From assembly GCA_918797485.1 (NCBI GenBank), contig CAKKNE010000003.1:992001-1056000 (forward strand): a stretch of DNA of 64,000 nt, in the 5' to 3' direction. Each line of letters begins with the position of its first letter. Position 1 is the stretch's first letter. Of the stretch, positions 1 through 64,000 are shown in pieces. Both the position numbers and the translations under genes were made by a program. Under the pieces are notes generated by a model. That model did no database searches. It was not told the origin of the DNA and was given only the letters and a program-made list of their open reading frames with translations. The DNA is from Pelagomonas calceolata. Taxonomy: Eukaryota > Sar > Pelagophyceae > Pelagomonadales > Pelagomonadaceae.

Positions 1-20
1 CCAAAGTTGGGAAGAGCAGA

Positions 21-44
21 GCTAGCGTCGTGTAAGGCACTAGC
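21..44 (+). promoter_or_regulatory. 24-bp intergenic palindrome-like element, copy 1
   Basis: GCTAGCG, TCG, then TGTAAGGCACTAGC. It lies 49 bp before the methyltransferase start. Half sites GCTAG/CTAGC sit at both ends, with the conserved TGTAAG-CACTAGC arm on the right. Confidence 0.6.
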
Positions 45-61
45 AAGCTCTGCGCGATTGG

Positions 62-72
62 GAGGCTGCCCA
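62..72 (+). promoter_or_regulatory. GRGGCTGCCC promoter-proximal element
   Basis: GAGGCTGCCCA between the 24-bp element and the start codon at 94. The same short motif recurs upstream of other genes in the window. Confidence 0.35.
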
Positions 73-75
73 ACA

Positions 76-91
76 GACGCCATCGACGCGA
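76..91 (+). promoter_or_regulatory. Start-proximal GACGCCATCGAYGCGA motif
   Basis: GACGCCATCGACGCGA ends two bases before the ATG at 94. The identical core is found next to other start codons and inside the introner hairpins. Confidence 0.4.
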
Positions 92-93
92 GA

Positions 94-900
94 ATGGAGC
101 CCTCGAAATCATTAAGAGAAGCCGTCGCCGCCATGGCCGGGCCGGGAGCCGAATTGAGGTACGAGGAGGCGCCGCGCCAGGCCATGCAGCGCCCGATGCC
201 CAAGGACTGCTGGGCCGTCAACGCGTGCGCGCGGCCGGCGGGCCACTGGGGCGATAGCGAGTGGTACGATTTGCAACTCGAAAGGAGGCTGCCTCTCGTC
301 GGACCCATGTTGAATGAAGTGGTCTGCGCGCTGCCTCCTCTCGGAAATGGCCGGGTCTGTGATGTGGGATGCGGCACTGGACGGTGCGCCGTTGAGATCA
401 GGAAGGCCTATCTCCGCTGTACCTTGTGTTTATTGGATGCGGATAAGGACAGGGTCGAGACAGCCAAAAACAGAGTGGCAGAACCGGTAGAGGTGATAGT
501 GGAGCCGTTCGTGGTCGGAGCACCATCCTTACCGGGGGCGCCCTACGACTGCGTCACTTTAGTGTTAGCGCTGAGGCATTCGACAAGACCGGCGCCGCAC
601 TACGCCGAAAGGCTAGGATTGCCATTACATACGGGCACCGTCGAGGAGAGCTATCGCGCCGCTCTGACGACAATCTTCTGCTCGCTGCGGCCGGGCGGCA
701 CGTTGTTGATTGGAGACCAGGTCGCGGCGGGCCACCCGTCGGTGTACAACCAATGTAAATTACTGGAGGACTGCGGCTTCGAGCACGTTGATATTGCCTG
801 GCGCGACCGCGACTTTTTCGTGATTGGGGCCGCGGCGCCGGCGGACGACCCGGAGCCGAGTTGGTTTCGCGGGGAGGGCGGGCCGCGGTTGCCGGCGTAA
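94..900 (+). CDS. Class I SAM-dependent methyltransferase-like protein
   Basis: A 268-residue protein. A glycine-rich SAM-binding motif I (VCDVGCGTGRCAVEI, about residues 90-104) is followed by an acidic strand end (LLDAD), and a later segment (SLRPGGTLLIGDQV) matches the region after motif III of class I methyltransferases. Together these support a Rossmann-fold methyltransferase; the substrate cannot be read from sequence. The frame is open to base 7, but that codon is TTG. The first ATG is at 94, just after a copy of the 24-bp intergenic element (21-44) and a GACGCCATCGAYGCGA motif (76-91), so I place the start there. No intron is seen. Family is moderately sure, substrate unknown. Confidence 0.7.
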   Translation: MEPSKSLREAVAAMAGPGAELRYEEAPRQAMQRPMPKDCWAVNACARPAGHWGDSEWYDLQLERRLPLVGPMLNEVVCALPPLGNGRVCDVGCGTGRCAVEIRKAYLRCTLCLLDADKDRVETAKNRVAEPVEVIVEPFVVGAPSLPGAPYDCVTLVLALRHSTRPAPHYAERLGLPLHTGTVEESYRAALTTIFCSLRPGGTLLIGDQVAAGHPSVYNQCKLLEDCGFEHVDIAWRDRDFFVIGAAAPADDPEPSWFRGEGGPRLPA

Positions 901-977
901 GTTGTTTTCGTCATTTGCGGTTTAAGAGAAGCGATTCTCTACAGCGATTCGAGCCGTAAGGACTGGATCCCTTATTT

Positions 978-994
978 CTAGTGTGTCACGCTAG
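978..994 (-). promoter_or_regulatory. 24-bp intergenic element, weak copy
   Basis: CTAGTGTGTCACGCTAG is a shortened, divergent match to the reverse orientation of the 24-bp element. It lies about 130 bp before the DUF1995 gene. Low confidence on its own. Confidence 0.3.
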
Positions 995-1114
995 ATCATT
1001 ATGATAGCAGATTTGCAGAGCAACGAGGTGAAAAGAAGTGCACGTTGAACGAGCAGATCTTGGATAATAGTCAAGAGAAAGATTGTTCTCACTGCTGCTT
1101 GCTGCTGCGAGCCC

Positions 1115-1130
1115 GACGCCATCGATGCGA
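1115..1130 (+). promoter_or_regulatory. Start-proximal GACGCCATCGAYGCGA motif overlapping the ATG
   Basis: GACGCCATCGATGCGA contains the ATG at 1125 of the DUF1995 gene. Confidence 0.4.
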
Positions 1131-2635
1131 CCCTCAGCCATGCAGCTCGCGCTGCTCTGCCTCGGCGCCTCGGCGCTGGTCCCGCCGACGCAACGGAGAC
1201 CACCGACCGCGCTACGAGCGAAGGCCGAGGCCTTTGTCACAGAAAACGCCCCGGACCTCCTCAAGGAGATCGTCATGAAAAGAACAAGTTTGGGCGAGGA
1301 CGCGCGGCGGAACAACGCGCGCACGGGCGGATCTGTAAAACTAGAGCACGTGACGCTCGACAAGATCGATGGAAATGGCCTCGCGTTCACGTGCTCCGTG
1401 AAAAGAAGAGCGGGCGGCTTCGGCGGGGGGTTTAGTACAGAAGACGAAACGACCACCGCGAATTGGGGCGACTTACTAGAATGCGGCTGGGAGGCGGACC
1501 AGTGCGAGGTCGATCCCGACGGCGCGACGGCGCAAAGGAGATTGATGCAGGTCGCCTGTTCTCTGGGGTTGAATGGGGATGCCGCTAGGTTGCTCTCGAC
1601 GGAATTTCCGGGCGGGTTGGGCGACGCGGGCGCGCTCCCGGACAACCTGTGGTTGAACAACATTCCCGCGTCGAAGGAAGCACGAAGTCACTTGGGAGAT
1701 GCGGTCTGCGACGCTGTCGTACAAGCGATCCTCGAGGACGCGCCGACGCTCCAAGTCACGGTGAAGCCGCCCGAGCGCGGCCCTGCGTGGCAATCAACCT
1801 GTGAGTCGGGAGCTTTTCGCGTCGATGGCGTGAGCGCCGCGAAATTTGATTTCCACGCAGGCTCGACCCGGAGATGGACACTTATAGAATAGGCACGTTA
1901 CTGGAGCTCGCCCGCCACCTGGCTTTTAGGGTTATCGAGGGCACGGGCCGAAAAGTGAGGATATGCGTGCAGGCGCCGATGGGCGAGGGCATCTTCAGCG
2001 GTCTACCTCTATCGCTGAACGGCGTGCGCAAGCTCCTGGAGATGATGGACTGGGGGTCGCAAGGTGCCGAACTCCAGCAGAAGAAGTTCATCCGGTTTGG
2101 CGCCGTGGGCAGCGAGTGGGTCGACGCCGACGACGAGGTCTTTGTGGTGCTCGCGCCGCAGTCCATCGTGGGGAATAGCATCGTGCCCCTGCTGCAGGAG
2201 ATGGTCGAAGCCGCTAAGGGGAGGCCTGTGATCTTGATCAACGGTAGGATGGGCGACGTCCAGTCGAGTGCGGGCGTCATGTCGTATCGGGGACGGGCCG
2301 ATCGCCTGGACTTTGTCGACGAGTTCCGGGAGTGCTTTCATTTCTCGTTGGTGGTGCCTCCTGGTAGGACCTTCTTTCCTATTTTGGGTGCCGTGTGCCG
2401 ACCTTTTTTAGATTGCCCGTACGCGCTGTATCGGCGGCTCGAGTTATGCACCGAGGAAAATAGAATATTCGCGAACAGCGTCGAACGGGCGGCCGCGGCG
2501 AAGTCGGGCGACCTCGTCGAGAAGTACGAGCCCGTCGGCTGCTACGGGGAGATGCCCACGGCGAAGGAACAAAAACTCGCGTACCGCGAGGCGGCGAAGG
2601 CCGATTTAGCGGCGGGGCGCGTCGTGAGGGCGTAA
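1125..2635 (+). CDS. Plastid-type DUF1995 protein (two exons)
   Basis: Two exons encode about 480 residues. The N-terminus (MRPSAMQLALLCLGASALVP) reads as a signal peptide followed by a heterokont plastid transit start (GASALVP resembles the ASAFAP cleavage motif), so plastid location is inferred. The body matches DUF1995, a family known in chloroplast proteins such as Arabidopsis LPA3: exon 2 carries LDPEMDTYRIGTLLELAR, QAPMGEGIFSGLPLSL and LEMMDWG. The second exon starts at 1861 after TTTCCACGCAG, a decayed introner acceptor. The donor is ambiguous: 1787 (GT), 1790 (GC) and 1805 (GT) all keep frame, and 1790 is where the introner model would put it. The ATG at 1125 lies inside a start-proximal 16-mer; 1140 is an alternative start. 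Confidence 0.75.
1790..1860 (+). mobile_element. Decayed introner acting as an intron
   Basis: The intron ends in AAATTTGATTTCCACGCAG, the introner right terminus with one change in the ACACAG end, and holds the hairpin arm TCGCGTCGATGGCGT. The left terminus is degraded (CTGTGAGTC). The target duplication is not clear: the right copy would be GCTCGACC and the left GCAATCAA. Length is about 71 nt from the GC at 1790. Confidence 0.65.
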
Positions 2636-2659
2636 TTTTTCCTATGGATATTATTCTGT

Positions 2660-3736
2660 TTACTCGGACCAGTCGACGTAATGCTCGAGGCAGTTGGCGA
2701 CGTCTCTCTCTGACATGTTCTCGTCGAAATCTGCCGTGATCCACTTAAAGCTCACAAGAAGTTCGGAAGCCCCGGCAGCCCCGTGTATCGGCTCCCAACG
2801 GACACGGAGAGTTGGGTCCATCCAATTATGAGTATGATCGGCCCTGTATCTAATGAAATGCAACGCTTTATTCTCGCTCACAGGAGCATAAGGCATATTA
2901 TCGATCTCGAAATCGATTCCATGGCCAGAAATGTGATCGATCACACCAGAATATATCCTTGCAAATCGTACTCGCCCAGTCTGGTTTCTGCGCGAGACCA
3001 TCACATTTGCGCTGAACCGGACGTGCGGGTGGTCAAGAGCGCGCTCATACAAACCCTCTGGTATGCTAAAGCTCGCGCCAACACCTAGGGCCCCATCCGC
3101 ACCCTGTGGAGAGATTACCCTACTGCCAACATATGCGCTTTCCCAAGGCCCTTCCGCTTCCCGCAACCGGAGTTCCAGCGCCAGCGTATAATACGCTGGA
3201 ACTCCCGCCAGCGTGTACTCGACGAGGGAGATAGAGGGCCACGGTTGCTGGGACTCAAAACGCTCGCCGTTAAACTTGTCTTGATACATGCGGAAGAGCT
3301 CCCCCGGCGCCGGTACGCCGGCGAGCGATGTACCGGTGACCGGTAGGCCGGTGAGCAGCGGAAAGCGTTTCAATAAGAGGTCATGTTCAAGCCGCGGCGA
3401 GAGGCGCATGCACGCGTCGCGAAGGGTGCGACTCGCTACGACGCAGGTGAACCGCATGGGCAGGTCGACGAACGCTAGGAGCGCCCCGAGCACGTCCTCG
3501 GGAAAGCGCTCGATGTCACAGGAGGCGCGCGAGGCCGCGGCGACAACAGGTGGCGGCAACGTATAGTCCTCGAACGCTTCCAGCATACGCAGTGCGAGCG
3601 GAGATAATGTGGTGTCGAGACCAGCGCGCGCAAATTGGTAGTCCTCCGCTTCGCCTAGAACCGGGGCTGCCCCCCTGAGATCCTCCAAGGCCTGCAGTAG
3701 ACAGGCAAGCTCCCGCTCAGGCATCTGAGGAGCCAT
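2660..3736 (-). CDS. F-box domain protein
   Basis: A 358-residue single-exon protein. Residues about 75-110 (IERFPEDVLGALLAFVDLP followed by TCVVASRTLRDACMRL) fit an F-box, the module that docks SKP1 in SCF ubiquitin ligases. The long C-terminal part is beta-rich in appearance with no family I recognise; by analogy with F-box proteins it would bind the substrate. The stop lies 24 bp from the stop of the convergent DUF1995 gene, so their 3' ends must nearly meet. The ATG at 3736 is the first in frame and faces the divergent dynamin promoter. F-box call moderately sure; target unknown. Confidence 0.65.
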   Translation of the reverse strand: MAPQMPERELACLLQALEDLRGAAPVLGEAEDYQFARAGLDTTLSPLALRMLEAFEDYTLPPPVVAAASRASCDIERFPEDVLGALLAFVDLPMRFTCVVASRTLRDACMRLSPRLEHDLLLKRFPLLTGLPVTGTSLAGVPAPGELFRMYQDKFNGERFESQQPWPSISLVEYTLAGVPAYYTLALELRLREAEGPWESAYVGSRVISPQGADGALGVGASFSIPEGLYERALDHPHVRFSANVMVSRRNQTGRVRFARIYSGVIDHISGHGIDFEIDNMPYAPVSENKALHFIRYRADHTHNWMDPTLRVRWEPIHGAAGASELLVSFKWITADFDENMSERDVANCLEHYVDWSE

Positions 3737-3834
3737 TTGTATGGCCGTGTGTATGGGGGATTCAGACTGGTCGCGATCGATGTAACAAGGTTCTTTAATG
3801 CCAGCCGCTGCCTAGCCTAGCATCAGATAACCAA

Positions 3835-3843
3835 GGGCTGCCC
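3835..3843 (+). promoter_or_regulatory. GGGCTGCCC element
   Basis: GGGCTGCCC about 100 bp from the F-box start and 14 bp from the 24-bp element. Confidence 0.35.
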
Positions 3844-3856
3844 AAAAAGCATAATT

Positions 3857-3881
3857 GCTAGTGTCTTACAGGCCCGCTAGC
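3857..3881 (-). promoter_or_regulatory. 24-bp intergenic element, copy 2
   Basis: GCTAGTGTCTTACA, then GGCC, then CGCTAGC, one base longer in the spacer than the usual form. It lies between divergent genes, 121 bp from one ATG and 233 bp from the other. Confidence 0.65.
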
Positions 3882-4113
3882 TCGGGGAAGCAGCGTTTTC
3901 AGCAGAGCTGAGCAGGCCTGCAAAAGGAGCCAGCGCTCGACAGAGCGACGCAGCGCACGACCGCAGCGCTACAGCGTCGCTTGCGGCAATCGCCATCGCC
4001 CGCCGCCGCTCGCGGCTGTGCTCACTAGAGCTCTCGGGTCGCTGAGCGTGCGACGCGCGCGCCGCGCCACATAAGAGCTCGGGTCGCTGAGCGCCGCGCC
4101 GCAAAGCGCAGCC

Positions 4114-6675
4114 ATGGCCGACCCGCCGAGCCCGAGCAAGATGAACACCGATACCCTGAGTGACGCCGCGCGGCCGCTCATCGATTTGATAGACACGCTG
4201 CGGTCCCACGGCGTCCAGCAGGATTTACCGCTCCCCCAAATCGCGGTCATGGGCGACCAAAGCGCCGGCAAGTCGTCTGTATTAGAAGCCATTTCCGGCG
4301 TGCCCTTCCCGCGAGGCACGGGACTCGTGACGCGGTGCGCGACGCAATTGATCATGAGCCGGGCCCCGCCCGGCGCAGCTTGGACCGCGAGTGCCTGCGT
4401 CGAGCCCAATGATGGCGCCGCACCTATCAAGTTAGAAAAAGCGGAGGACGTCGCCGACGTGATCGAAAAGTTGACTGCTAAATTGTGTGAGCGGGAAGGT
4501 GGTGCGTTCTCCACTACTGCTGCGGTGGTGATCAAATTGCGTTCGCCGGACGTCCCGGACCTCACTCTGTTGGACTTACCGGGCATCGTGCGAACCGCCG
4601 TCGCCGGCCAAAGTCAGTCGGTCATCGGTGATGTCAATTCATTGATAGAAACGTACCTGAAACAGGAACGGACCGTCGTATTGGCCGTCATCCCCGCGAA
4701 CCAGGACGTGGCGACCATCGACATCCTCCAGAAGGCGAAAGGTGCCGATCCGGAAGGCGCGAGGACCATCGCGGTCCTAACTAAGCCAGACCTCATCGAC
4801 CAGGGCGCGGAAAAGGAAGTGCTAGAAACATTACTCAACAAGCGCGCCCCGCTGAAGCTGGGCTACGCCATGGTGCGCTGTAGGAACCAGCGCGAGAACG
4901 AGGCGCAGATCTCGATGACTACTGCGCGCGAGCGGGAGAAGGCCTTCTTCGACGCTCATGCTTTTTGGGGCAGTGATGCATTGCATGTTCCTAGGGAACA
5001 GAGGTATACTTTGCTCGGTGTTGATGCCTTGACTGGGAGGCTATCATCACTACTGGTAACAAGAATACGAAAGGCCCTACCAGCTATCAAGTACGAGCTC
5101 CAGAATCAGAAAAAGGAGGCCGAACAGGAGTATAAAAGATTGGGTGGCGACAACGCGCCAGACGACCCCATCAAGATGCGAGCCGCTCTCGTGGACGTCG
5201 TCACGCGCTACGCCGCATTGATGAGACAATCCGCGAGGGGCAACTACGGCCACACGCTCCTAGCCCAAAATCCGAACCTGAGACTCTTCGGCCGCCATCA
5301 GGTCGTCTTCAAGGACCTCAAGGACTCCGTCGGAGACACGCAGCCCGCGTTCGACGACGAGCGATTTACGAAGCACCTCGCGCGGGAGATGCACGCCTTT
5401 CGCGGGCGGGAGTTACCTGGTTTCACCAATAGTCAAGTTTTCTATGGGTTCATGGTGAAAAATATAGAAGAGTGGCGGCCGTTCGTGGAGGATTGCCGCG
5501 CGCAATATGTCGCTACGACTATTCGGGTCTCTGACGAGTTGCTCGAGGCGCTGGCGCCGACGTATCCCTCACTAGTGTCAGAAATACGACAATTGGTCAC
5601 GACGATCCTGGAGGAGGCCGGGGATCGCGTGCAGCGCAAGCTTGACGACGTCTTCGCGAAAGAAAGCGATCCCTACACGACCAACGAGTCCATGCTTGAA
5701 TTGGTGAACCAGATCCGCATGAAGAACTTCGACATCGCTCTACGCTCTGTGTTAGACTCAGTGCCGCCGTCCGCACTTGTGGGAGACAACGAGGAGAAAA
5801 AAAGTGCAGCTGCTGCCGCACATGTCAAACGCAAATTAGGCCAGTGGTACATGGCCACCCACGGCGTCAACACCGCCTCCAAAGTGGAAGACATGTGTAC
5901 TTTATTAGAGGCCTACTGGGACGTGGCCACGAAACGACTGGTCGACAACGTGTGCATGACCCTCGAGCATGATTTTGCGAATTTCTCCCTTAAGAAACTG
6001 GAGGAGTCGTGTTTTCTCTTTGCGGCGGACGCTGGTGTTCCGGAGAAGACGGATTTACTTGAGAGGTTGTTCTTGCAAGATCCCCGAGTGGTTCAACAGA
6101 GAAAAGCTGCTCTGGAGAAGAAGGGTCGGATGGAGGCGGCGCTGGACGCTCTGGGCGAGTCGGGGCTGCGCGTCGTGGCGGAGCGGGCGAACTCCGTGAA
6201 GGTCGAGGCTCCGAAGGCGTTGGCGGCTGGCTTTGTGACGTCGGACCGGGAAGCGTCGAACGCGACGCTGACGACATTGCCGCCTCGGCGGGCGTCCTCC
6301 GTAGAGCGGGGCGCGCCGCCGCCGCCGCCCGCGGCGTCGCGCCCGCCGCCGCCGCCTTATGAGGAACCAACGAGGCCGCCGCCGCCGGCCTACGTCGAGC
6401 CATCGAGGCCCTCGCCGCCGCCGCCGCCCGCCGTGAATCCCGATTTGGTAAGAGCGGGGCTGCAGACCGCGGCGGAGAACCCCGAGCTCGTCAAAGCCGG
6501 CGCGGCCGCGGCCTACGAGAACCGCGAAATGCTCGGCGCGGCGGCGTCGGCCGTGGCCGACAACGCGGACCTCTTCTCGGGCGGCGGGCTCTTCGGGGAC
6601 GACGCCTCGGCTGCCGCTCCGGCGGATACGGACGCGCTGGCGAACAAGTTCGGGAGCTTGTTCGGGGACGCCTAG
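4114..6675 (+). CDS. Dynamin-family large GTPase
   Basis: An 853-residue protein with all dynamin GTPase motifs: P-loop GDQSAGKSS (about residue 47), the LPRGTGLVTR-like switch (FPRGTGLVTR), DLPGI (about 153) and TKPD (about 223). A middle domain and GTPase effector domain follow, and the last ~150 residues are low complexity with PPPPP runs and Ala-rich segments ending in FGSLFGDA, which may bind SH3- or WW-type partners. Dynamins self-assemble on membranes and drive fission of vesicles, mitochondria, peroxisomes or plastids; which organelle this one serves cannot be read. No PH domain is obvious. The start at 4114 has a good context (GCCATGG). Single exon. Family assignment is secure. Confidence 0.93.
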   Translation: MADPPSPSKMNTDTLSDAARPLIDLIDTLRSHGVQQDLPLPQIAVMGDQSAGKSSVLEAISGVPFPRGTGLVTRCATQLIMSRAPPGAAWTASACVEPNDGAAPIKLEKAEDVADVIEKLTAKLCEREGGAFSTTAAVVIKLRSPDVPDLTLLDLPGIVRTAVAGQSQSVIGDVNSLIETYLKQERTVVLAVIPANQDVATIDILQKAKGADPEGARTIAVLTKPDLIDQGAEKEVLETLLNKRAPLKLGYAMVRCRNQRENEAQISMTTAREREKAFFDAHAFWGSDALHVPREQRYTLLGVDALTGRLSSLLVTRIRKALPAIKYELQNQKKEAEQEYKRLGGDNAPDDPIKMRAALVDVVTRYAALMRQSARGNYGHTLLAQNPNLRLFGRHQVVFKDLKDSVGDTQPAFDDERFTKHLAREMHAFRGRELPGFTNSQVFYGFMVKNIEEWRPFVEDCRAQYVATTIRVSDELLEALAPTYPSLVSEIRQLVTTILEEAGDRVQRKLDDVFAKESDPYTTNESMLELVNQIRMKNFDIALRSVLDSVPPSALVGDNEEKKSAAAAAHVKRKLGQWYMATHGVNTASKVEDMCTLLEAYWDVATKRLVDNVCMTLEHDFANFSLKKLEESCFLFAADAGVPEKTDLLERLFLQDPRVVQQRKAALEKKGRMEAALDALGESGLRVVAERANSVKVEAPKALAAGFVTSDREASNATLTTLPPRRASSVERGAPPPPPAASRPPPPPYEEPTRPPPPAYVEPSRPSPPPPPAVNPDLVRAGLQTAAENPELVKAGAAAAYENREMLGAAASAVADNADLFSGGGLFGDDASAAAPADTDALANKFGSLFGDA

Positions 6676-6698
6676 AGTATAAGAAGTTGTTACACATA

Positions 6699-8096
6699 CT
6701 AGGTCCACGCGTCGAGCGTGAGGAGCGCGCGAGTGACCCTGCCGCCGAGGTGAGGGTTGTTTTGGTAGTCTCCATGTTCTGGCATACCGCTTTCGCCGGG
6801 GTGCGCCGGGCAACAAAAGCCGAGGCGAACTCCCCTGATATGGAGCTCAGCCGTGGCGTCGGGATAGTCCGCGATGGCGTGACACTGGGGGGCGAAGATT
6901 TCGTCAGCGCATCGCTCCCGCAATTCCGGGTCGTATGGCCGTTCAAGCATGCTCTCCTTCTCCAAAAGATCATCCGATGCAGTCAGGGGAATGAACGGTA
7001 AGATCGGATTCGTCCCAATCACCTGGCCATTAATGTGAACGTCGCCAGGCCAGTCCCGCAAACCCTGGACACCGACCTCGTGCTCCCCGAGGCACATCGA
7101 CTTCCCGTCAGAGAGCCGGAAGAGGTCCACGCGGACCGAGACAAAGCGGCGATTTTTCGGGAGCTGCGACGAGCGGTGTTCGTCGACATGACCGTGCTCC
7201 AGCAGCTGGTCCGGCCAGTCGTGATTGATCTCAGAGAATCCATAGATATTACCAGTAGCTGCATGAGCCACTTGGTGGCACCCGACGACGTTTGCGACTT
7301 CAGCGAGCCACGCGTTGTCCAGGCGATTGGTATGGTGGGTTTCATTCACCTCCCAAACTTCGCGAAAGAACCAATCCGGCTCGAGGCCGCTCGCGATGCG
7401 TAGGCTGTCCGCGAATCTCAGTTCGTCGGCCCAGGAGGTTTGCTCGTTTTCAACGCGGCCGGGCGCGAGAAAAGGCTCCGCGCCGTCAACTAAGACGCTC
7501 CGGCGGCCGACGACGGCGTCATTAATGTCACGGACGATCACATCGACTAGCAAGACGCGGCCCGGAAGCCGCAGGGCCGACGGCCGACGAGCTGCCTCAT
7601 CCTGGTCATATTTAATTTCATCGATCGCGTCGTCGTCGAGCTTGTGCCCAAAGATTGGCTCGCAGCGCGCCAGGGCCTCCGGCGACAGCGTCTGCTTTTT
7701 GGCGGCCCACCACTCTGGGCTCCAGCTCTCCTCGAAGTGTAACTCGCGCGCAAGCGCTTCTTCCGGCGTAAGCGCCAGCGGCCGCGAGGCCAATGTGATG
7801 CGCGACCCGTCCGCCGCCCTGCGCGGCGGCCGTGACCGCCGCGCGAGGAACGCCGCACCGAGACGTACACCGCGCCGCTCGAGCTCCGCACTTGTGGTCC
7901 AATAAGCTCGCGCCCGCGCCGCCGCGTGAGCATCTACTGCGGACGCTATCGTCTTCGACGCATGAGCGTAATTGGAGACCAGCGTCTGCTCATCACAAAA
8001 GGAGCAGATCACGTCGAGCGTGTCCGCATTCAGACTGTCCGCCGGCGCATTGCTGCGTGGCTTAGCGCTAGTGCTCTTCGACACTTTGAGACCCAT
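6699..8096 (-). CDS. Unknown protein, possible F-box N-terminus
   Basis: A 465-residue protein from the first ATG at 8096 (MGLKVSKS). The frame is open further upstream but without an in-frame ATG that keeps the promoter free. Residues about 22-60 (LNADTLDVICSFCDEQTLV, then ASKTIASAVDAH) resemble a weak F-box-like helical module. The remainder (motifs such as DWFFREVWEVNE, INHDWPDQLLEHGHVDEH) belongs to no family I recognise. It is convergent with the dynamin gene, 23 bp between stops, and is divergent from the P-loop kinase gene across a 24-bp element. Coding status is well supported by length and composition; function is open. Confidence 0.65.
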   Translation of the reverse strand: MGLKVSKSTSAKPRSNAPADSLNADTLDVICSFCDEQTLVSNYAHASKTIASAVDAHAAARARAYWTTSAELERRGVRLGAAFLARRSRPPRRAADGSRITLASRPLALTPEEALARELHFEESWSPEWWAAKKQTLSPEALARCEPIFGHKLDDDAIDEIKYDQDEAARRPSALRLPGRVLLVDVIVRDINDAVVGRRSVLVDGAEPFLAPGRVENEQTSWADELRFADSLRIASGLEPDWFFREVWEVNETHHTNRLDNAWLAEVANVVGCHQVAHAATGNIYGFSEINHDWPDQLLEHGHVDEHRSSQLPKNRRFVSVRVDLFRLSDGKSMCLGEHEVGVQGLRDWPGDVHINGQVIGTNPILPFIPLTASDDLLEKESMLERPYDPELRERCADEIFAPQCHAIADYPDATAELHIRGVRLGFCCPAHPGESGMPEHGDYQNNPHLGGRVTRALLTLDAWT

Positions 8097-8148
8097 TGGT
8101 GGCACGTAGTTAGAGCAATGCCGTGCAAAAACCAGCGGACCCAGCCGA

Positions 8149-8172
8149 GCTAGCGTATGTAAGACACTAGCA
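8149..8172 (+). promoter_or_regulatory. 24-bp intergenic element, copy 3
   Basis: GCTAGCG, TA, TGTAAGACACTAGC, followed by AAGC as in other copies. It lies 53 bp from the minus-strand start (8096) and 200 bp from the plus-strand start (8372). Confidence 0.65.
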
Positions 8173-8371
8173 AGCCGTGAAAATTTTTTGAGGTGGGCAA
8201 AATCCCAGGACCGCACGCGCTCAAGCCTTCATTGTGTTTCGCTGTCAGTTGCATTTATTCCTATAATTCACGCCGCGCATCCTCCAGTGCAACACACGCT
8301 TGCGCTGTAGCTTTGCAATCCACCAGGCACACGTGTGCAGCCGTAGATTGCAGCGCTCGCGATCGCACAAC

Positions 8372-9343
8372 ATGGACTTCATCCTCAACTGCTTCCGCAA
8401 GCCCACGAAGCTCGACGCCGCGACGCTCGAGTGCCAGGACGCGAGCACGTCGGGCGCCATCATCGACGCGTTGAAAGGAGACGCGGGCTTCGGCAAACTA
8501 AGCACATTTGAGGGCGACGCGATCGTCCAGAGAGACGAGGAGGACGCCGAGAAGCTGCAAAAGGGTGTTGATGCGTCTGTTGCCGCGGGCGTGTTGCCCA
8601 AGTTAAATCCGCCGCCCACCTATCAGGTGATCGATGTGCTGGGCAAGACGCCGGATGACGTGTGTGATGCGATTTTGAAGCACATGGGAGACGCCGCGAA
8701 CAAGGGCGGCGTCGTCGTGTTATGTGGTTTGAGCGGCACGGGCAAGGGCACGACGGTCGCGCGCTTACAAGCTCGATTAGGCCCGGGCAAGACGAAGACC
8801 TGGTCGAACGGCGACGTGTTTCGATCGTTAACTCTACTGGCAGCTACCTGGCGCGAAAAAAACTACAACCCGGCCTGGGACAAGGCGTTGACCCCCACAC
8901 GCGTCGCGGAGTTCATGGGCATGCTCGAGTTCGGGAAATTCGAGGGCTCCTGGGACATTAGAGTGCGCGGTTTGGGCGTCGACGCGTTAGTCTCGAAGGT
9001 GAAGAATACCACGCTAAAAGCTCCTTTGGTGGCCAAGAACATCCCCACCGTTGCGGAAAGGACCCAGGGCGAGGTCGTGACCTTCGCCGCCGCGGCGGCC
9101 AAGAAAATGGGCGACGACGGTTTAGTTGTGTTGCTAGAAGGAAGAGAAGCCACGGTGAACTACATCCCGTCGCCCTACCGCTACACGCTGACCATGAGCG
9201 ACCGCGCGGTGCTCGGCCAGCGCCGCGCGGCGCAGCGCCTCGCCGCGGCGGTGCTCAAGGACGTGGGGGAGGGCGCTTCGGAAGAGGCCATCTCGGCTTC
9301 CTTGCGAAAGAAGTTGAATGAGTTCCTCGAGGAGGTGCCGTGA
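8372..9343 (+). CDS. P-loop nucleotide-kinase-like protein
   Basis: A 323-residue protein. A Walker A motif GLSGTGKGTT lies near residue 121 and is followed by a segment like the nucleoside-binding part of cytidylate kinases (NGDVFRSLTLLA). A C-terminal region of 40 residues is basic and helical. The pattern suggests a cytidylate/adenylate-kinase-type phosphotransferase, but the middle part diverges from canonical CMP kinases and substrate is uncertain. The start at 8372 follows ACAAC; earlier in-frame codons are not ATG. Single exon, 40 bp between its stop and that of the convergent CCCH gene. Confidence 0.7.
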   Translation: MDFILNCFRKPTKLDAATLECQDASTSGAIIDALKGDAGFGKLSTFEGDAIVQRDEEDAEKLQKGVDASVAAGVLPKLNPPPTYQVIDVLGKTPDDVCDAILKHMGDAANKGGVVVLCGLSGTGKGTTVARLQARLGPGKTKTWSNGDVFRSLTLLAATWREKNYNPAWDKALTPTRVAEFMGMLEFGKFEGSWDIRVRGLGVDALVSKVKNTTLKAPLVAKNIPTVAERTQGEVVTFAAAAAKKMGDDGLVVLLEGREATVNYIPSPYRYTLTMSDRAVLGQRRAAQRLAAAVLKDVGEGASEEAISASLRKKLNEFLEEVP

Positions 9344-9382
9344 TTTGCTGTCCGCCCGTGCGGGGACAGCTTCCTAAGAATC

Positions 9383-11185
9383 TTAGAGTAGCGATACGGC
9401 GCGTTGCGCGGCGACGAGCCGCTCGACGAGGACCGGCTTCGTGCCCTCCGTCGACGCGCCCGCGGCCTCGAGGGCGGCTCGCAGTTCCGCGACCTTCAAT
9501 CGCTTGGCTTTGCGCGTCGCGGCGGCGCCGTCGAATTCCTGTGCGGGCTCGGCCGGCGCCGCTGGTGCGGGCACTGCGGCCGGTGCGGGCTCTGGCGCGG
9601 GCGCGGATACTGCCGCGGGCGCGGACGGCGCCGCTGGCACCGGCACTACCGCGGGCTCTGGAGCGGCGCCTGCCATCTCCGCCGCCATCGCCGCCGCCAT
9701 CTCCGGGGGCATCCCCGCGGGGATAGGCGCATACCTACCACCGGGCCGGAAGGCGATCGCTGGAATCGGCGCCGCCGCGGGCGCCGGTGCGGGCTCCGGC
9801 GCGGGCGCCGGCGCCGCGACCGGCGCCGCGACCGGGGCGGACGCGTCGCCCGGGATTGCCTCGTCCATGAAGTCCGCCGCCGATCTCCGGGGCGCCGCCG
9901 CCGTCGGTGGCGCCGGCGCCGGTACTGCCGTCGCCGGCGCCGGCGCTGCAGCTCCGGGGATCGCCGCCGGCGATGGCGGCGCCGAAGTGTCCGTCTCGTT
10001 CGTTTTTCGTCGCTTCTTCCGGCCGCCACGGTTCCGCTTCCGCTTCTTCTTTCCGGCGCTGCCGCCGGACGCCGAGACGTTGCCGGGCGACGGCGGCGCG
10101 GCCCGCTTCCGCGTGAGCCGCTCGCGGTTCGTGCCGTCGCGCCACTCGCGCCGCACGCGCGCCGAGTCGTCGTCGTCGGGCAGCGGGCCCGGGAAGAGGG
10201 GCTCGAAGTCCTCGGGCGTCGGCGCCGGCGGCCCGCGCGGCGCCTGGGGCCGCTGCGCGCGCTGCCGCGGCTTGCCGAGCCCGATGGAACCGTCGGGGTG
10301 GAAGAACACGCAGACCGACGACCGGCACTTCGTCCCGTGGCGGCACAGCTGCGACCGCGAGTTCGGGAGCTCGCCGAGCGGCGACGGCCGCGGCGGCCCT
10401 GGATAACCACCCCGGGGCGGCGGCGCCCCGGGCGGCCAGCTCACGGCGCCGGCGGGCCACACGGGCGCCGGCCACTGCGCGTTCGGCGCCTGCGGCGGCC
10501 ACGGAGCGTTCCGCGGCGAGCCCCTGCCCCGGGGCGGCGGCTGCCCCGGCCACTGCCCCGGCGCCTGGTATCCGGGCGGCGGCGCCTGCCACTGCTGCTG
10601 CTGCTGCTGTTGGGGCCACTGCTGCTGCTGTTGCGCTTGTTGTGCCGGCCACTGCTGCTGAGGCTGCGGCGGCTGCTGCTGCTGTTGTGCCGGCCACTGC
10701 TGCTGTTGGGGCTGCACCGCCGACGCGGCCCAGGGGTTCACTTGCGACGGCGTGAGCAGCGGCGGCGGTGCATAGTAGGGCGCGGGCGCGGCGGCGGGTT
10801 GGGCAGCGTAGCCCGGCGGCGTCGGCTCCCCGTACTGAGGCTGCTGTTGCTGCTGCGGTGCGGCGTAGGCGTAGCTCGGATGCGCGGTGCCCGGTGCGTC
10901 GTAGCCCGCGGCACTGTAGCCGCCCGGCGGCGCGGCGCTGGCGGTCGGCTGTTGCTGCTGCGGCTGCTGGGCCGCGGCGTAGTAGGCGGCCCAAGCGGCG
11001 TCGACGTCTTGGTCCGACGGCGCCGGCGCCGGCGCCGGAGGCGCTGCGGGTGCCGGCTGCTGCAGCTGTTGCAGCGCGGCGGCCGCGGCGGCGCTCGGCT
11101 GCTGCTGTGCCGCGGCGCCTGGGCGCAAGTGTGGGGCCAGCGCCGCCCAGCCGGGACTGCCCGGGCCGCCTCCAGCCCACGACAT
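9383..11185 (-). CDS. CCCH zinc-finger and SAP-domain protein
   Basis: A 600-residue, mostly low-complexity protein. The N-terminal ~270 residues are rich in Gln, Pro, Ala and Tyr with polyQ runs. Near residue 280 is one CCCH finger, CRHGTKCRSSVCVFFH (C-x5-C-x4-C-x3-H), the Nab2-like spacing that binds RNA. A basic KKKRKRNRGGRKKRRK patch near 375 looks like a nuclear localisation signal. After another Pro/Ala-rich stretch the C-terminus is a SAP domain (LKVAELRAALEAAGASTEG), which binds nucleic acid. A nuclear RNA-binding or mRNA-processing role is inferred. Large open frames on the opposite strand are by-products of the Pro/Ala codon bias. A 19-bp tandem repeat sits immediately upstream of its ATG. 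Confidence 0.75.
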   Translation of the reverse strand: MSWAGGGPGSPGWAALAPHLRPGAAAQQQPSAAAAAALQQLQQPAPAAPPAPAPAPSDQDVDAAWAAYYAAAQQPQQQQPTASAAPPGGYSAAGYDAPGTAHPSYAYAAPQQQQQPQYGEPTPPGYAAQPAAAPAPYYAPPPLLTPSQVNPWAASAVQPQQQQWPAQQQQQPPQPQQQWPAQQAQQQQQWPQQQQQQQWQAPPPGYQAPGQWPGQPPPRGRGSPRNAPWPPQAPNAQWPAPVWPAGAVSWPPGAPPPRGGYPGPPRPSPLGELPNSRSQLCRHGTKCRSSVCVFFHPDGSIGLGKPRQRAQRPQAPRGPPAPTPEDFEPLFPGPLPDDDDSARVRREWRDGTNRERLTRKRAAPPSPGNVSASGGSAGKKKRKRNRGGRKKRRKTNETDTSAPPSPAAIPGAAAPAPATAVPAPAPPTAAAPRRSAADFMDEAIPGDASAPVAAPVAAPAPAPEPAPAPAAAPIPAIAFRPGGRYAPIPAGMPPEMAAAMAAEMAGAAPEPAVVPVPAAPSAPAAVSAPAPEPAPAAVPAPAAPAEPAQEFDGAAATRKAKRLKVAELRAALEAAGASTEGTKPVLVERLVAAQRAVSLL

Positions 11186-11197
11186 TACTCCCGGGCC

Positions 11198-11272
11198 GCC
11201 GCTGTTGCAGCCGAGAGCCGCTGTTGCAGCCGAGCGCCGCTGTTGCAGCCGAGCGCCGCTGTTGCAGCGTGC
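11198..11272 (+). repeat. 19-bp tandem repeat, four copies
   Basis: Unit CGCCGCTGTTGCAGCCGAG, four copies in a row with a changed last unit, starting 13 bp upstream of the minus-strand ATG at 11185, so in its promoter or 5' UTR. It is outside coding sequence despite resembling the neighbouring Ala/Gln codons. Confidence 0.8.
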
Positions 11273-11423
11273 TGTGGCAGGGAGTTTTGTGGCGAGGCTA
11301 CCTCGGCGTTGGATGCATCAAGGTGGGGCAATTTGCAGTAGGGCAGCGATAACTAATATCTATAGCCGGGGCGGTCGCGAAACGGGTCGTCGCGCTCCGT
11401 TTTTGGCCGGGTTGCAATCGCGC

Positions 11424-11447
11424 GCTAGCGGCATGTAAGACACTAGC
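11424..11447 (+). promoter_or_regulatory. 24-bp intergenic element, copy 4
   Basis: GCTAGCG, GCA, TGTAAGACACTAGC. It matches the consensus at every fixed position and lies 150 bp before the FKBP start. Confidence 0.7.
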
Positions 11448-11596
11448 GAGCATCTGCAACAAGCAATTTTGGCGCTGGGCGGCAAGCGCTGTACGAAACT
11501 ACGCTCCACCGCATCACTGCGAAGCTCGACAACAGTGCTGCACGCAGAAATCGCATCGCTTCGCACCAATACGAGTGCTACACTGCTGCAGCATCG

Positions 11597-12289
11597 ATGC
11601 TCGTCCGTCTCTGCGCGCTCGGCGCGCTGACACATGCCGCGCGGCCCACACGCGTCGTCGGCCGGCGGCCCGCGCTCGCCGGCGCCGCCGCGGCGATCGC
11701 CTGTCCCGCGCGCGCGAACCCGCCGCCGGTCGACACCGACCGCGTCGCGGTCCCGGAGCTGCCGCAGCAGCCGCGGGGCCTGAAGCTCAAGAACGGCCTG
11801 AAGTTCACAGACGGTACAGTGGGGCCTGGTGAAAAATTGCGCTGGGGCCAGGTCGTGAAGATCAAGTACGTAGCCTACACGCGGGAGAGTGGCGACGCGC
11901 CCCTGAAGCGCTACGACGCTTCTGACGCGTATCTAGTGAGGCACGGCAACGGGCGGGACGTGCGCGGCTTGGATGAGGGCATACATACCATGCGGGTCGG
12001 AGGGACTAGGCGTGTGGAGGTGCCGCCCAATCTGGGCTACACGGCGCCAGGATTAGGACCGATGCCCGAGTCCGCCGGCGGGCGCCGGACGTTGGACAGG
12101 GCTCTAGATGACATGGCGGGGAAGCCGGGCGCGGCTGTAGTGTATGACGTCGCCGTGCTGAGCGCTTGGACGGATGACGCCGACGCGGGCTATTACGCCG
12201 ACGAGTCGTTTTCGGGCGACGAGATTCAGGTCATCGTCGGGAAGGCCGAGAAGATCGGGCGCGGGCTCGCGAAGGCGGCCGGGGAGTAA
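11597..12289 (+). CDS. FKBP-type peptidyl-prolyl isomerase, probable thylakoid lumen
   Basis: A 230-residue protein. The first ~45 residues contain a hydrophobic leader (LVRLCALGALTHAA), a basic stretch, then a second hydrophobic Ala-rich run ending in ACPARA. That is the multi-part leader of lumenal proteins in secondary plastids, with an AxA-like cleavage site. The rest is an FKBP fold: LKLKNGLKFTDG, the AYTRESG loop, GLDEGIHTMRVGGTRRVEVP, and the NLGYTAPGLGPMP segment typical of lumenal FKBPs. Several active-site aromatics of canonical FKBP12 are not evident, so isomerase activity is uncertain. Start at 11597 overlaps ATCGATG. Confidence 0.8.
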   Translation: MLVRLCALGALTHAARPTRVVGRRPALAGAAAAIACPARANPPPVDTDRVAVPELPQQPRGLKLKNGLKFTDGTVGPGEKLRWGQVVKIKYVAYTRESGDAPLKRYDASDAYLVRHGNGRDVRGLDEGIHTMRVGGTRRVEVPPNLGYTAPGLGPMPESAGGRRTLDRALDDMAGKPGAAVVYDVAVLSAWTDDADAGYYADESFSGDEIQVIVGKAEKIGRGLAKAAGE

Positions 12290-12496
12290 GAGTGTGAGAT
12301 ATCATGTTGGGCACGGGTTTTTCAGGCTGGCCAGCCCGCGATTTTGCAGTAGATCCCGCGCGGCGCGGACTCCTCGGGCCTAAGGACGAGCCAAGATCAC
12401 CACTAACGCGACAGCACCGCTCAGTCCAGGCGTTGCGAAGCTAGCGCTCCTAAATCAATCATTCAACAGATCTTCAAATCTTGAGCAGCCGTGGAG

Positions 12497-13270
12497 ATGC
12501 GGCGACCGACGCACGCGCGCGTGTTCTCGCACGTCTCGGACGGCGGCGGCGACGGGCGCGAGAGCCTCGCGAGCGAGGCGACGGGGCGGACCAGTAGTCT
12601 CGCCGAGTCGCTCACGTTCACGCTGGCGTCCCTTTCCCCGCTGTACGCCATCGACGCGACTCGCGCGCAGGTCTCCTTCGCGGGCGTATTCTACGGGCTG
12701 AACATGACCGCGGTCGTCGTCTACGCCTGCCACACGCAGCTGGCGTTTCTGGATCAAGTAAAGCGCATCGAGCACGACCTGCGACACTTCTCGCTTGCGA
12801 GGGCGGAGTGCTCGGACGAGCGTGACCGACAACACGTCGAGCGCGTGATCGAAAAGTGCTGGGCGAAGCGGGGCGGCGTCGCCGGCTTCGAGCGGAGCGT
12901 CCGGTCCGGTCCCATCTACGACGCTTTGCAACGGGCGGTCGGGCGCTACGGGCTGTTACGCTATTTCGACGTCGTTGTCGCAACGCTCGGCGTGCTGTTC
13001 CTGGGCCTCGGGCTCCACGCGCACAACCCACACGACGTCAGCCACGCGATCACGACGGTCACCGGCGTGTTTATCGTGATGCCACTAGCCTTCGCCGGCC
13101 ACGCGAAGATCACGGCGACGCTCGGGCGCGTCGCCATGCCCTACGGATGCAAGCTCGCGCTCGCGTCCTTCGCCTTCGTCGCATGCGTCCTCTCGTTGTC
13201 ACTGGCGAACTTTTCGCTCGGGCGCGAGTTCTGCCGCGCGACCGTCGGGTACGGATGTCTCCGCGGCTGA
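12497..13270 (+). CDS. Polytopic membrane protein of unknown function
   Basis: A 257-residue protein from the ATG at 12497. At least four hydrophobic segments are visible: about residues 55-80 (FAGVFYGLNMTAVVVYAC), 155-175 (YFDVVVATLGVLFLGLGL), 180-205 (ITTVTGVFIVMPLAFAGH) and 220-245 (LALASFAFVACVLSLSL). The loop between the first two is charged and about 70 residues long. No family is recognised. It lies in a plus-strand run between the FKBP and EF-hand genes. Coding status is supported by a continuous frame, hydrophobic periodicity and a clean stop. Confidence 0.6.
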   Translation: MRRPTHARVFSHVSDGGGDGRESLASEATGRTSSLAESLTFTLASLSPLYAIDATRAQVSFAGVFYGLNMTAVVVYACHTQLAFLDQVKRIEHDLRHFSLARAECSDERDRQHVERVIEKCWAKRGGVAGFERSVRSGPIYDALQRAVGRYGLLRYFDVVVATLGVLFLGLGLHAHNPHDVSHAITTVTGVFIVMPLAFAGHAKITATLGRVAMPYGCKLALASFAFVACVLSLSLANFSLGREFCRATVGYGCLRG

Positions 13271-13388
13271 CTCGGAGAGACCATCCCACCCTCCCCCCAT
13301 CCTCCTGTCCGATTCCTGCTCTCTGACGAGGCAATAAGTTTTTCCGGAGCACCGAAAACCCGTAAAGGGTTCGGCGCGCTAGTCGCGA

Positions 13389-13412
13389 GCTAGCGTCTGT
13401 AAGACACTAGCG
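13389..13412 (+). promoter_or_regulatory. 24-bp intergenic element, copy 5
   Basis: GCTAGCG, TC, TGTAAGACACTAGC, then GAGC. It lies 156 bp before the EF-hand/MBL start; a TATAA-like CATATAAG follows at about 13460. Confidence 0.7.
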
Positions 13413-13567
13413 AGCCCAGTGCTTGCTGCGCTGCGAGACAAATCTGTGCGGCTTGCGGCCCATATAAGTGCGCAATACATACACGTGACTAGGAGAAGCA
13501 ACGCTGCGCGGTGTGAGCCAGCCGTGTAGGGGCATACGACCTCTCAAAAAGGAGAGCACATCCAGCA

Positions 13568-15094
13568 ATGCGGGCAGCGGTTCTACTCGTCGTGCTCCTC
13601 GGCGCCAGCCGCGGCCTGGTACCGCGGCGACCGGCGGCCCCACGACCAGCATCGAGGCGCCACGCCACCGCGGTGGAGCCGTCCCCAGTCGAGACTGCCG
13701 TACGGTCGCTGGCCGACGTGACGCTCTCGCTGCTCGCCGGCGACGATGCCGCGGCGGATAGCCTCTTCGCGGACAAGGCGGCGCGGCGAGCCGCCGTCGT
13801 CACGGCGCTGGACGGCTTCGACGTGTCGAGGGACGGCTGGCTGTCGCGCGACGAGGCCGAGGCGCTGTTCGCGCGACTCGCGCACTGCATCGTCGCCGAG
13901 CTCGCGGACGGCAAGGGCGGCGCCTCGGAGCTCACGCAGAAGCATGCGAAACGAGTACTTGAAGATGACGTGCGCGGAACCATCAAGCGCGTCGCGACGA
14001 AACTGTACCTCCTCGCCGACAGTGACGAGGACGGCCGCGTGTCGCTGCCCGAGTTCGCGGGCCTCTTTGACCAAGTGCGTTCGGCGCCGGACGCCGAGAC
14101 GTTCCCGCAGCCGCTCCGGGCACTCGCGGGCTCGCTGCAGCTCCTGCCGCCCTCGGAGTCGGCCGCCGCCGCTTCCGCGGCAGATAAGTCCCAGGAGTGG
14201 CACATCGGCGTGCCGGGCGATGATCATACGCTGCGGACCGTCCAGTGCGACGGGTTCTCGATTGTGGGCATCGGCCGATCGGCGGACGCGTCGGCGTACT
14301 TCGTGCCCGAGCTGGGCGTCTGTTTCGACGCGGGCCTGTCCGTGGCGTCGCTCGCGCCGCGCTCCGTTTTCCTGACGCACGGCCATCGGGACCATACGGC
14401 AGCTTTACCTGTGCTCGCCCGAAAGGCGCGCGTTTTTGTACCTCGAGCCATCGACCCGCTCGTGCGGCGCTTCTTGATTGCCGAGGCGCAACTTAATTAT
14501 GGGCAAGAGCAATCCGACGCTGAGACGGAGGCGTTTCTCGGCTTGGACCTTAGGCCGGTGGACGACGGCGAGGCGTTCCTGCTCGAGCCGGACCATTACC
14601 AGGGCTCGCCCACGCCTCTCGGTCTCCAGGTTTTCACGGCACCGCATAAGAAAGGCGTGCCATCTTGTTCGTACGGCCTCTTCCGGCGCAAGAGTCGTCT
14701 GAAATCGGAATACCAAGGCCTCGACAAGCGCAAGCTGGGAGCGTTAGTAAGGGAGGACGTCGCGATAACGGAGCCGTACGACCAGGGCGTCCTCTTCTTC
14801 TCGGGCGATACGACCATCGACCTCCTCCGCGAACGGCACCAGGAGATCCTGCCCAAATATGAGACCGTCATCCACGAGGTCACGTTCCTCGGCGAGCCTT
14901 CCGAGGACTTGGATAAGGCGACGCGGGCCAAGGGGCACACGCACTACGCGCAGCTTCACCCCTGGATCGCGGCCTTCCCCCATACCACGTTCGTTTTGGT
15001 GCATTGGTCGCTGCGCTACTCGAAGGAGGAGGTCCTCGCGTTCTTCGACAAGTCCTACGGGGGCGTGCCGTCGAACGTAGTACTGTGGATATAA
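13568..15094 (+). CDS. EF-hand plus metallo-beta-lactamase (RNase Z-like) protein
   Basis: A 508-residue protein combining two modules. The N-terminus (LLVVLLGASRGLVP) looks like a signal peptide with an ASAFAP-type plastid motif. Residues about 85-170 hold two EF-hand-like loops, DVSRDGWLSRDE and DSDEDGRVSLPE, with acidic ligands in register for calcium. From about 230 the protein is a metallo-beta-lactamase fold: FDAGLS, the metal motif HGHRDH (about 262-267), FFSGDTT, HEVTFL and GHTHYAQ, close to tRNase Z-type hydrolases. A calcium-responsive plastid RNA or phosphodiester hydrolase is an inference; the fusion itself is directly visible. Single exon. Confidence 0.8.
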   Translation: MRAAVLLVVLLGASRGLVPRRPAAPRPASRRHATAVEPSPVETAVRSLADVTLSLLAGDDAAADSLFADKAARRAAVVTALDGFDVSRDGWLSRDEAEALFARLAHCIVAELADGKGGASELTQKHAKRVLEDDVRGTIKRVATKLYLLADSDEDGRVSLPEFAGLFDQVRSAPDAETFPQPLRALAGSLQLLPPSESAAAASAADKSQEWHIGVPGDDHTLRTVQCDGFSIVGIGRSADASAYFVPELGVCFDAGLSVASLAPRSVFLTHGHRDHTAALPVLARKARVFVPRAIDPLVRRFLIAEAQLNYGQEQSDAETEAFLGLDLRPVDDGEAFLLEPDHYQGSPTPLGLQVFTAPHKKGVPSCSYGLFRRKSRLKSEYQGLDKRKLGALVREDVAITEPYDQGVLFFSGDTTIDLLRERHQEILPKYETVIHEVTFLGEPSEDLDKATRAKGHTHYAQLHPWIAAFPHTTFVLVHWSLRYSKEEVLAFFDKSYGGVPSNVVLWI

Positions 15095-15107
15095 AAACAC
15101 TGTGTTT

Positions 15108-15190
15108 GTCTTTCTTACGCGCTCCCCGGCGACGGCGTCTCGCGGGCTAGTCTTTCTTACGCCCTCCCCGGCGACGGCGCCTCGCGGGCG
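15108..15190 (+). repeat. About 42-bp direct duplication
   Basis: Two adjacent units (15108-15149 and 15150-15190), each starting GTCTTTCTTACG and ending CTCGCGGGC. On the minus strand each unit contains the last codons and stop (TAA) of the TPR fragment, so the stop context was duplicated. Confidence 0.8.
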
Positions 15191-15507
15191 CGGAGCGCTG
15201 CTTGCGACTTTCGTAGTTCGACCTCAATGCCCCGTACCGTTAATGGGTGCGCGCCACCGAGCACGCGCCGCGCGGTCCGTTGAATTTCCTCTAGCGTCGT
15301 CACAGCCTTTCGGAGATCGTCGAGCGTGGCGGCGGGGTCCTCGTGGAGCGACCTCGCGTAAATTGCCCGCGTCTTGAGCGTGATCGCATTATTCTCTCCG
15401 AGGACACGTCGCGCCACGGGCATCATTTTACGCAGCACCGACTTGGCTTCTTCGAAGCGCTTATGACGAACAAGAGTGTCCGTGTAATTAGCAAGATCCC
15501 AAAAGCG
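15157..15507 (-). pseudogene. TPR (kinesin-light-chain type) gene fragment
   Basis: About 115 codons open on the minus strand with residues such as YTDTLVRHKRFEEAKSVL, ARRVLGENNAITLKTRA and ARRVLGGAHPLT, the signature of TPR repeats of the kinesin-light-chain type that are abundant in stramenopiles. The frame is closed upstream by a TAA at about 15508 and no convincing acceptor is found between that stop and the repeat. Only the last two or so repeats survive. I read it as a 3' remnant of a larger TPR gene; a short expressed protein from the ATG at 15438 is possible but less likely. Confidence 0.55.
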
Positions 15508-15727
15508 TTAGCCGAGACGAGCACGCGGCCTGTCACGTTCCACGAGCAGGTGTGCCTCGGGGAGGACGATGTAGTCGTGAGGAGGGCGAGTAACTCGAAT
15601 CGTTTCACATTACTCCCCACAGTGTGCCGCTCGCTCGGCTAGAGCAAACATCATGTCCGGTGAAATCAGGGGGTGGAAGAAGGGAAAGGGGACGTGATGC
15701 CGTGTTTCGCGAGCGAGAGCTCAAAGC

Positions 15728-16981
15728 TCAAAAGAGGCAGAACTTGCCCGACGGCGGCGTGGAGCCCCTCACAGGCGCAGTTCCTTCAGAAATTTCAAAG
15801 GACGCGGGCGTCGTCTTCTCGAGGCGCTCGAGCAGCGCACTCCCGAGACCGACGGCAGGCGTCACAACACCAGAAGTCTTGTTGGCGCCCTTGGCCAGCA
15901 AGACGGCGCAGGCGACGAGCATCTTCGCCGTGCCCAGGTAGCCCGTGTCCTCGTCCACAAAATACGTCGATTCCAAATAAGTACCGTCGTCGCACGACGC
16001 CCGACCGTGCACGCGCAGCCAGCCCGCCTCCATGTTTTCGCGCGACGGGCCCTCGCCGGGCTTCGGTACGAGGCCCCCAAACAACGTTGGGGACAGAATC
16101 GCCGCCCCGACTTTATAGGTAAAAAGTTTTTGCGACATGCGGTCCGAAAACTTCTCCTCGCGCAGAGCTCGTTCGGAGTAGGTGAAGGACGACGCGTAGC
16201 CCAGCAAAGCGTTCGACCGCCGCACGCAGTTGGCCATGACGGGACCCATGATCCAGGGGCCCGCGCTCCGCCCGTTAAACTCGGCGCAGGGCGCGTCGGC
16301 CTTTGGGCTCTTATTCGTCGTGCTATAGGTACTTTTGGCGCCCTTCGCATCCGTAACCAATGGATCGAAGTCCGGCTTCGACGATGACCGAGCCTTGCCT
16401 AATTGAAACTGGGCCGTGGCCACCGTACCGCCCGACGCCGCAAACGACGGCGGCAGTTCGGTATAAGTGTCCACTTGCGTGAGCTTGAGGTTGCGCTTGA
16501 CGGCCTCCTCGTGCAATTTCAATACAGTCAGGTCCCAGGGCACGCAGTCGTTGCCGCAGTGCGCGACGATGCAAGCTCCGGTCTTCCGCGCGGTCGCGTC
16601 GTGCTCCTTGATCAGGTGGCGCACGAAGTCCGATTCGCCCGTAATGTCGCAGTAGTGCACGCCCTCCTCCGCGCATAATTTAGCAAGGGTCTTGCCGTAC
16701 TTCTCGAAGGGCCCGGCGCACGTCGCGCAAACTTTTGTTTTTTTTACGACGTTTCGCAGTTTCGTTTCTTGCTCTTCGTTCTCGCAGATTAAGTCAGCGA
16801 TTTCAATACTTGGGGTTGCTTTGACTTCTTCCAACACCTTCTTCGCCTTGGCCTCGTTTCTAGCGCACGCGGCCCACCGCAGGTTCGGTTCCGTCTTTGT
16901 TAAGTGCTCGGCGGCTAATCTTCCCGTAAATCCCGTGACGCCGAATAAGATCAGGTCGTAGTCCTTCCTGGCGGCGAACAT
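15728..16981 (-). CDS. Saccharopine-dehydrogenase-like oxidoreductase
   Basis: A 417-residue protein from the ATG at 16981 (MFAARKDYDL). The N-terminal dinucleotide-binding motif LILFGVTGFTGRLAAEHL matches the SCCPDH/trans-acting enoyl-reductase-like family, as do CAGPFEKYG, YCDITGESDFV and CGNDCVPWDL. These proteins use NAD(P)(H), and several are membrane- or lipid-droplet-associated; the substrate is unclear for most. The C-terminal half has the family's moderately hydrophobic segments (ILSPTLFGGLVPKPGEGPS). The open frame extends to 17092 but begins there with GTG, so I take 16981. It faces the WD40 gene divergently. Confidence 0.85.
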   Translation of the reverse strand: MFAARKDYDLILFGVTGFTGRLAAEHLTKTEPNLRWAACARNEAKAKKVLEEVKATPSIEIADLICENEEQETKLRNVVKKTKVCATCAGPFEKYGKTLAKLCAEEGVHYCDITGESDFVRHLIKEHDATARKTGACIVAHCGNDCVPWDLTVLKLHEEAVKRNLKLTQVDTYTELPPSFAASGGTVATAQFQLGKARSSSKPDFDPLVTDAKGAKSTYSTTNKSPKADAPCAEFNGRSAGPWIMGPVMANCVRRSNALLGYASSFTYSERALREEKFSDRMSQKLFTYKVGAAILSPTLFGGLVPKPGEGPSRENMEAGWLRVHGRASCDDGTYLESTYFVDEDTGYLGTAKMLVACAVLLAKGANKTSGVVTPAVGLGSALLERLEKTTPASFEISEGTAPVRGSTPPSGKFCLF

Positions 16982-17370
16982 GTTTGCTTTTGGCACCGCT
17001 GCGGTGACGGCGTGCTGGAGAGCCACTATCTGTACTGATAGATATCTCGCTCGTTCGTGCGAGTCAGCAGCTATAACTGCGTAGGCATGCACTACACTGT
17101 AAATGAATCACGACTGCGGCGCAGGGCGGTTGTTAGTGCGGCGTAAGTGCTGTTTTGTGCAACCTGGCCAAAAGCGTGTGCCTCAAATACCCGCACGAAG
17201 AGGAGTCCAAGCCAGGAGCGAGCCGTCCGGAAGCCGTGCTCCACAACGCCAAAAAGCTCCCAAGACGAGGGCCGCCTAAAATAAAATTCGGGGCTGCAAA
17301 ACCGGTGTGGCTGCCAAGTTCGGATTTTGGGAGCCAACAGCCGAGACAGGGGGCTGCCCCAGACACAACC
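16982..17370. other. Divergent intergenic region
   Basis: A 389-bp region between the oxidoreductase and WD40 genes. It contains a GGGCTGCCCC element at 17351-17360, ten bases before the WD40 ATG. No clear copy of the 24-bp element is seen. Confidence 0.5.
17351..17360 (+). promoter_or_regulatory. GGGCTGCCCC element
   Basis: GGGCTGCCCC ten bases before the WD40 ATG at 17371, so it is probably in the 5' UTR. Confidence 0.35.
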
Positions 17371-18549
17371 ATGGCGACTTTCGGCAACATCGAAGCGCAG
17401 CTCGCGCCGGAGCCCGTAGCCGAGGCGCCCAAGCTGCCCACGTCCCAGCGGAAGCTAAAACCGGGCCTCACGATCTCCAACCTCGCCGCCGAGGTCTTCT
17501 CGGTACGCTTCAGCCCCGACGGCCGCTACCTCGCGGCGGGCTGCGGCGACGGCGCCATCCGCGTCTTCAACGCGTCCACTGGAACGGAAAGCGCCAATCT
17601 CACTTCTAACAGCTCGAACGGGCTACCTACCACCGTCATTAGATTTAGACCCCACGGCGGCGACCGCACGAAGAACGTGCTGCTGGCGGCGAACGCGAAC
17701 GGCGGCGTCGAGCACTGGCACGTTAGTTCTGGTAAACTGCTACACGCCTTCCCGGTGAAAGACGACTCCAATCAAGTCTATGCCTTGGACTACGACCAGA
17801 ACGGGGATAGGTTCGCTACCGGAGGCAAGGACTGCGCCGTGCGTATTTATGATGAGGATAGCAAGAAACTACTCGTGACGCTCAAGGGCGGCCAGGGGTA
17901 TGGTTCCCATGTGGCTGCAGGACACAGTAACAGAATCTTCGCGCTGAAGTGGCATCCTACGGAGCCGAACTGCCTTGTAAGTGGTGGCTGGGACAACACG
18001 ATCCAGATCTGGGATGCGCGCAAGGATGGGGGTGCCGTGAGAAGCTTCTATGGGCCTCACTTATGTGGGGATTCGCTGGACATCTCGCCGGACGGCTCCA
18101 AAGTACTTACAGGAAGCTGGCGCCCCGAGGATCAAGTGCAATTGTGGGATTTCAACACTGGAAAGTTGCTCGAAACCGTGCCGTGGGCGTCGTCGCTCAT
18201 CCACCACCGGGACCCCTGCATGGTCTACGCGGCGCAGTTCTCGAAGCACATGCCTTTGGTGGCGGCCGGCGGGTCCGGCGCGAACGAGGCGCGCGTCTTC
18301 GACTGCGAGCGCGGGAACGCGCTCGTGGGCGTCGTCGCGGGCTTGGACCGCGGCGTCTTCACGGTGGACTTCGCGCCGGGCGGGAAGCGGTTGGCCGTGG
18401 CCGGCGGCGACGCCGCGATCCGCGTGCTCGACGTCGTCGACGCGGCCGCGTGGGAGAAGGAGCGGCCCGGGACGGCCGCGCCCGTCGAGGCGCCGCCGGC
18501 CGTGCCCGTCGCGCCGCCCGTCGCGCCGCCGGCCGTGCCGGCGCAGTGA
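17371..18549 (+). CDS. WD40-repeat protein
   Basis: A 392-residue protein built of WD40 repeats. At least six can be picked out by their GH...WD-type ends or SPDG turns: VFSVRFSPDGRYLAAGCGDG, RFRPHGG, DYDQNGDRFATGGKD, ALKWHPTEPNCLVSGGWDN with IQIWDAR, LDISPDGSKVLTGSW with VQLWDF, and VDFAPGGKRLAVAGGDA. The C-terminus is a repetitive Ala-Pro-Val tail. A beta-propeller scaffold is certain; the complex it serves is not recognisable. The frame is open upstream to 17155 but the first good ATG (ACCATGG) is 17371. Single exon. Confidence 0.85.
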   Translation: MATFGNIEAQLAPEPVAEAPKLPTSQRKLKPGLTISNLAAEVFSVRFSPDGRYLAAGCGDGAIRVFNASTGTESANLTSNSSNGLPTTVIRFRPHGGDRTKNVLLAANANGGVEHWHVSSGKLLHAFPVKDDSNQVYALDYDQNGDRFATGGKDCAVRIYDEDSKKLLVTLKGGQGYGSHVAAGHSNRIFALKWHPTEPNCLVSGGWDNTIQIWDARKDGGAVRSFYGPHLCGDSLDISPDGSKVLTGSWRPEDQVQLWDFNTGKLLETVPWASSLIHHRDPCMVYAAQFSKHMPLVAAGGSGANEARVFDCERGNALVGVVAGLDRGVFTVDFAPGGKRLAVAGGDAAIRVLDVVDAAAWEKERPGTAAPVEAPPAVPVAPPVAPPAVPAQ

Positions 18550-18610
18550 TTGTCCGTTCCCTCGCGTAATTACTTCATGACTGAGACAGAGTCGCTCTAT
18601 TTTTTTTTGC

Positions 18611-18634
18611 GCTAGTAGGTCTGCACACGCTAGC
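18611..18634 (-). promoter_or_regulatory. 24-bp intergenic element, weak copy
   Basis: GCTAGTAGGTCTGCACACGC with a terminal TAGC: both GCTAG ends and the length fit, but the TGTAAG core is lost. It lies 169 bp before the BTB gene. Confidence 0.35.
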
Positions 18635-18802
18635 TCAAACGGGCTGCGCGCGCCCCGTTTAGTCGCATTTACACAGCCCCGTGGTTCTCATTGAAGACGT
18701 GAGCCCGAGATTTTTGGTCGTGCACGCGCTTCGAACGACCGGAGACAACGGCGCCCTTAACAAAGCTCGTTTAAGCTGCTGCCAACAAGAGCTCTGACTG
18801 CT

Positions 18803-19426
18803 ATGAGTGACCAAACGCCGCAACAGCCCGAGACGGCCAGCCCGCGCCCAAACGACGGCGACAAGAAGAGACGGAGTCCCGACGCCGCGGCGGCGCAAAG
18901 CGCGCGCAAGAAGGCGCGCACGCCCGACACGGTGCCGCGGCGCGGACGAATCATACGTCTGCTCGTCGGCGGCCGCGAGCACGCCACGACGCGCGACACG
19001 CTGTCGATGGTGCCAGATTCGTTTCTGGACCGGCTCGTGTCGGGCGAGCTCCCGTCGACGCTCGACGAGCAGGGTCGCTACTTCATCGATAGAAACGGCG
19101 AGCTCTTCGTGTTCGTGCTCGACTGGCTTCGCACCGCCGGCGACGCGGAAGTAGTAGCGCGAGCCTCGCCCGACGTCCTCGGGCGGCTGCGCATCGAGGC
19201 CGACTTCTACGGCATCGAAGACCTCGCCGCGGCCTGCACCGCGAACCTCGAGCGCCTCGCCCAGAAGGACAAGGAGAACGTCCGGGCCCGCGCGGCGCCG
19301 CGACGAACGTCGACAACGGCGCCGCCGATGACGGCGAAGGAGCCGTCGCCGCCGCCGCGGCGCCCGCGGGAGCCCCTCGACGCGGCTCTTTTTGCGGGGC
19401 CCGGAGACGACGACTCGGACTTTTAG
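18803..19426 (+). CDS. BTB/POZ (KCTD-type T1) domain protein
   Basis: A 207-residue protein. A basic, Ser/Ala-rich N-terminus (DKKRRSPDAAAAQSARKK) is followed at about residues 50-150 by a BTB/T1 domain: IRLLVGGREHATTRDTL, FLDRLVSGEL, GRYFIDRNGELFVFVLDWLR, and LRIEADFYGIEDLA. KCTD-type proteins are often cullin-3 adaptors, but that role here is inference. The C-terminus is Pro/Arg-rich and acidic. Its stop lies 28 bp from that of the convergent TPM-domain gene. Single exon, ATG context CTATGAG. Confidence 0.8.
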   Translation: MSDQTPQQPETASPRPNDGDKKRRSPDAAAAQSARKKARTPDTVPRRGRIIRLLVGGREHATTRDTLSMVPDSFLDRLVSGELPSTLDEQGRYFIDRNGELFVFVLDWLRTAGDAEVVARASPDVLGRLRIEADFYGIEDLAAACTANLERLAQKDKENVRARAAPRRTSTTAPPMTAKEPSPPPRRPREPLDAALFAGPGDDDSDF

Positions 19427-19454
19427 ATAGTGCACATGTTAATACTACGGGTGT

Positions 19455-20201
19455 CTACAACTTCGCGTCGATCATCTGCCGCGACGGCGGGTCCGTGCAC
19501 CCGGTCACGTCGCCGTCCGCGTCCCGCTGCAAACAATACGCGATGGCCTCGACGGCGTTCGTGATGGCGACGTCCTCGCCCTCGTCGCGCCAGTAGCGCG
19601 ACGTCCCGAAGCGGCCCTGGAGCCGCGACCAAAAGGGCGTCGGTAAAATATCAGCGAGGCCGTCGCCGACGTTGAAATTGAGGATGTTCGACGTGCCCTT
19701 GAGGCCCTTGTCCGCGACGAGTACGATGGTCTTGTCGTCGACCTTCCAGTAGTCTTTTATGGCCAGTCCTGGGGTCTCGGGGTAGCTCTGGCAGAGCACG
19801 CGGAGCTTGAAGCCGCTCGTCTTTTCTATTTGTTCCGTGAGCTTCTGGATGCGTTTTTGTTCTCCTGGTGTCAGGAAGTTGACCTTCACATCAATCACGT
19901 TTCTTACGGGACCGCTCGGCAGGAGCTCGGGCTTGTTCACGCCTTCCGGGCGGGCGACTGCTGGTCGTGGTTTTATTACAGTCAGCGACGCGAGCGTCGC
20001 GGCGATGCGCTCTCCCACGTTGCGGCGCGTTTGTGGTGTGTGTTGCAGCGCGTCGACTCCTAACCCGTCGTCGACGAAGAGGATCGCTAGCAGTGCGCCA
20101 AATAAGAAGAGCGAGTGTAGCCGCGAGCTGTCGCCGTCGCTGGCGCGCTGTTTGCGTGCAGTGCCCATCGCTTGGCGCTGCTTGCGAGCGCTCATCGCCA
20201 T
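19455..20201 (-). CDS. TPM-domain thylakoid protein (TLP18.3/Psb32-like)
   Basis: A 248-residue protein. A hydrophobic anchor or signal (LHSLFLFGALLAILFV) lies around residues 28-43, with a second transit-like segment up to AVARPEG. The rest is a TPM domain: LTPGEQKRIQKLTEQIEK, FKLRVLCQSYPETPGLAIKDYW, TIVLVADKG, NFNVGDGL and the C-terminal helices. In plants and cyanobacteria this family (TLP18.3, Psb32) works in photosystem II repair in the thylakoid lumen; that location is inferred from the leader and family. The ATG at 20201 is followed by a second at 20195. Confidence 0.82.
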   Translation of the reverse strand: MAMSARKQRQAMGTARKQRASDGDSSRLHSLFLFGALLAILFVDDGLGVDALQHTPQTRRNVGERIAATLASLTVIKPRPAVARPEGVNKPELLPSGPVRNVIDVKVNFLTPGEQKRIQKLTEQIEKTSGFKLRVLCQSYPETPGLAIKDYWKVDDKTIVLVADKGLKGTSNILNFNVGDGLADILPTPFWSRLQGRFGTSRYWRDEGEDVAITNAVEAIAYCLQRDADGDVTGCTDPPSRQMIDAKL

Positions 20202-20589
20202 GCTCTCACAGCTGAAGCGAGTTTAACGCGGTCGTCTCAATGCAAGACGGTGCGCAGCACTTTACTCGTGCAACGACAACTCCCTGACAGCTTGGTCTTG
20301 CTTTTTTTCGCTCGTTGTTGCAGCCGTTTTGGCAGTCAGAGTCATCAATGCAAGTTGAGCAGCCGCGTCGCTCGTCGGAGAGCATTGATGCCTCCACGGC
20401 GTCCGACGCTTCCGTATGCGGTGCTTGTGTTTGGCACGGGTCCGCGGCGCCCGAGGTCGTCGTGCGGGGGCAGCTATTGGCATGCATGGCAAGGTTTTGT
20501 GCTCGCAACCTACAGCCTTAACGCTGCCGTTCGCCCAGCATACCATGCAGTAGGGCCCGTCACTCGCATACGAGGCTGCCCCAGCAGCA
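20202..20589. other. Divergent intergenic region
   Basis: A 388-bp region between the TPM-domain gene and the glycosyltransferase-like gene. It ends with GAGGCTGCCCC (20572-20582) eight bases before the ATG. Open frames through it lack recognisable protein features. Confidence 0.5.
20572..20582 (+). promoter_or_regulatory. GRGGCTGCCC element
   Basis: GAGGCTGCCCC immediately 5' of the ATG at 20590. Confidence 0.35.
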
Positions 20590-22071
20590 ATGCGCGCCGT
20601 CGCGAGGGCTATCGTGTCGCGAACGAAAAGCAATGTCGAACCTATTTACAAGAAACAGCCAAAACTCGTGGTCGGCGCGCTCGCTCTCGTCGCAGGAGTC
20701 ATATGGCTGGCGGGGCAGAGTGCCGGCGGCGCCGGGGCCGGTGGAGCTGCTGGCGATATCGGAATCTGCTGGCTGAGGACTGGGATCAACGCCAGCAACG
20801 CTGCGCACGAGCTGTCCGCCGTCGCCGTCGCGGCGGCCACGCTGCGGCGCTACGACGCGTCGATGGCGCGCTGCCTCTACGTCGACATCGACGCGGACAC
20901 AGCGCGAAATGCGCTGGACGCGCTCGCGAAACGGCTGGGCGAGAAGCCGAATCTCGTACCGCGCGTACTGCCCGCGCCGAGGCTCTCGGCCAAGCGCCTC
21001 GCCGCCGCAATTGCTGCCTTCGACGAGGACGCGGGCCGTCGACTCGCCTCTCGCGCGAGCCGGATCCTCGCAATGGCGGCGCCGCCGTTCGGCTCTACGC
21101 TATTTCTGGATGACGACGCGCTTCCCTGCGCCAGACACGCGAGCGAAACGCTCAGGCAGATGAGCAAGGCCGCGGCCCAAGCCGATGTCGACGTGGCCCT
21201 CGCTTCGGGCGCCCACGCGCGAGGCGCGTTCGGCGCTGGCGGAGCCGGTGCGGCCGCGTCCTCCGCTGCAGCTGCCGCGGCGGCGCGCTGCGCCTCTGTG
21301 TGCGGGGCTAATGACTTCGGAGATGATGGGGACGACGGTGGTTTCGACCGCGACGCCCCCGGCGCCTGCGACGCGTGCCAGCTCGCCGCTCGAGCCGCCG
21401 CCCGCGACAGATGCGCGGGCCTATCTGCGGCGCCGCGAACGGGCGCAATATTCGCGAGGCGTACGGAAGGGACCGCGGCATTCGCAAAGGACTGGTTAGG
21501 GGCGCTCTTGGACGGCAGCGCGCCGAAACCCCGACGGCCGCAGGACGTCGGCCGCTCGGCGCCGGCCTTAATAGCGCTGCTCGCGAGGGCGTGTGGTCCG
21601 AACGCCACTCGAACAAAGAAGCCGCCCGCGTGGCAGCTCGGCCGCTTGCCGGCGGCCTGGGACGTGTCCGCTGCACAGGAATCGGCTGCCGCTGTACGTG
21701 GTGGATTCGTTGTTTTGCACGCCGCTCATATCACGACGTTGGTTGAACCACCAGAGAGAGCTCTCCGCGTTGCGAGATCTGCGTGCCGCACGGCACTCAA
21801 TGGGACGACCGCCTGGCGACTCGTTGCGGCGCCCAATGGCGCCGCCGCGCGCGATCTGGCAAAATTAAGGTGTACGGAGGACGCCGACGGCCTCGTCATC
21901 ACTGGTGTACCGGGAGGTGGCGCCGACGGCGGCCGCCACGCCGTCGACGTTGCGCGCACCGCCGCCGGCCGCGCGTTCGAGCTCCTCTGGGCGCGGACGC
22001 GGTCCCCGGACTGCCCGCCGCCGGAGGATACGTCGTTTCCTGGGCTCGTGAAGCATCCGGCGCCGAGCTAG
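20590..22071 (+). CDS. Type II membrane protein, GT-A glycosyltransferase-like
   Basis: A 493-residue protein with one N-terminal membrane segment (LVVGALALVAGVIWLAG, about residues 27-43), as in type II Golgi enzymes. The luminal part begins with a nucleotide-sugar-transferase-like pattern: alternating strands and an acidic LFLDDDALPC near residue 172 that resembles a DxD metal site. A low-complexity Gly/Ala/Asp insertion with several Cys follows (CASVCGANDFGDDGDDGG, CDACQ). No named GT family is recognisable. The neighbouring genes include a GT2 and a GT29 protein, which supports a glycan role. Function moderately inferred. Confidence 0.6.
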   Translation: MRAVARAIVSRTKSNVEPIYKKQPKLVVGALALVAGVIWLAGQSAGGAGAGGAAGDIGICWLRTGINASNAAHELSAVAVAAATLRRYDASMARCLYVDIDADTARNALDALAKRLGEKPNLVPRVLPAPRLSAKRLAAAIAAFDEDAGRRLASRASRILAMAAPPFGSTLFLDDDALPCARHASETLRQMSKAAAQADVDVALASGAHARGAFGAGGAGAAASSAAAAAAARCASVCGANDFGDDGDDGGFDRDAPGACDACQLAARAAARDRCAGLSAAPRTGAIFARRTEGTAAFAKDWLGALLDGSAPKPRRPQDVGRSAPALIALLARACGPNATRTKKPPAWQLGRLPAAWDVSAAQESAAAVRGGFVVLHAAHITTLVEPPERALRVARSACRTALNGTTAWRLVAAPNGAAARDLAKLRCTEDADGLVITGVPGGGADGGRHAVDVARTAAGRAFELLWARTRSPDCPPPEDTSFPGLVKHPAPS

Positions 22072-22167
22072 GTATACCTTGCCCTCCGGGTGTGGTTATG
22101 TGTTGGAGTTTCTCGTAAAGTAAATTACACGTTGGGGACGGGGGACTTGACGGGGGGACGCTATTGT

Positions 22168-22605
22168 TCACACCTTGAACTGGAACTTGATACCTTTCAT
22201 GTGGGCGAGTTTGATTCCGAGCACGACACCCCAAACGAAACCGACTCCGGTTCCGAGCGCGCATGTCACCCAGTGGTGATCGGGCCAAAACCTCACCTTA
22301 AGGGGCTTGGGGCCGACGAAGGCCTTAATAACGACTTCGGGCACCGCGAAGGCAGCAGGGAACGTCACAGAGGCCACGGCTAAGACGTGCCCGACGTACA
22401 ACGGGCCGCCTACGGAGATGATGCCGCAGACCATCGCGGCCACGGCCACGGCCGTAACGACCTTGTCGGCGACTCCATAACTCGTCGTCACCTTCGGGAG
22501 CGCCGCGGTGCTCTCGTCCATGCTCTGCCGCGGCGCGCTGTGCGCTTCTTCTTGGCGGCAGTCGGCGCGCGGCGCCTGTGCCTCCCGTGACCCTAGCTGA
22601 CCCAT
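22168..22605 (-). CDS. Small membrane protein, unknown
   Basis: A 145-residue protein. After a polar ~40-residue N-terminus come hydrophobic segments at about 47-70 (VVTAVAVAAMVCGIISVGG), 73-92 (GHVLAVASVTFPAAFAVP) and 118-132 (ALGTGVGFVWGVVLGI), ending with KLAHMKGIKFQFKV. No family is recognised. The ATG at 22605 is the only one upstream of the polar segment. It is convergent with the glycosyltransferase-like gene (96 bp between stops). Confidence 0.55.
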   Translation of the reverse strand: MGQLGSREAQAPRADCRQEEAHSAPRQSMDESTAALPKVTTSYGVADKVVTAVAVAAMVCGIISVGGPLYVGHVLAVASVTFPAAFAVPEVVIKAFVGPKPLKVRFWPDHHWVTCALGTGVGFVWGVVLGIKLAHMKGIKFQFKV

Positions 22606-22640
22606 GGCTCACCGCGCGCTGCTTGTCACGAGAGGGTTAG

Positions 22641-22649
22641 GGGCTGCCC
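22641..22649 (-). promoter_or_regulatory. GGGCTGCCC element
   Basis: GGGCTGCCC 36 bp upstream of the minus-strand ATG at 22605. Confidence 0.35.
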
Positions 22650-22747
22650 GTCGCGGTGCGCGCCGAGGTCCAGCACCGCCGACGATGCTCAAACGCACGC
22701 TATATAGCGCGCAACTCGCAAGAGACTGGAAGTCGACCCGACGATTA

Positions 22748-22771
22748 GCTAGCGGCCTGTAAGACACTAGC
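22748..22771 (+). promoter_or_regulatory. 24-bp intergenic element, copy 6
   Basis: GCTAGCG, GCC, TGTAAGACACTAGC. It lies between divergent genes, 100 bp from the GT2 start and 143 bp from the membrane-protein start; a TATATAG sequence lies at about 22700. Confidence 0.7.
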
Positions 22772-22870
22772 ACTCGTGGCAAAAAGCGCATATCGCGCTG
22801 CAGCAATTGACACAAGCTACGCACAAGCTAGAGAATACTCCTCACATAGACCAGAAGCGATCACGCATCA

Positions 22871-24898
22871 ATGGACGACGCGTTCGCGAACATAGCAAGC
22901 TTTTTGGGCCCAAACGCGGCACTGCCGCCCGCTCCCGCGCGGCGCGCAGCCGCGCCGGCCGCACCGCCGCGGCCGCAAGCAGCGGCGAGGGCCGCACCGC
23001 TGCTGCCAGCCCTCGAAGAAGCAAAAGCGCCGCCGCGCGTCCGCGCCGTCGTCTTCTCGAAAGACCGCGCGTTCCAGCTGCGGTGCCACCTGCGCTCGCT
23101 AGCGCGCGCCCAGCCCACCGAGGTCTTCGTGCTCTGGCGCGCGGAAGGAGATACCTCGGCGAAAGCGTACGCCACTGTGCAAGCCGAGTTCCCGTCGCAC
23201 CGATTCCTCTGCGACGGCGATGCTGGGCCGGCGGCGAACCTCGCGATCGCGCTCGCCGACGCCGAGTTCGTATGGTTTCTCGTCGACGATGCGCTCGTCG
23301 TCGAAAGCTTTGATGTCGTGGCGGCGGCGACTGCGCTGCGACGCGACGATTGCCTGCTCGCAGTGCATGCTAGACTCCATCCCGGCGTGACGTGGTGTCA
23401 TCCCCAGGATGCGCCCTGCGCCCCGCCGGCGGTGTTCGACGTCGTCGGCGGGGACGTCGGCAAGGCGCCCGCGCTCCTCGCGTTCGACCGGAGTGGGTTG
23501 TCGGGCGACTGGTCGTACGCTTGGGATTTAGCCGGTGGGCTGTATCGCGGCACCGATGCGAGCGCCGTCGTCCGAGACATCGTGCGCCCAGGCCCAGGAA
23601 ACGACGCCGCGGCGCATCCGAACCGCCTCGAGGCAAATGGCAACGCTGCGTTGCGGCGTCTCGGGCTCACCTCGCAACGCCCGAGGAGCGCCTGTCCTGC
23701 GGTCAAGGCGCTGGTCATCGTCACGGTGAACCGTGTCCAAGACGTCTACTCGGCGCCCGTCTATGACGCGACACCAGCGCCGTCGCTCGACGCGCTCGAC
23801 GCCCTCGTCGACGACGCGGCGGCCGATCTGGACGTTGCCATGTACGCCAAGACGAGCCACGACTCGGCGCACGTCGGAGACTGGTTTCCTTCGCCTCAAG
23901 AACGACCGTCAAAGCCGCCGCGCGTCTCCGTGCTCATCGCCGCGAAGAACGAGGAAGCGACGATCGTAGATGCGGTGAGATCGGCGCTGGACGAGGGGGA
24001 CATAGTCGAGGAGGTCGTGGTAATTGACGACCACTCGACGGATGGCACGCGCGCTGCCGTGGCAGCGATCGATGATGCACGCGTCCGGGTCCTAGAAAGT
24101 TCGGGCCACGGACTCGCCGAAGCTTTAAATTTCGGGCTGAAAATGTGCTCGTGCGATGTCGTGGCGCGGCTCGACGCCGACGACGTCTTCGCGGCCGGCC
24201 AACTCAACCGCCATGTTGCGAGGTTCGCGGATTTGAGGCGAAGAGGGCGGGTCGCCGCGTGTGGGGGCGCAGCCGTGAGTTGGTGGCCCGACGGCGCACG
24301 GGCGCCGCTGCTTCGTTCGCGCTCGGGTGACGCCGAGTGGTCGCTGCTCTTCTCCTGTTGCGTGGCGCACCCGACCGTGCTGCTGGACCGACGCGCTGTG
24401 CTGAACCTAGATGGCTACGCGAGCGCGGCCGAGCCTGCCGAGGACTACGACCTCTGGCTCCGCGCCGCCGACGCGGGCGCGGGCGTGGCCAACGCCTCGG
24501 ACATTCCGCGGACATGGCTCCGGAAGCGTTCCACGAGCGTGTCGGCGGCGCGGCGCGCGGCGCAAGAGGCCGCCGCCGACGCCGCCGTCGCGCGCTCCAT
24601 TGGAAGGAGGCTCGGCACGGAGCCGCCGCCCGCCGTCGTGTCCGCAATGCGGCGGCCCGCGACGTGCGAAAGCGCCGACGCGCTCGACGGCGCCGCCGCG
24701 CTCCTGTCGTCGCTGCGCGCACGCGCGGTCGCCGCCCTGGCCGAAGACGCGCGCGCCACAAAACGCGTCGACGCCGACGCGTCGCAGCGCCTTGCCGAGC
24801 TCCAGGCCTGCGGACTGCGCCTCGGACGCGTCCTCGGCGTCGCCGACGGGAAGATGGAAGCGCTTCGAGGATTGTGTGCGGCGGCATCGCTAAAGTAG
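22871..24898 (+). CDS. Two-part glycosyltransferase with family 2 domain
   Basis: A 675-residue protein. The first half (about residues 55-270: VRAVVFSKDRAFQLRCHLR, FVWFLVDDALVVE) resembles a degenerate GT-A fold with a DD motif. The second half (about 350-600) is a clear family 2 glycosyltransferase: VSVLIAAKNEEATIVDAVRS, VVVIDDHSTDGTRA, the DxD-type RLDADDVFAAGQL, and AEDYDLWLRAADAG near the acceptor side. GT2 enzymes use nucleotide sugars in glycan or lipid glycosylation. No membrane segment is evident, so localisation is unknown. Single exon; ATG at 22871. The family 2 call is secure for the C-terminal half; the N-terminal half is inference. Confidence 0.82.
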   Translation: MDDAFANIASFLGPNAALPPAPARRAAAPAAPPRPQAAARAAPLLPALEEAKAPPRVRAVVFSKDRAFQLRCHLRSLARAQPTEVFVLWRAEGDTSAKAYATVQAEFPSHRFLCDGDAGPAANLAIALADAEFVWFLVDDALVVESFDVVAAATALRRDDCLLAVHARLHPGVTWCHPQDAPCAPPAVFDVVGGDVGKAPALLAFDRSGLSGDWSYAWDLAGGLYRGTDASAVVRDIVRPGPGNDAAAHPNRLEANGNAALRRLGLTSQRPRSACPAVKALVIVTVNRVQDVYSAPVYDATPAPSLDALDALVDDAAADLDVAMYAKTSHDSAHVGDWFPSPQERPSKPPRVSVLIAAKNEEATIVDAVRSALDEGDIVEEVVVIDDHSTDGTRAAVAAIDDARVRVLESSGHGLAEALNFGLKMCSCDVVARLDADDVFAAGQLNRHVARFADLRRRGRVAACGGAAVSWWPDGARAPLLRSRSGDAEWSLLFSCCVAHPTVLLDRRAVLNLDGYASAAEPAEDYDLWLRAADAGAGVANASDIPRTWLRKRSTSVSAARRAAQEAAADAAVARSIGRRLGTEPPPAVVSAMRRPATCESADALDGAAALLSSLRARAVAALAEDARATKRVDADASQRLAELQACGLRLGRVLGVADGKMEALRGLCAAASLK

Positions 24899-24923
24899 CT
24901 GTTTGTTAACACTAATTAGGATG

Positions 24924-26675
24924 TTACCACCACACGAAGTTCACGAGCCCGAAAGCGTCCCAAACGGCGTTTCTGAGCTCCGAATTCAGGACCTGGGCGC
25001 CGCCAGTCACCCCGTCAGCGCCTCCCACGTGACCCTGGCGGGGCACGTCTTGGTAGAAGTGTAGGTAGCGATAGTCAGCGGCGTCGACGTCGTCTCGGAA
25101 GACTCCGAACCCGTAGGCGTCGACGCTCCGACAGAGCGACATCGCAAGCGCAACGGCAGTTGATCCCGAGCCGGATCCGAGGCCGCGGCCATGGAGGACG
25201 GCGTTCGACGGCAGGAATACGCGCCATCCATCGGACGCATTCTGCACTCGCGCGGCGCGGACAGCGGCTTTGTAGGTGTCTCGGTCCTTCGTGACGACCG
25301 CGCTGCCGAGACCTGACAAACTGTTTAACACATCCTTGTGCTGAGACAGAAACTTTTCGGCAATCGAATTATTGACGAGCTCTTCAAATTGGCTGATGGT
25401 CAGGGCGTTGATGGCAAAATCTACCCGAGCTCCGACCTTGCACGAGTAGGCATTGCGATTTTCCGTTTGTAGCTGCACCTTGTTCACACGGAACACTGCG
25501 TCGTAACTGTCGATCGTGCCGCCCCACGGCGATCCGCAGCGGAGCGAGTGACCAGATCCCACGACGGCACAGCGGTCGAGCGATTGCGCGCCAGGAACCG
25601 GAACTGAATGCCCACCCTCTGCCGCGGCGGAAAATGGTGCGGCCTCGCGATGCCGCGACCACCACGCAGCGAGCTTGTGAATATGTAGAATTCGGCAACG
25701 TTCGAGGGCCAACTTGTCGCGCGCATCGCCGCCCCGCGACACGTCAGCACGCCAGACGTATTTGATGGCAAGCTTCGAGAAGCATACTTCGACACACGTT
25801 TTCGGCACGTGCTTATATTCCTTCCAATCGTCTACGAGGTGCGCGAAGACACAGCTCGCGTTCGCGTCACGAGCTTTACACCCGGCGGGGCAACTCGGCA
25901 GCACGCGCGCGTCGCATAGCCTTGTTTTATCGCAGAGCGCGCCGCGCCTCTCCAAGCGCCTCACGAGCGTTTCGGCTGCGTTTGACAGGAGGCTCCGCGC
26001 TTCGCTTTTGCGCCCTTCGAGCAGCGCGAGCAGTGCGAGCGGTTGTGGACGCGGCGGCTTTCGCGGCGACGGCACGCTCGAACGACACAGGCCCAATGAT
26101 TTGGCTTCCACGACGCGAGTGACGGCACGCTGTTTGGCAATTTTCTTTCTGCCGTCGCATAGGACCGCGTCAATCACGACTCGTTCGCTGGGGCGCAGCG
26201 CGCTATACTTGGATTCGTGTTCGTGGCTTGTGTGCCTTTTGAACCGGTGCCGGTGGTGGTGGCCGCGCTTTCTCAGAGCACGCCTCGGCACAGACATCTC
26301 GACCGCAACCGTGGACTGATGATCCGTACCAGGACAGCTTGGTACGCCGTTGACCGAGATGGCAGTCGTAAGGTGCCGCTTGCCGCCGCCTACGTAGGTG
26401 GCGTGCACAACTCGGCCCGCCGCGACCGTGAGCGGCACTCCGTCGTTTGAGCTCCCGCCTTCGACCGAGAGCCTGAGCGTCGGCGTTTGTATTGGAGCGG
26501 TTCTCGCAAGTCTGCTCGTGCGCGCTGCCTTCTCCACCGCTCCCCGCGTGGTTTCGAGCTCGCACACAGCACTCCAATTCGCCTTGTGGCCGGCGCCGGC
26601 TGCCCCTCCGAATGCATGTAATACAACCAGTAATTGCAGGCAGAGGGACATCCTCCTAGTCCTTAGCATGAGCAT
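24924..26675 (-). CDS. GT29 sialyltransferase-like type II membrane protein
   Basis: A 583-residue protein. The N-terminus (RMSLCLQLLVVLHAFGGAA) is a signal anchor or signal peptide. Near residue 365 is a sialylmotif L-like segment: DRCAVVGSGHSLRCG, IDSYDAVFRVNK, and a sialylmotif S-like segment follows near 510 (SGSGSTAVALAMSLC, VDAYGFGVF) with a VS-like YRYLHFYQD. These are the hallmarks of CAZy GT29. The family acts in the Golgi using CMP-sugars; whether algae transfer sialic acid or Kdo-type sugars is unsettled, so the donor is not assigned. Convergent with the GT2 gene, 25 bp between stops. An upstream GAGGCTGCCCC element lies at 26743. Confidence 0.8.
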   Translation of the reverse strand: MLMLRTRRMSLCLQLLVVLHAFGGAAGAGHKANWSAVCELETTRGAVEKAARTSRLARTAPIQTPTLRLSVEGGSSNDGVPLTVAAGRVVHATYVGGGKRHLTTAISVNGVPSCPGTDHQSTVAVEMSVPRRALRKRGHHHRHRFKRHTSHEHESKYSALRPSERVVIDAVLCDGRKKIAKQRAVTRVVEAKSLGLCRSSVPSPRKPPRPQPLALLALLEGRKSEARSLLSNAAETLVRRLERRGALCDKTRLCDARVLPSCPAGCKARDANASCVFAHLVDDWKEYKHVPKTCVEVCFSKLAIKYVWRADVSRGGDARDKLALERCRILHIHKLAAWWSRHREAAPFSAAAEGGHSVPVPGAQSLDRCAVVGSGHSLRCGSPWGGTIDSYDAVFRVNKVQLQTENRNAYSCKVGARVDFAINALTISQFEELVNNSIAEKFLSQHKDVLNSLSGLGSAVVTKDRDTYKAAVRAARVQNASDGWRVFLPSNAVLHGRGLGSGSGSTAVALAMSLCRSVDAYGFGVFRDDVDAADYRYLHFYQDVPRQGHVGGADGVTGGAQVLNSELRNAVWDAFGLVNFVWW

Positions 26676-26742
26676 AGCAGGCTGTATTACCTAGGTAGCA
26701 GCAAAGCCATCAGAGCTCATGGATCTGCTCCAAGCTCCATCT

Positions 26743-26754
26743 GAGGCTGCCCCT
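26743..26754 (-). promoter_or_regulatory. GRGGCTGCCC element
   Basis: GAGGCTGCCCCT about 68 bp upstream of the minus-strand ATG at 26675. Confidence 0.35.
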
Positions 26755-26936
26755 CACTTGAATCTGCCCTCGCCACCAGCCGTACGTGCATATATCGCAG
26801 TGCTCGCGCGTATATGGCTGGCTGCTGAGTGCCGTCGTGTGCTGCAAAAAAATGGACGCACGGGTTTTCTGTCAAAGAGGAGTCGCGAATTCACATAGTT
26901 TACCCAACGCGGCGCTGTATAATAATATGAGTCGCC

Positions 26937-29074
26937 TCACCGGGCGAGCCTCTTCTTCTCCTTCACGACGCGCCGCGTGACATCAGCAACAGCGTCGGCG
27001 ACGGCGTCCCGATCCTCTGTGGTAAACTTCGAGAGGTCGAACTTGTCGGGATGCCAACGCAGGAGGGCCGCGCGGACGGCTTTTTTTCGCGCTGACGCCG
27101 TCCTCGCGGAGCACACGGCGCCGGGCGGCGGCAAAGGCACGTCCGCGAGGCGGAGCGACCCCTCTTGCGCCGCGGCGAGCCGACGCTCGAACAGCTTGAA
27201 GGCTCGCTCGTGCGCGGCGGCGCTTTGGGATTGTCGCGGTGGCGTCGATCGCCGTCCCATCTGAGGTGGTGGCGGCGGCCGGCCTCCCCCCATCGGCGGC
27301 GGCGGCGGCTGATTCGCCGAGGCCGACCGCGGCGGCGGCGGCCGTCGTCCGGAAGGCGGCGGCGGAGGTGGTGCGTCCCTCTCGCCCCGCGCCAGCCGCA
27401 TGGCAACATCATCCCGCGCCGCCATGCCGGCGGCTCTATCAGCCGCCTCTTCGGAGCAATGCCTCAAGTCCTCGTCCAACGTGCACGGCTTTGGCGCGCT
27501 TCGGAGCCCCGCGAGCGCGTCCTCGATTGCCCGCAGCCTCGCGTGCGTCACGCCGTCCGTGAGAATAATCTCGAGGAGGGCGTGGCGCCGGGTGAGGCGT
27601 TCGAAGACGGCCGCGTCGGCCTGACCTGGAGCCGCGGTCTTTGCGAGGCCGAGGTGCGTGGCGGCGGCCATGAGCATGCGGTTGCGGACCCGTTTGGTTT
27701 GTTTCGCGTCGCCCGCCTGGAGTAGCGAGGCGCGAGCTTTCAGCACGAGGAGGGCTGCCCGCGGCGGTGGCCCCCCGCCCGGCGGCGCGCCGCGAGCATT
27801 GGCGCTGCCGAGGCACTCATCGAGACGCGGCCCGGCCGCGGCGCCGTCGCCAGCAGCCAGCGCCGCGCACGCGTCCGCGAGTGGTCCCGCTGGAGCCGAC
27901 GGCACCGCGTCGACGAATGCTTTTCGAGCACCGCTGACGGCGGCCACGTCAATAACAACGCGTCCAGCCCCGCCGCGCGGTCGTGCGGCTCCAGCGAGCC
28001 TACGCCGTTGTGTCTCGAAATGCCTCGCTTTCGCGACCAGCTCGCGCGCTTCCTTAATCTCGGCCTGGCCGCGTTGGCCGACCTCGCCGTCGGCCGCGCT
28101 CATCTCCACGACGGCCGCCTCGACCTGTGTAGAAATCAACATCGCGTCGATGGCGTGGGGCGTTGACGTTTGATTTCCACACAAGGCGTACAGAAAACGC
28201 GTCCTCGATCGCTCCCGCTGAATTTCCGACGGCCAATTTCGCTTGGCCGCGGCGCAGCATGGCGCGCGCGTAGGGCGCCTGCATGAAACAAACCGGTATG
28301 AATCACGATCGGATCAAATATTCTGTCGCGCAGACGCCGCATTCGTACGGGCGCGGCCTCAAATGCGAGTGTGCAGTCGCGTATCGCCCTGTGGTAGCAT
28401 ACCCGTGCCTTCGAGGCCCCGTGCTGCCGCGCCATCGCCATGTCGCATGCAGCTCGATTCGACAACAGGGCAGCGCGAAACGACCGCCGCGTCGCGTCGG
28501 CGGCATCGTCCGTAGCCCCGAGGCGGTCGAGCGCACGCGTATACGACTCACGCGCCGCCACGACATTATTCGCTCGGAATTGGCTATCACCGTCGGCCTT
28601 GGCCTTCGCCGCCGCGCCTGGAATGCCCAGGTCGCACGGGTTGGGCGCTGTTGGCGCAGCTCGCGGCGGTGGCGGCGGCCGCGACGGCACATCCCGCGTT
28701 GGTGGCGGTCGAGGGGCCTGCCGCGTCGGCGCGGGGGGCGCGCCCGGAACGGCTGCTTCTTTCGCTTTTTGCCGTTGGCGCGCTGCGTTGCGACGCCGTT
28801 TCTTCTCGAGGCGCGCAGCAGTCCGTCGTGCTTTCTCGTCGGCAGTCGGTGCGGCTGCAGTTGCGACTGGTGGCGGCGGTGGCGGCGCGGCCGCAGGAGG
28901 CGGTGCCCGCGGGGGCAGCGGAGGCGGGGGCGGCTCGGCCACGAAGCGGCCCCTGTCGTCCGTCTGGCCGGTGGCGCTCTTCCAGAGCTTCGAGCTGGCC
29001 TTCTTTAGCTTGCGCAGCATCGATGACTTCTTCTGCGCGCCGCCATTGTTCTCTGGCTGCATCGGGCGGCGCAT
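26937..29074 (-). CDS. TPR and J-domain co-chaperone-like protein (three exons)
   Basis: Three exons give about 666 residues: 29074-28349, 28278-28192 and 28124-26937. The N-terminal third is basic and Pro-rich, then TPR repeats follow (AKADGDSQFRANNVVAARES, NRAACDMAMAR, AIRDCTLAFEAAP joined to YARAMLRRGQAKLAVG across intron 1). The C-terminus is a J-domain-like helix pair with the HPD tripeptide (KKAVRAALLRWHPDKFDLS). TPR plus J proteins recruit Hsp70 to clients. Intron 1 (28279-28348, 70 nt, GTACGA...CATGCAG) is ordinary; intron 2 (28125-28191) is an introner. The donor of intron 2 could also be 28182, which keeps frame. ATG 29062 is an alternative start. Confidence 0.75.
28125..28191 (-). 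mobile_element. Short introner acting as an intron
   Basis: On the coding strand the element reads TTGTGTGGAAATCAAACG at its left end and GTTGATTTCTACACAG at its right, with the hairpin arm CCACGCCATCGACGCGATG between. The 8 bp before the terminus start with GT (GTACGCCT) and the exon after starts GTCGAGGC, so the target duplication is no longer visible. Phase 0. Confidence 0.8.
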
Positions 29075-29435
29075 TGATGGCACGGGGCAGCCTCGACGCG
29101 CCCGGCAGCTTTGCGAAGGCAGCGCCGGCGCTTTTGCAGCAACGGGGAAATGAGAAATGCGGGGCTGATTTTCCCCAGCCCTGAGCAGGGCTCCGGGAGC
29201 TGTGAAGGGACAGTTGAGTTCTATCACTCATCACCTGCGCCGAAACCCGTGAGATGCTGCAAACAGCGCGGGAGAGCGCTGCATCTCGCTGCACGGGCGT
29301 ACGCATCGCGCGTCGGCTGCCTCTAGTAGCTATATTGGGAGAGCACTGCACGCCTCGGCGTGCGCATCGTGCGTCGGGCTGCCTCTCGTAGCTATATCGT
29401 CAGTGGAGTAGTCCCATCAGTGAGCCGCAATCACC
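29075..29435. other. Divergent intergenic region with duplicated promoter segment
   Basis: A 361-bp region between the TPR/J gene and the RCC1 gene. It contains a roughly 60-bp tandem duplication (29281-29400); each unit carries GGCTGCCTCT and GTAGCTATAT. Confidence 0.6.
29281..29400 (+). repeat. About 60-bp tandem promoter duplication
   Basis: Unit 1 (29281-29340) and unit 2 (29341-29400) share GCTGCACG/ACTGCACG, GCATCG, GCGTCGG, GGCTGCCTCT and GTAGCTATAT in the same order. The second unit ends 36 bp before the RCC1 ATG, so each may carry a TATA-like start signal. Confidence 0.65.
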
Positions 29436-31359
29436 ATGACGCAGCTGGGGCAGCTCTCGGAGCTCTCGATTGCCTCCCAGCACTCGGTCGGCTCCCAACG
29501 CTCCAAGGCTAGCTTCGCCACCAGCGCTACTGGTACCACTCTACGTAGTGGGACCATACGTAGCGGCACCACAAGGAGAACGCAGCGAACGTATCAGAGC
29601 AGCAAAACGAGAATAGACGATGAGGAGCCACCGCGGCCCTCGTGCGGCGTAGGCCTTGATAACTTACGAGTGCGATGGAAAGACGAGAAACTCTATGGTG
29701 GGCGTCGTGTGCTTGGCGTGCCCCGCACGTCGCGGGACGGCGGCTTCTTTTTGATAATCGACGACGAAGGGTACCTGCAGCTCCACGGCCGGACGCCGTT
29801 CGGCTGGGAGCCGGAACGATATCAGGAGGAGCATCCCGACCCCTTCGCCGAGGAGCTCGATTTGCGGGCAGAGTACTTCCACTGCACGCGCCGCGTTCGG
29901 ACGTATGAGTACTCTGATCTACCGCACTCGCATATCCTTGCAACTGGGTCATACCACTCGATCGTTGTCTCGGGCGACGCCGATGCATGCGTATATTGCC
30001 TGTATCACGGCCGGGAGATCGACGAGCCTCCCACAATAACTCGGCTGCTCTTGCCCGCCCCGACGCGGATCCGTGCGGTCGCTGCCAGCAAAGAATCATA
30101 CCTTCTGCTCGCCGAGACGGGTCAAGTGTACGAGGGCTTGTTTGATGACGAGGAGCCGCGTCCGATCGAGGCTCTGGCCCAAGCTCGGTGCCGATCCGTT
30201 GCGTGCGGCGAGGAGCACTACCTCGTCGCGACCTTCGACGGCATTGCGTATAGCTGGGGCCGCGGCGCCGACGGCCGGCTCGGGCACGACTCGGAGCGCG
30301 ACGTGGCGAGGCCACGAGTTCTTCAAGTAGAACGTGCCGTTGCGGTCGCTGCTGGAGACGACCATTCGTGCGTCCTCTGCGCCGACGCGGGCGGCATTGA
30401 GGGGTCCGAGGTCTACTTGTTCGGCGGCAACGCGCGGGGCCAACTCGGAACGGGCGATCGCTACGAGTGCCTGACGCCGACGCGCGTCGACGTCGGCACC
30501 GTCGTCGTGTCCGCGGCGTTGGGCAGGCAGTTTACGCTGCTAATCAACGCGCGCGGCGCGCTGCTGTCGTGCGGCTGCGGGGCGCGGAACGGACAAGATT
30601 CGAACGCCGATAGCCTCATCGTGCGGCGCGTCGAGGCCCTAGCGGAGGTCGCCGTCGTCGCCGTCGCCGCCGGTGCTTTTCATAGCATGGCGGCGAGCGA
30701 CGCGGGCGCTGTCTATCGATGGGGCGGCGATCCGGAAGCTCTGGAGACGTATCGTTGGACCGGGGACCCTGACGCCATTGCCAAGCCGTTCGCCTCGACG
30801 CCAGAACAGGACGTCACGCTGCGCGTCGCGTGCAACGACTGCCATGTCTGTAGACGAGCAGACCACCTCGCGAGAACGCCGGCGCTTCTCTCGGAGCCGT
30901 GCCGGATCCAATCGCGCGAGGAGGAGCCGTTCTGGCCCTGGTGCTGCCTCGGCGTCCGTTCGAAGTACGACACCATTTCCACGCCATCGATGCGACGCGT
31001 CTCATTCACACAGGCCCGACGACGAGATACTGCCCAGAGTCGATGTAACTACCGACCCGGAATTGGAGCCAGGCGCGGAGATTTACGAGTATCCGGCCCA
31101 GCCGTGCAACCTCGAGATTACCGCGAGGCACAGCCCCTACGTCGTCGAGATGAACGTCGTCGCGCGGGGAGGCAAACGGAATAGCGTGTTCCTCCGAGAA
31201 GAGGTAAGGCACCTAGCCTGGCGCCTCGACCCGTTCGACAGCAAAACGCTGATCCTGACGCGGAACGGCGTCGACGACTCGTTCACGTTCAAGGAGCGCA
31301 AGCGCGCCGGCGAGTGGATCCGCGCGCTCGAGGCCTGGGCCGCATGGTCACCCCTGTAG
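29436..31359 (+). CDS. RCC1-repeat protein with C-terminal PH-like domain (two exons)
   Basis: Exons 29436-30964 and 31014-31359 encode 624 residues. The N-terminus is Ser/Thr/Arg-rich (residues 1-70). From about 120 to 450 are RCC1 propeller blades: SEVYLFGGNARGQLGTGD, AYSWGRGADGRLGHDS, GEEHYLVATFDG, and AAGAFHSMAASDAG. A Cys cluster (CNDCHVC) follows near 470. Exon 2 begins PDDEILPRVDV and ends in a PH-like strand-helix pattern (LAWRLDPFDSKTLILTRNG ... RAGEWIRALEAWA). RCC1 proteins can be Ran exchange factors or scaffolds; Ran activity is not claimed. The 49-nt intron is a degenerate introner (30965-31013). Convergent with the WW gene, 23 bp between stops. Confidence 0.8.
30965..31013 (+). 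mobile_element. Degenerate 49-nt introner
   Basis: GTACGACA at the donor and GCCCGACG after the acceptor share five of eight bases, consistent with a worn target duplication. The intron holds the hairpin arm CACGCCATCGATGCGACG and ends in TTCACACAG. Splicing at phase 2 joins RSK to PDDEIL. Confidence 0.7.
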
Positions 31360-31382
31360 TTGTTTTAAATCACTCACAAATT

Positions 31383-33057
31383 TTAATCGTTCACTACGAG
31401 AGGCCCCTTGAGTTTGTCCATGTGGTTCTCCAAGGGGTAGTCGTCCTCGAGGTCCTCCACAACCATGTCGTCCTTGAGAGGGGCGGGGAACTCCGCTCCA
31501 GAGCCTAGGCGGGCGGGAAACTCAAAGTCATCCTGAGTCGCCGCCTCCGGATGTTCAAAGGTGGAATGGGAATGATGTTCCGCCGCGACGACGAGCGTCT
31601 TCGCCGCCGGCTTGCGCCGGCCGAAGCACCACGACCGCTTCTTCTTCGGCTTCTTCGGCGCCGGGGCCGCCGCGGCCTTCAGCTTCGGCGCCTCGGGCAG
31701 CGTCCACGACGTCTCGCCCGTGAGGCGGTTCCAGTAGTAGGTGTTGCCGTCATGTGTTTCGTGCGTCTCCCAGGGCTCGGGCGGCCCGGCGGGCTCCTCC
31801 TTCTTTTCCGGAACGGTTGCTTTTTTCTCGGGGGTCTTCGGGGCCTCCTGCTTAGTTTCCTCCACGGGGGCAGCGCGCTTCGGCATGCGAATGAACTCCT
31901 CCTTGATGCCGCGCTCGATGCCGCCTTCCTCGTACTCGATGACGTAGAGACCTTCCTCCGTGAAATCGGTTATGCGACCCGGGTAGAAGGTCTTCCCTGC
32001 CCGGTAGCGGCACTCGACCTTCGTCCCCTTCGGAAATTTGGCTCGCTTTTTCTTTTCGCAATCCTCCCCGCACCAGCAACAACAGAGCCATCTGACGCAT
32101 CTGACGAGACAGCACCGCTTCTTCTTCGTCTTCTTTTTATGACGCGGTTCCTCGTCCATCGAGCCCCGGCTGCCCCGCGAGGCCCGCTCGTCCATCGACT
32201 TGCGCCGCATCTCCTTCTCCCTTGCTTTTTGGCGCTTCCGCCTCCTTCTATATTCACGGCAACAACAGCAGATGCAGCAGCAGCAGCACCAATCGAACAC
32301 CTTGCTGCCTGTGTGGAAATCAAAATTTTACGGCGCGTTCGTGCTGAATCATCGCGTCGTCCTCCACGCCATCGACGCGACGCCTGCTCGATGGCGTGGC
32401 GATGCCGGTTCCTCGCCGCTCGACCGAGCCAGGACGGCCGCGTCATCGCCGAGAAATGACTTAGTGAAGAATTGTCGGGTGCACCCGTCGCACTGGTTGA
32501 TTTCCACACAGCTTGCTGCAAAAGCTTTGTTTCGTAGAGACGCGCGGATCGAAGCTAAGGCCTTCTTCCTTGTAGTCGTATTTGCACTCTCTGTCGAACT
32601 GCTGCGTTAGCGGCGTCGGCTTCTTGTAAGCTTCCAAATCTCGCGAGCGTAATGCTCGCACTTCGAGCTCATAGGGCGTGAACACGTGTTTCGCACCTCG
32701 CTCCCGCAAATAGGCTATCCTATCTTGCTCCTCCTGGGTCATGTGGAGGTCCTTCCACTCGACCTGTGTGGAAATCAAAAATTTACGGCGCGTTCGTGCT
32801 GAATCATCGCGTCGTCCTCCACGCCATCGACGCGACGCCTGCTCGATGGCGTGGCCATGCCGGTTCCTCGCCGCTCGACCGAGCCAGGACGGCCGCGTCA
32901 TTGCGCACCCGACGCACTGGTTGATTTCCACACAGCACTCGACGTGGTAGCGTTCCTTTTCGTTGTAAACTTTTGCGGCTGGTGGTGCATTCATTCCGAG
33001 GAGCTTGTTCATGCGAACCTCCTCGGGCACCTCGCCGAGGGCGAGCGGCGGCGCCAT
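31383..33057 (-). CDS. Cys-rich, Tudor-like and WW-domain protein (three exons, two introners)
   Basis: Exons 33057-32944, 32763-32520 and 32308-31383 give 427 residues. The N-terminus (residues 1-120) is helical and charged (RIAYLRERGAKHVFTP). Exon 3 opens with a striking Cys cluster (VFDWCCCCCICCCC) that may be palmitoylated, then a basic/acidic Lys-Arg segment, another Cys patch (RCCLVRCVRWLCCCWC), a Tudor/agenet-like stretch (KVECRYRAGKTFYPGRI, YVIEYEEGG), and a WW domain (WETHETHDGNTYYWNRLTG). WW domains bind proline motifs. Both introns are introners with intact 8-bp target duplications, and splicing at the first base of the duplicated target restores the original frame in both. ATG at 33057 (TTG at 33063 rejected). 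Confidence 0.75.
32301..32519 (-). mobile_element. Introner with perfect 8-bp target duplication (GC-AG intron)
   Basis: The element (32309-32511, 203 bp) has termini CTGTGTGGAAATCAA on both ends in inverted orientation and is flanked by CTTGCTGC (32301-32308 and 32512-32519; GCAGCAAG on the coding strand). The target starts with GC, so exact restoration requires a GC-AG intron (32309-32519). Using the inner GT of the terminus would insert four codons in frame instead. It carries a 12-bp stem, CCACGCCATCGA with TCGATGGCGTGG. Confidence 0.92.
32756..32943 (-). mobile_element. Introner with perfect 8-bp target duplication (GT-AG intron)
   Basis: The element (32764-32935, 172 bp) is closely similar to the copy at 32309 but lacks about 30 bp near its left end. 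It is flanked by CACTCGAC (32756-32763 and 32936-32943; GTCGAGTG on the coding strand). The donor is the GT of that duplicated target (intron 32764-32943, 180 nt) and splicing restores YHVEWKDL. Confidence 0.93.
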
Positions 33058-33125
33058 CGTCAATTGGGCGTTGGCTTTAGTGGTTTTGGTCCTTCCATCT
33101 TTTCTTCGATGGCGTGCAGCGCAGA

Positions 33126-33166
33126 GGGCAGCCCAGCTCTTGGGTAGCTAGCTGCGAGGGCAGCCC
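33126..33166 (-). promoter_or_regulatory. Paired GGGCAGCCC elements
   Basis: Two copies of the GGGCTGCCC element in reverse orientation (33126-33134 and 33157-33166) lie 70-110 bp upstream of the WW gene ATG. Confidence 0.4.
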
Positions 33167-33288
33167 TTGCCAGCGCCACAGACTCGCGGCCCGGGATGTC
33201 GGCCAACGTGCACCACAAGTGAGCCCTTGCTTGCGTAGCCAGTCCAGGGGTGGCCTGGCAGCGCTACAACTCGATGCGCTGCACTTGT

Positions 33289-33312
33289 GCTAGTGTGTTA
33301 CAGCTCGCTAGC
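33289..33312 (-). promoter_or_regulatory. 24-bp intergenic element, copy 7
   Basis: GCTAGTGTGTTACA, GCT, CGCTAGC. It lies 232 bp upstream of the WW gene and 37 bp from the stop of the glucosidase gene; only the WW gene has its start nearby. Confidence 0.6.
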
Positions 33313-33348
33313 AACAAATTCAGGCGTAAGATCTTTATATAACTAAAC

Positions 33349-36291
33349 TTAGAAGGTAAAGTCGACAGCCCACGCCCCCGCCATGGGCAGATCCGGCCGG
33401 CGGATCGTCAGCGCCCCGGCCGTCCAGGAGAAGTCGACGGCGCGGCCCGCGACGGCCACGGCCTTCGGCGACGCCGGCAGGCCGAGCACGACGATGCGCT
33501 CGACGACGTTCGCCGGCGCGAAGCCGCCTCCGTCGGCCGCCTCGACGCCGAGCGCGCGGGCCCGCGCGTCGCACTCGTGCGCCGGCGCCGCGGATAGCTT
33601 GCCATTGGCATAGGAAAACGCAGTCCTTGCGAAGCCGCCGCGGACAAAGTCAAACGACACGCCGTCGTCGAGGAACACCTCGCCGGCCGCGGCACCGTTC
33701 GCGTCGAGCGCGACCGTGAGCTCGTAGGGGTCCGTAGCCATGGCCACGGTGCTGCGGCGCAGGCGCCGCTGGCGCGCGATTATCGTGTTGCCGCGCTGAA
33801 ACAACGGAGCCGTTCCCTCGATCGGCGCCTTCGCCCTGACACGCTGACCCCGCGAATCGTGCGTGAGCGGAGCGGCGCCGTGTACTTCGTACCAACGGCC
33901 AGGCGGCAAATACGCGTCGACGTGAGACGCCCCCTGCTCCGTGACGGGCTTGACCAGTAACGCCGAGCCCACCATCCACTGGTCGTCCAAAAGCAACGCA
34001 CCACTATCAGAAGGAAACTCGGCCCAGAGCGGCCGCATGACCGGCAAGCCAGAGAAGCGCGACTCGGCAAACACCTGTGTGGAAATCAAATTTCGGGCGC
34101 CCAACGCCATCGACGCGATATTTTCTCAGTAGCTGCGTCTGCTCGATGGCGTGAAAATTGCAGAAATTTTAACTCACTGGTTGATTTCCACACAGCTCTC
34201 GACCGAATACCAGTAAGGTAACAACGCGTACCTGTCCGCGATCGCCCTGCGAATGTACGAAGTCGTGGGCTGACCGAAAGACCATGGTTCTCTCCTTTTG
34301 GCATCATGATGCGCGTGCCCGCGGAAGAACGGCGTGTAGGCCGCGGCCTGGATCCAGCGCGCCATGAGCTCCGCGTCGGGGTCGCCGAAGAAGCCGCCCG
34401 CGTCGGCGCCGACAAAGATCAAGCCACACACGGACATGGACAGTAACATGGGAGCGGCCTGTTTCAGATGCGACCACTGCGCCGCGTTGTCGCCCGTCCA
34501 GACGGCGCCCCAGCGCTGGCTACCAGCGTAGAATGATCTAGATAGCACGAAGGGCCGCTTGTTCGCATCGCGCAGCATCAGGCCCTCCGCCGTAGCTCGC
34601 TGGAAGTACATGCCGTACAGGTTGTGCCACTCCCGATGCTCGACCCCATCCAAGTTCACTACGGACTTGTGCATCGTCACCTCGGGCCCATTAAAAACGC
34701 TCATCTCGTTCATGTCGTTCCAGATGTACAGAGACGAGGTACTACCTTGGTAGTTCTCCAGACTAAACCGCTCGGCCCACCACTGCCGCACTTTCGCATT
34801 CGTAAAGTCGGGATATGATGAAGAACCGGGCCAGCACCAGCCGTCGAAGTCATTTGAGCCGTCCTTCAGGTACAGTCCTTTACTCTCAGCCTCTTTATGG
34901 ACCACATACCCGTTGTCTCTCTTAATATGCGGATCGACGATGGTCACCATGCGTCTTCCGGTAGACCACAGGTCCTCCTGCATCGTGACCGGATCAGGGA
35001 ACAGGTTCGAGTCCCACGTAAAGTAGCGCTTGCCGTCCGTGTGCTCGATGTCGAGCCAAAGCACATCATAAGGTATGTCCTCCTCCTCGAAGCGGCCGTG
35101 CACGGCTCGTACGTCAGCTTCGTCCTTGTAGTTCCAGCGGCACTGGTGGTATCCTAGAGCGAAGAGTGGAGGTAATTCCTGCGCTCCCGTCAACGAAGCA
35201 TATTGGGAGAAGCCTTCCGCCGGTGTCGATGGAGCGAAGAGGAAGAGCTCCAGTACACCGGACTCACTCACGAAGTGCAATGAGTAATCATCAGAGACGT
35301 CGACGAACGTCTCCGAGGGGTTGTTGTAGAAGACGCCGGCCGTGTTATGAGACGTTCGAGACGGATCGACGGCCCATGCTAAAGGTATAGCACCATATAA
35401 AGCCATCGGGACATCTAGGTCGTACTCGAAGACGTCCAAGTTGTAGAATCTATAAGGTTCATTGTACTGAGAGCCCGTGGTGGGTTTGAGGGCGAACGAC
35501 GAAGCGTGCTCCGCCAACCCAAAAGCCGCCTTGCTGCCTGGGAATGATACGTCAATTCCGACGGACGTCGGGCCGTGCTTCGGGCGGTCCGTGTGGCCCG
35601 AGAACGTTTCTTCCAATCCGTCTTCCGACGTCGACTTGACGTACTCCTTCACTTCTTTGGTACCATCTTCAAACCGAGCCAACCCATCCTCCCAGTAGCC
35701 GGCAATTTTTTTACACTCATTCCCGTCCCACGCGTAGTCCTTCTCACATTTTGATGCGACCTCTTGCGTCGCCTCGGCTCCGACCGTCGTCCCTCGTTCG
35801 AAATGGAGCAATGACCGCTGGTTGAGGACGACGGACGGCTCCTTGGCTGATGGTGGCGTTAATTGAACGGAGAAGGGCTCGTACGTTACGTCTACAGTAT
35901 GGCCCGAGCTCAGCTTGAGCGTAGCCTTATCGGTCGTTTTTGACAGAGCTGCCTTCGTATCCAACTCAAATGTATCGCTAAGTAACACGTCGGGCGCCTC
36001 CCATCGGACTTTATCCTTCTCGACGACTCTGGTTCGTACTACACCATTATCAGCGTGCGGCGCGACACTCACCAAAAGAGGAGGCTGGACTTGATCAGAT
36101 ACCTCCAACCGTAGGATGCCGTCGACCAAGGCAACGCCGGCCGCATCCACTTTATATGAGGGCGGCGGCACCGGGGGTTTCCGGTGCACCCTGCAGAAGC
36201 GCGTGTCCTGGCACGTGCGGAACTTGCTCCTATCTACAGCTTGGGTCGTGGCGAGGAGCAGCGCGGCGACGGCGAGCCGGCTGTGCGCCAT
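33349..36291 (-). CDS. Glucosidase II alpha subunit (GH31), two exons
   Basis: Exons 36291-34204 and 34074-33349 give 937 residues. The N-terminal signal peptide (MAHSRLAVAALLLATTQA) is followed directly by VDRSKFRTCQDTRFCRVHR, the start of mature glucosidase II alpha. The GH31 catalytic nucleophile region is WNDMNEMSVFNGPEVTMH near residue 523; DVLWLDIEHTDGKRYFTWD and RSFYAGSQRWGAVWTGDN are also present. In the ER this enzyme trims two glucoses from N-glycans and works with a beta subunit. The usual WNDMNEPS is WNDMNEMS here, an unusual change next to the nucleophile. An introner splits the gene between YWYS and VFAESRFSGLPVMRPLW, and splicing at the GT at 34203 joins them precisely as in the family. 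Confidence 0.92.
34075..34195 (-). mobile_element. Introner in the glucosidase II gene
   Basis: A 121-bp element with CTGTGTGGAAATCAA on the coding strand at its start and AAATTTGATTTCCACACAG at its end; the interior differs from the longer copies but keeps the two hairpin arms. The flanks are GTCGAGAG and GTGTTTGC, which share only GT, so the target duplication has been lost or replaced. The intron runs 34075-34203, phase 0. Confidence 0.88.
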
Positions 36292-36786
36292 TTCCTTGCG
36301 ACGCGCCGACGGCTTTTGCTTGTGACGCGCCGACGCGTACGCTGTGCAGAGAGACCTCTTTCGGGTCGCTTGCTTGTGTACTCGCTGCGTCAGCAGCGCG
36401 AGTTCTCACACGTCGTCTTAGCGATGCCGCGACCACTACTGGTGCCCGCGATGACGTGTATGTTGCACAGCACTCCCGCAGCGTCGGCGGAGGAGGCGAT
36501 TCGATGGGTGCTCTAGGTGAGACATACTAGGAACACGGAGGCCGCGCGGAATGCCTCTCCGGAGCGCTAGGCCCCGGCTCCGAGCCCTCCCTCGCGAGAT
36601 CGATCGCTCCGCGGCGCCTTTCCATCAACTTCTCGACACACACGGTTGGTGTGTGGAGCTGGGCCATCGCTTTCTGTCTGCCGCGCGAGGGCAGCACGCC
36701 AACGAGTGCTTGGGACAACGCGAATTCGCTGGCCCTTCGACGCGGTAGCTGTGCGGTAGCTGTACACAGAAGACACACAAGCCACC
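36292..36786. other. Divergent intergenic region
   Basis: A 495-bp region between the glucosidase II and PH-protein genes. A GACGCGCCGACG direct repeat lies at 36299-36310 and 36327-36338. I see no copy of the 24-bp element and no supported ORF. Confidence 0.5.
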
Positions 36787-37545
36787 ATGGGCGCCACCAA
36801 GGCGCGCACCCCGCCGCCGCCGAAGCGCAAGGGCAGCACGAGCCCCATGCTCACGAACTTGCTGAACGCCCTCAGCCCCACGAAAGAGGACAAGATCTTC
36901 ACGGGCGTCCTCGAGAAGCGGAGTCGGGACGGCACGTGGAAGCCCAAGGCTTTCTATGTCCATGGTACGGTGCTGTGCTACTACCTGGAAGGCCAGGACG
37001 GCGTCGAGGACGGCCCCCACGCCTCCCTCAACCTTCTGTCGGTGGAGAGCATCGAAACGAAGGTCGGCAAAGATGGCCAAAAAAAAATAAAGCTCTGGGT
37101 CTCACAGTCGCCGTCGCGGCGACGGCCCGTCGAGCTGCGGGCCGCGCCGAAAAAGTCGTTCTTCGGCCCGGACCAGCCGCCCCTGGAGAAGTGGGAGACG
37201 GCGTTCCGCGCGTTCGTCGATCGGGCGCGGGAGAACGGGGCTCGTCAGCGTTGGCTCGCGAAGCAAAACCCTTCCAGGATGAGGAGGGCTAGGAAGTCGC
37301 TATCTCGGACCTTCTTCGGGCCCTCCGACGCCGCGAAAAAACGGGAGGCCGAGTGCTTGCGAGCGCGCGAGGACATCTTCGCGTTCTACAGAAAACACAA
37401 CCCCGAGAAACTGAAGGGCTGCAACGACATCATCACGAAGTACAAGGCCGCCGGCGTCGACGAGCCCGCCTTGTTGGAAGCGATCCGGAAGAAGTACGGC
37501 CGGCCGCCGCTCGCCGCGATCCAATCGGGGGGAGGAGCTCAATAA
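36787..37545 (+). CDS. PH-domain protein
   Basis: A 252-residue protein. After a basic Pro-rich start (TPPPPKRKGS), residues about 35-150 form a PH domain: FTGVLEKRSRDGTWKPKAFYVHG, VLCYYLEGQDG, and the C-terminal helix WETAFRAFVDRARENG. A basic C-terminal half (MRRARKSLSRTFFG, EDIFAFYRKHNPEKL) ends in a helix. PH domains bind phosphoinositides or proteins; ligand unknown. ATG context is ACCATGG. Its stop lies 6 bp from the stop of the convergent pumilio-type gene, the tightest pair in the window. Confidence 0.8.
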   Translation: MGATKARTPPPPKRKGSTSPMLTNLLNALSPTKEDKIFTGVLEKRSRDGTWKPKAFYVHGTVLCYYLEGQDGVEDGPHASLNLLSVESIETKVGKDGQKKIKLWVSQSPSRRRPVELRAAPKKSFFGPDQPPLEKWETAFRAFVDRARENGARQRWLAKQNPSRMRRARKSLSRTFFGPSDAAKKREAECLRAREDIFAFYRKHNPEKLKGCNDIITKYKAAGVDEPALLEAIRKKYGRPPLAAIQSGGGAQ

Positions 37546-37551
37546 TTAGTC

Positions 37552-39620
37552 TTACTCATCCAAAGCTTCAAGGAGCGCCTGAGCACCCTTCGTCTTCGCC
37601 TTGGCCAGCCCCTTCCGCACCTTTGCGAGCTCCTTCCGCGTCGCCGGCCGCGCGCGCACGAGCGCCGCTAATACTAAAGCGCCCCGATTCGACCCGGCCC
37701 ATCTCTCAAAACCGCCCGCCTCCTTCGCAGCGCTTGAAAAGGCCTCCGCAAACCCCTCGGTCCCGGCCTGCAATAATGAAAGCAGCGTGCGATGCGCGAC
37801 GTCGTCGTCGAGGACCGGCGGCGGTATTGATGAGTCTGCGACGCCCCAGTCCCCGGTGGCGTCGGCCGCCGCCGCAACATCACCGGCGGAGCTGTCGTCG
37901 TCGTCGCTCTTCTCGAAGAAGGCGCCGCGCGCGTCCTCGGAGGAGTCGTCCGAGTCGGAGTCCTCTTCCTCGTCGTCGCTGCCGGAGCCGTCCTCGTCGC
38001 CGCCGCCGGAGCCCGCCGAGGCGTCCTCGTCGTCCTCGTCGTCGTCCTCGTCGCCTGCGGACGTCGACCGGTGAGCGAGGCGGGTTTCGGACGGAGAACG
38101 ATAGGCGAAGGCAAAGTCGACGCGGCGCCGCGACCGCCGCCGAAGTGCGGGTTCTTCGCCTCCACATCATCATCCGGAACGCTGAAAGCGGCGGCCGGCG
38201 CGAGGCACGCTCGCGCGACGCGCTCGACCAGCTCCGCGTCACCAATCAAAGGCTTCACGGAGAGAGCCGCAATGACGACGGGCGCCGCGCTGCGCGACGC
38301 GAGTAACACCGGCGCGCGCGTCTCTAACGCTTTTTTGAGGCCCGGCGCGACGTGCGCGGCGAGCTCGCCTCTTCTTTGAGCCCTAGGTTTCCGCGACGCC
38401 GGCGCGCCCTCTATCGTGACAGAGGACGGATCCTCCCTTAATACATCCTTGACGTCCGCCGACAAGTACTTGGACGAAGCGTCCACGAGCAGCGATAATA
38501 AAACTTGGGCGCCGCACACATCCAGAGCCAGTTCCGCGCACGCGGGCCCGAGCTCTCCACTAATTAGGGAGCCGGTCTGCTTCGTGTCGTCGACGACATC
38601 TAAAAAGCGAATGAGCGCGACGTGGGCCCTTGCATGTAGTGATGCTTGTGCCGCGCGGCTCCGCCAGCACTTTTTGAGTAATCCCTTGCGCGTCTTGGCG
38701 TCGGCCGCCGTGGCTAGTATGGAGGACGCGCGCGCGCCGCTGCGCGTGGACACGAAGTGGGGGTGCGCTTCGGCCGTCCTCGACGCGAGTTCCCTTAGAT
38801 TATGTAGAGACGAGCACCTCTCAAATAGTAGATCGTGGGCAAAAGCATAATGCGCGAGGCCCTTGTCGCAGAGCTTTGAGAGCGTGGCGTCGACACCCAA
38901 CAAAATAGGCGCGCGCCGCCGCTCCTCGACCTCGTTCAATATGCCTGATAACGTCTCGGCCTTCAGGAGATCGGCGTCGGGCACGGCGTAGAGCTCGCGT
39001 CTCAATGAAATAGCGTCCCGCTTCGGCGCCGTCTGCAGCAGCGCGTCGGCGACCTTGGCGCCCACGGCGTGGACCGCGATCTGCCGGAACTTGCCCCGCA
39101 CGGCGCGGCACCTTGCAGATCTCTGAGATGAATCAGCCGCCCTTTTCACTAATGCCAAAGCCACATGTCTAGCGTAGGGGCGGATGGCCAGTTCCCCCAA
39201 GCGTGGGACGAGCTCGGCCTCGATCTTCGCTCTTTGATTACTATCGCCGAACTTGTGCAGCGCCTGGACAACTCGAGCCGAGTCGTGTTTGAGAGAAGCC
39301 TCGTAGAGCTTGCCCGTCAGCGCCGACAGAGCCGCGTCGACGGTCTTCTTCCGCGTGGCTTCGTCTATAGCCTTCTTGCGAAAGACGTTCCACAATTGCA
39401 CGGTCTCGGCGACGGCGACGCCGCGCGCGGGCTTCACGACGAGCGCTTTCCTACCTTGCGCCGGCGGGGGCTTGTCGTCCTTCTTTTTACGCTTGGCCTT
39501 GCCGGTGGTGACGACGCCGGTCGCGCGCGGCGCCAGACTAGGGCGCTGGCCGGTCGGGGCCTTTTTTTGTTTCTTTTGCTGCGTGTTGCCGCCCTTGGAC
39601 TGGGGGCGCTTCTTGGCCAT
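37552..39620 (-). CDS. PUF6/pumilio-type ribosome-biogenesis protein (two exons)
   Basis: Exons 39620-38135 and 38054-37552 give 662 residues. The N-terminus is Lys-rich and nucleolar-like (KKRPQSKGG, KAKRKKKDDK). A central array of helical pumilio-like repeats (LWNVFRKKAIDEATRKK, KHDSARVVQALHKFG, RPYARHVALALVKRAA) resembles PUF6/Puf-A proteins, with a CPL-like C-terminal half. Exon 2 begins with a long acidic run (DEDDDEDDEDASAGSGGG) and ends with AGTEGFAEAFSSAAKEAGG and a Lys-rich tail. Family members bind RNA or pre-ribosomes. The intron (38055-38134, 80 nt) is not an introner. Reading through it in one frame gives a spurious Thr/Arg-rich tail. Confidence 0.82.
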
Positions 39621-40067
39621 GGCTTTGTGCGTCGATGGCGTCCGCTGCTTGCTCTCTGTTCAGGGAGAGCTGTTTTGCTTCCTGCGCAGCGCGTTGCAGC
39701 GAGGTTGCGCGCGCAGTCAGTTCTGGGTCAGAGTGCAATGCTCAATCGCCCCCGTGTCGCACCGATAGGCACGCGGTGTGAGCAATTACCGCTGCTGAAC
39801 GCTGGCTGCATCGCCCAGGTCCTGCAGCTCTGCCCCTGTGAACGACTGCAGACTCGCTTGTCCCCGGTTCAAGCGACGCGCAACGCGTTGCATACGTCGG
39901 CCAGGGATCGCTGCGACCAGGACTTCGGCAACGAAGCCGGCGGACGCCGCGCAAATTCCCAAAAACCTAGCCTACTACGGCCCAGTTCGCTGCACCACAG
40001 CCGCGCGCGCATTCATTACGCGGCCGCGCTGCGCATTATAGCGCAGCACTGTAAAAGCGACTGCGAA
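39621..40067. other. Divergent intergenic region
   Basis: A 447-bp region between the PUF6-like gene and the ATP-grasp-like gene. A start-proximal motif lies at 39627-39642 on the minus strand. An open frame running through here from the opposite strand of the PUF gene is not supported before 40068. Confidence 0.5.
39627..39642 (-). promoter_or_regulatory. Start-proximal GACGCCATCGAYGCGA motif
   Basis: GACGCCATCGACGCAC on the minus strand, ending six bases before the PUF6-like ATG at 39620. Confidence 0.4.
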
Positions 40068-41846
40068 ATGCCGAACCACACGTTACAAATGCAGGACGAC
40101 ACCTACGACGCCGCCCCGCCGCCGGCGCCCCCGGCGCACGCCGACGCCGACGCGGCCGGCGACGAGCCCGAGCCGAAGCGCTGGCCCGACCCGGCGCCGG
40201 GCACCTGCGCCGAGTCCTTTGGAACGGGTGTAGAGAACGCTACGGAAGAACCGAGAACGTATCGCGAGGGCGAGGAGGTCGACGTGTTTTATCGAGCGTT
40301 GGAAGACGACACGGGCGGCTACTTCCCCTGTGCGGACAGCACGGACAACCTGTGCGGTCCGAGGCTCGCGCGGAGCGACGGCTGGGTGCCGGCCGTCGTC
40401 GAGCGCGCGCACCACGGCTGGGACGGCGAGCAGGTTCTGGTAAGGCACGCGTGGCCGCACTGGCGCGAGCCGGGCGGGCGGCCCCTGGACATGAGTGACG
40501 ATCGGAACGCGGTGCAGCGGTTCGCTCCCTATCGCGTGCGGCCGCGATCTGAAAAACCTGAAAAACCGTCCCTGGATATTTTATTGGTGAGATGGGGCGG
40601 CAAGGAGGACCCCGACGCTTGTGCGGGGCAATATAGTGGAAGTTGGGGCTCGGCAGGTGCCGTCGTGAGCGATCGCTTCGCGAGTGGGTTGCTGGACTTT
40701 GTGCACTGGAAGCTCGGGTGTGATTATGGTGCTTGTACGGCCTACGTGACGTCTGGTTCAGACCTGGAGCGCCTCTGCGAGCGACGCATCACGCAAATGT
40801 TGAAAGGAAAACACGTCGCCGCTTTTTATCTGTTGTGGCCGGCGCGCTTTGATGATGGGACTGCGGGTAGACCTGGCATGGTGCCCGCGGACTCGTTGCT
40901 GGAGCTCATGCGTCGTGTTGAGTCAGCGGGCGTTCCTACGAGATTTCCGCATTCTGCGCATGTCTATCGAGCTCTACTCGCGAAGGAGTGGACGACGGCG
41001 GTAAGCGGTTGCGGTCCTTCGCAAATGAGAGTGCCGGCGACGACGCGCGTCTCGGCGTCGAGTGTCGCGCGCGTGCCGTTCTCCGCCGCGAAGCGCGCCG
41101 TCGACGCGCTGCGGGCCATCAAAGGTGACGAATGTGATCGCGGCGTCGTCAAGCTCGGGTACTCGTGGGAGGCGCTCGATGTGCGCGCGTGGCGCGGCGT
41201 GAGTGATTTGGCGGGCGCGCTGGTCGACGTCCTGCACCAGCCGGGCTGTCGCGCGAGACATGTCTTCGTCCAAGAGTACGTGCGGCATCTGGGGGAGGCG
41301 CGGTGCTATGTGGTGGATGGCCGCGTCGCGAAGATTTTATTTACGCGCTTCGAGCCGCCCGACGACGAGGGCGACGACGCCGGCCGCTTCTGCACCTTCA
41401 AGGAGGTTCCCCGTTCAACAATCTTGGAGGGCTGGTGCGAGAATAGTCCCGAGAGGTTGCAGGCGTTGGACACGGCACTACGGGGCCTCTGCGCGACGTG
41501 GGGGACGTGGCTCCTGGCTTTGGATGCCGAGCCGCAGCCGTTCTATAGGATAGACGCCTTCGTGTGGTGGGATGAGAACGGCTGGCGTTTGACCACGGGC
41601 GAGATCACGGAGCTCGGCGGGTCTTTTTTGGGATGGCGCGACGGGCCGCGCGTCGTCTTCGAGGCCGTCCTGCGGAGCTGCTTCCGCGACGGGGCGCTCG
41701 AGGCGTGGGAGGGCCGCCGGCGCGCGGACGACGCGACGCCCGACCGGTCGCCGACGCCCGGCGACGGCGACGACGAGGACGACGCGCGGCCGGGGTGGAG
41801 CGAGGAGCCTCCTGCGCTGCCGGTGGCGGACTATTTATCCCAGTGA
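40068..41846 (+). CDS. ATP-grasp-like protein of unknown function
   Basis: A 592-residue protein from the ATG at 40068. Residues about 60-160 form a Cys/Trp-containing module (EVDVFYRALEDDTGGYFPC, WVPAVVERAHHGWDGEQV) of the DUF/agenet type. The C-terminal half resembles an ATP-grasp fold: VKLGYSWEALDVRAWRG, HVFVQEYVRHLGEARCYVVDG, LFTRFEPPDD, and the metal-binding side YRIDAFVWWDENG followed by GEITELGGSFLGW. A ligase-type reaction is inferred only. The acidic tail ends at 41846. The same frame stays open far upstream but there it overlaps the antisense of the PUF gene and carries no recognisable domain. Confidence 0.65.
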   Translation: MPNHTLQMQDDTYDAAPPPAPPAHADADAAGDEPEPKRWPDPAPGTCAESFGTGVENATEEPRTYREGEEVDVFYRALEDDTGGYFPCADSTDNLCGPRLARSDGWVPAVVERAHHGWDGEQVLVRHAWPHWREPGGRPLDMSDDRNAVQRFAPYRVRPRSEKPEKPSLDILLVRWGGKEDPDACAGQYSGSWGSAGAVVSDRFASGLLDFVHWKLGCDYGACTAYVTSGSDLERLCERRITQMLKGKHVAAFYLLWPARFDDGTAGRPGMVPADSLLELMRRVESAGVPTRFPHSAHVYRALLAKEWTTAVSGCGPSQMRVPATTRVSASSVARVPFSAAKRAVDALRAIKGDECDRGVVKLGYSWEALDVRAWRGVSDLAGALVDVLHQPGCRARHVFVQEYVRHLGEARCYVVDGRVAKILFTRFEPPDDEGDDAGRFCTFKEVPRSTILEGWCENSPERLQALDTALRGLCATWGTWLLALDAEPQPFYRIDAFVWWDENGWRLTTGEITELGGSFLGWRDGPRVVFEAVLRSCFRDGALEAWEGRRRADDATPDRSPTPGDGDDEDDARPGWSEEPPALPVADYLSQ

Positions 41847-41891
41847 ATATTTTTTATGTTACTATGGCTGCGTTTTGCGGGCGCCATGGCC

Positions 41892-41915
41892 GCTAGTGTC
41901 TTACATGCCGCTAGT
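41892..41915 (-). promoter_or_regulatory. 24-bp intergenic element, copy 8
   Basis: GCTAGTGTCTTACA, TGC, CGCTAGT. It lies in the 149-bp gap before the MCM gene, 81 bp from its ATG. Confidence 0.65.
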
Positions 41916-41995
41916 AATCCGCGCGCGACGAACTTGCGCGGGAACCGGTCCCATTGATCGAAATTGGCGCGAGAAGCACAAACGCAGTGCTAAAA

Positions 41996-44155
41996 ATGGC
42001 CAGAACCCCGCGCGCCACGCCGACGCCGGCCCGCACGCAGCAGCGCACGCAGCAGCGCGCGCCACACGCGCCGCGCCCGCCGCCGAATGAGTCAGAGGGC
42101 TGGCGGCGACTCTCGAAAGACGCGTGGAAGGAGAAATTCGCGGCGTTCGTGCGACGCCCGCGAGATGGAAGGAGAGCGCTCCAAGCCGTCGTGAGCGGCG
42201 AGGACGCGGCGGGCGACGCGAGGGGCGTCGGCGTGCCCGTGGATCTGTGCGAGCTCGCTAGATTTGATGCCGGCGCGGCACAGGGCTTACTGCGGTGGCC
42301 CGAGAAACTCCTCCCGGTCTTCGACGAGGCGCTGAACGACGGCGTCAAGGCGCTCCTCTCGTCGCAGACGGCCTCGCGGCACCCGGACTGGCGCGAGCGC
42401 AAGGCCCGAGCGCGGTTACGCCACTGCCCGCCGTTATCTGCCCACCGCAAGCCCAACGTCTCCGCTCTACGGTGTGGAGACGTCGGGCCTTTAGTGCAAA
42501 TCGAAGGGACGGTCGTACGAACGGGCGCCGTCCGAGTCTTGGAAGCACAAAGGTGGTACCGCTGCCTGGACCAGCGGTGCGAGCACGTCTTCCCCGTGAA
42601 GCCCGACGCGGCCCAGGGTAACGTGTTTGAAGCGCCCAAAAGATGCCCCGGCCAGGACGGGTCCTGCGGGAGCCGGCGCTTCGTCGAGGTCGAGCGGGAA
42701 AACGCGGACTACCAGGAGTTGCGCGTCCAGGAGCACGTCGAGCGCTTGGGCGTCGGCGCCATCCCACGGAGTTTGACCGTCGTCGTGACGTACGACTTGG
42801 CGGACGCGTCGACGGCCGGCGACGCGGTTGCTGTCACCGGTTATCTCGAGAGAAGGTGGCAGCCCCACTACAAGGACGTGCGGGTCGACGTGGATCTTGT
42901 ACTAAGGGCGTGCGACGTGCGGCCCGTCGCCGCGGCGCACGCGCCGGGCGCCGCACGAGCGACGGAGGAGGACGTCGCCGCGTTCCGGGCCTTATGGAGA
43001 AGGGCGGCGCGGAGCCAGGCGCCCCTGGCCGCGCGCGACGTGTTGATCGATTCCGTGTGTCCTCGGATATTTGGGCGGCGGACGCTGAAGCTAGCCGTGC
43101 TACTGACGGCGGTCGGCGGCGTCGGTTCCGACGAACGCGACCAGGATGAGGAAGAACACGTGACGCGCACGCGGGGCACGCCCCATTTGCTGCTGGTGGG
43201 CGACCCGGGCACGGGCAAGTCCCAATTTTTGAGGTTTATGGCCAAGTTGGCGCCGCGGTCGATCCTCACGACCGGCTGCGGCACGACGTCGGCGGGCCTC
43301 ACGTGCAGCGCGGTCAAAGATAATGGAGAGTGGACCCTCGAGGCCGGCGCGTTGGTTTTGGCGGATAAAGGTGTGTGCTGCATCGACGAGTTCGGCGCGA
43401 TCAAGGCCGGCGATAGGGCCGCGATCCACGAGGCCATGGAGCAGCAGACGCTGTCCGTGGCCAAGGCGGGCTTGGTCTGCACGCTCGCGGCGCGCTGCGC
43501 GGTCATGGCCTGCGCGAACCCGAAGGGCGGCGTGTTTGATAGTCGCGCGGATCTGTCCGTGAACACGTCGCTGCCCCCGTCGTTGCTGTCGAGGTTCGAC
43601 GTCATTCTGGTGGTTGTGGATGCGCCGGACGCGTCCTGGGACCGAGCTGTGAGCGCTCAAATTTTAAATTCGTCCATACGGCCGGGCTGCGGTTCCTTGG
43701 ATCCACTAGATGATGGCGACGAGCGACCGGCGAAGCGCAAGCGCGTCGCCCCGCGGCCCAAGGCCTGGTCCCTGGATCGCCTGCGGCGCTACGTCGCCTA
43801 CGTCCGGGAGCAGTTCAAGCCGACGCTCGGCGACGACGCCGCGCGCGTCGTGGAGGCCTACTACGCGCGGCAGCGGCGCGGCGCGGCGGCGGCCTCGGGA
43901 CGGGCGACGATCCGCATGCTCGAGAGTCTCGTCCGATTGGCCCAGGCCCACGCGCGGCTCTGCTGCCGGCCCGAGTGCAACGCGCAGGACGCCGTCGTCG
44001 CGTGCCTGCTGGTGGACAAGTCCATGGCGCAGAACGCGGTCTTCGCGGCGGAGACGGACCCTATCGCCGAGCTGACGGTGTCGACGGACTCCGACGCCTA
44101 CTACCTCTACCAGTACGCGCAGGTGTCGGCGGCGTTGGGGTTGGGCGGCGAGTAA
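41996..44155 (+). CDS. MCM9: MCM-family helicase, MCM9-like
   Basis: A 719-residue protein from the ATG at 41996. The N-terminal OB region holds a zinc site (CLDQRCEH ... CPGQDGSCGS). The AAA+ core has Walker A GDPGTGKSQ (about residue 402), TGCGTTSAGLT, Walker B CIDEFGAI (about 461), EAMEQQTLSVAKAGL and the arginine finger SRFDV (about 531). The TSAGLT and CIDEF wording is nearest to MCM9, a helicase of homologous recombination and mismatch repair in which MCM8 is the usual partner; MCM8 is not in the window. The C-terminal winged-helix region follows. Single exon. MCM assignment is secure, MCM9 rather than another paralogue is moderately sure. Confidence 0.88.
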   Translation: MARTPRATPTPARTQQRTQQRAPHAPRPPPNESEGWRRLSKDAWKEKFAAFVRRPRDGRRALQAVVSGEDAAGDARGVGVPVDLCELARFDAGAAQGLLRWPEKLLPVFDEALNDGVKALLSSQTASRHPDWRERKARARLRHCPPLSAHRKPNVSALRCGDVGPLVQIEGTVVRTGAVRVLEAQRWYRCLDQRCEHVFPVKPDAAQGNVFEAPKRCPGQDGSCGSRRFVEVERENADYQELRVQEHVERLGVGAIPRSLTVVVTYDLADASTAGDAVAVTGYLERRWQPHYKDVRVDVDLVLRACDVRPVAAAHAPGAARATEEDVAAFRALWRRAARSQAPLAARDVLIDSVCPRIFGRRTLKLAVLLTAVGGVGSDERDQDEEEHVTRTRGTPHLLLVGDPGTGKSQFLRFMAKLAPRSILTTGCGTTSAGLTCSAVKDNGEWTLEAGALVLADKGVCCIDEFGAIKAGDRAAIHEAMEQQTLSVAKAGLVCTLAARCAVMACANPKGGVFDSRADLSVNTSLPPSLLSRFDVILVVVDAPDASWDRAVSAQILNSSIRPGCGSLDPLDDGDERPAKRKRVAPRPKAWSLDRLRRYVAYVREQFKPTLGDDAARVVEAYYARQRRGAAAASGRATIRMLESLVRLAQAHARLCCRPECNAQDAVVACLLVDKSMAQNAVFAAETDPIAELTVSTDSDAYYLYQYAQVSAALGLGGE

Positions 44156-44357
44156 GTTGTGTTTGTGTACCGGGTTCTACGCGCGGGTTTCGCGAGCGGC
44201 ATTCATTCAATCGTCACGGCACACGCTCCGGTAGCCCTATCTGGTAGCCCTTGCTTGAGCGTGCAGGGTTTCCGCGCGCGCGCGGCGCGGAAATGAGACA
44301 ACGCCCAGACAGCCAAATTGAGCTGGGAGCAGGGACTTACGGGGAACGAGAACTGAA

Positions 44358-47300
44358 ATGCTGCGGGCCGCCCTGTTGCTCATGGGCAGCGCCGCGCTGC
44401 CGCTCCGGGCTCCCGCGCGCGGCCCCAGGCTGCGCACATGCAACAAGCCCTGGAGGGGCTGCCCCGAGGAGGGCGGCGACCTCGGCGAGAAATTAACAGG
44501 CTTCTCCGAGGCCATGGCCATGTACGACGACGACCAAAGCGGCAGCGCGTCCGCCTGGACCGGCGAGAACGGCCTCGACCGCGCTGCCTCCAAGGGCTTG
44601 GCGACGAGCGCCGCTGCGACGGCGCTGCGCCAGCTCTACAAGAACCACGGGGCGGACGGCCTCTACGCCGACGCGTTCGACTCCGAGACTATAAAAACCG
44701 CGGCGAAGGCCGAGCTCGGCGAGAACGGCCTCGACCGCGCTGCCTCCAAGGTATTCGCGACGAGCGTCGCCGTGACGATGGCGCGGCTCCAGCTCTACCA
44801 AAACGACGCGGCCAACGGCGGCGTCGACGAAGAAGAAGCGGCCCAGGGCTACCTCGGGCGGGCTCTCGTCAAGTTACTTGCAATTTTGCTAGAACTTGTT
44901 TTGGGACTCTTCGTGTTCGGAAGGATTATTCCGCGGCGCAGTAGCTTGGCGAAGGGCGCGGCCTGGCGCTCGTGTATCGTCGGCTACCTGCTCTTTTGGC
45001 CAGAGATCGCCCTCGTGGCGGCGGCGGCGACTTCGGTCCGCGGCAGCGACTACACCATTACGAAGACCAAGATCAAGACCAATGAGTCTCCGAGCTCGTC
45101 AGTCCAAAGCCTTGAGCAGCGGCGCGTGCTCTCGGGCTATGTGGACTGGGGAAATGGGAATGGCTGGTGCATGTCCGGGCTCGATGAAGAGATTGGCAGG
45201 GGAGTGTCCGATGCCAACGCCTGCTGGACGATGTGCGAGGATGAGTACGGCTCCGGCCTCGTGGCCATCGACTGGTCCGCCGCCGACGGCGAGTGCTACT
45301 GCCAGAACGACTGTCAGTGCATGGAGGACCACTACGACGCAGAAACCTACCTTGTCACGCGCGACTATTTCGCAACGCTTCCCGACAATTGCCCAGGCTA
45401 TGCAATGACCGATGACACCATCAGAACGGCCGTCGCGGCGTGGACCTCGGACGCGACTGCCGCCATGGATACGTACGGCCACATTTCTACTTGGAATACT
45501 GAAGGGGTGACGGACATGTCGTGGTTGTTTTGCGTGCGGGAGAATTGGATGGAAGGCGAGTCATGGGCGGACAACTGCGTCTTATCGACGTCGTCCTTCA
45601 TCGAAGACATCGGCGCGTGGGAAACCTACAACGTCAAGGACATGCGCTACATGTTCTACCGCGCCTTGGCCTTCAACCAGGACATCGGCGCGTGGGACAC
45701 CTCGGGTGTCACAACGATGATCTCCATGTTCCACGGCGCCTACGCCTTCAACCAGGACATCGGCGCGTGGGACACCTCCGGCGTCACGTCGATGGCGGAA
45801 ATGTTCCTGGAAGCCTCGGCCTTTAACCAGGACATCGGCGCGTGGGACACCTCTGGCGTCACGGTCATGGTCCAGATGTTCCACGTCGCCTTGGCCTTCA
45901 ACCAGGACATCGGCGCGTGGGACACCTCCGGCGTCACGTCGATGGCGGAAATGTTCTACGAAGCCTCGGCCTTTAACCAGGACATCGGCGCGTGGGACAC
46001 CTCGGGCGTCAGGAACATGCAATCCATATTCGAGCGCGCCTCGTCCTTTAACCAGGACCTCGGCTGGTGCGTGGACGACAATGTTGATTTTGACGACAAT
46101 GGAAAAACTTTTCAAGACGCGTTCGACGGCACCCAGTGCGCGTCGACGTCCTGCGGCGTCCTGCAGGGCGCCGCCTGCGCGCCGACGCCCGCGCCGACGT
46201 CGAAGTACTGGGGAAATGGGAATGGCTGGTGCATGTCCGGGCTCGACGAATTGATTGGCATGACGTCCGATGCCAACGCCTGCTGGACGATGTGCGAGGA
46301 TGAGTACGGCTCCGGCCTCGTGGCCATCGACTGGTCCGCCGACAACGGCGAGTGCTACTGCCAGAACGACTGTCAGTGCATGGAGGACTTACAAGACGCG
46401 GGAACCTATCTTGTCACGCGCGACTATATCGCAGCGCTTCCCGACAAATGCCCAGGCTATGCAATGACCGATGACACCATCAGAACGGCCGTCGCGGCGT
46501 GGACCTCGGACGCGACTGCCGCCATGGATACGTACGGCCACATTTCTACTTGGGAGACTGAAGGGGTGACGGACATGTCGAGGTTGTTTTGCGTGCGGCA
46601 GGATTGGATGGAAGGCGATTCGTGGTGGGACGATTGCGTCTTATCGACGTCGTCCTTCAACGAGGACATCGGCGCGTGGGACACCTCTGACGTCAAGGAC
46701 ATGCGCTACATGTTCTACCGCGCCTACGCCTTCGACCAGGACATCGGCGATTGGGACACCTCGGGCGTCACGGCCATGGACGAAATGTTCGGCCGTGCCT
46801 GGGCCTTCAACCAGGACATCGGCGCGTGGGACACCTCCGGCGTCACGTCGATGGCGGAAATGTTCTGCGAAGCATCGGCCTTTAACCAGGACATCGGCGC
46901 GTGGGACACCTCGGGCGTCAGGAACATGGTGGACATGTTCTACGAAGCCTTGGCCTTTAACCAGGACCTCGGCTGGTGCATGGACGACAACGTTGTCTTT
47001 GACCCCCACAACGAGGGCAAGGACATTCAAGACGCGTTCTACAGGACCCCATGCGAGTCGACGTCCTGCGGCGTCGTGCAAATGGACACCTGCGCGACGC
47101 CCCCGCCAACGCCGCAAGTATTGCCCACCAACTCTCGCGCCACCCTCGAGGGATCGATGACTTGCGCGGGCATCTCGCTGGCGGACGCAGAGTCGAACGC
47201 GGGCGTCTACGCGTCGGCAGTCGCCGACGTATACGACGTCCAAGCCAACAGGGTTACCGTGACGTTTTCATCTGGCCGAAGGCGTCTCCAGAGCGGCAGT

Positions 47301-49703
47301 GTCGTCGTCGACTACACAATTCTCTACGCAACCATGGCGGACGCGACGGCCGCAGTTGCATTGGTTCCCACAGCCACCGTCTTCGACGCTGCCGTTCAGA
47401 CCGCCGCGGCCGACGCGGGTGTCTCCGGCGTTTTCGCCGGAGCCACCGTCGAGGCTGTGGCCCCGCCCGTTGCAGCGCAGACGGTCTCGACCACCTACGA
47501 CGACGACGACGATGACGACGAGTGCGACGGCGGTTGCATCGCCTTCCTCCTCATAGTCTGCGTCATGTTACCATTATGCTGCCTCTGTGGCATCGTTTAC
47601 CTCTGCCGCAAGATGATGTGCAAGAAAAAGGACGAGGGCACGAAGGTCGCGCCGACGCAGCAGCAGACCATGACCATCACGATTCCACCGGGCGCGGCGC
47701 CTGGCGCATCGCTCCGGGTTATGACGCCATCGGGACAACCCATAGACATCGTCGTCCCGCCCGGCGCTGGACCCGGGACCCAGCTCCAGGTGCCGGTGCC
47801 GGCGCCTCAACCGGTGCGGCAACCGGCGGCAGCGTCCGCCACGGGCAACAAGCTCGCCTTCGGTGGCGCAGCGGCCGGCGCCGCGGCCGGCGCCGCGGCC
47901 GGCGCCGCGCTCACGACGTCGCAGATGGACATCCTCGGGCCGCTCTCCGGGGTTCTGGCGGCGCTCCCCGCGGCCGCGCCGCCGCCGCTCAATATGTGTC
48001 TGATGCCGTTCACGAGCGCCTTAGCCGAGCTCGGCATCGCGGTGCGCCAGGTGCGCTTCAACAAGGAAGCTGCGGCCATGCTGCAGCGGCGCGGAACGGA
48101 GATCGCCCAGAAGCTCCAGGACGTCGTCAAAGCGACGCAGGGCCTGCCGACGGGACAGGTCGAGGCCGTCGCTCGGACGGTGACGGCCATCGGCCAGGCG
48201 CTCGACGAGGCGGCCAAGTTCCTCCAGCAGTTCTCGAAGAAGGGCGCGTTTAAGAAGCTCTGCTCCGGCTCGCTCGACGCGCGGCAGTTCGGGCTCCTCG
48301 ACAAGCGGCTCTGCGAGCTCAGCAACGAGCTCGGCTCGGCGTTGGACCTCCAACAGCTCGCGCTCCAGGCGCAGCGGTTCGAGAAGATCGAGGGCTTGAT
48401 CCAGCTTCTGGGCCAGCAGACGGTCGACGCGAACAACCAGGCGGCGGCGCAGCGGGCGGCGATCATGTGCGGCATCCAGAAGGGCAGCGCCGTCGAGAGC
48501 GAGGAGCTCTCGGCGCTCGGCCTGAAGCTGGACCAGATCGCCGCGGACGTGAGCACGGTCATCGACCAGAACACGAAGCAGCAGGAGTCGCTCGACGAAG
48601 TGAAGGAGATGGTGGCGGCGAAGAACTCGAAGCTGCGGGGTCGGGCGCTGGCGCGCCAGGATAAAGATAGGGCGCTCGAGGAGCTGGAGATCGAGTTGGA
48701 CTCGGTCGAAGAGAAGCCCATCGCGAAGGGCTCTCAGGGCGCCGTTCACAAGGCTTCGTACCAAGGCGACGTGGTCGCGCTGAAGAAGATGAGTCTCGTC
48801 CTGTGTGGAAATCAACCAGTGCATCGGGTGCACCGACAATTCTTCACTAAGTCATTTCTCGGCGATGACGCGGCCGTCCTGGCTCGGTCAAGCGGTGAGG
48901 AACCGGCATCGCCACGCCATCGAGCAGACATCGCGTCGATGGCGTGGAGGACGACGCGATGATTCAGCACGAACACAGGTCTTATCGGCATCACGGCGAC
49001 GAAGCGGAACAAGATGATGCGGGACTTTTCGACGGAGCTGGCCATCATGGTGAAGCTTCGGAGTCCGCGCATCGTCGCCGTGTATGGGGTGGTGACGACG
49101 GACACGACTTGGCTGGGCCTCGTCGTCGAGTACTGCGGCGGCGGTGACCTGCGCGAGGCGCTCGACGCCGACGACGCGGCAAGTATTGACGAAGCGCAGC
49201 GGCGGAGCTGGCTATCAGACATCGCGCTCGGCATGGCGTACCTCTACTCCAAGGGCGTGGAGCATCGCGACCTCAAGACGTTAAACATCCTCCTCGACGG
49301 CGACCGGCGCTGCAAGGTAACGGACTTCGGTTTGAGCAAATCCGAGTCTCTTGCCACGGCGGCGACGCAGGCGACGGCCGGGGGGGATGCGAAGGGCACG
49401 CCTGCGTACATGGCGCCCGAATTACTCCAGCACAACATTTTCACGGAAAAGGGCGACGTGTACGCCTACGGCATGATCGTCTTCGAGGTACTTACCGGAG
49501 ATACGCCATGGTCGGGCCTCAATCAGATGCAAATCATGATGCAGGTGTGCATTCAGAAGGACCGCCCGAAGATCGACGGCGACGCGCCCGCGGACCTCGT
49601 CGCGTTGATGCAGAGGTGCTGGGCGCCCGAGCCCGACGCTCGACCCTGCTTCGCCGACATCAAAGCCGAGCTCCGCGGCGGCCCCGATACTCCTGCGAAG
49701 TGA
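44358..49703 (+). CDS. Receptor-like TKL kinase with duplicated DUF285 ectodomain (two exons)
   Basis: Exons 44358-48792 and 48979-49703 give 1,719 residues. A signal-like start is followed by two GENGLDRAASK repeats, a membrane-rich stretch, and two Cys-rich modules (WGNGNGWCMSGLDE, near residues 263 and 617). Each module leads into a row of BspA/DUF285 repeats (FNQDIGAWDTSGV), about seven and five. A Ser-rich segment, a transmembrane helix (CIAFLLIVCVMLPLCCLCG, about 1060-1080) and a PPGA-rich intracellular linker follow. The kinase domain (about 1450-1715) has VALKKM, HRDLKTLNILL, DFGLS and APELL, typical tyrosine-kinase-like enzymes. The last 230 bp before the stop lie in a 590-bp tandem duplication. 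The introner intron sits in the kinase N-lobe. Confidence 0.88.
48801..48978 (+). mobile_element. Introner with truncated right end in the kinase gene
   Basis: The left terminus is intact (CTGTGTGGAAATCAACC) and the interior matches the copies at 32309 and 32764, but the right end stops at AGCACGAACACAG: the AAATTTTGATTTCC part of the inverted repeat is deleted while ACACAG is kept. Flanks GTCTCGTC (48793-48800) and GTCTTATC (48979-48986) match at six of eight bases. The intron is 48793-48978 (186 nt, phase 1) and splicing gives KKMSLIGITATK. Confidence 0.9.
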
Positions 49704-50060
49704 TCCGAACGCCCGCACCTCGGCTTCTACTGCGGGAAATCTTACCATACCCTAGCACGCTAGTAGGATATCCTCCCCCCCTTCCTTCATCCTATCTTGT
49801 TCTCACTACATTCAAGCGTAATCATGATAAGAACTCATATTACCTCAAATTCAGGGCTATCCCCTTACGGGAGCATGTCAAACTCCTTAGTCGCCATACC
49901 CGCTGGGTGGCTGGCAGCTTCGCGCTGTCGGCCTACCGTTTTCCACATCTACTGTAATAAATATATAAATTAGAAATCGAGGACTGAGGGGGGGCACATC
50001 ACGTAACGACCCTTTCAATGAAATCCCAAGAGAACTGCGAAAGACGCCGCCCACCGCCTC
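49471..50060 (+). repeat. 590-bp tandem duplication, first unit
   Basis: Carries the last 77 codons of the kinase gene, its stop, and about 357 bp of downstream sequence. The next 590 bp (50061-50650) repeat it with no difference that I can see by eye. Confidence 0.9.
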
Positions 50061-50650
50061 GCATGATCGTCTTCGAGGTACTTACCGGAGATACGCCATG
50101 GTCGGGCCTCAATCAGATGCAAATCATGATGCAGGTGTGCATTCAGAAGGACCGCCCGAAGATCGACGGCGACGCGCCCGCGGACCTCGTCGCGTTGATG
50201 CAGAGGTGCTGGGCGCCCGAGCCCGACGCTCGACCCTGCTTCGCCGACATCAAAGCCGAGCTCCGCGGCGGCCCCGATACTCCTGCGAAGTGATCCGAAC
50301 GCCCGCACCTCGGCTTCTACTGCGGGAAATCTTACCATACCCTAGCACGCTAGTAGGATATCCTCCCCCCCTTCCTTCATCCTATCTTGTTCTCACTACA
50401 TTCAAGCGTAATCATGATAAGAACTCATATTACCTCAAATTCAGGGCTATCCCCTTACGGGAGCATGTCAAACTCCTTAGTCGCCATACCCGCTGGGTGG
50501 CTGGCAGCTTCGCGCTGTCGGCCTACCGTTTTCCACATCTACTGTAATAAATATATAAATTAGAAATCGAGGACTGAGGGGGGGCACATCACGTAACGAC
50601 CCTTTCAATGAAATCCCAAGAGAACTGCGAAAGACGCCGCCCACCGCCTC
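50061..50650 (+). repeat. 590-bp tandem duplication, second unit
   Basis: Second unit of the tandem repeat starting at GCATGATCGT, ending at CCACCGCCTC. Confidence 0.9.
50063..50293 (+). pseudogene. Orphan kinase C-terminal fragment
   Basis: The second unit repeats the 77-residue kinase C-lobe (MIVFEVLTGDTPWSGL to GPDTPAK) and stop, without the N-lobe, catalytic loop or promoter. It is a by-product of the tandem duplication; it could be read only by a transcript running past the first stop. Confidence 0.8.
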
Positions 50651-50731
50651 TCAGGCGTCAGCGCCGTGATCCCCCTCCCTTCCTCGCTCCGCCAAGGTCG
50701 AGGCGTCCATGCACAACTAGCCCCTGAACAT

Positions 50732-50748
50732 CCCCCCCCCCCCCCCCC
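50732..50748 (+). repeat. Homopolymer C(17)
   Basis: Seventeen consecutive C, 160 bp before the repeat-adjacent gene end; prone to length error in sequencing. Confidence 0.9.
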
Positions 50749-50808
50749 GTCGTAAAACAATCGGAGGGCGACGTGGCTAGGTCCTAGCTCTAAGCAAAGG
50801 CAAAACAA

Positions 50809-53800
50809 CTATACCTGCGACCTAAGCCCGGCGAGCTGCGCCTCGAACATGCTCCGCCGCCGCTCCGATTCTTCCGGCGTCGGCGGCGCGGGCGGCGACC
50901 GCGGCGGCGTCTTCGACCGCCGCTTCACCTTCGCGATTCCGTTCGAGACGAGCTCGCCGGTCTTGGCCACGAGGCCGGTTGTCGTCGCCTTGATCTGGTC
51001 CGTCTTCGCTTTTGTCAAAGCGGAGAAGCGCGACCAGGCGTCGGGCAAGGCCGGTTTCGGCGACGGCGGCGCGGCCGCGGACCGGACCGGCCGCGGCGCG
51101 CGCGCGAGACGCAGTTCCAAATCGACCCGCCCTGGCCGGTCGGGCGACGGCCGCGACTTGACCTCCAGGACGACGTCGCCGCGAGCGCGTAAGAGAGGCA
51201 CAATCAATTGCGCGAAACCGGCCTTGACCGCCGGCTCCAGCGACGCCAGCGTCAGGCCCGCCGGGAACTTGTGCGGGATGGTCGGGGACGTCGCGACGAC
51301 GTCGAGCCATAGCCGCACGTACTTTCTTTTTTGTTCATCGGCGGACCACTGCCTTAGTAGCGCGTCGACCTCCTCCGACTCGAGACCAAACTTCGGCACG
51401 GGGTAGGTCTGGGCCTCGTCGCGCCATCCGTCATCATCCACGATAGGTACATTGACACCACTCTTGCGCACGAAGGTGATCGTCACGGGCCTAGGTGCTT
51501 TCTGTATCGTCGCGGCGAAGGCCGCCTCCGTGGTCCCTGTCTCTACTGGTACACCGTCGACGGCCGCGACTATATCGTCGACGAGCACGCCGCGCGCCTC
51601 GGCGGCGCCCCGCGCGCCCACTACTTTTAAATCGCCGCTTTCCTGCAGCTTCACGAGCACGCCGAGCGGGCCCGCGCCAAACACGGCGTGGAAGCGCTCG
51701 CGGGCCGCCGGCGCCGGCGAGCGGGCCTTTTCGGTGTGCTCGCTGTACGACGGCGGCGCGGCCGCGGGCGGCGTCCTCGCCGGCGGCGTCCGCGGCGCAG
51801 GCGCCGGCGCGGGCGGCGTCTTCGGCGAGGGAGCCGGCGCGGGCGTCCTCGGCGAGGGCGCCGGCGCGGCGGCGCGCGAGGACGGCGGCGTCCGGGCGGC
51901 CGCCGGCGCGGGCACGGCCGCGCGCGGCGGCGGCGTGAGCGTCGCCGCCGCCGTCGCCGCCGCGCGCGCCCGCGTCGCCGGCGTCAGCGCGGCGCGCCGC
52001 GGCGCCGGCTTGCTCTCGCGCCGCGCGGGCGACGCGGCCTCCGCCGCCTCGCGGAGGCGCTGGAGCTGGGCCGCCGCGTCCTGCTCGGCCGCGCGGCGCG
52101 CGGCGCGCTCGGCGTCGAGCGCGGCCGCGAGCGTCTCGGCGCGCTCGCGCGCGGCCTCGGCGTCGGCCGTCGCCGCGGCCGTGGCGGTCGCCGCCCGGGA
52201 GAGCTCGGCGAGCCGCGACTCGGCGTCGCGGCGCGCGGCCTGCGCGTCGCCGCGCAGCTGGTTGGCCGCCGCGTCCGACGCGTCGAGCTTCGCCCGGAGC
52301 CGTGCCGCCTCGCCCTTGGCGGCGGCGGCCTCCTCGCGCGCGGCCGTCGCGGCGATGCGAGAAGCGGTCGCCGTGTCACTGTTTTCGTCGAGGGTAGCAG
52401 CGGCGGCGGCGCGCCGCCGCTCCGCGTCGTCGGCGCGCGCGAGCGCCGCGGCCGCGTCGGCCTCCCAGGCGGCGGCGTCGCGGATGGCGCGCTCGCCGGC
52501 GGCCAGCGCCGTGTCGCACTCGCGGCTCGCGCGCGCCGCGGCCGCGGCCGCGGCGTCGCCGCGCGCCGCCAGCGCGTGGCCCGCCGCCACGGCCGCCGCC
52601 GCCGCGTCTTCCGCGGCTTCGGCTCGGGCGCGCTCCCGCGCCGTTGCCGCCGCGCTCGCCGCGGCGTCCTCGCGCGCGTCGCTCGCGGTGGCCGTCGCGT
52701 CGGCGACGCGGGCCTCGAGTTGTGCTATCGCGTCGGCCTGCTCGAAGGCCAAAGCTGCGGCGGCGTCCGACGTGCGCCGTGCGTCGGCGGCGGCGTCCGA
52801 GCTTTGGCGCGCGGCGGCGAGGTCGGCCTCGAGCCTCGAGGCGGCCTCGCGCGCCTCCGCGGTCTCTGCCTTGGAGGCGTCGAGGGCCGCCGTCGCCGTG
52901 GCGGCCGCCTCGCGGGCGCTGGTGGCTTCCTCGAGCGCCGCGGCCAGCGTCTGCGCGGCGTCGGCCGCCTCGGACCGCGCCGTCGCGAGCTCGGCCTCGG
53001 CTTTCGTCGCCCGCTCGTCCCGCTCGCGCACGGCGCGCTTCAGGAGCTTGGTGTCCGCCTTTGCCGTCTCGAGGGCCTTTTTGGCTTCCGCTCGCGCGGC
53101 CTCGACGTCCGCGGATGTTTGCTTGGCCGCGTCGTCGGAGCTTTGGCGGGCGGCGGCGAGCGCCTCCTGGGACTTTTCGGCCTCGTCCTTGAGCGCCGCC
53201 AGCTCCTGAGTCGCTGCCAGGCTCGCCTCGAGGGCGCTCTTGCGTTCGGCCTCGAGCACATTCTTGAGCTTGTCGCACTCGGCGCGCGCTGCCGTGGCTT
53301 CGCCCCGCAGAGCGTCTGCTTCTTGCTTCGCGGCCTTGTCCGCGTTCGACCGCGCGGCCTCCAGAGCAGTCTTCAAGGTCTCGGTCTCCGCGCGAGCCGC
53401 CTGGACTTCGCCGCGCAGCGCGTCGGCCTCCTGGCGCGCCGCCGCCACGGCGTCGTTGCTAGAAGCGCGCGTATCCGCGAGCGCGCCCTTCAGGGCGTCG
53501 ATTTCTTGTTGCGCGTCGGCGCGCGCCGCCTTCACGTCCGCCGCCGAACGCTCGGCCGCGTCGTCGGAGCTTTGGCGCACGGTCGCGAGCGAAGCGGTCG
53601 CCGTCGCGAGCTGCTCCCGCGCGGCGTCGCGCTCGCCGCGGAGCGACGCCGCTTCAGCGTTCGACGTCGCGAGCGCCGATTTGGAAGTCTCCGCCTCGGC
53701 CCGCGCCGCCGCGGTCTCCGTGCGTGCGGCATCGAGCGCTTTTGTCGCGGTCGCCAGCTCGGCTCGAAGTTCGGTTTGGCCCACCGCCGTCGCGGTCCGT

Positions 53801-55125
53801 TCGGAGTCGAGCGCCTGCTTCGCACTGGCGGCCTCGGCGCGTGCCTCGTCGAGCGCTGTCTTGAGAGATGCGGCCGCCTCGCGTGCAATCGCTGCCGCCC
53901 GGTCTCCCGCGGCCTGGTTCTTGCTCTTGAGCGTCGACAGCTCCTTCGCTGCTGCCGCCGAGGCCTCGTCAGCGCTCTCGCGGGCCGCGGCGAGCGCTTG
54001 TTTCAGCTGGTCGCACTCGCCGCGCGCCGCCGTGACCTCGCCGCGCAAGCCGTCGGCTTCGCGGCGCGCGGCCTCGAGCGCCGCTGACGTCTGTTCCTGC
54101 GCATCGCCCGAGCTCTGGCGCGCGGCCTCGAGTTCGCCCCGGAGTGCCTCAACCTCCTTGGCCGCCGCCGCGCTCGCCTCGCGGGCACTCTTGCGCTCAG
54201 CCTCGAGCACGCTCTTGAGTTTTTCGCACTCGCCGCGCGCCGCGGCCGCCTCGCCCCGCAAAGCCTCCGCTTCTTGCTTCGCCGCGCGGTGCGCATTCGA
54301 GCGCGCAGCCTCCAGGGCTTCTTTCAACGTCTCGGTCTCCAAGCGAGCCGCTTGGGTTTCGCCGCGCAGCGCGTCGGCTTCCTGGCGCGCTGCGGCTTGA
54401 GCGTCGTCTCTGGACATGCGCGTTTCCGTGAGCGCGCTTTTCAGCGCGTCGATTTCTTGTTGCGCGGAGGCATCGGCGCGCGCAGCAGCCAGCTCCTTCT
54501 TGAGGCCGGCGACCTCCTGGTGCGCAGCCGCGACCGCATCGCCGCTGGATGCTCGTGCGGCGTCGAGAGCGCCCTTCAGGGAGTCGATCTCCTGGCGCGC
54601 CGTGGCGGTCGCGGCGTCCTCAGAAGCGCGCGCCGCGGCGAGTTCCTTTTTCAGGGCCTCGACCTCCTGGCGACTGCCGCTACCAGCGGTGGCGAGCTGC
54701 TGCTTGAGACCGGCGACCTCGGTGCGGCCCGCCGCCGCCGCGGTGCGCTCGGAGTCGAGCGCCGTCTTCAGAGACGCGGCCTCGTCGCGCGCGGTCGTCG
54801 CCGCCTGCTCCGCGACGATGCGCGCCGCATTCGCGTCCAGCGCCGACTTCTCGGCCGCGGCGACGCGCTCGCCCGCGTCGGCGCCGGACGTAGAGCTCGC
54901 AGGCGCAGCGCGCGCCGCGGCCAGCGCCTCCTCGAGCTGTCTCGCGTGTCTCCGGAGGAGTTTTCGGTCGCTGGCGGCTTGCGCGAGTTCTTCTCGCGCC
55001 GCGGCCAATGTGGCCTCGCCCTCTTTGAGCGCTGCCTCGGCTTGCGTCGCGCGCTCCTCGCGCTCGCGCACGGCACGCTTCAGCAGCTTAAGGTCCGCCT
55101 TTGCGCGCTCGAGCTTAGCTTCCAT
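50809..55125 (-). CDS. Giant Ala-rich coiled-coil protein with PDZ domain
   Basis: A 1,438-residue protein. Residues 1 to about 1,030 are an uninterrupted coiled coil dominated by Ala, Glu, Lys, Arg and Asp, with a loosely repeated ~60-residue pattern (AARQEADALRGE, TLKTALEAARS, DDAAKQTSADV). A Pro/Ala linker (RTPPSSRAAAPAPSPRTP) leads to a PDZ domain at about 1,140-1,218 (AGPLGVLVKLQESGDLKVV, GVLVDDIVAAVDGVPVE). The C-terminal 200 residues include a small alpha/beta segment and a Lys/Pro-rich tail. A structural or scaffolding role is inferred. Long open frames on the other strand mirror the Ala/Arg codons and are not real. Confidence 0.8.
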   Translation of the reverse strand: MEAKLERAKADLKLLKRAVREREERATQAEAALKEGEATLAAAREELAQAASDRKLLRRHARQLEEALAAARAAPASSTSGADAGERVAAAEKSALDANAARIVAEQAATTARDEAASLKTALDSERTAAAAGRTEVAGLKQQLATAGSGSRQEVEALKKELAAARASEDAATATARQEIDSLKGALDAARASSGDAVAAAHQEVAGLKKELAAARADASAQQEIDALKSALTETRMSRDDAQAAARQEADALRGETQAARLETETLKEALEAARSNAHRAAKQEAEALRGEAAAARGECEKLKSVLEAERKSAREASAAAAKEVEALRGELEAARQSSGDAQEQTSAALEAARREADGLRGEVTAARGECDQLKQALAAARESADEASAAAAKELSTLKSKNQAAGDRAAAIAREAAASLKTALDEARAEAASAKQALDSERTATAVGQTELRAELATATKALDAARTETAAARAEAETSKSALATSNAEAASLRGERDAAREQLATATASLATVRQSSDDAAERSAADVKAARADAQQEIDALKGALADTRASSNDAVAAARQEADALRGEVQAARAETETLKTALEAARSNADKAAKQEADALRGEATAARAECDKLKNVLEAERKSALEASLAATQELAALKDEAEKSQEALAAARQSSDDAAKQTSADVEAARAEAKKALETAKADTKLLKRAVRERDERATKAEAELATARSEAADAAQTLAAALEEATSAREAAATATAALDASKAETAEAREAASRLEADLAAARQSSDAAADARRTSDAAAALAFEQADAIAQLEARVADATATASDAREDAAASAAATARERARAEAAEDAAAAAVAAGHALAARGDAAAAAAARASRECDTALAAGERAIRDAAAWEADAAAALARADDAERRRAAAAATLDENSDTATASRIAATAAREEAAAAKGEAARLRAKLDASDAAANQLRGDAQAARRDAESRLAELSRAATATAAATADAEAARERAETLAAALDAERAARRAAEQDAAAQLQRLREAAEAASPARRESKPAPRRAALTPATRARAAATAAATLTPPPRAAVPAPAAARTPPSSRAAAPAPSPRTPAPAPSPKTPPAPAPAPRTPPARTPPAAAPPSYSEHTEKARSPAPAARERFHAVFGAGPLGVLVKLQESGDLKVVGARGAAEARGVLVDDIVAAVDGVPVETGTTEAAFAATIQKAPRPVTITFVRKSGVNVPIVDDDGWRDEAQTYPVPKFGLESEEVDALLRQWSADEQKRKYVRLWLDVVATSPTIPHKFPAGLTLASLEPAVKAGFAQLIVPLLRARGDVVLEVKSRPSPDRPGRVDLELRLARAPRPVRSAAAPPSPKPALPDAWSRFSALTKAKTDQIKATTTGLVAKTGELVSNGIAKVKRRSKTPPRSPPAPPTPEESERRRSMFEAQLAGLRSQV

Positions 55126-55462
55126 GTTTTACTTCTCGGTCATTACTTCGTACGGACTGTTCCAACAGTTCTCAGCACACGCAGTCGCGTAACAATGGAG
55201 CAGGAGATTTTTTTTAGCAGAACGAGCTAATGATAGATACACTAGCATTTCAGGTACGGGGGGGTTTGCCGAGGCGGTTCTGCTTAGAAGGAGGTACGCT
55301 GTTATGAAAGAAGCGGCCCGCGCCCGCCGCCGATGAATCGGCGACGCGCGGTGTCTCCCCCCCAGGGGCTCCGCCCACTAGTCCTAGCACCGTAACATCG
55401 ACTACGGGGAACCCTGCGACGTAACTAGCCTCAGCCTTCAGATCTCATCACAATTTAGAACA
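55126..55462. other. Intergenic region between two minus-strand genes
   Basis: A 337-bp region with a GGGGGGG run near 55257-55263 and CTCCCCCCC at about 55366. It must contain the coiled-coil gene promoter; no 24-bp element is seen. Confidence 0.45.
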
Positions 55463-57142
55463 CTAGGCCCCCGCCCCCGGACAGGACGCCTCCCGCGCCG
55501 CCGCCGACCAGAACTCCGCCGAGTAGTCGAAGCACAGCTCCTCGTTCGATTCGATGGACCGCGCCGCGTAGAGGCCGACGCGGTGGTCGCCATCAACAAA
55601 CATGACGCGCGGGATTAAGTTCGGCTGCGGGTGGTGGTTCGCGAACTTGAGTTTGGCGCCCTTCCGCGTCGCGTCGACCACGAGCTCGTCGTCCAGATCG
55701 AACAAAAACGAACACGAGAGCTTGTCGTAGATCTTTCCCCTTCTGTCGGCCTCGTCCTGCGACACCAGCTCGCCCCGATACTCGCCCACCAAATCGCCCT
55801 TCTTCACGGGTTTCAATGCAAAAGCCCCCCAGCCGTGGACCTGGGACCGCCCCAGCACCACGCGCGCGTGCCTATTGGTCCTCAATGCATTGGCAGCGCA
55901 TTCACCCCTACACGCACACACGTCCGGGTCGCACTCGCGCCCCAGCAAGAAGCAGTCGTTCCGCTCCGTGCCGCAGTGCAAACCGTCGCAGCCGGGGTAC
56001 CTTGCTCGACAATCAGAGGCACACGCGCAGTACTTCTCGCAAAAGCCGTTCCTCGCGACGCACGGACAAATCTTCGGGTCGTCGCAAGGACCGTCATGAT
56101 CACAACACACGTACTTCTCCTTCTTGCCCCTTTTACCTCCATGTTCCAAGAGTAGCCGTTGGCGCTTGAACAACATACAGCGATCCAGCTTCCGCTTCTT
56201 TTGGGGTAATAAGGGGATCGGGCCCGCTCTCTCAGCAACGAAGCCCAAAGCTCGTCGCAACGACGCGTCGTCCCGGAAGACCGCCGAGGCCTTCCTCACC
56301 AAAATGGCGTGGTCGCCCCGCGGCAGGTCGTTCCGCCGCTGCTCGCGGCGATACGCCTCCCGCAGGTCTATGGACGACTCGGCGAGCTCCCTCGCGGCGT
56401 CGTCCTCCGCGACGTCCGGGTCGACCCTTTCTCGTGACAAAGGTTGGCCGACCCCGTGGTTCGCACAGTCATAAACAAAGCACCGCCGACAGAAGAGCGA
56501 CTGGTACGAGTTCGCGAGCGACGCGTAGTCATTGCACTGGCGTAGATTCATGGCGTCTATCTTGACTTGTGCCTTCTTCTGACGCGGATTCCTCGCCGCG
56601 TCCAGCGCGGCGGAAACGGCGCGCGGGTCCTCTCTACACGTTTGGAGCTCGGATGACGCGGCCGCGGCCCAGCACAAACCCTCGGAGGGCCGCGGCGCCT
56701 GGACGCCCTCGTCGTAGGCCGCCACGTCCACACCGGTGGTATCGTCGTCTCCGAAGTAAGGAACGTATCTCAAGACCGGGTCGTCGCGCGCGTAGCGGTT
56801 TGTTCTTAATCCGGTCCACGCTAAAGCTTTGGGCAGGGGTACGTGGGGTTCTATCGTCTTCTTGAGCTTCGGGAAGGCGAGTGCAGGCCAACCTTTTGGT
56901 GCGCGCATCGCGCGGCGGTTCGGCTTTATGAGATCAGCGTTCCGCTCCTTCTCTCGCCGTCTCGCGTCTTCCAGTGAAGTCGTTTCGTCCAGTCTCGGGT
57001 AGAGCGCCTTGATTGCGGGCGGCGCGTAGGTCGGTTGCGCGACGAGCGGCGGCGCCGGGCCCGCTCGTTCTGCGCCTTTTTTTAGGGACGCGAAGACCGA
57101 TGCTATCGGCTCGCCGTCGCTCGCGTCGTTGGCTTCGGCCAT
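55463..57142 (-). CDS. E(z)-type SET-domain histone methyltransferase
   Basis: A 559-residue protein. After a basic N-terminal half comes a Cys-rich CXC region (YVCCDHDGPCDDPKICPC, CEKYCACASDCRARYPGC, CDPDVCACRGEC; about residues 335-415), then a SET domain at about 425-545: RSQVHGWGAFALKPVKKG, GEYRGELVSQDEADRRG, FANHHPQPNL (in place of the usual NHS), GIYAARSI-like GLYAARSIESNEELCFDYS. CXC plus SET is the layout of the Polycomb H3K27 methyltransferase E(z)/EZH. The N-terminal SANT motifs of animal EZH2 are not obvious. ATG at 57142. Family call is secure, substrate inferred. Confidence 0.9.
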   Translation of the reverse strand: MAEANDASDGEPIASVFASLKKGAERAGPAPPLVAQPTYAPPAIKALYPRLDETTSLEDARRREKERNADLIKPNRRAMRAPKGWPALAFPKLKKTIEPHVPLPKALAWTGLRTNRYARDDPVLRYVPYFGDDDTTGVDVAAYDEGVQAPRPSEGLCWAAAASSELQTCREDPRAVSAALDAARNPRQKKAQVKIDAMNLRQCNDYASLANSYQSLFCRRCFVYDCANHGVGQPLSRERVDPDVAEDDAARELAESSIDLREAYRREQRRNDLPRGDHAILVRKASAVFRDDASLRRALGFVAERAGPIPLLPQKKRKLDRCMLFKRQRLLLEHGGKRGKKEKYVCCDHDGPCDDPKICPCVARNGFCEKYCACASDCRARYPGCDGLHCGTERNDCFLLGRECDPDVCACRGECAANALRTNRHARVVLGRSQVHGWGAFALKPVKKGDLVGEYRGELVSQDEADRRGKIYDKLSCSFLFDLDDELVVDATRKGAKLKFANHHPQPNLIPRVMFVDGDHRVGLYAARSIESNEELCFDYSAEFWSAAAREASCPGAGA

Positions 57143-57335
57143 GGCTTATTCCTTCGCGCTGCGCACTGCTACTCGTCTTCGGGTCGCGATGCGCTCACAG
57201 GCCACGCGTCTACGTGTATCGCTACCACTGCACACCGCGCAGCGCGGACAGTACGTATGCCAGACAGTTGCGCTGCAGTCGAATGGCACGGATGTTGCAG
57301 CAATCGCGTGAAAAGTGATCAGCACCGCGGAGCTA

Positions 57336-57359
57336 GCTAGCGGCCTGTAAGACACTAGG
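57336..57359 (+). promoter_or_regulatory. 24-bp intergenic element, copy 9
   Basis: GCTAGCG, GCC, TGTAAGACACTAGG. One end base differs from consensus. It is preceded by an extra GCTA giving GCTAGCTAGCG. Confidence 0.65.
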
Positions 57360-57632
57360 AAGCGAGTCAAAGACCCTTGCGAAGATCTGAGAAGACCGCT
57401 TTGCAGGCTCCACCGTGTCCCACGTTCTCCCTGGAGGAATCTGCTCTCAAAAACCCGGAGCAAATTGCTGCAGAGGACACGTAACAGGGTCGCTCGCACA
57501 TCGCCTGAACACGGATATAGCTGCGTGCACTGCTTTAACTGACTCTCTTAATCGTCGCGCTGCGCTGTTGTGAAGGACGCGGTTAATCAACGTCGCCACA
57601 GTGAGTAGCAGCATTGTAGCAGCTACAAGCTC

Positions 57633-57648
57633 GACGCCATCGCAGCGA
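57633..57648 (+). promoter_or_regulatory. Start-proximal motif, divergent
   Basis: GACGCCATCGCAGCGA, two bases before the ubiquitin-like ATG at 57651. Confidence 0.35.
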
Positions 57649-57650
57649 TC

Positions 57651-58001
57651 ATGAGACGGATACTCGCAGCAGCACTAGTCGTCGCCTGCGGTGCGGTCGC
57701 GCCGCGGACGCGCGCGCCCTCATCGGGCCTCGCCGCGCTTCGCCGGATCCCGCGTGGCGGCCAGCAGCTCTTCGTCAAGACGCTGTCCGGCAAGACGGTC
57801 TCCATCGAGTGCGAGGAGAGCGACAAGATCGAGGACGTCAAGGCCAAGATCGAGGAGAAGGAGGGCGTGCCCGTCGACCAGCAGCGCCTCATCTTCGCGG
57901 GCAAGCAGCTCGACGGCCAGAAGACGCTCCAGGAGTGCGGCATCAACGAGGGCGACTCGCTTTCGATGGTGCTGCGCCTCCGCGGCGGGCCCCGTGCGTA
58001 A
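57651..58001 (+). CDS. Ubiquitin-like protein with N-terminal targeting leader
   Basis: A 116-residue protein. Residues 1-38 are a leader: a hydrophobic core ([15 protein letters not shown]) and a basic segment ([19 protein letters not shown]), resembling a signal peptide plus transit peptide with a GAVAP cleavage motif. Residues 39-113 are ubiquitin-like ([45 protein letters not shown]). The di-glycine is followed by PRA, so it needs processing. Lysines equivalent to 6, 11, 27, 29, 33 and 48 are kept; position 63 is Glu. A single ubiquitin with a plastid-type leader matches the symbiont-derived plastid ubiquitin-like protein (PUBL) of secondary algae and apicomplexans, which serves protein import across the second outermost membrane. 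That identity is inferred. Confidence 0.85.
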
Positions 58002-58016
58002 GATAGATCGACTCAC

Positions 58017-58709
58017 TTAGAAGACGAACCGGTCCTCGATGAGAGGCCTCCGCGCGGCGCCGGCGTCGACGCCGCCGAGCTTTCCCTCGACGGCGGCGAT
58101 GCGCGCGAGTAGCGTCTTCACGACATCGTCGCCGGCGTACGGCGCCGCGCGCCGCCTCAGCGCCTCCACCTCGCCGGGCGGGACGCGCGGCGGCAACTGC
58201 CGCGGTGGCGACGCCGGTGCGCGCGCCGGCGACCGCGGCGGCGACCGCAACGGTGATGCGGGCGGCGTGCGCGCCGGCGACCGCGCGGGCAGGCGCTGCG
58301 GCGACGGGGGCGGGCTGCTATACGCCGACGCGCGCGGCGAGAAGCCGCCGATGACGACCTCGGAAATCAGGTCGACGACGGCCGCCGCGTCGGACGCGAT
58401 GGGGTCGACGGCCGCGGGCGGCTCGGGCTCGGGCTCGGGCTCCGGCTCCGGCGGCGCGGGCGGCTGCGTGCGCGCGAGCAGCGAGTCGCAGCGCCTCAGC
58501 AGCTCCTCCGCGCGCGCGTCGAGCGCGGCGACGTCCGCGACGGGCGCCGCGGCGGGCGCCGCCGGCTCGGCTTCTGCCGCGGTGCGCCGGCCCGCCGTCC
58601 GCAGCCGCGCGAGCCGCGCGGCGTTCAGCGTCTGTGATTGCGACGGCGACGCGAGCGGGTCGCTCATGGTGCCGTCGTAGGGCGGCGGTGCATGCTCGTC
58701 GGCGTCCAT
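58017..58709 (-). CDS. Pro/Ala-rich protein with short coiled coil, unknown
   Basis: A 230-residue protein from the ATG at 58709. Residues 25-90 include a helical stretch (LNAARLARLRTAGRR, ALDARAEELLRRCDSLLA); the middle is Pro/Glu-rich (PEPEPEPEPEPP) and Pro/Ser/Arg-rich (PPASPLRSPPRSPARAP); the end is helical and basic (VVKTLLARIAAVEGKLGG). No domain is recognised. It is convergent with the ubiquitin-like gene (15 bp between stops) and may partly reflect biased composition. Confidence 0.5.
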   Translation of the reverse strand: MDADEHAPPPYDGTMSDPLASPSQSQTLNAARLARLRTAGRRTAAEAEPAAPAAAPVADVAALDARAEELLRRCDSLLARTQPPAPPEPEPEPEPEPPAAVDPIASDAAAVVDLISEVVIGGFSPRASAYSSPPPSPQRLPARSPARTPPASPLRSPPRSPARAPASPPRQLPPRVPPGEVEALRRRAAPYAGDDVVKTLLARIAAVEGKLGGVDAGAARRPLIEDRFVF

Positions 58710-59492
58710 CGCTGGCAGTTGTATTTCGTCTTTGCGCGCCACGCCTGGACGGCTTGATTTGAATTGGTGCGCTCGCGCGCTCTTAATTTGAATTTAGCAA
58801 ATTGAGAGCACCTCTGTTTTTTTTGCTCTACGGCTGCCGCCGTTAAATTTCTTGCTGCTGCTGCTCGCGGCTTTTAAGAAGGCTCGCTGCGTGTCAAGTG
58901 TTGCTTCTCCAGCGCTCAGGACACGACGATAGATCGTCCCAAAAGTCGGGCACAAAACCCGCGCGAAATTGACGGACTTCCTCCCTCCTCTATGTTTCTC
59001 AGGAGTCTTAGCAATGACGTTTGGCGCCTCGAGGGCTGGCAGGGGCGACTTCGGCAGCCCTCCTCCAAAATCGGCGGTGGCGTGGACGGCATCGCGCAAT
59101 AGGCTAAGGTCGCTCGAGAGTGCAAGCTGCAGCGTCGGAACCTCGGTAGACGTGCGGACGCTGCATCGATCGAAGAGTTTTTAAGCTTTGGTGCTGGCTG
59201 GGCTTGAGCGACCTTAGGAGGCACAAGCCCTCCTAACCCTTCTATTATGCGCCGCGCCGGGCGGTTATGGCATATACCTCGACGCCATCGATGCGACGCC
59301 GTCCCTGGGACTGCGCCTGCTCGCTGGCGTGCGTGGTTCACGCCATCAGCACAAGCGGACGCTCGTCCCGACCCGCCGACGCCGTCCCTGCGGCTAGAAG
59401 GCGTGCGACGTCGACGCCGTAACGGCGGAGAGAGCGGAGAGAGCACCACACCTAACGCAACCATCACGCAGGCGAACGCGGTCGGGACCACC
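58710..59492. other. Divergent intergenic region
   Basis: A 783-bp region between the Pro-rich gene and the phosphate carrier. It includes a GGCAGCCCTC inverted element (around 59060) and an introner-like remnant at 59281-59335. A minus-strand frame across it (58916-59617) lacks any domain. Confidence 0.5.
59281..59335 (+). mobile_element. Introner hairpin remnant in a 5' leader
   Basis: GACGCCATCGATGCGACGCC then GTCCCTGGGACTGC then GCCTGCTCGCTGGCGTG: both hairpin arms of the introner interior in order, with a 14-bp insertion, but no terminal repeats. It lies 160-210 bp before the carrier ATG at 59493. Confidence 0.5.
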
Positions 59493-60440
59493 ATGGCGTC
59501 CGACCAGGTCATGGGCCAGGGGCCCTTTGACATGAAGTACTTTTTGTCCGGTGCACTCGCGGGCGGCATCTGCTGCTCGATCACGCACGGCGGTCTGGTG
59601 CCCGTCGACGTCGTCAAGACGAAGATCCAGCTGCAGCCGGATGTTTATAATAAGGGCTTCATCGGGGGCTTCGGCCAGGTCATCGAGGCCGAGGGCATGA
59701 ACGGCCTCCTGACCGGCCTCGGCCCGACGGCCCAGGGCTACTTCATCCAGGGCTGGTTCAAGTTCGGCGGCGTCGAGTTCTTCAAGATCAACATCACGAA
59801 GAGCGTCGGCGAGCAGAAGGCCTGGGACAACCGCAACTCGATCTACTTAGCGTCCAGTGCCATGGCCGAGTTCATCGCGGACATTTTCCTCTGCCCCTAC
59901 GAGGCGTGCCGCATCCGGCTGGTCAGCGACCCGGCCTACGCCGACTCCATGGTCGGCTGCGCGTCGAAGATGATGGCCGAGCAGGGCTTCGTCGGCGCCT
60001 TCTACTCCGGGTTCGTGCCCATCCTCTGCAAGCAGATCCCCTACACCATGGCCAAGTTCGCCGTCCAGGGCAAGGCCGCCGAGAACATCTACACGGCGCT
60101 CGGGTCGTCGCCGGACAAGCCGCCGGCGATCGGCAACCTGGGCGTCTCGCTGGCTTCCGGCGTCGTGGCGGGCGTCGCAGCGGCCATCATCTCCCACCCG
60201 GCGGACACGCTCCTCTCGAAAATCAACAAGAAGGGCGCCGGCGGCGAGGGCGGCATGTTCACGCGCATGGGTAGAATTGTGGCGGAGACGGGCCTCGTTA
60301 CGCTCTGCACGCAGGGCCTCGGCGCGCGCTGCGTCATGATCGGCACGCTGACGGCGGGCCAGTTCGGCATCTTCGACATCATCATGGGCATGACGGGCGC
60401 CAAGAAGTTCCACTTCCACGACCCGTCGAAGCTTCACTAG
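59493..60440 (+). CDS. Mitochondrial phosphate carrier (SLC25 family)
   Basis: A 315-residue protein with three mitochondrial carrier repeats. Signature motifs are PVDVVKTKIQLQP (first repeat), CPYEACRIRLVSDPAYA (second) and HPADTLLSKINK (third); the wording of the first and third is typical of the phosphate/H+ symporter of the inner membrane, which feeds Pi to ATP synthase. The first two PX[DE]XX[KR]X[RK]-type motifs are intact. The ATG at 59493 (ACCACCATGG) is the likely start; an in-frame ATG at 59247 would add an Arg-rich extension that could be a presequence but crosses the introner remnant. Single exon. Confidence 0.88.
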   Translation: MASDQVMGQGPFDMKYFLSGALAGGICCSITHGGLVPVDVVKTKIQLQPDVYNKGFIGGFGQVIEAEGMNGLLTGLGPTAQGYFIQGWFKFGGVEFFKINITKSVGEQKAWDNRNSIYLASSAMAEFIADIFLCPYEACRIRLVSDPAYADSMVGCASKMMAEQGFVGAFYSGFVPILCKQIPYTMAKFAVQGKAAENIYTALGSSPDKPPAIGNLGVSLASGVVAGVAAAIISHPADTLLSKINKKGAGGEGGMFTRMGRIVAETGLVTLCTQGLGARCVMIGTLTAGQFGIFDIIMGMTGAKKFHFHDPSKLH

Positions 60441-60873
60441 ATAGTATATCCTCCCCCCCGCCGGTTATAGATAGATAGTACACGTCTCCTGGGCCCGCTG
60501 CGGCGGCGTCATTGTGGCTAGCCCCTCTGGCACGGACCCCCCGTCGCCGCGGCGTCTTGTTGGGATTCGAGGAACGTAGGAGGAACGACGTTTCTACGTG
60601 ATGCGGTAGAGCCCCGTTTTGTAGCTAATGCGGGTCCGCGGGCGCGGCTGCTAGCGGTTTGTAGAGTCACTAGTCAAGAGCCGATTTTGCAGTGGCTCAA
60701 AAACGGCTGGGAGCACGCACCGCACGGGCCTGCTTCACGCAGAAACCTTTTAGAAGCGTTCTACGGTCCCTGTTAACGGCATCGGCCGAAGACTCTGCGT
60801 GAATAGCCCCGCGGCCTAGACCTTCGTCCTTGGGGGGCAGAGAAAGTAGCTCCTGCGGGACCCCCAAAGAAGA
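60441..60873. other. Intergenic region between two plus-strand genes
   Basis: A 433-bp region. It starts with a CT/C-rich tract (CCTCCCCCCCG at about 60449) and holds a 24-bp element variant (60650-60673). No ORF is supported. Confidence 0.5.
60650..60673 (+). promoter_or_regulatory. 24-bp intergenic element, copy 10
   Basis: GCTAGCG, GTT, TGTAGAGTCACTAGT. The core is altered but both arms are present, 201 bp before the ATG at 60874. Confidence 0.5.
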
Positions 60874-61935
60874 ATGAAGGTCCCCACACTACTCCTGACG
60901 GCCACCGCCGCGTCGGCGCTGGACTACCTCTCCTCACTGAAGACCCAGAGCGTCCGCGCGCCACCCGCACCACCCGCGAGCGTGCCCGCGACCCGCGCGG
61001 AGCTTGTGGCCCAGTGGCGCGCCGCGTGCGACGCCGAGGTCACGAGCTACGCGGACTTCGGCCTCCGCGTCGCGCCCGCCAAGGCGCCGCCGCTCGAGGC
61101 CGTCGTCGCGGCGCCCGCCAAGGCCGTCTCAACACCAACGCTGCCGAAGCTGAAGCTCCCCGATACTCCAACGCTGCCGAAGGTCGACGTGCAGCTCCCG
61201 AAGGAGGGGAAGGAGGTCGCGCTCGCGGCCTTCGCGCTCGCCACCGGCGCGGCCGCGTCGGCGCTCAAGGCGGCCGCGGCGGGCCCGCGCGAGCGCGAGC
61301 GCGCGGCGAGCTATTCTGGATCTGGCGACAAGCTCGAGGCGCTCGTCGCGGGCAGCGCCGTCGCGGCGTGCGCGGCGGCGGTCTGCGGCTGCGGCGGCGC
61401 GCTCTCGCTGCTCTTCGGCGGCGTCGTCCTCGCGCACGGGTTGCTCGACGCGGCCGCCGACGGCGCCGTTTTGGCGCGCTGGGCGGGCCGCCGCGCCATC
61501 ACGGCGGGCGGCGACATGTTCGCCTCGGCCAAGGCCGGCGGCTGGGAGTTCGACGCTGGAATGCCCAGAAAGGCGTGGGCCTGGGTCCGCGCGGCCTGGG
61601 ACGAGGCCGGCGACGCGATGAAGGACGCCCTGGAGCGCGGGCGGCAGGGGGCCCGGGAGACGCCGGCGCGCGCCGCCGCGGCTGCTGCTGAGGCAGCGCA
61701 GGCGGCCGCGTTGGCTGCGGACGCCGACCTCTACTCCGCGCTCGAGATCAAGGAGAAGAAGCAGCGCGAGCTCGAGGTGCTCGTCGATTACGTGGAAGAT
61801 CGTGTCCGCGTCGCCGGGCCAGCGCGCGCGGCCGTCGTGCTCAACGCGCGCAAGGTCGCGTCGACCGTGAACCAGGATGCCACCGGCCGCATGCTCGGCT
61901 CCGGGATAGATGAGCCGAAGCGCCTCTCCCGCTGA
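60874..61935 (+). CDS. Secreted or plastid-targeted Ala-rich protein, unknown
   Basis: A 353-residue protein with an N-terminal signal peptide (VPTLLLTATAASALDYLSSL) carrying the ASALDYLSSL type of motif seen at the start of many heterokont plastid precursors. A Pro/Val-rich linker has two copies of TPTLPK. Around residues 150-200 a hydrophobic Ala/Val/Leu region (ALVAGSAVAACAAAVCGCGG, LSLLFGGVVLAHGLLDAA) could span a membrane. The C-terminal half is helical and Ala/Arg-rich. No family is recognised. Plastid targeting is inference from the leader. Confidence 0.55.
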   Translation: MKVPTLLLTATAASALDYLSSLKTQSVRAPPAPPASVPATRAELVAQWRAACDAEVTSYADFGLRVAPAKAPPLEAVVAAPAKAVSTPTLPKLKLPDTPTLPKVDVQLPKEGKEVALAAFALATGAAASALKAAAAGPRERERAASYSGSGDKLEALVAGSAVAACAAAVCGCGGALSLLFGGVVLAHGLLDAAADGAVLARWAGRRAITAGGDMFASAKAGGWEFDAGMPRKAWAWVRAAWDEAGDAMKDALERGRQGARETPARAAAAAAEAAQAAALAADADLYSALEIKEKKQRELEVLVDYVEDRVRVAGPARAAVVLNARKVASTVNQDATGRMLGSGIDEPKRLSR

Positions 61936-62227
61936 CTGATGATTGATCCCCCCCTGAGAAGCCTGGACACAGCTGCCCCGCCCGCGCCGCCCACAGAGGT
62001 GCGCGCGCCCGTCTTTTTTGATAGATCTTTTGCGTAAGAGGGCCATTGTTGACTTTTTTGGTGCCGCTGCGATGGCGTGGCGGAGCTAGGACGGCGTCTA
62101 AGCGCGTAGAGAGAAGTCCCGGAAAACCCGTTTTTTTACTGAGACGCCGACCGCGCTCCTCGACTGCTCCTTTGCGTCGCGGCGGCGCGCGTCCGGGCTC
62201 ATGCCCGGCTAGCGAGTAATTTAAAGC

Positions 62228-62872
62228 TTACGCAGAAGCGGCGGCGGCGCGCCGTTCTTCCCGTCGCTTCTTCTTGCGCTGGAACTTCTCCTTGCGCGCC
62301 GCGATCTGCGCGTCCGACAGGGGCTTGGCCTTTTTGCGGGCCTTGGCCTGGGCGCGCCGGCGCTCCTTCGCGCGCGCGGCCTTGGCGTCGCGCCGCGCCT
62401 TCTGCGCGTCCGTCAACTCGGCCTCGCGGAGGCCCTTGCGCGCCGCCTTGATCGCGCGGAGTTCTCTTTTGACGGCCTTTTGGTAGGCCTTCCCGCGCAT
62501 GAACTCGTCGGCCGCCGTGCGCGTAGTAAATGGTGCCGTTTCCGGGCACAAGGTCACCTGGTAGACGGTCGCGCCCTTCTTTGTGGTCCGCTCCACGACG
62601 GCCTCGAAGGCCTCATCGTCCGAGTCCGACGCGTCTTCATTGACGTCTTCGTCGTCGTCGTCGTCGTCGCCGCCGTCCACACCGGCCTTGCGCCGCGCCG
62701 CGCCGAGCTCGGCGAGCGCGGCGGCGTACTCGCCCGCGTCGTCATCGTCCGACGACAACGCCTCGTCGTCCACGTCTGACGCTTCCAGCTCCTCATCGAC
62801 GTCAGAGAACTCGTCGCCGCTGTCATCCTCCTGCTGCATGCGGCGGCGCTCCGCGCGCGGTCGCTTCGCCAT
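62228..62872 (-). CDS. Acidic/basic nucleolar-type protein, unknown
   Basis: A 214-residue protein. Residues 15-90 are extremely acidic (DSGDEFSDVDEELEASDVDD, DGGDDDDDDEDVNEDASDSD); residues 95-120 hold a short structured stretch (VYQVTLCPETAPFTTRTA); the last 90 are Lys/Arg/Ala helical (KAYQKAVKRELRAIKAARKG ... KKKRREERRAAA). That acid-then-base layout is common in ribosome-biogenesis factors, but no family is certain. Start ATG at 62872. Coding status moderately supported. Confidence 0.5.
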   Translation of the reverse strand: MAKRPRAERRRMQQEDDSGDEFSDVDEELEASDVDDEALSSDDDDAGEYAAALAELGAARRKAGVDGGDDDDDDEDVNEDASDSDDEAFEAVVERTTKKGATVYQVTLCPETAPFTTRTAADEFMRGKAYQKAVKRELRAIKAARKGLREAELTDAQKARRDAKAARAKERRRAQAKARKKAKPLSDAQIAARKEKFQRKKKRREERRAAAASA

Positions 62873-63245
62873 CGTTGTGTCGCACGCACTGAGCGTGTTG
62901 AGCGATGTCTCAGCGCGTACGCGTTGAGCGCGTGAGCGATGTGTTGCAGCAGCGCGCACAGCTGCTGGCGACTGCTATGAGCACTTATAGCACTTATAAA
63001 CGCCGAGCTCGCTCTGCAGCACAATGGCTTGCTAGTGTCTTACAGGACGCTAGCTTGGCTTTTCACGATCACGCCGGCTCTAGTTATCATCAGACGCGCT
63101 ATTCTCAACGGCGCGCGGTGTCATATTGCCTCCTCACTGTACTTCCAATTTCTCGCGCTCGCACACAGTTTCAGAGGCCCTACAACAAAAATGGCTAAGT
63201 CAACCAAGCGCCTGTCATCCCTAAGGAGAGAAACAGGTAGTTCAG
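62873..63245. other. Divergent intergenic region
   Basis: A 373-bp region with a 24-bp element at 63031-63054. A short ORF from 63191 (MAKSTKRLSSLRRETG) leads toward the small ORF at 63246 but in another frame. Confidence 0.45.
63031..63054 (-). promoter_or_regulatory. 24-bp intergenic element, copy 11
   Basis: GCTAGTGTCTTACA, GGA, CGCTAGC. It matches consensus at all fixed positions, 192 bp from the small ORF and 159 bp from the minus-strand start. Confidence 0.7.
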
Positions 63246-63389
63246 ATGGAGCTTAGAAAAAGGAAACGACCGGAACGTTATGAATCGCCGCTCAAACTCC
63301 CCAACGTAGACGTCCACGGCATCCTCTTCGCCCTCGTCGCGGTCGTCTTCGTCGTGTACCCGTTAGCGCAGTGGGCCCTCGGCCGCTGA
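63246..63389 (+). CDS. Small membrane ORF (47 codons) directly before the sulfotransferase ORF
   Basis: A 47-residue ORF: a basic start (MELRKRKRPERYESPLK), then a hydrophobic stretch (GILFALVAVVFVVYPLAQW) and a Gly-Arg end. It looks like a small single-pass membrane protein or a signal anchor. Its TGA (63387-63389) is nine bases before the ATG of the sulfotransferase-like ORF and in the same reading frame. It could be a short independent gene, an upstream ORF, or a signal anchor joined to the next ORF by stop readthrough or an unseen splice. Too short to be sure. Confidence 0.45.
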   Translation: MELRKRKRPERYESPLKLPNVDVHGILFALVAVVFVVYPLAQWALGR

Positions 63390-63398
63390 ATCGAGGCG

Positions 63399-64000
63399 AT
63401 GTTGCACGCGACACTAGCGCTGGTCGCGGCCGCGGCAACGGCGGCGCGTACCGACCCGACCGAGATCCTCTCGATCCACGGCCTCGCCCACTCGGGAACG
63501 ACAATCGTCGGCAAGACGCTTAAAGAGGCGCACAAGGCGTGCTGGGTCGGCCGAAGCTTTTTCCACGAGGCGCAGTGGTGCCAGGACGTCTATCCGGCGT
63601 GGCGACCGCGCGACGGCCCGCTCAACGCGCGTACGTGCGCGAACCATACCGCATGGGCGCGTGCGACGAGCCCGACTGCAAAACGCGACGCGATCAACGA
63701 GCTCGCCTCGACGGCTCGAAAAGCCGCCCTCGTCGGCCGCGCGCTCCTCGATAGGTGGCGGTCCCACGCAACGCGCCCAAGAGAGTGCGCGACGTGGGTC
63801 GCCAAGGACCCGCGCATCGACACGGTCGCGTTCCTCCCGCGCGTGCTCGGCGCGAACGGTGTGCGGACGACGACGGTGCTCGTGATGCGGCACCCGTGGC
63901 TCCGGTGTGGAGACAACATCGCGTCGATGGCGTGGGTGCCCGAGATTTGATTTCCACGTAGGTGGGCGCCTACGTACCAAAGCGAGCAATCCGGCGCCTC
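63399..64000 (+). CDS. Sulfotransferase-like protein (partial, cut by the window edge)
   Basis: The first exon (63399-63895) starts with a signal peptide (MLHATLALVAAAATAA), then a PAPS-binding-like loop (SIHGLAHSGTTIVGKTL) and later a 3'-phosphate-type segment (VLVMRHPW), the layout of Golgi or secreted sulfotransferases. Exon 2 begins at 63962 and runs off the window. The intron (63896-63961) is an introner with a worn target duplication; phase 2 restores RHPW. Substrate unknown. Its nine-base distance from the preceding stop is noted separately. Confidence 0.7.
63896..63961 (+). mobile_element. Short introner at the window end
   Basis: The donor GTGGCTCC and the following exon GTGGGCGC share five of eight bases, a worn target duplication. 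The left terminus is GGTGTGGAGACAAC and the right AGATTTGATTTCCACGTAG, with the hairpin arm ATCGCGTCGATGGCGTGG. Length 66 nt. Confidence 0.75.

Follow-up and report, generated by a model that had tools for sequence, protein, structure and literature searches.

The stretch of DNA analysed here (the window) is 64,000 nt long, spans positions 992001–1056000 of contig 3 in the 32.4 Mb, eight-contig genome of Pelagomonas calceolata, and carries a recurring two-part element of 24 bp with the consensus AGCTAGCGK-N0-4-TGTAAGACACTAGS(AAGC). The P. calceolata RCC100 genome has been described as comprising six nuclear and two organelle contigs, with 16,667 genes that have on average 0.45 introns each (PMC9481584). 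Copies of the element were scored with a gapped PWM trained on the window together with 200 kb of contig 1 (264 kb together), the consensus of which is AGCTAGCG K N0-4 TGTAAGACACTAG(C/G) AAGC. It finds 11 sites in the window, ten of them at 35–46 bits and one, at 18611, at 13.3 bits.

Divergent gaps hold the strong copies at 3857..3881 (minus strand, spacer of 4, 41.8 bits; 201 and 197 bp from the two coding starts), 8149..8171 (plus strand, spacer of 2, 43.9 bits; 102 and 198 bp), 11424..11447 (plus strand, 42.3 bits; 253 and 123 bp), 22748..22771 (plus strand, 41.3 bits; 169 and 97 bp), 57336..57359 (plus strand, 46.1 bits; 190 and 265 bp) and 63031..63054 (minus strand, 45.4 bits; 157 and 188 bp). 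In tandem gaps, the copy at 13389..13411 (plus strand, spacer of 2, 41.4 bits) lies 174 bp before the downstream coding start, that at 33289..33312 (minus strand, 38.1 bits) lies 211 bp before it and between two minus-strand genes, and that at 41892..41915 (minus strand, 35.1 bits) lies 109 bp before a coding segment assigned to MCM by Pfam. The copy at 21..44 (plus strand, 42.2 bits) precedes a coding segment with a Pfam methyltransferase match by 28 bp. Three copies are weak, namely 18611..18634 (minus strand, 13.3 bits), which is in a tandem gap at 219 bp from the downstream coding start, 60650..60674 (plus strand, nhmmer E 3.3), which is degenerate, its right arm holding roughly one additional base, and the shortened copy at 975..993 (minus strand, nhmmer E 1.8), previously placed at 978. 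The preliminary description had counted 11 copies and two weak ones; ten of those listed are indeed strong, and with the copy at 60650 being degenerate the tally becomes ten strong and three weak.

That the recurring two-part element is real was confirmed by the controls. The fixed pattern, allowing up to 3 mismatches, is matched 7 times in the window and 0 times in all 100 shuffles, and the right arm alone, at the same tolerance, is found 10 times in the window against a chance mean of 1.75. The spacing of the arms was noted earlier as almost constant; for the 52 sites found by the PWM in the 264 kb the spacer length is 3 in 37, 2 in nine, 1 in three, 4 in two and 5 in one, and the bases of the spacer are variable.

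The genes beside the copies are varied. Of 16 proteins adjoining strong copies in the window that were scanned with Pfam, ten have a match (methyltransferase, dynamin, SAP, FKBP, metallo-beta-lactamase fold, glycosyltransferase 2, WW, MCM, SET and ubiquitin) and six have none; the scan also covered two proteins adjoining weak copies, one with a BTB match and one without a Pfam match, and two proteins not adjoining a copy, and it left out a segment of 48 residues at 63243. The scanned neighbours in the window have no visible pathway in common, in agreement with the suggestion that the genes concerned, which include those for dynamin, MCM, SET, ubiquitin and glycosyltransferase proteins, share no obvious one and that the element may be a general one. 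One element-bearing divergent promoter is shared by a gene with a SET domain and a match to Ezh2 MCSS (55487–57145, minus strand) and a ubiquitin gene (57627–57956, plus strand).

Abundance and placement relative to genes

Genome-wide repeat counts of the element patterns, which are lower bounds, gave at least 1,177 exact places for the 14-base right arm, at least 900 for the exact full gapped form and at least 2,257 for the spacer-3 form with up to 3 mismatches, and the backwards pattern gave 0 in each case. Of the 52 sites that the gapped PWM found in the 264 kb with a score of ≥11 bits, 49 reach ≥18 bits; in the reversed DNA it found 0. Because the PWM was trained on the DNA that it scanned, this reversed control matters, as does the second set of loci considered below. 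Scaled from the sample, the number of copies per genome is between about 3,900 (from the ratio to the mismatch matches) and 6,400 (by length).

Gene models were built with a purpose-written 7-state coding HMM, trained on the same 264 kb and with no transcript support, and dropping coding segments of <90 bp left 174 of them. An equal density inside coding sequence, which according to the preliminary description would refute its reading, was not seen: 79.5 % of the 264 kb is coding according to the HMM and all 52 sites are non-coding, though the HMM penalises in-frame stops and the motif has stops in about half of the six frames, so that this count alone overstates the case and its nominal p is far too small. 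The distances of the sites from coding segments nonetheless show a real effect. Using these models, 35 of the 52 sites fall in divergent gaps, 15 in tandem gaps (a class that may also include introns), one in a convergent gap and one at the edge of the window, and 50 of the 51 placed copies are on the 5′ side of a gene. The intergenic, promoter-side placement first described for the window extends to the 264 kb.

Counted by gap, a site is present in 34 of 56 divergent, 15 of 60 tandem and one of 56 convergent gaps and, when only gaps of at least 150 bp are counted, in 34 of 56, 15 of 47 and one of 16, respectively (divergent versus convergent, Fisher p 1e-4). When the gaps are weighted by their length in base pairs, divergent ones are only modestly preferred to tandem ones (chi-square, three classes, p 0.009), and the central position of the element within divergent gaps is the stronger signal: the mean relative position is 0.515 with an SD of 0.127, where a uniform distribution has an SD of 0.289 (KS p 7e-11). 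The distance from site to coding start has a median of 188 bp (quartiles 154–237, n=86). As had been noted for the window, both orientations occur, with 22 sites on the plus and 30 on the minus strand, which amounts to no preference (p 0.33), and in tandem gaps seven sites are oriented with the gene and eight against it.

A single copy is present in 33 of the 34 occupied divergent gaps, and 84 of the 174 gene starts have a site in the upstream gap. The element is absent from 22 of the 56 divergent gaps and is thus not required at every promoter. Weak copies scoring ≥5 bits were found in one of these 22 element-free gaps, as in the reversed control (one of 22), in five of 32 element-free tandem gaps (reversed, one) and in none of 21 convergent gaps (reversed, one); below 5 bits, the real scores in element-free divergent gaps run slightly above those of the reversed control. 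Presence in divergent gaps is therefore close to all-or-none.

The second set consisted of the first 30 exact right-arm places on contig 1 (L001–L030), each examined in 3 kb with the same HMM and none of them in the training DNA. Twenty are in divergent gaps, ten in tandem gaps and none in coding segments or convergent gaps, and the mean relative position is 0.467 (SD 0.130), the minus-strand site coordinates used for this placement being off by about 10 bp. Counted from the sequences, orientation is with the gene in four cases and against it in six. Two members of the set, at positions 575887 and 575924 of contig 1 (L018 and L019), are same-orientation copies 37 bp apart in one divergent gap.

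The element in close relatives

When contigs of bacterial and archaeal genomes were scanned, the motif was found at four loci (L051–L054), all in marine MAGs that carry the label Spirochaeta or Desulfobacteraceae. Of these, L053 aligns colinearly to contig 6 of the P. calceolata genome at 83–94 % DNA identity, and L052 matches contig 4 at 82–88 %, with 70 % around the element. L051 and L054 match P. calceolata only in 2043–3615 (90–96 %) and 5370–7515 (94 %), respectively. From these similarities we read all four as probable pelagophyte contamination of the MAGs. As the four loci were picked for carrying the motif, only the P. calceolata partner constitutes an unselected test; two further copies in L053 did not match the searched pattern, and L059, which duplicates the site of L052, was excluded from the counts. 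In viral contigs the four exact element patterns had no match, though records very near the P. calceolata genome may be missing from that set.

At two orthologous loci the element is an island of conservation. Between L052 and contig 4 it is identical in 24 of 25 columns, whereas the poorly aligning flanks agree in 48 of 80 and 36 of 63, and between position 4297 of L053 and contig 6 it is identical in 22 of 23, compared with 19 of 39 and 47 of 64. For the copy at L053 position 2207 the core is kept, but in contig 6 the first letter differs and the right arm contains an additional base. At L053 position 5360 and in the counterpart interval of contig 6 there is a copy in both lineages, in opposite orientation and with unlike flanks, and here the element has been kept in place, not in direction. 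The pairs L051/contig 1 and L054/contig 2 are identical in 24 of 25 and 22 of 23 columns, and these loci are too similar throughout to be informative. The preliminary description had looked to another pelagophyte for conservation of the fixed positions; conservation is found only against close relatives, with 82–96 % DNA identity in the aligned parts.

The copies shared by L052 and contig 4 and by L053 (position 2207) and contig 6 extend to CACTAGGCATCCC in both lineages, possibly an additional module. A further copy (L060) lies on another contig of the MAG that includes L053.

A putative general regulatory factor and the alternatives

From its apparent working, the element, a real and very abundant promoter element, seems to be of the general regulatory factor (GRF) or insulator type. 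On balance, we consider it probable, though by a good distance not certain, that it is the long, high-specificity site of a putative general regulatory factor and marks the centres of promoters. A protein, whether one general factor or two that cooperate, would bind near the middle of the promoter gap, and the bound element would keep that stretch accessible and exclude nucleosomes. It would mark a boundary from which the flanking gene or genes are transcribed, with initiation on one or both sides, and may organise or insulate bidirectional transcription. The fixed letters of the element total about 36 bits (summed PWM columns) where, by arithmetic, about 13–14 bits are enough to locate some thousands of sites in 32 Mb, and hence each arm may have its own reader, either two partner proteins or two flexibly linked DNA-binding domains, the spacer being 1–5 and mostly 3; according to an argument attributed to Schneider, an information excess of this kind reportedly suggests more than one reader. 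A fuller version of this proposal is a lineage-specific architectural system, in which two cooperating modules would recognise a composite ~36-bit site that fixes the bidirectional-promoter midpoint for about half of the genes of this abundant marine alga. The system would fill on its own a role that several general factors share in yeast, and the close to all-or-none presence of the site would split the promoters into two classes. We put this version forward tentatively and would not expect all of it to hold.

The composition of the DNA around the sites was also examined. Gap cores with and without the element are alike in A+T (0.404 and 0.385, respectively; 95 % interval of the difference −0.005 to 0.045, not significant), and base composition thus gives no sign of special nucleosome exclusion. 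The sites are surrounded by an A+T-rich, CpG-poor central zone of about 100 bp on each side, A+T within 100 bp being 0.42–0.47, with a first 25-bp bin that includes the motif itself. No period was visible by eye in the profiles of CpG or A/T around the sites, from which one of the neighbouring L018 and L019 sites was dropped, and oriented core-promoter words showed weak biases only relative to the element. A six-frame search for C2H2 domains (PF00096) gave two weak matches at E≤0.001 among 34 scored candidates, the 23-residue model being weak in such a search.

Nucleosome-free regions in yeast are shaped by GRFs, which replace one another from one fungal lineage to the next so that the repertoire differs (PMC2897762), and they have been described as enriched at directional promoters (PMC9481977). 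Like the sites of yeast Reb1, Abf1 and Rap1, the element is common to many unrelated genes and lies in promoter gaps. Unlike them, it is ~24–28 bp long, holds ~36 bits and is centred between two coding genes. Reb1 and Abf1 sites are much shorter than this. CTCF sites are long, asymmetric and multi-part, have a variable gap between modules and occur in thousands of copies, in all of which the element resembles them, but its predominant placement 5′ of genes (50 of 51 placed copies) and the lack of any visible orientation rule distinguish it from CTCF-type insulator sites. The M1BP motif and those of ZNF143 and NRF1, which mark housekeeping and bidirectional promoters in metazoans, are found near the starts of broadly used genes, and the element too is near gene starts; however, its host is a stramenopile alga and, to our knowledge, its sequence is unrelated to these motifs.

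An ordinary regulon-specific transcription factor, responding for example to growth, light or the cell cycle and controlling a very large regulon, would also place one site per promoter, would leave 22 of 56 divergent promoters without it, and might well have MCM, ubiquitin and SET genes among its targets. That 84 of the 174 sampled gene starts have a copy, that the tested neighbours have no evident common pathway and that the element is centred between both genes, which one-sided regulation does not lead one to expect, make this explanation unlikely.

If the element were instead a core-promoter or start-site element directing initiation itself, perhaps in both directions, the promoter-side placement and the regular distance from coding starts would follow. 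Such an element would hardly be expected to lack a preferred orientation or to have ~80 bp between the quartiles of its distance to the coding start, and the word ACGCC[AG]TCG lies closer on the strand of the gene (median 35.5 bp), even if the opposite strand accounts for 19 of 43. We therefore regard this role as improbable.

Little probability is also attached to the suggestion that the element marks some other chromosomal activity in open promoters, such as replication origins, recombination sites or domain boundaries. Long, high-information, orientation-free sites are typical of architectural factors such as CTCF, but a site that occurs by the thousand and precedes about half of the sampled gene starts is too common to fit origins well, and PRDM9-like hotspots erode, against which the conservation at orthologous positions argues.

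Near-identical copies in such numbers might also be left by a mobile element or other short repeat that is dispersed and inserts close to promoters, an explanation that is very improbable here. For 51 of the 52 sites there is no excess of target duplications over shuffled pairings (4-mers, 12 versus 12.2; 5-mers, 5 versus 4.1; 6-mers, 0 versus 1.2), pairwise identity of the flanks is at chance (0.26) with no conserved body, the spacer varies in length, and the copies are centrally placed and mostly one per gap. A mobile or introner element was rejected on the first two of these grounds. Together with the variable spacer bases, the lack of coding copies, the promoter-side placement and the two conserved loci, they favour the earlier interpretation of the element as a probable two-part protein site rather than a repeat copied by transposition. 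Action in RNA, as structure or processing of a 5′ untranslated region, is scarcely credible, and a structured RNA element was rejected. Pairing between the GCTAG/CTAGC ends is possible, but the four copies from the window that were folded do not differ for the better from shuffled sequences (z 0.17, 0.75, −1.25 and 0.15), orientation relative to genes is not fixed, and the window contains no Rfam family at gathering thresholds.

We know of no general promoter factor described for pelagophytes. No description of the element was found in the literature on Pelagomonas, Aureococcus or stramenopile promoters, the best matches only being considered for broader topics, and the matches to the string TGTAAGACAC were unrelated by title. 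The words ‘motif’ and ‘promoter’ do not appear in the main text of the genome report (PMC9481584). The organisation of stramenopile algal promoters is little known, and with a single site that is easy to recognise and precedes 84 of the 174 sampled gene starts it becomes open to direct tests; the element would also aid promoter annotation in P. calceolata and in its bloom-forming relatives, should they share it.

Dispersed repeats and other words in the same DNA

The introner elements of pelagophytes are, like the element, dispersed multi-copy sequences of the same genome, and a peak of intron length at ~210 bp in P. calceolata has been described as characteristic of introners (PMC9481584). 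The element differs from them in that it is 24 bp long, lies outside coding models, has no preferred orientation and lacks a conserved body. Possible introners were also seen. Two inverted repeat pairs with intron-like ends, 1817–1861/34074–34118 (GGCGTGAG...GATTTCCACGCAGG) and 32308–32943/48793–48974, are perhaps introner elements. A dispersed repeat of ~157 nt is present at 55261–55397 of the window (minus strand), at positions 1004902, 1082884 and 1142275 of contig 1 and at 299–455 of L053. These places overlap those of a core, GGTGCTAGGACTAGTGGGC, which was counted 475 times in the genome when up to 3 mismatches were allowed (control, 4). All five exact copies of CTAGGACTAG in the 264 kb are in gaps between coding segments of one strand and on that strand, as introner-like introns would be.

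Other words recur near genes. A second promoter-associated word, GGGCAGCC/GGCTGCCC, is found in promoter gaps across the 264 kb, and GGCTGCC[CA] occurs in 15 of the 34 divergent gaps that carry the element and in 11 of the 22 that lack it, in seven of 32 tandem gaps without it and in one of 21 convergent gaps. The ACGCCATCGACGCG-type word, when on the same strand as the gene, lies a median of 35.5 bp before the coding start (24 on the same strand, 19 on the opposite one); 50 of its 138 places are coding, and its complement adjoins intron-like repeats. The window, in which no tRNA was found, also includes a tandem repeat with a 75-bp period at 45520–47103, in two blocks inside a long coding model, and a direct duplication of 300 nt at 100 % identity (49471–49770 and 50061–50360), the starts of which are 590 bp apart.
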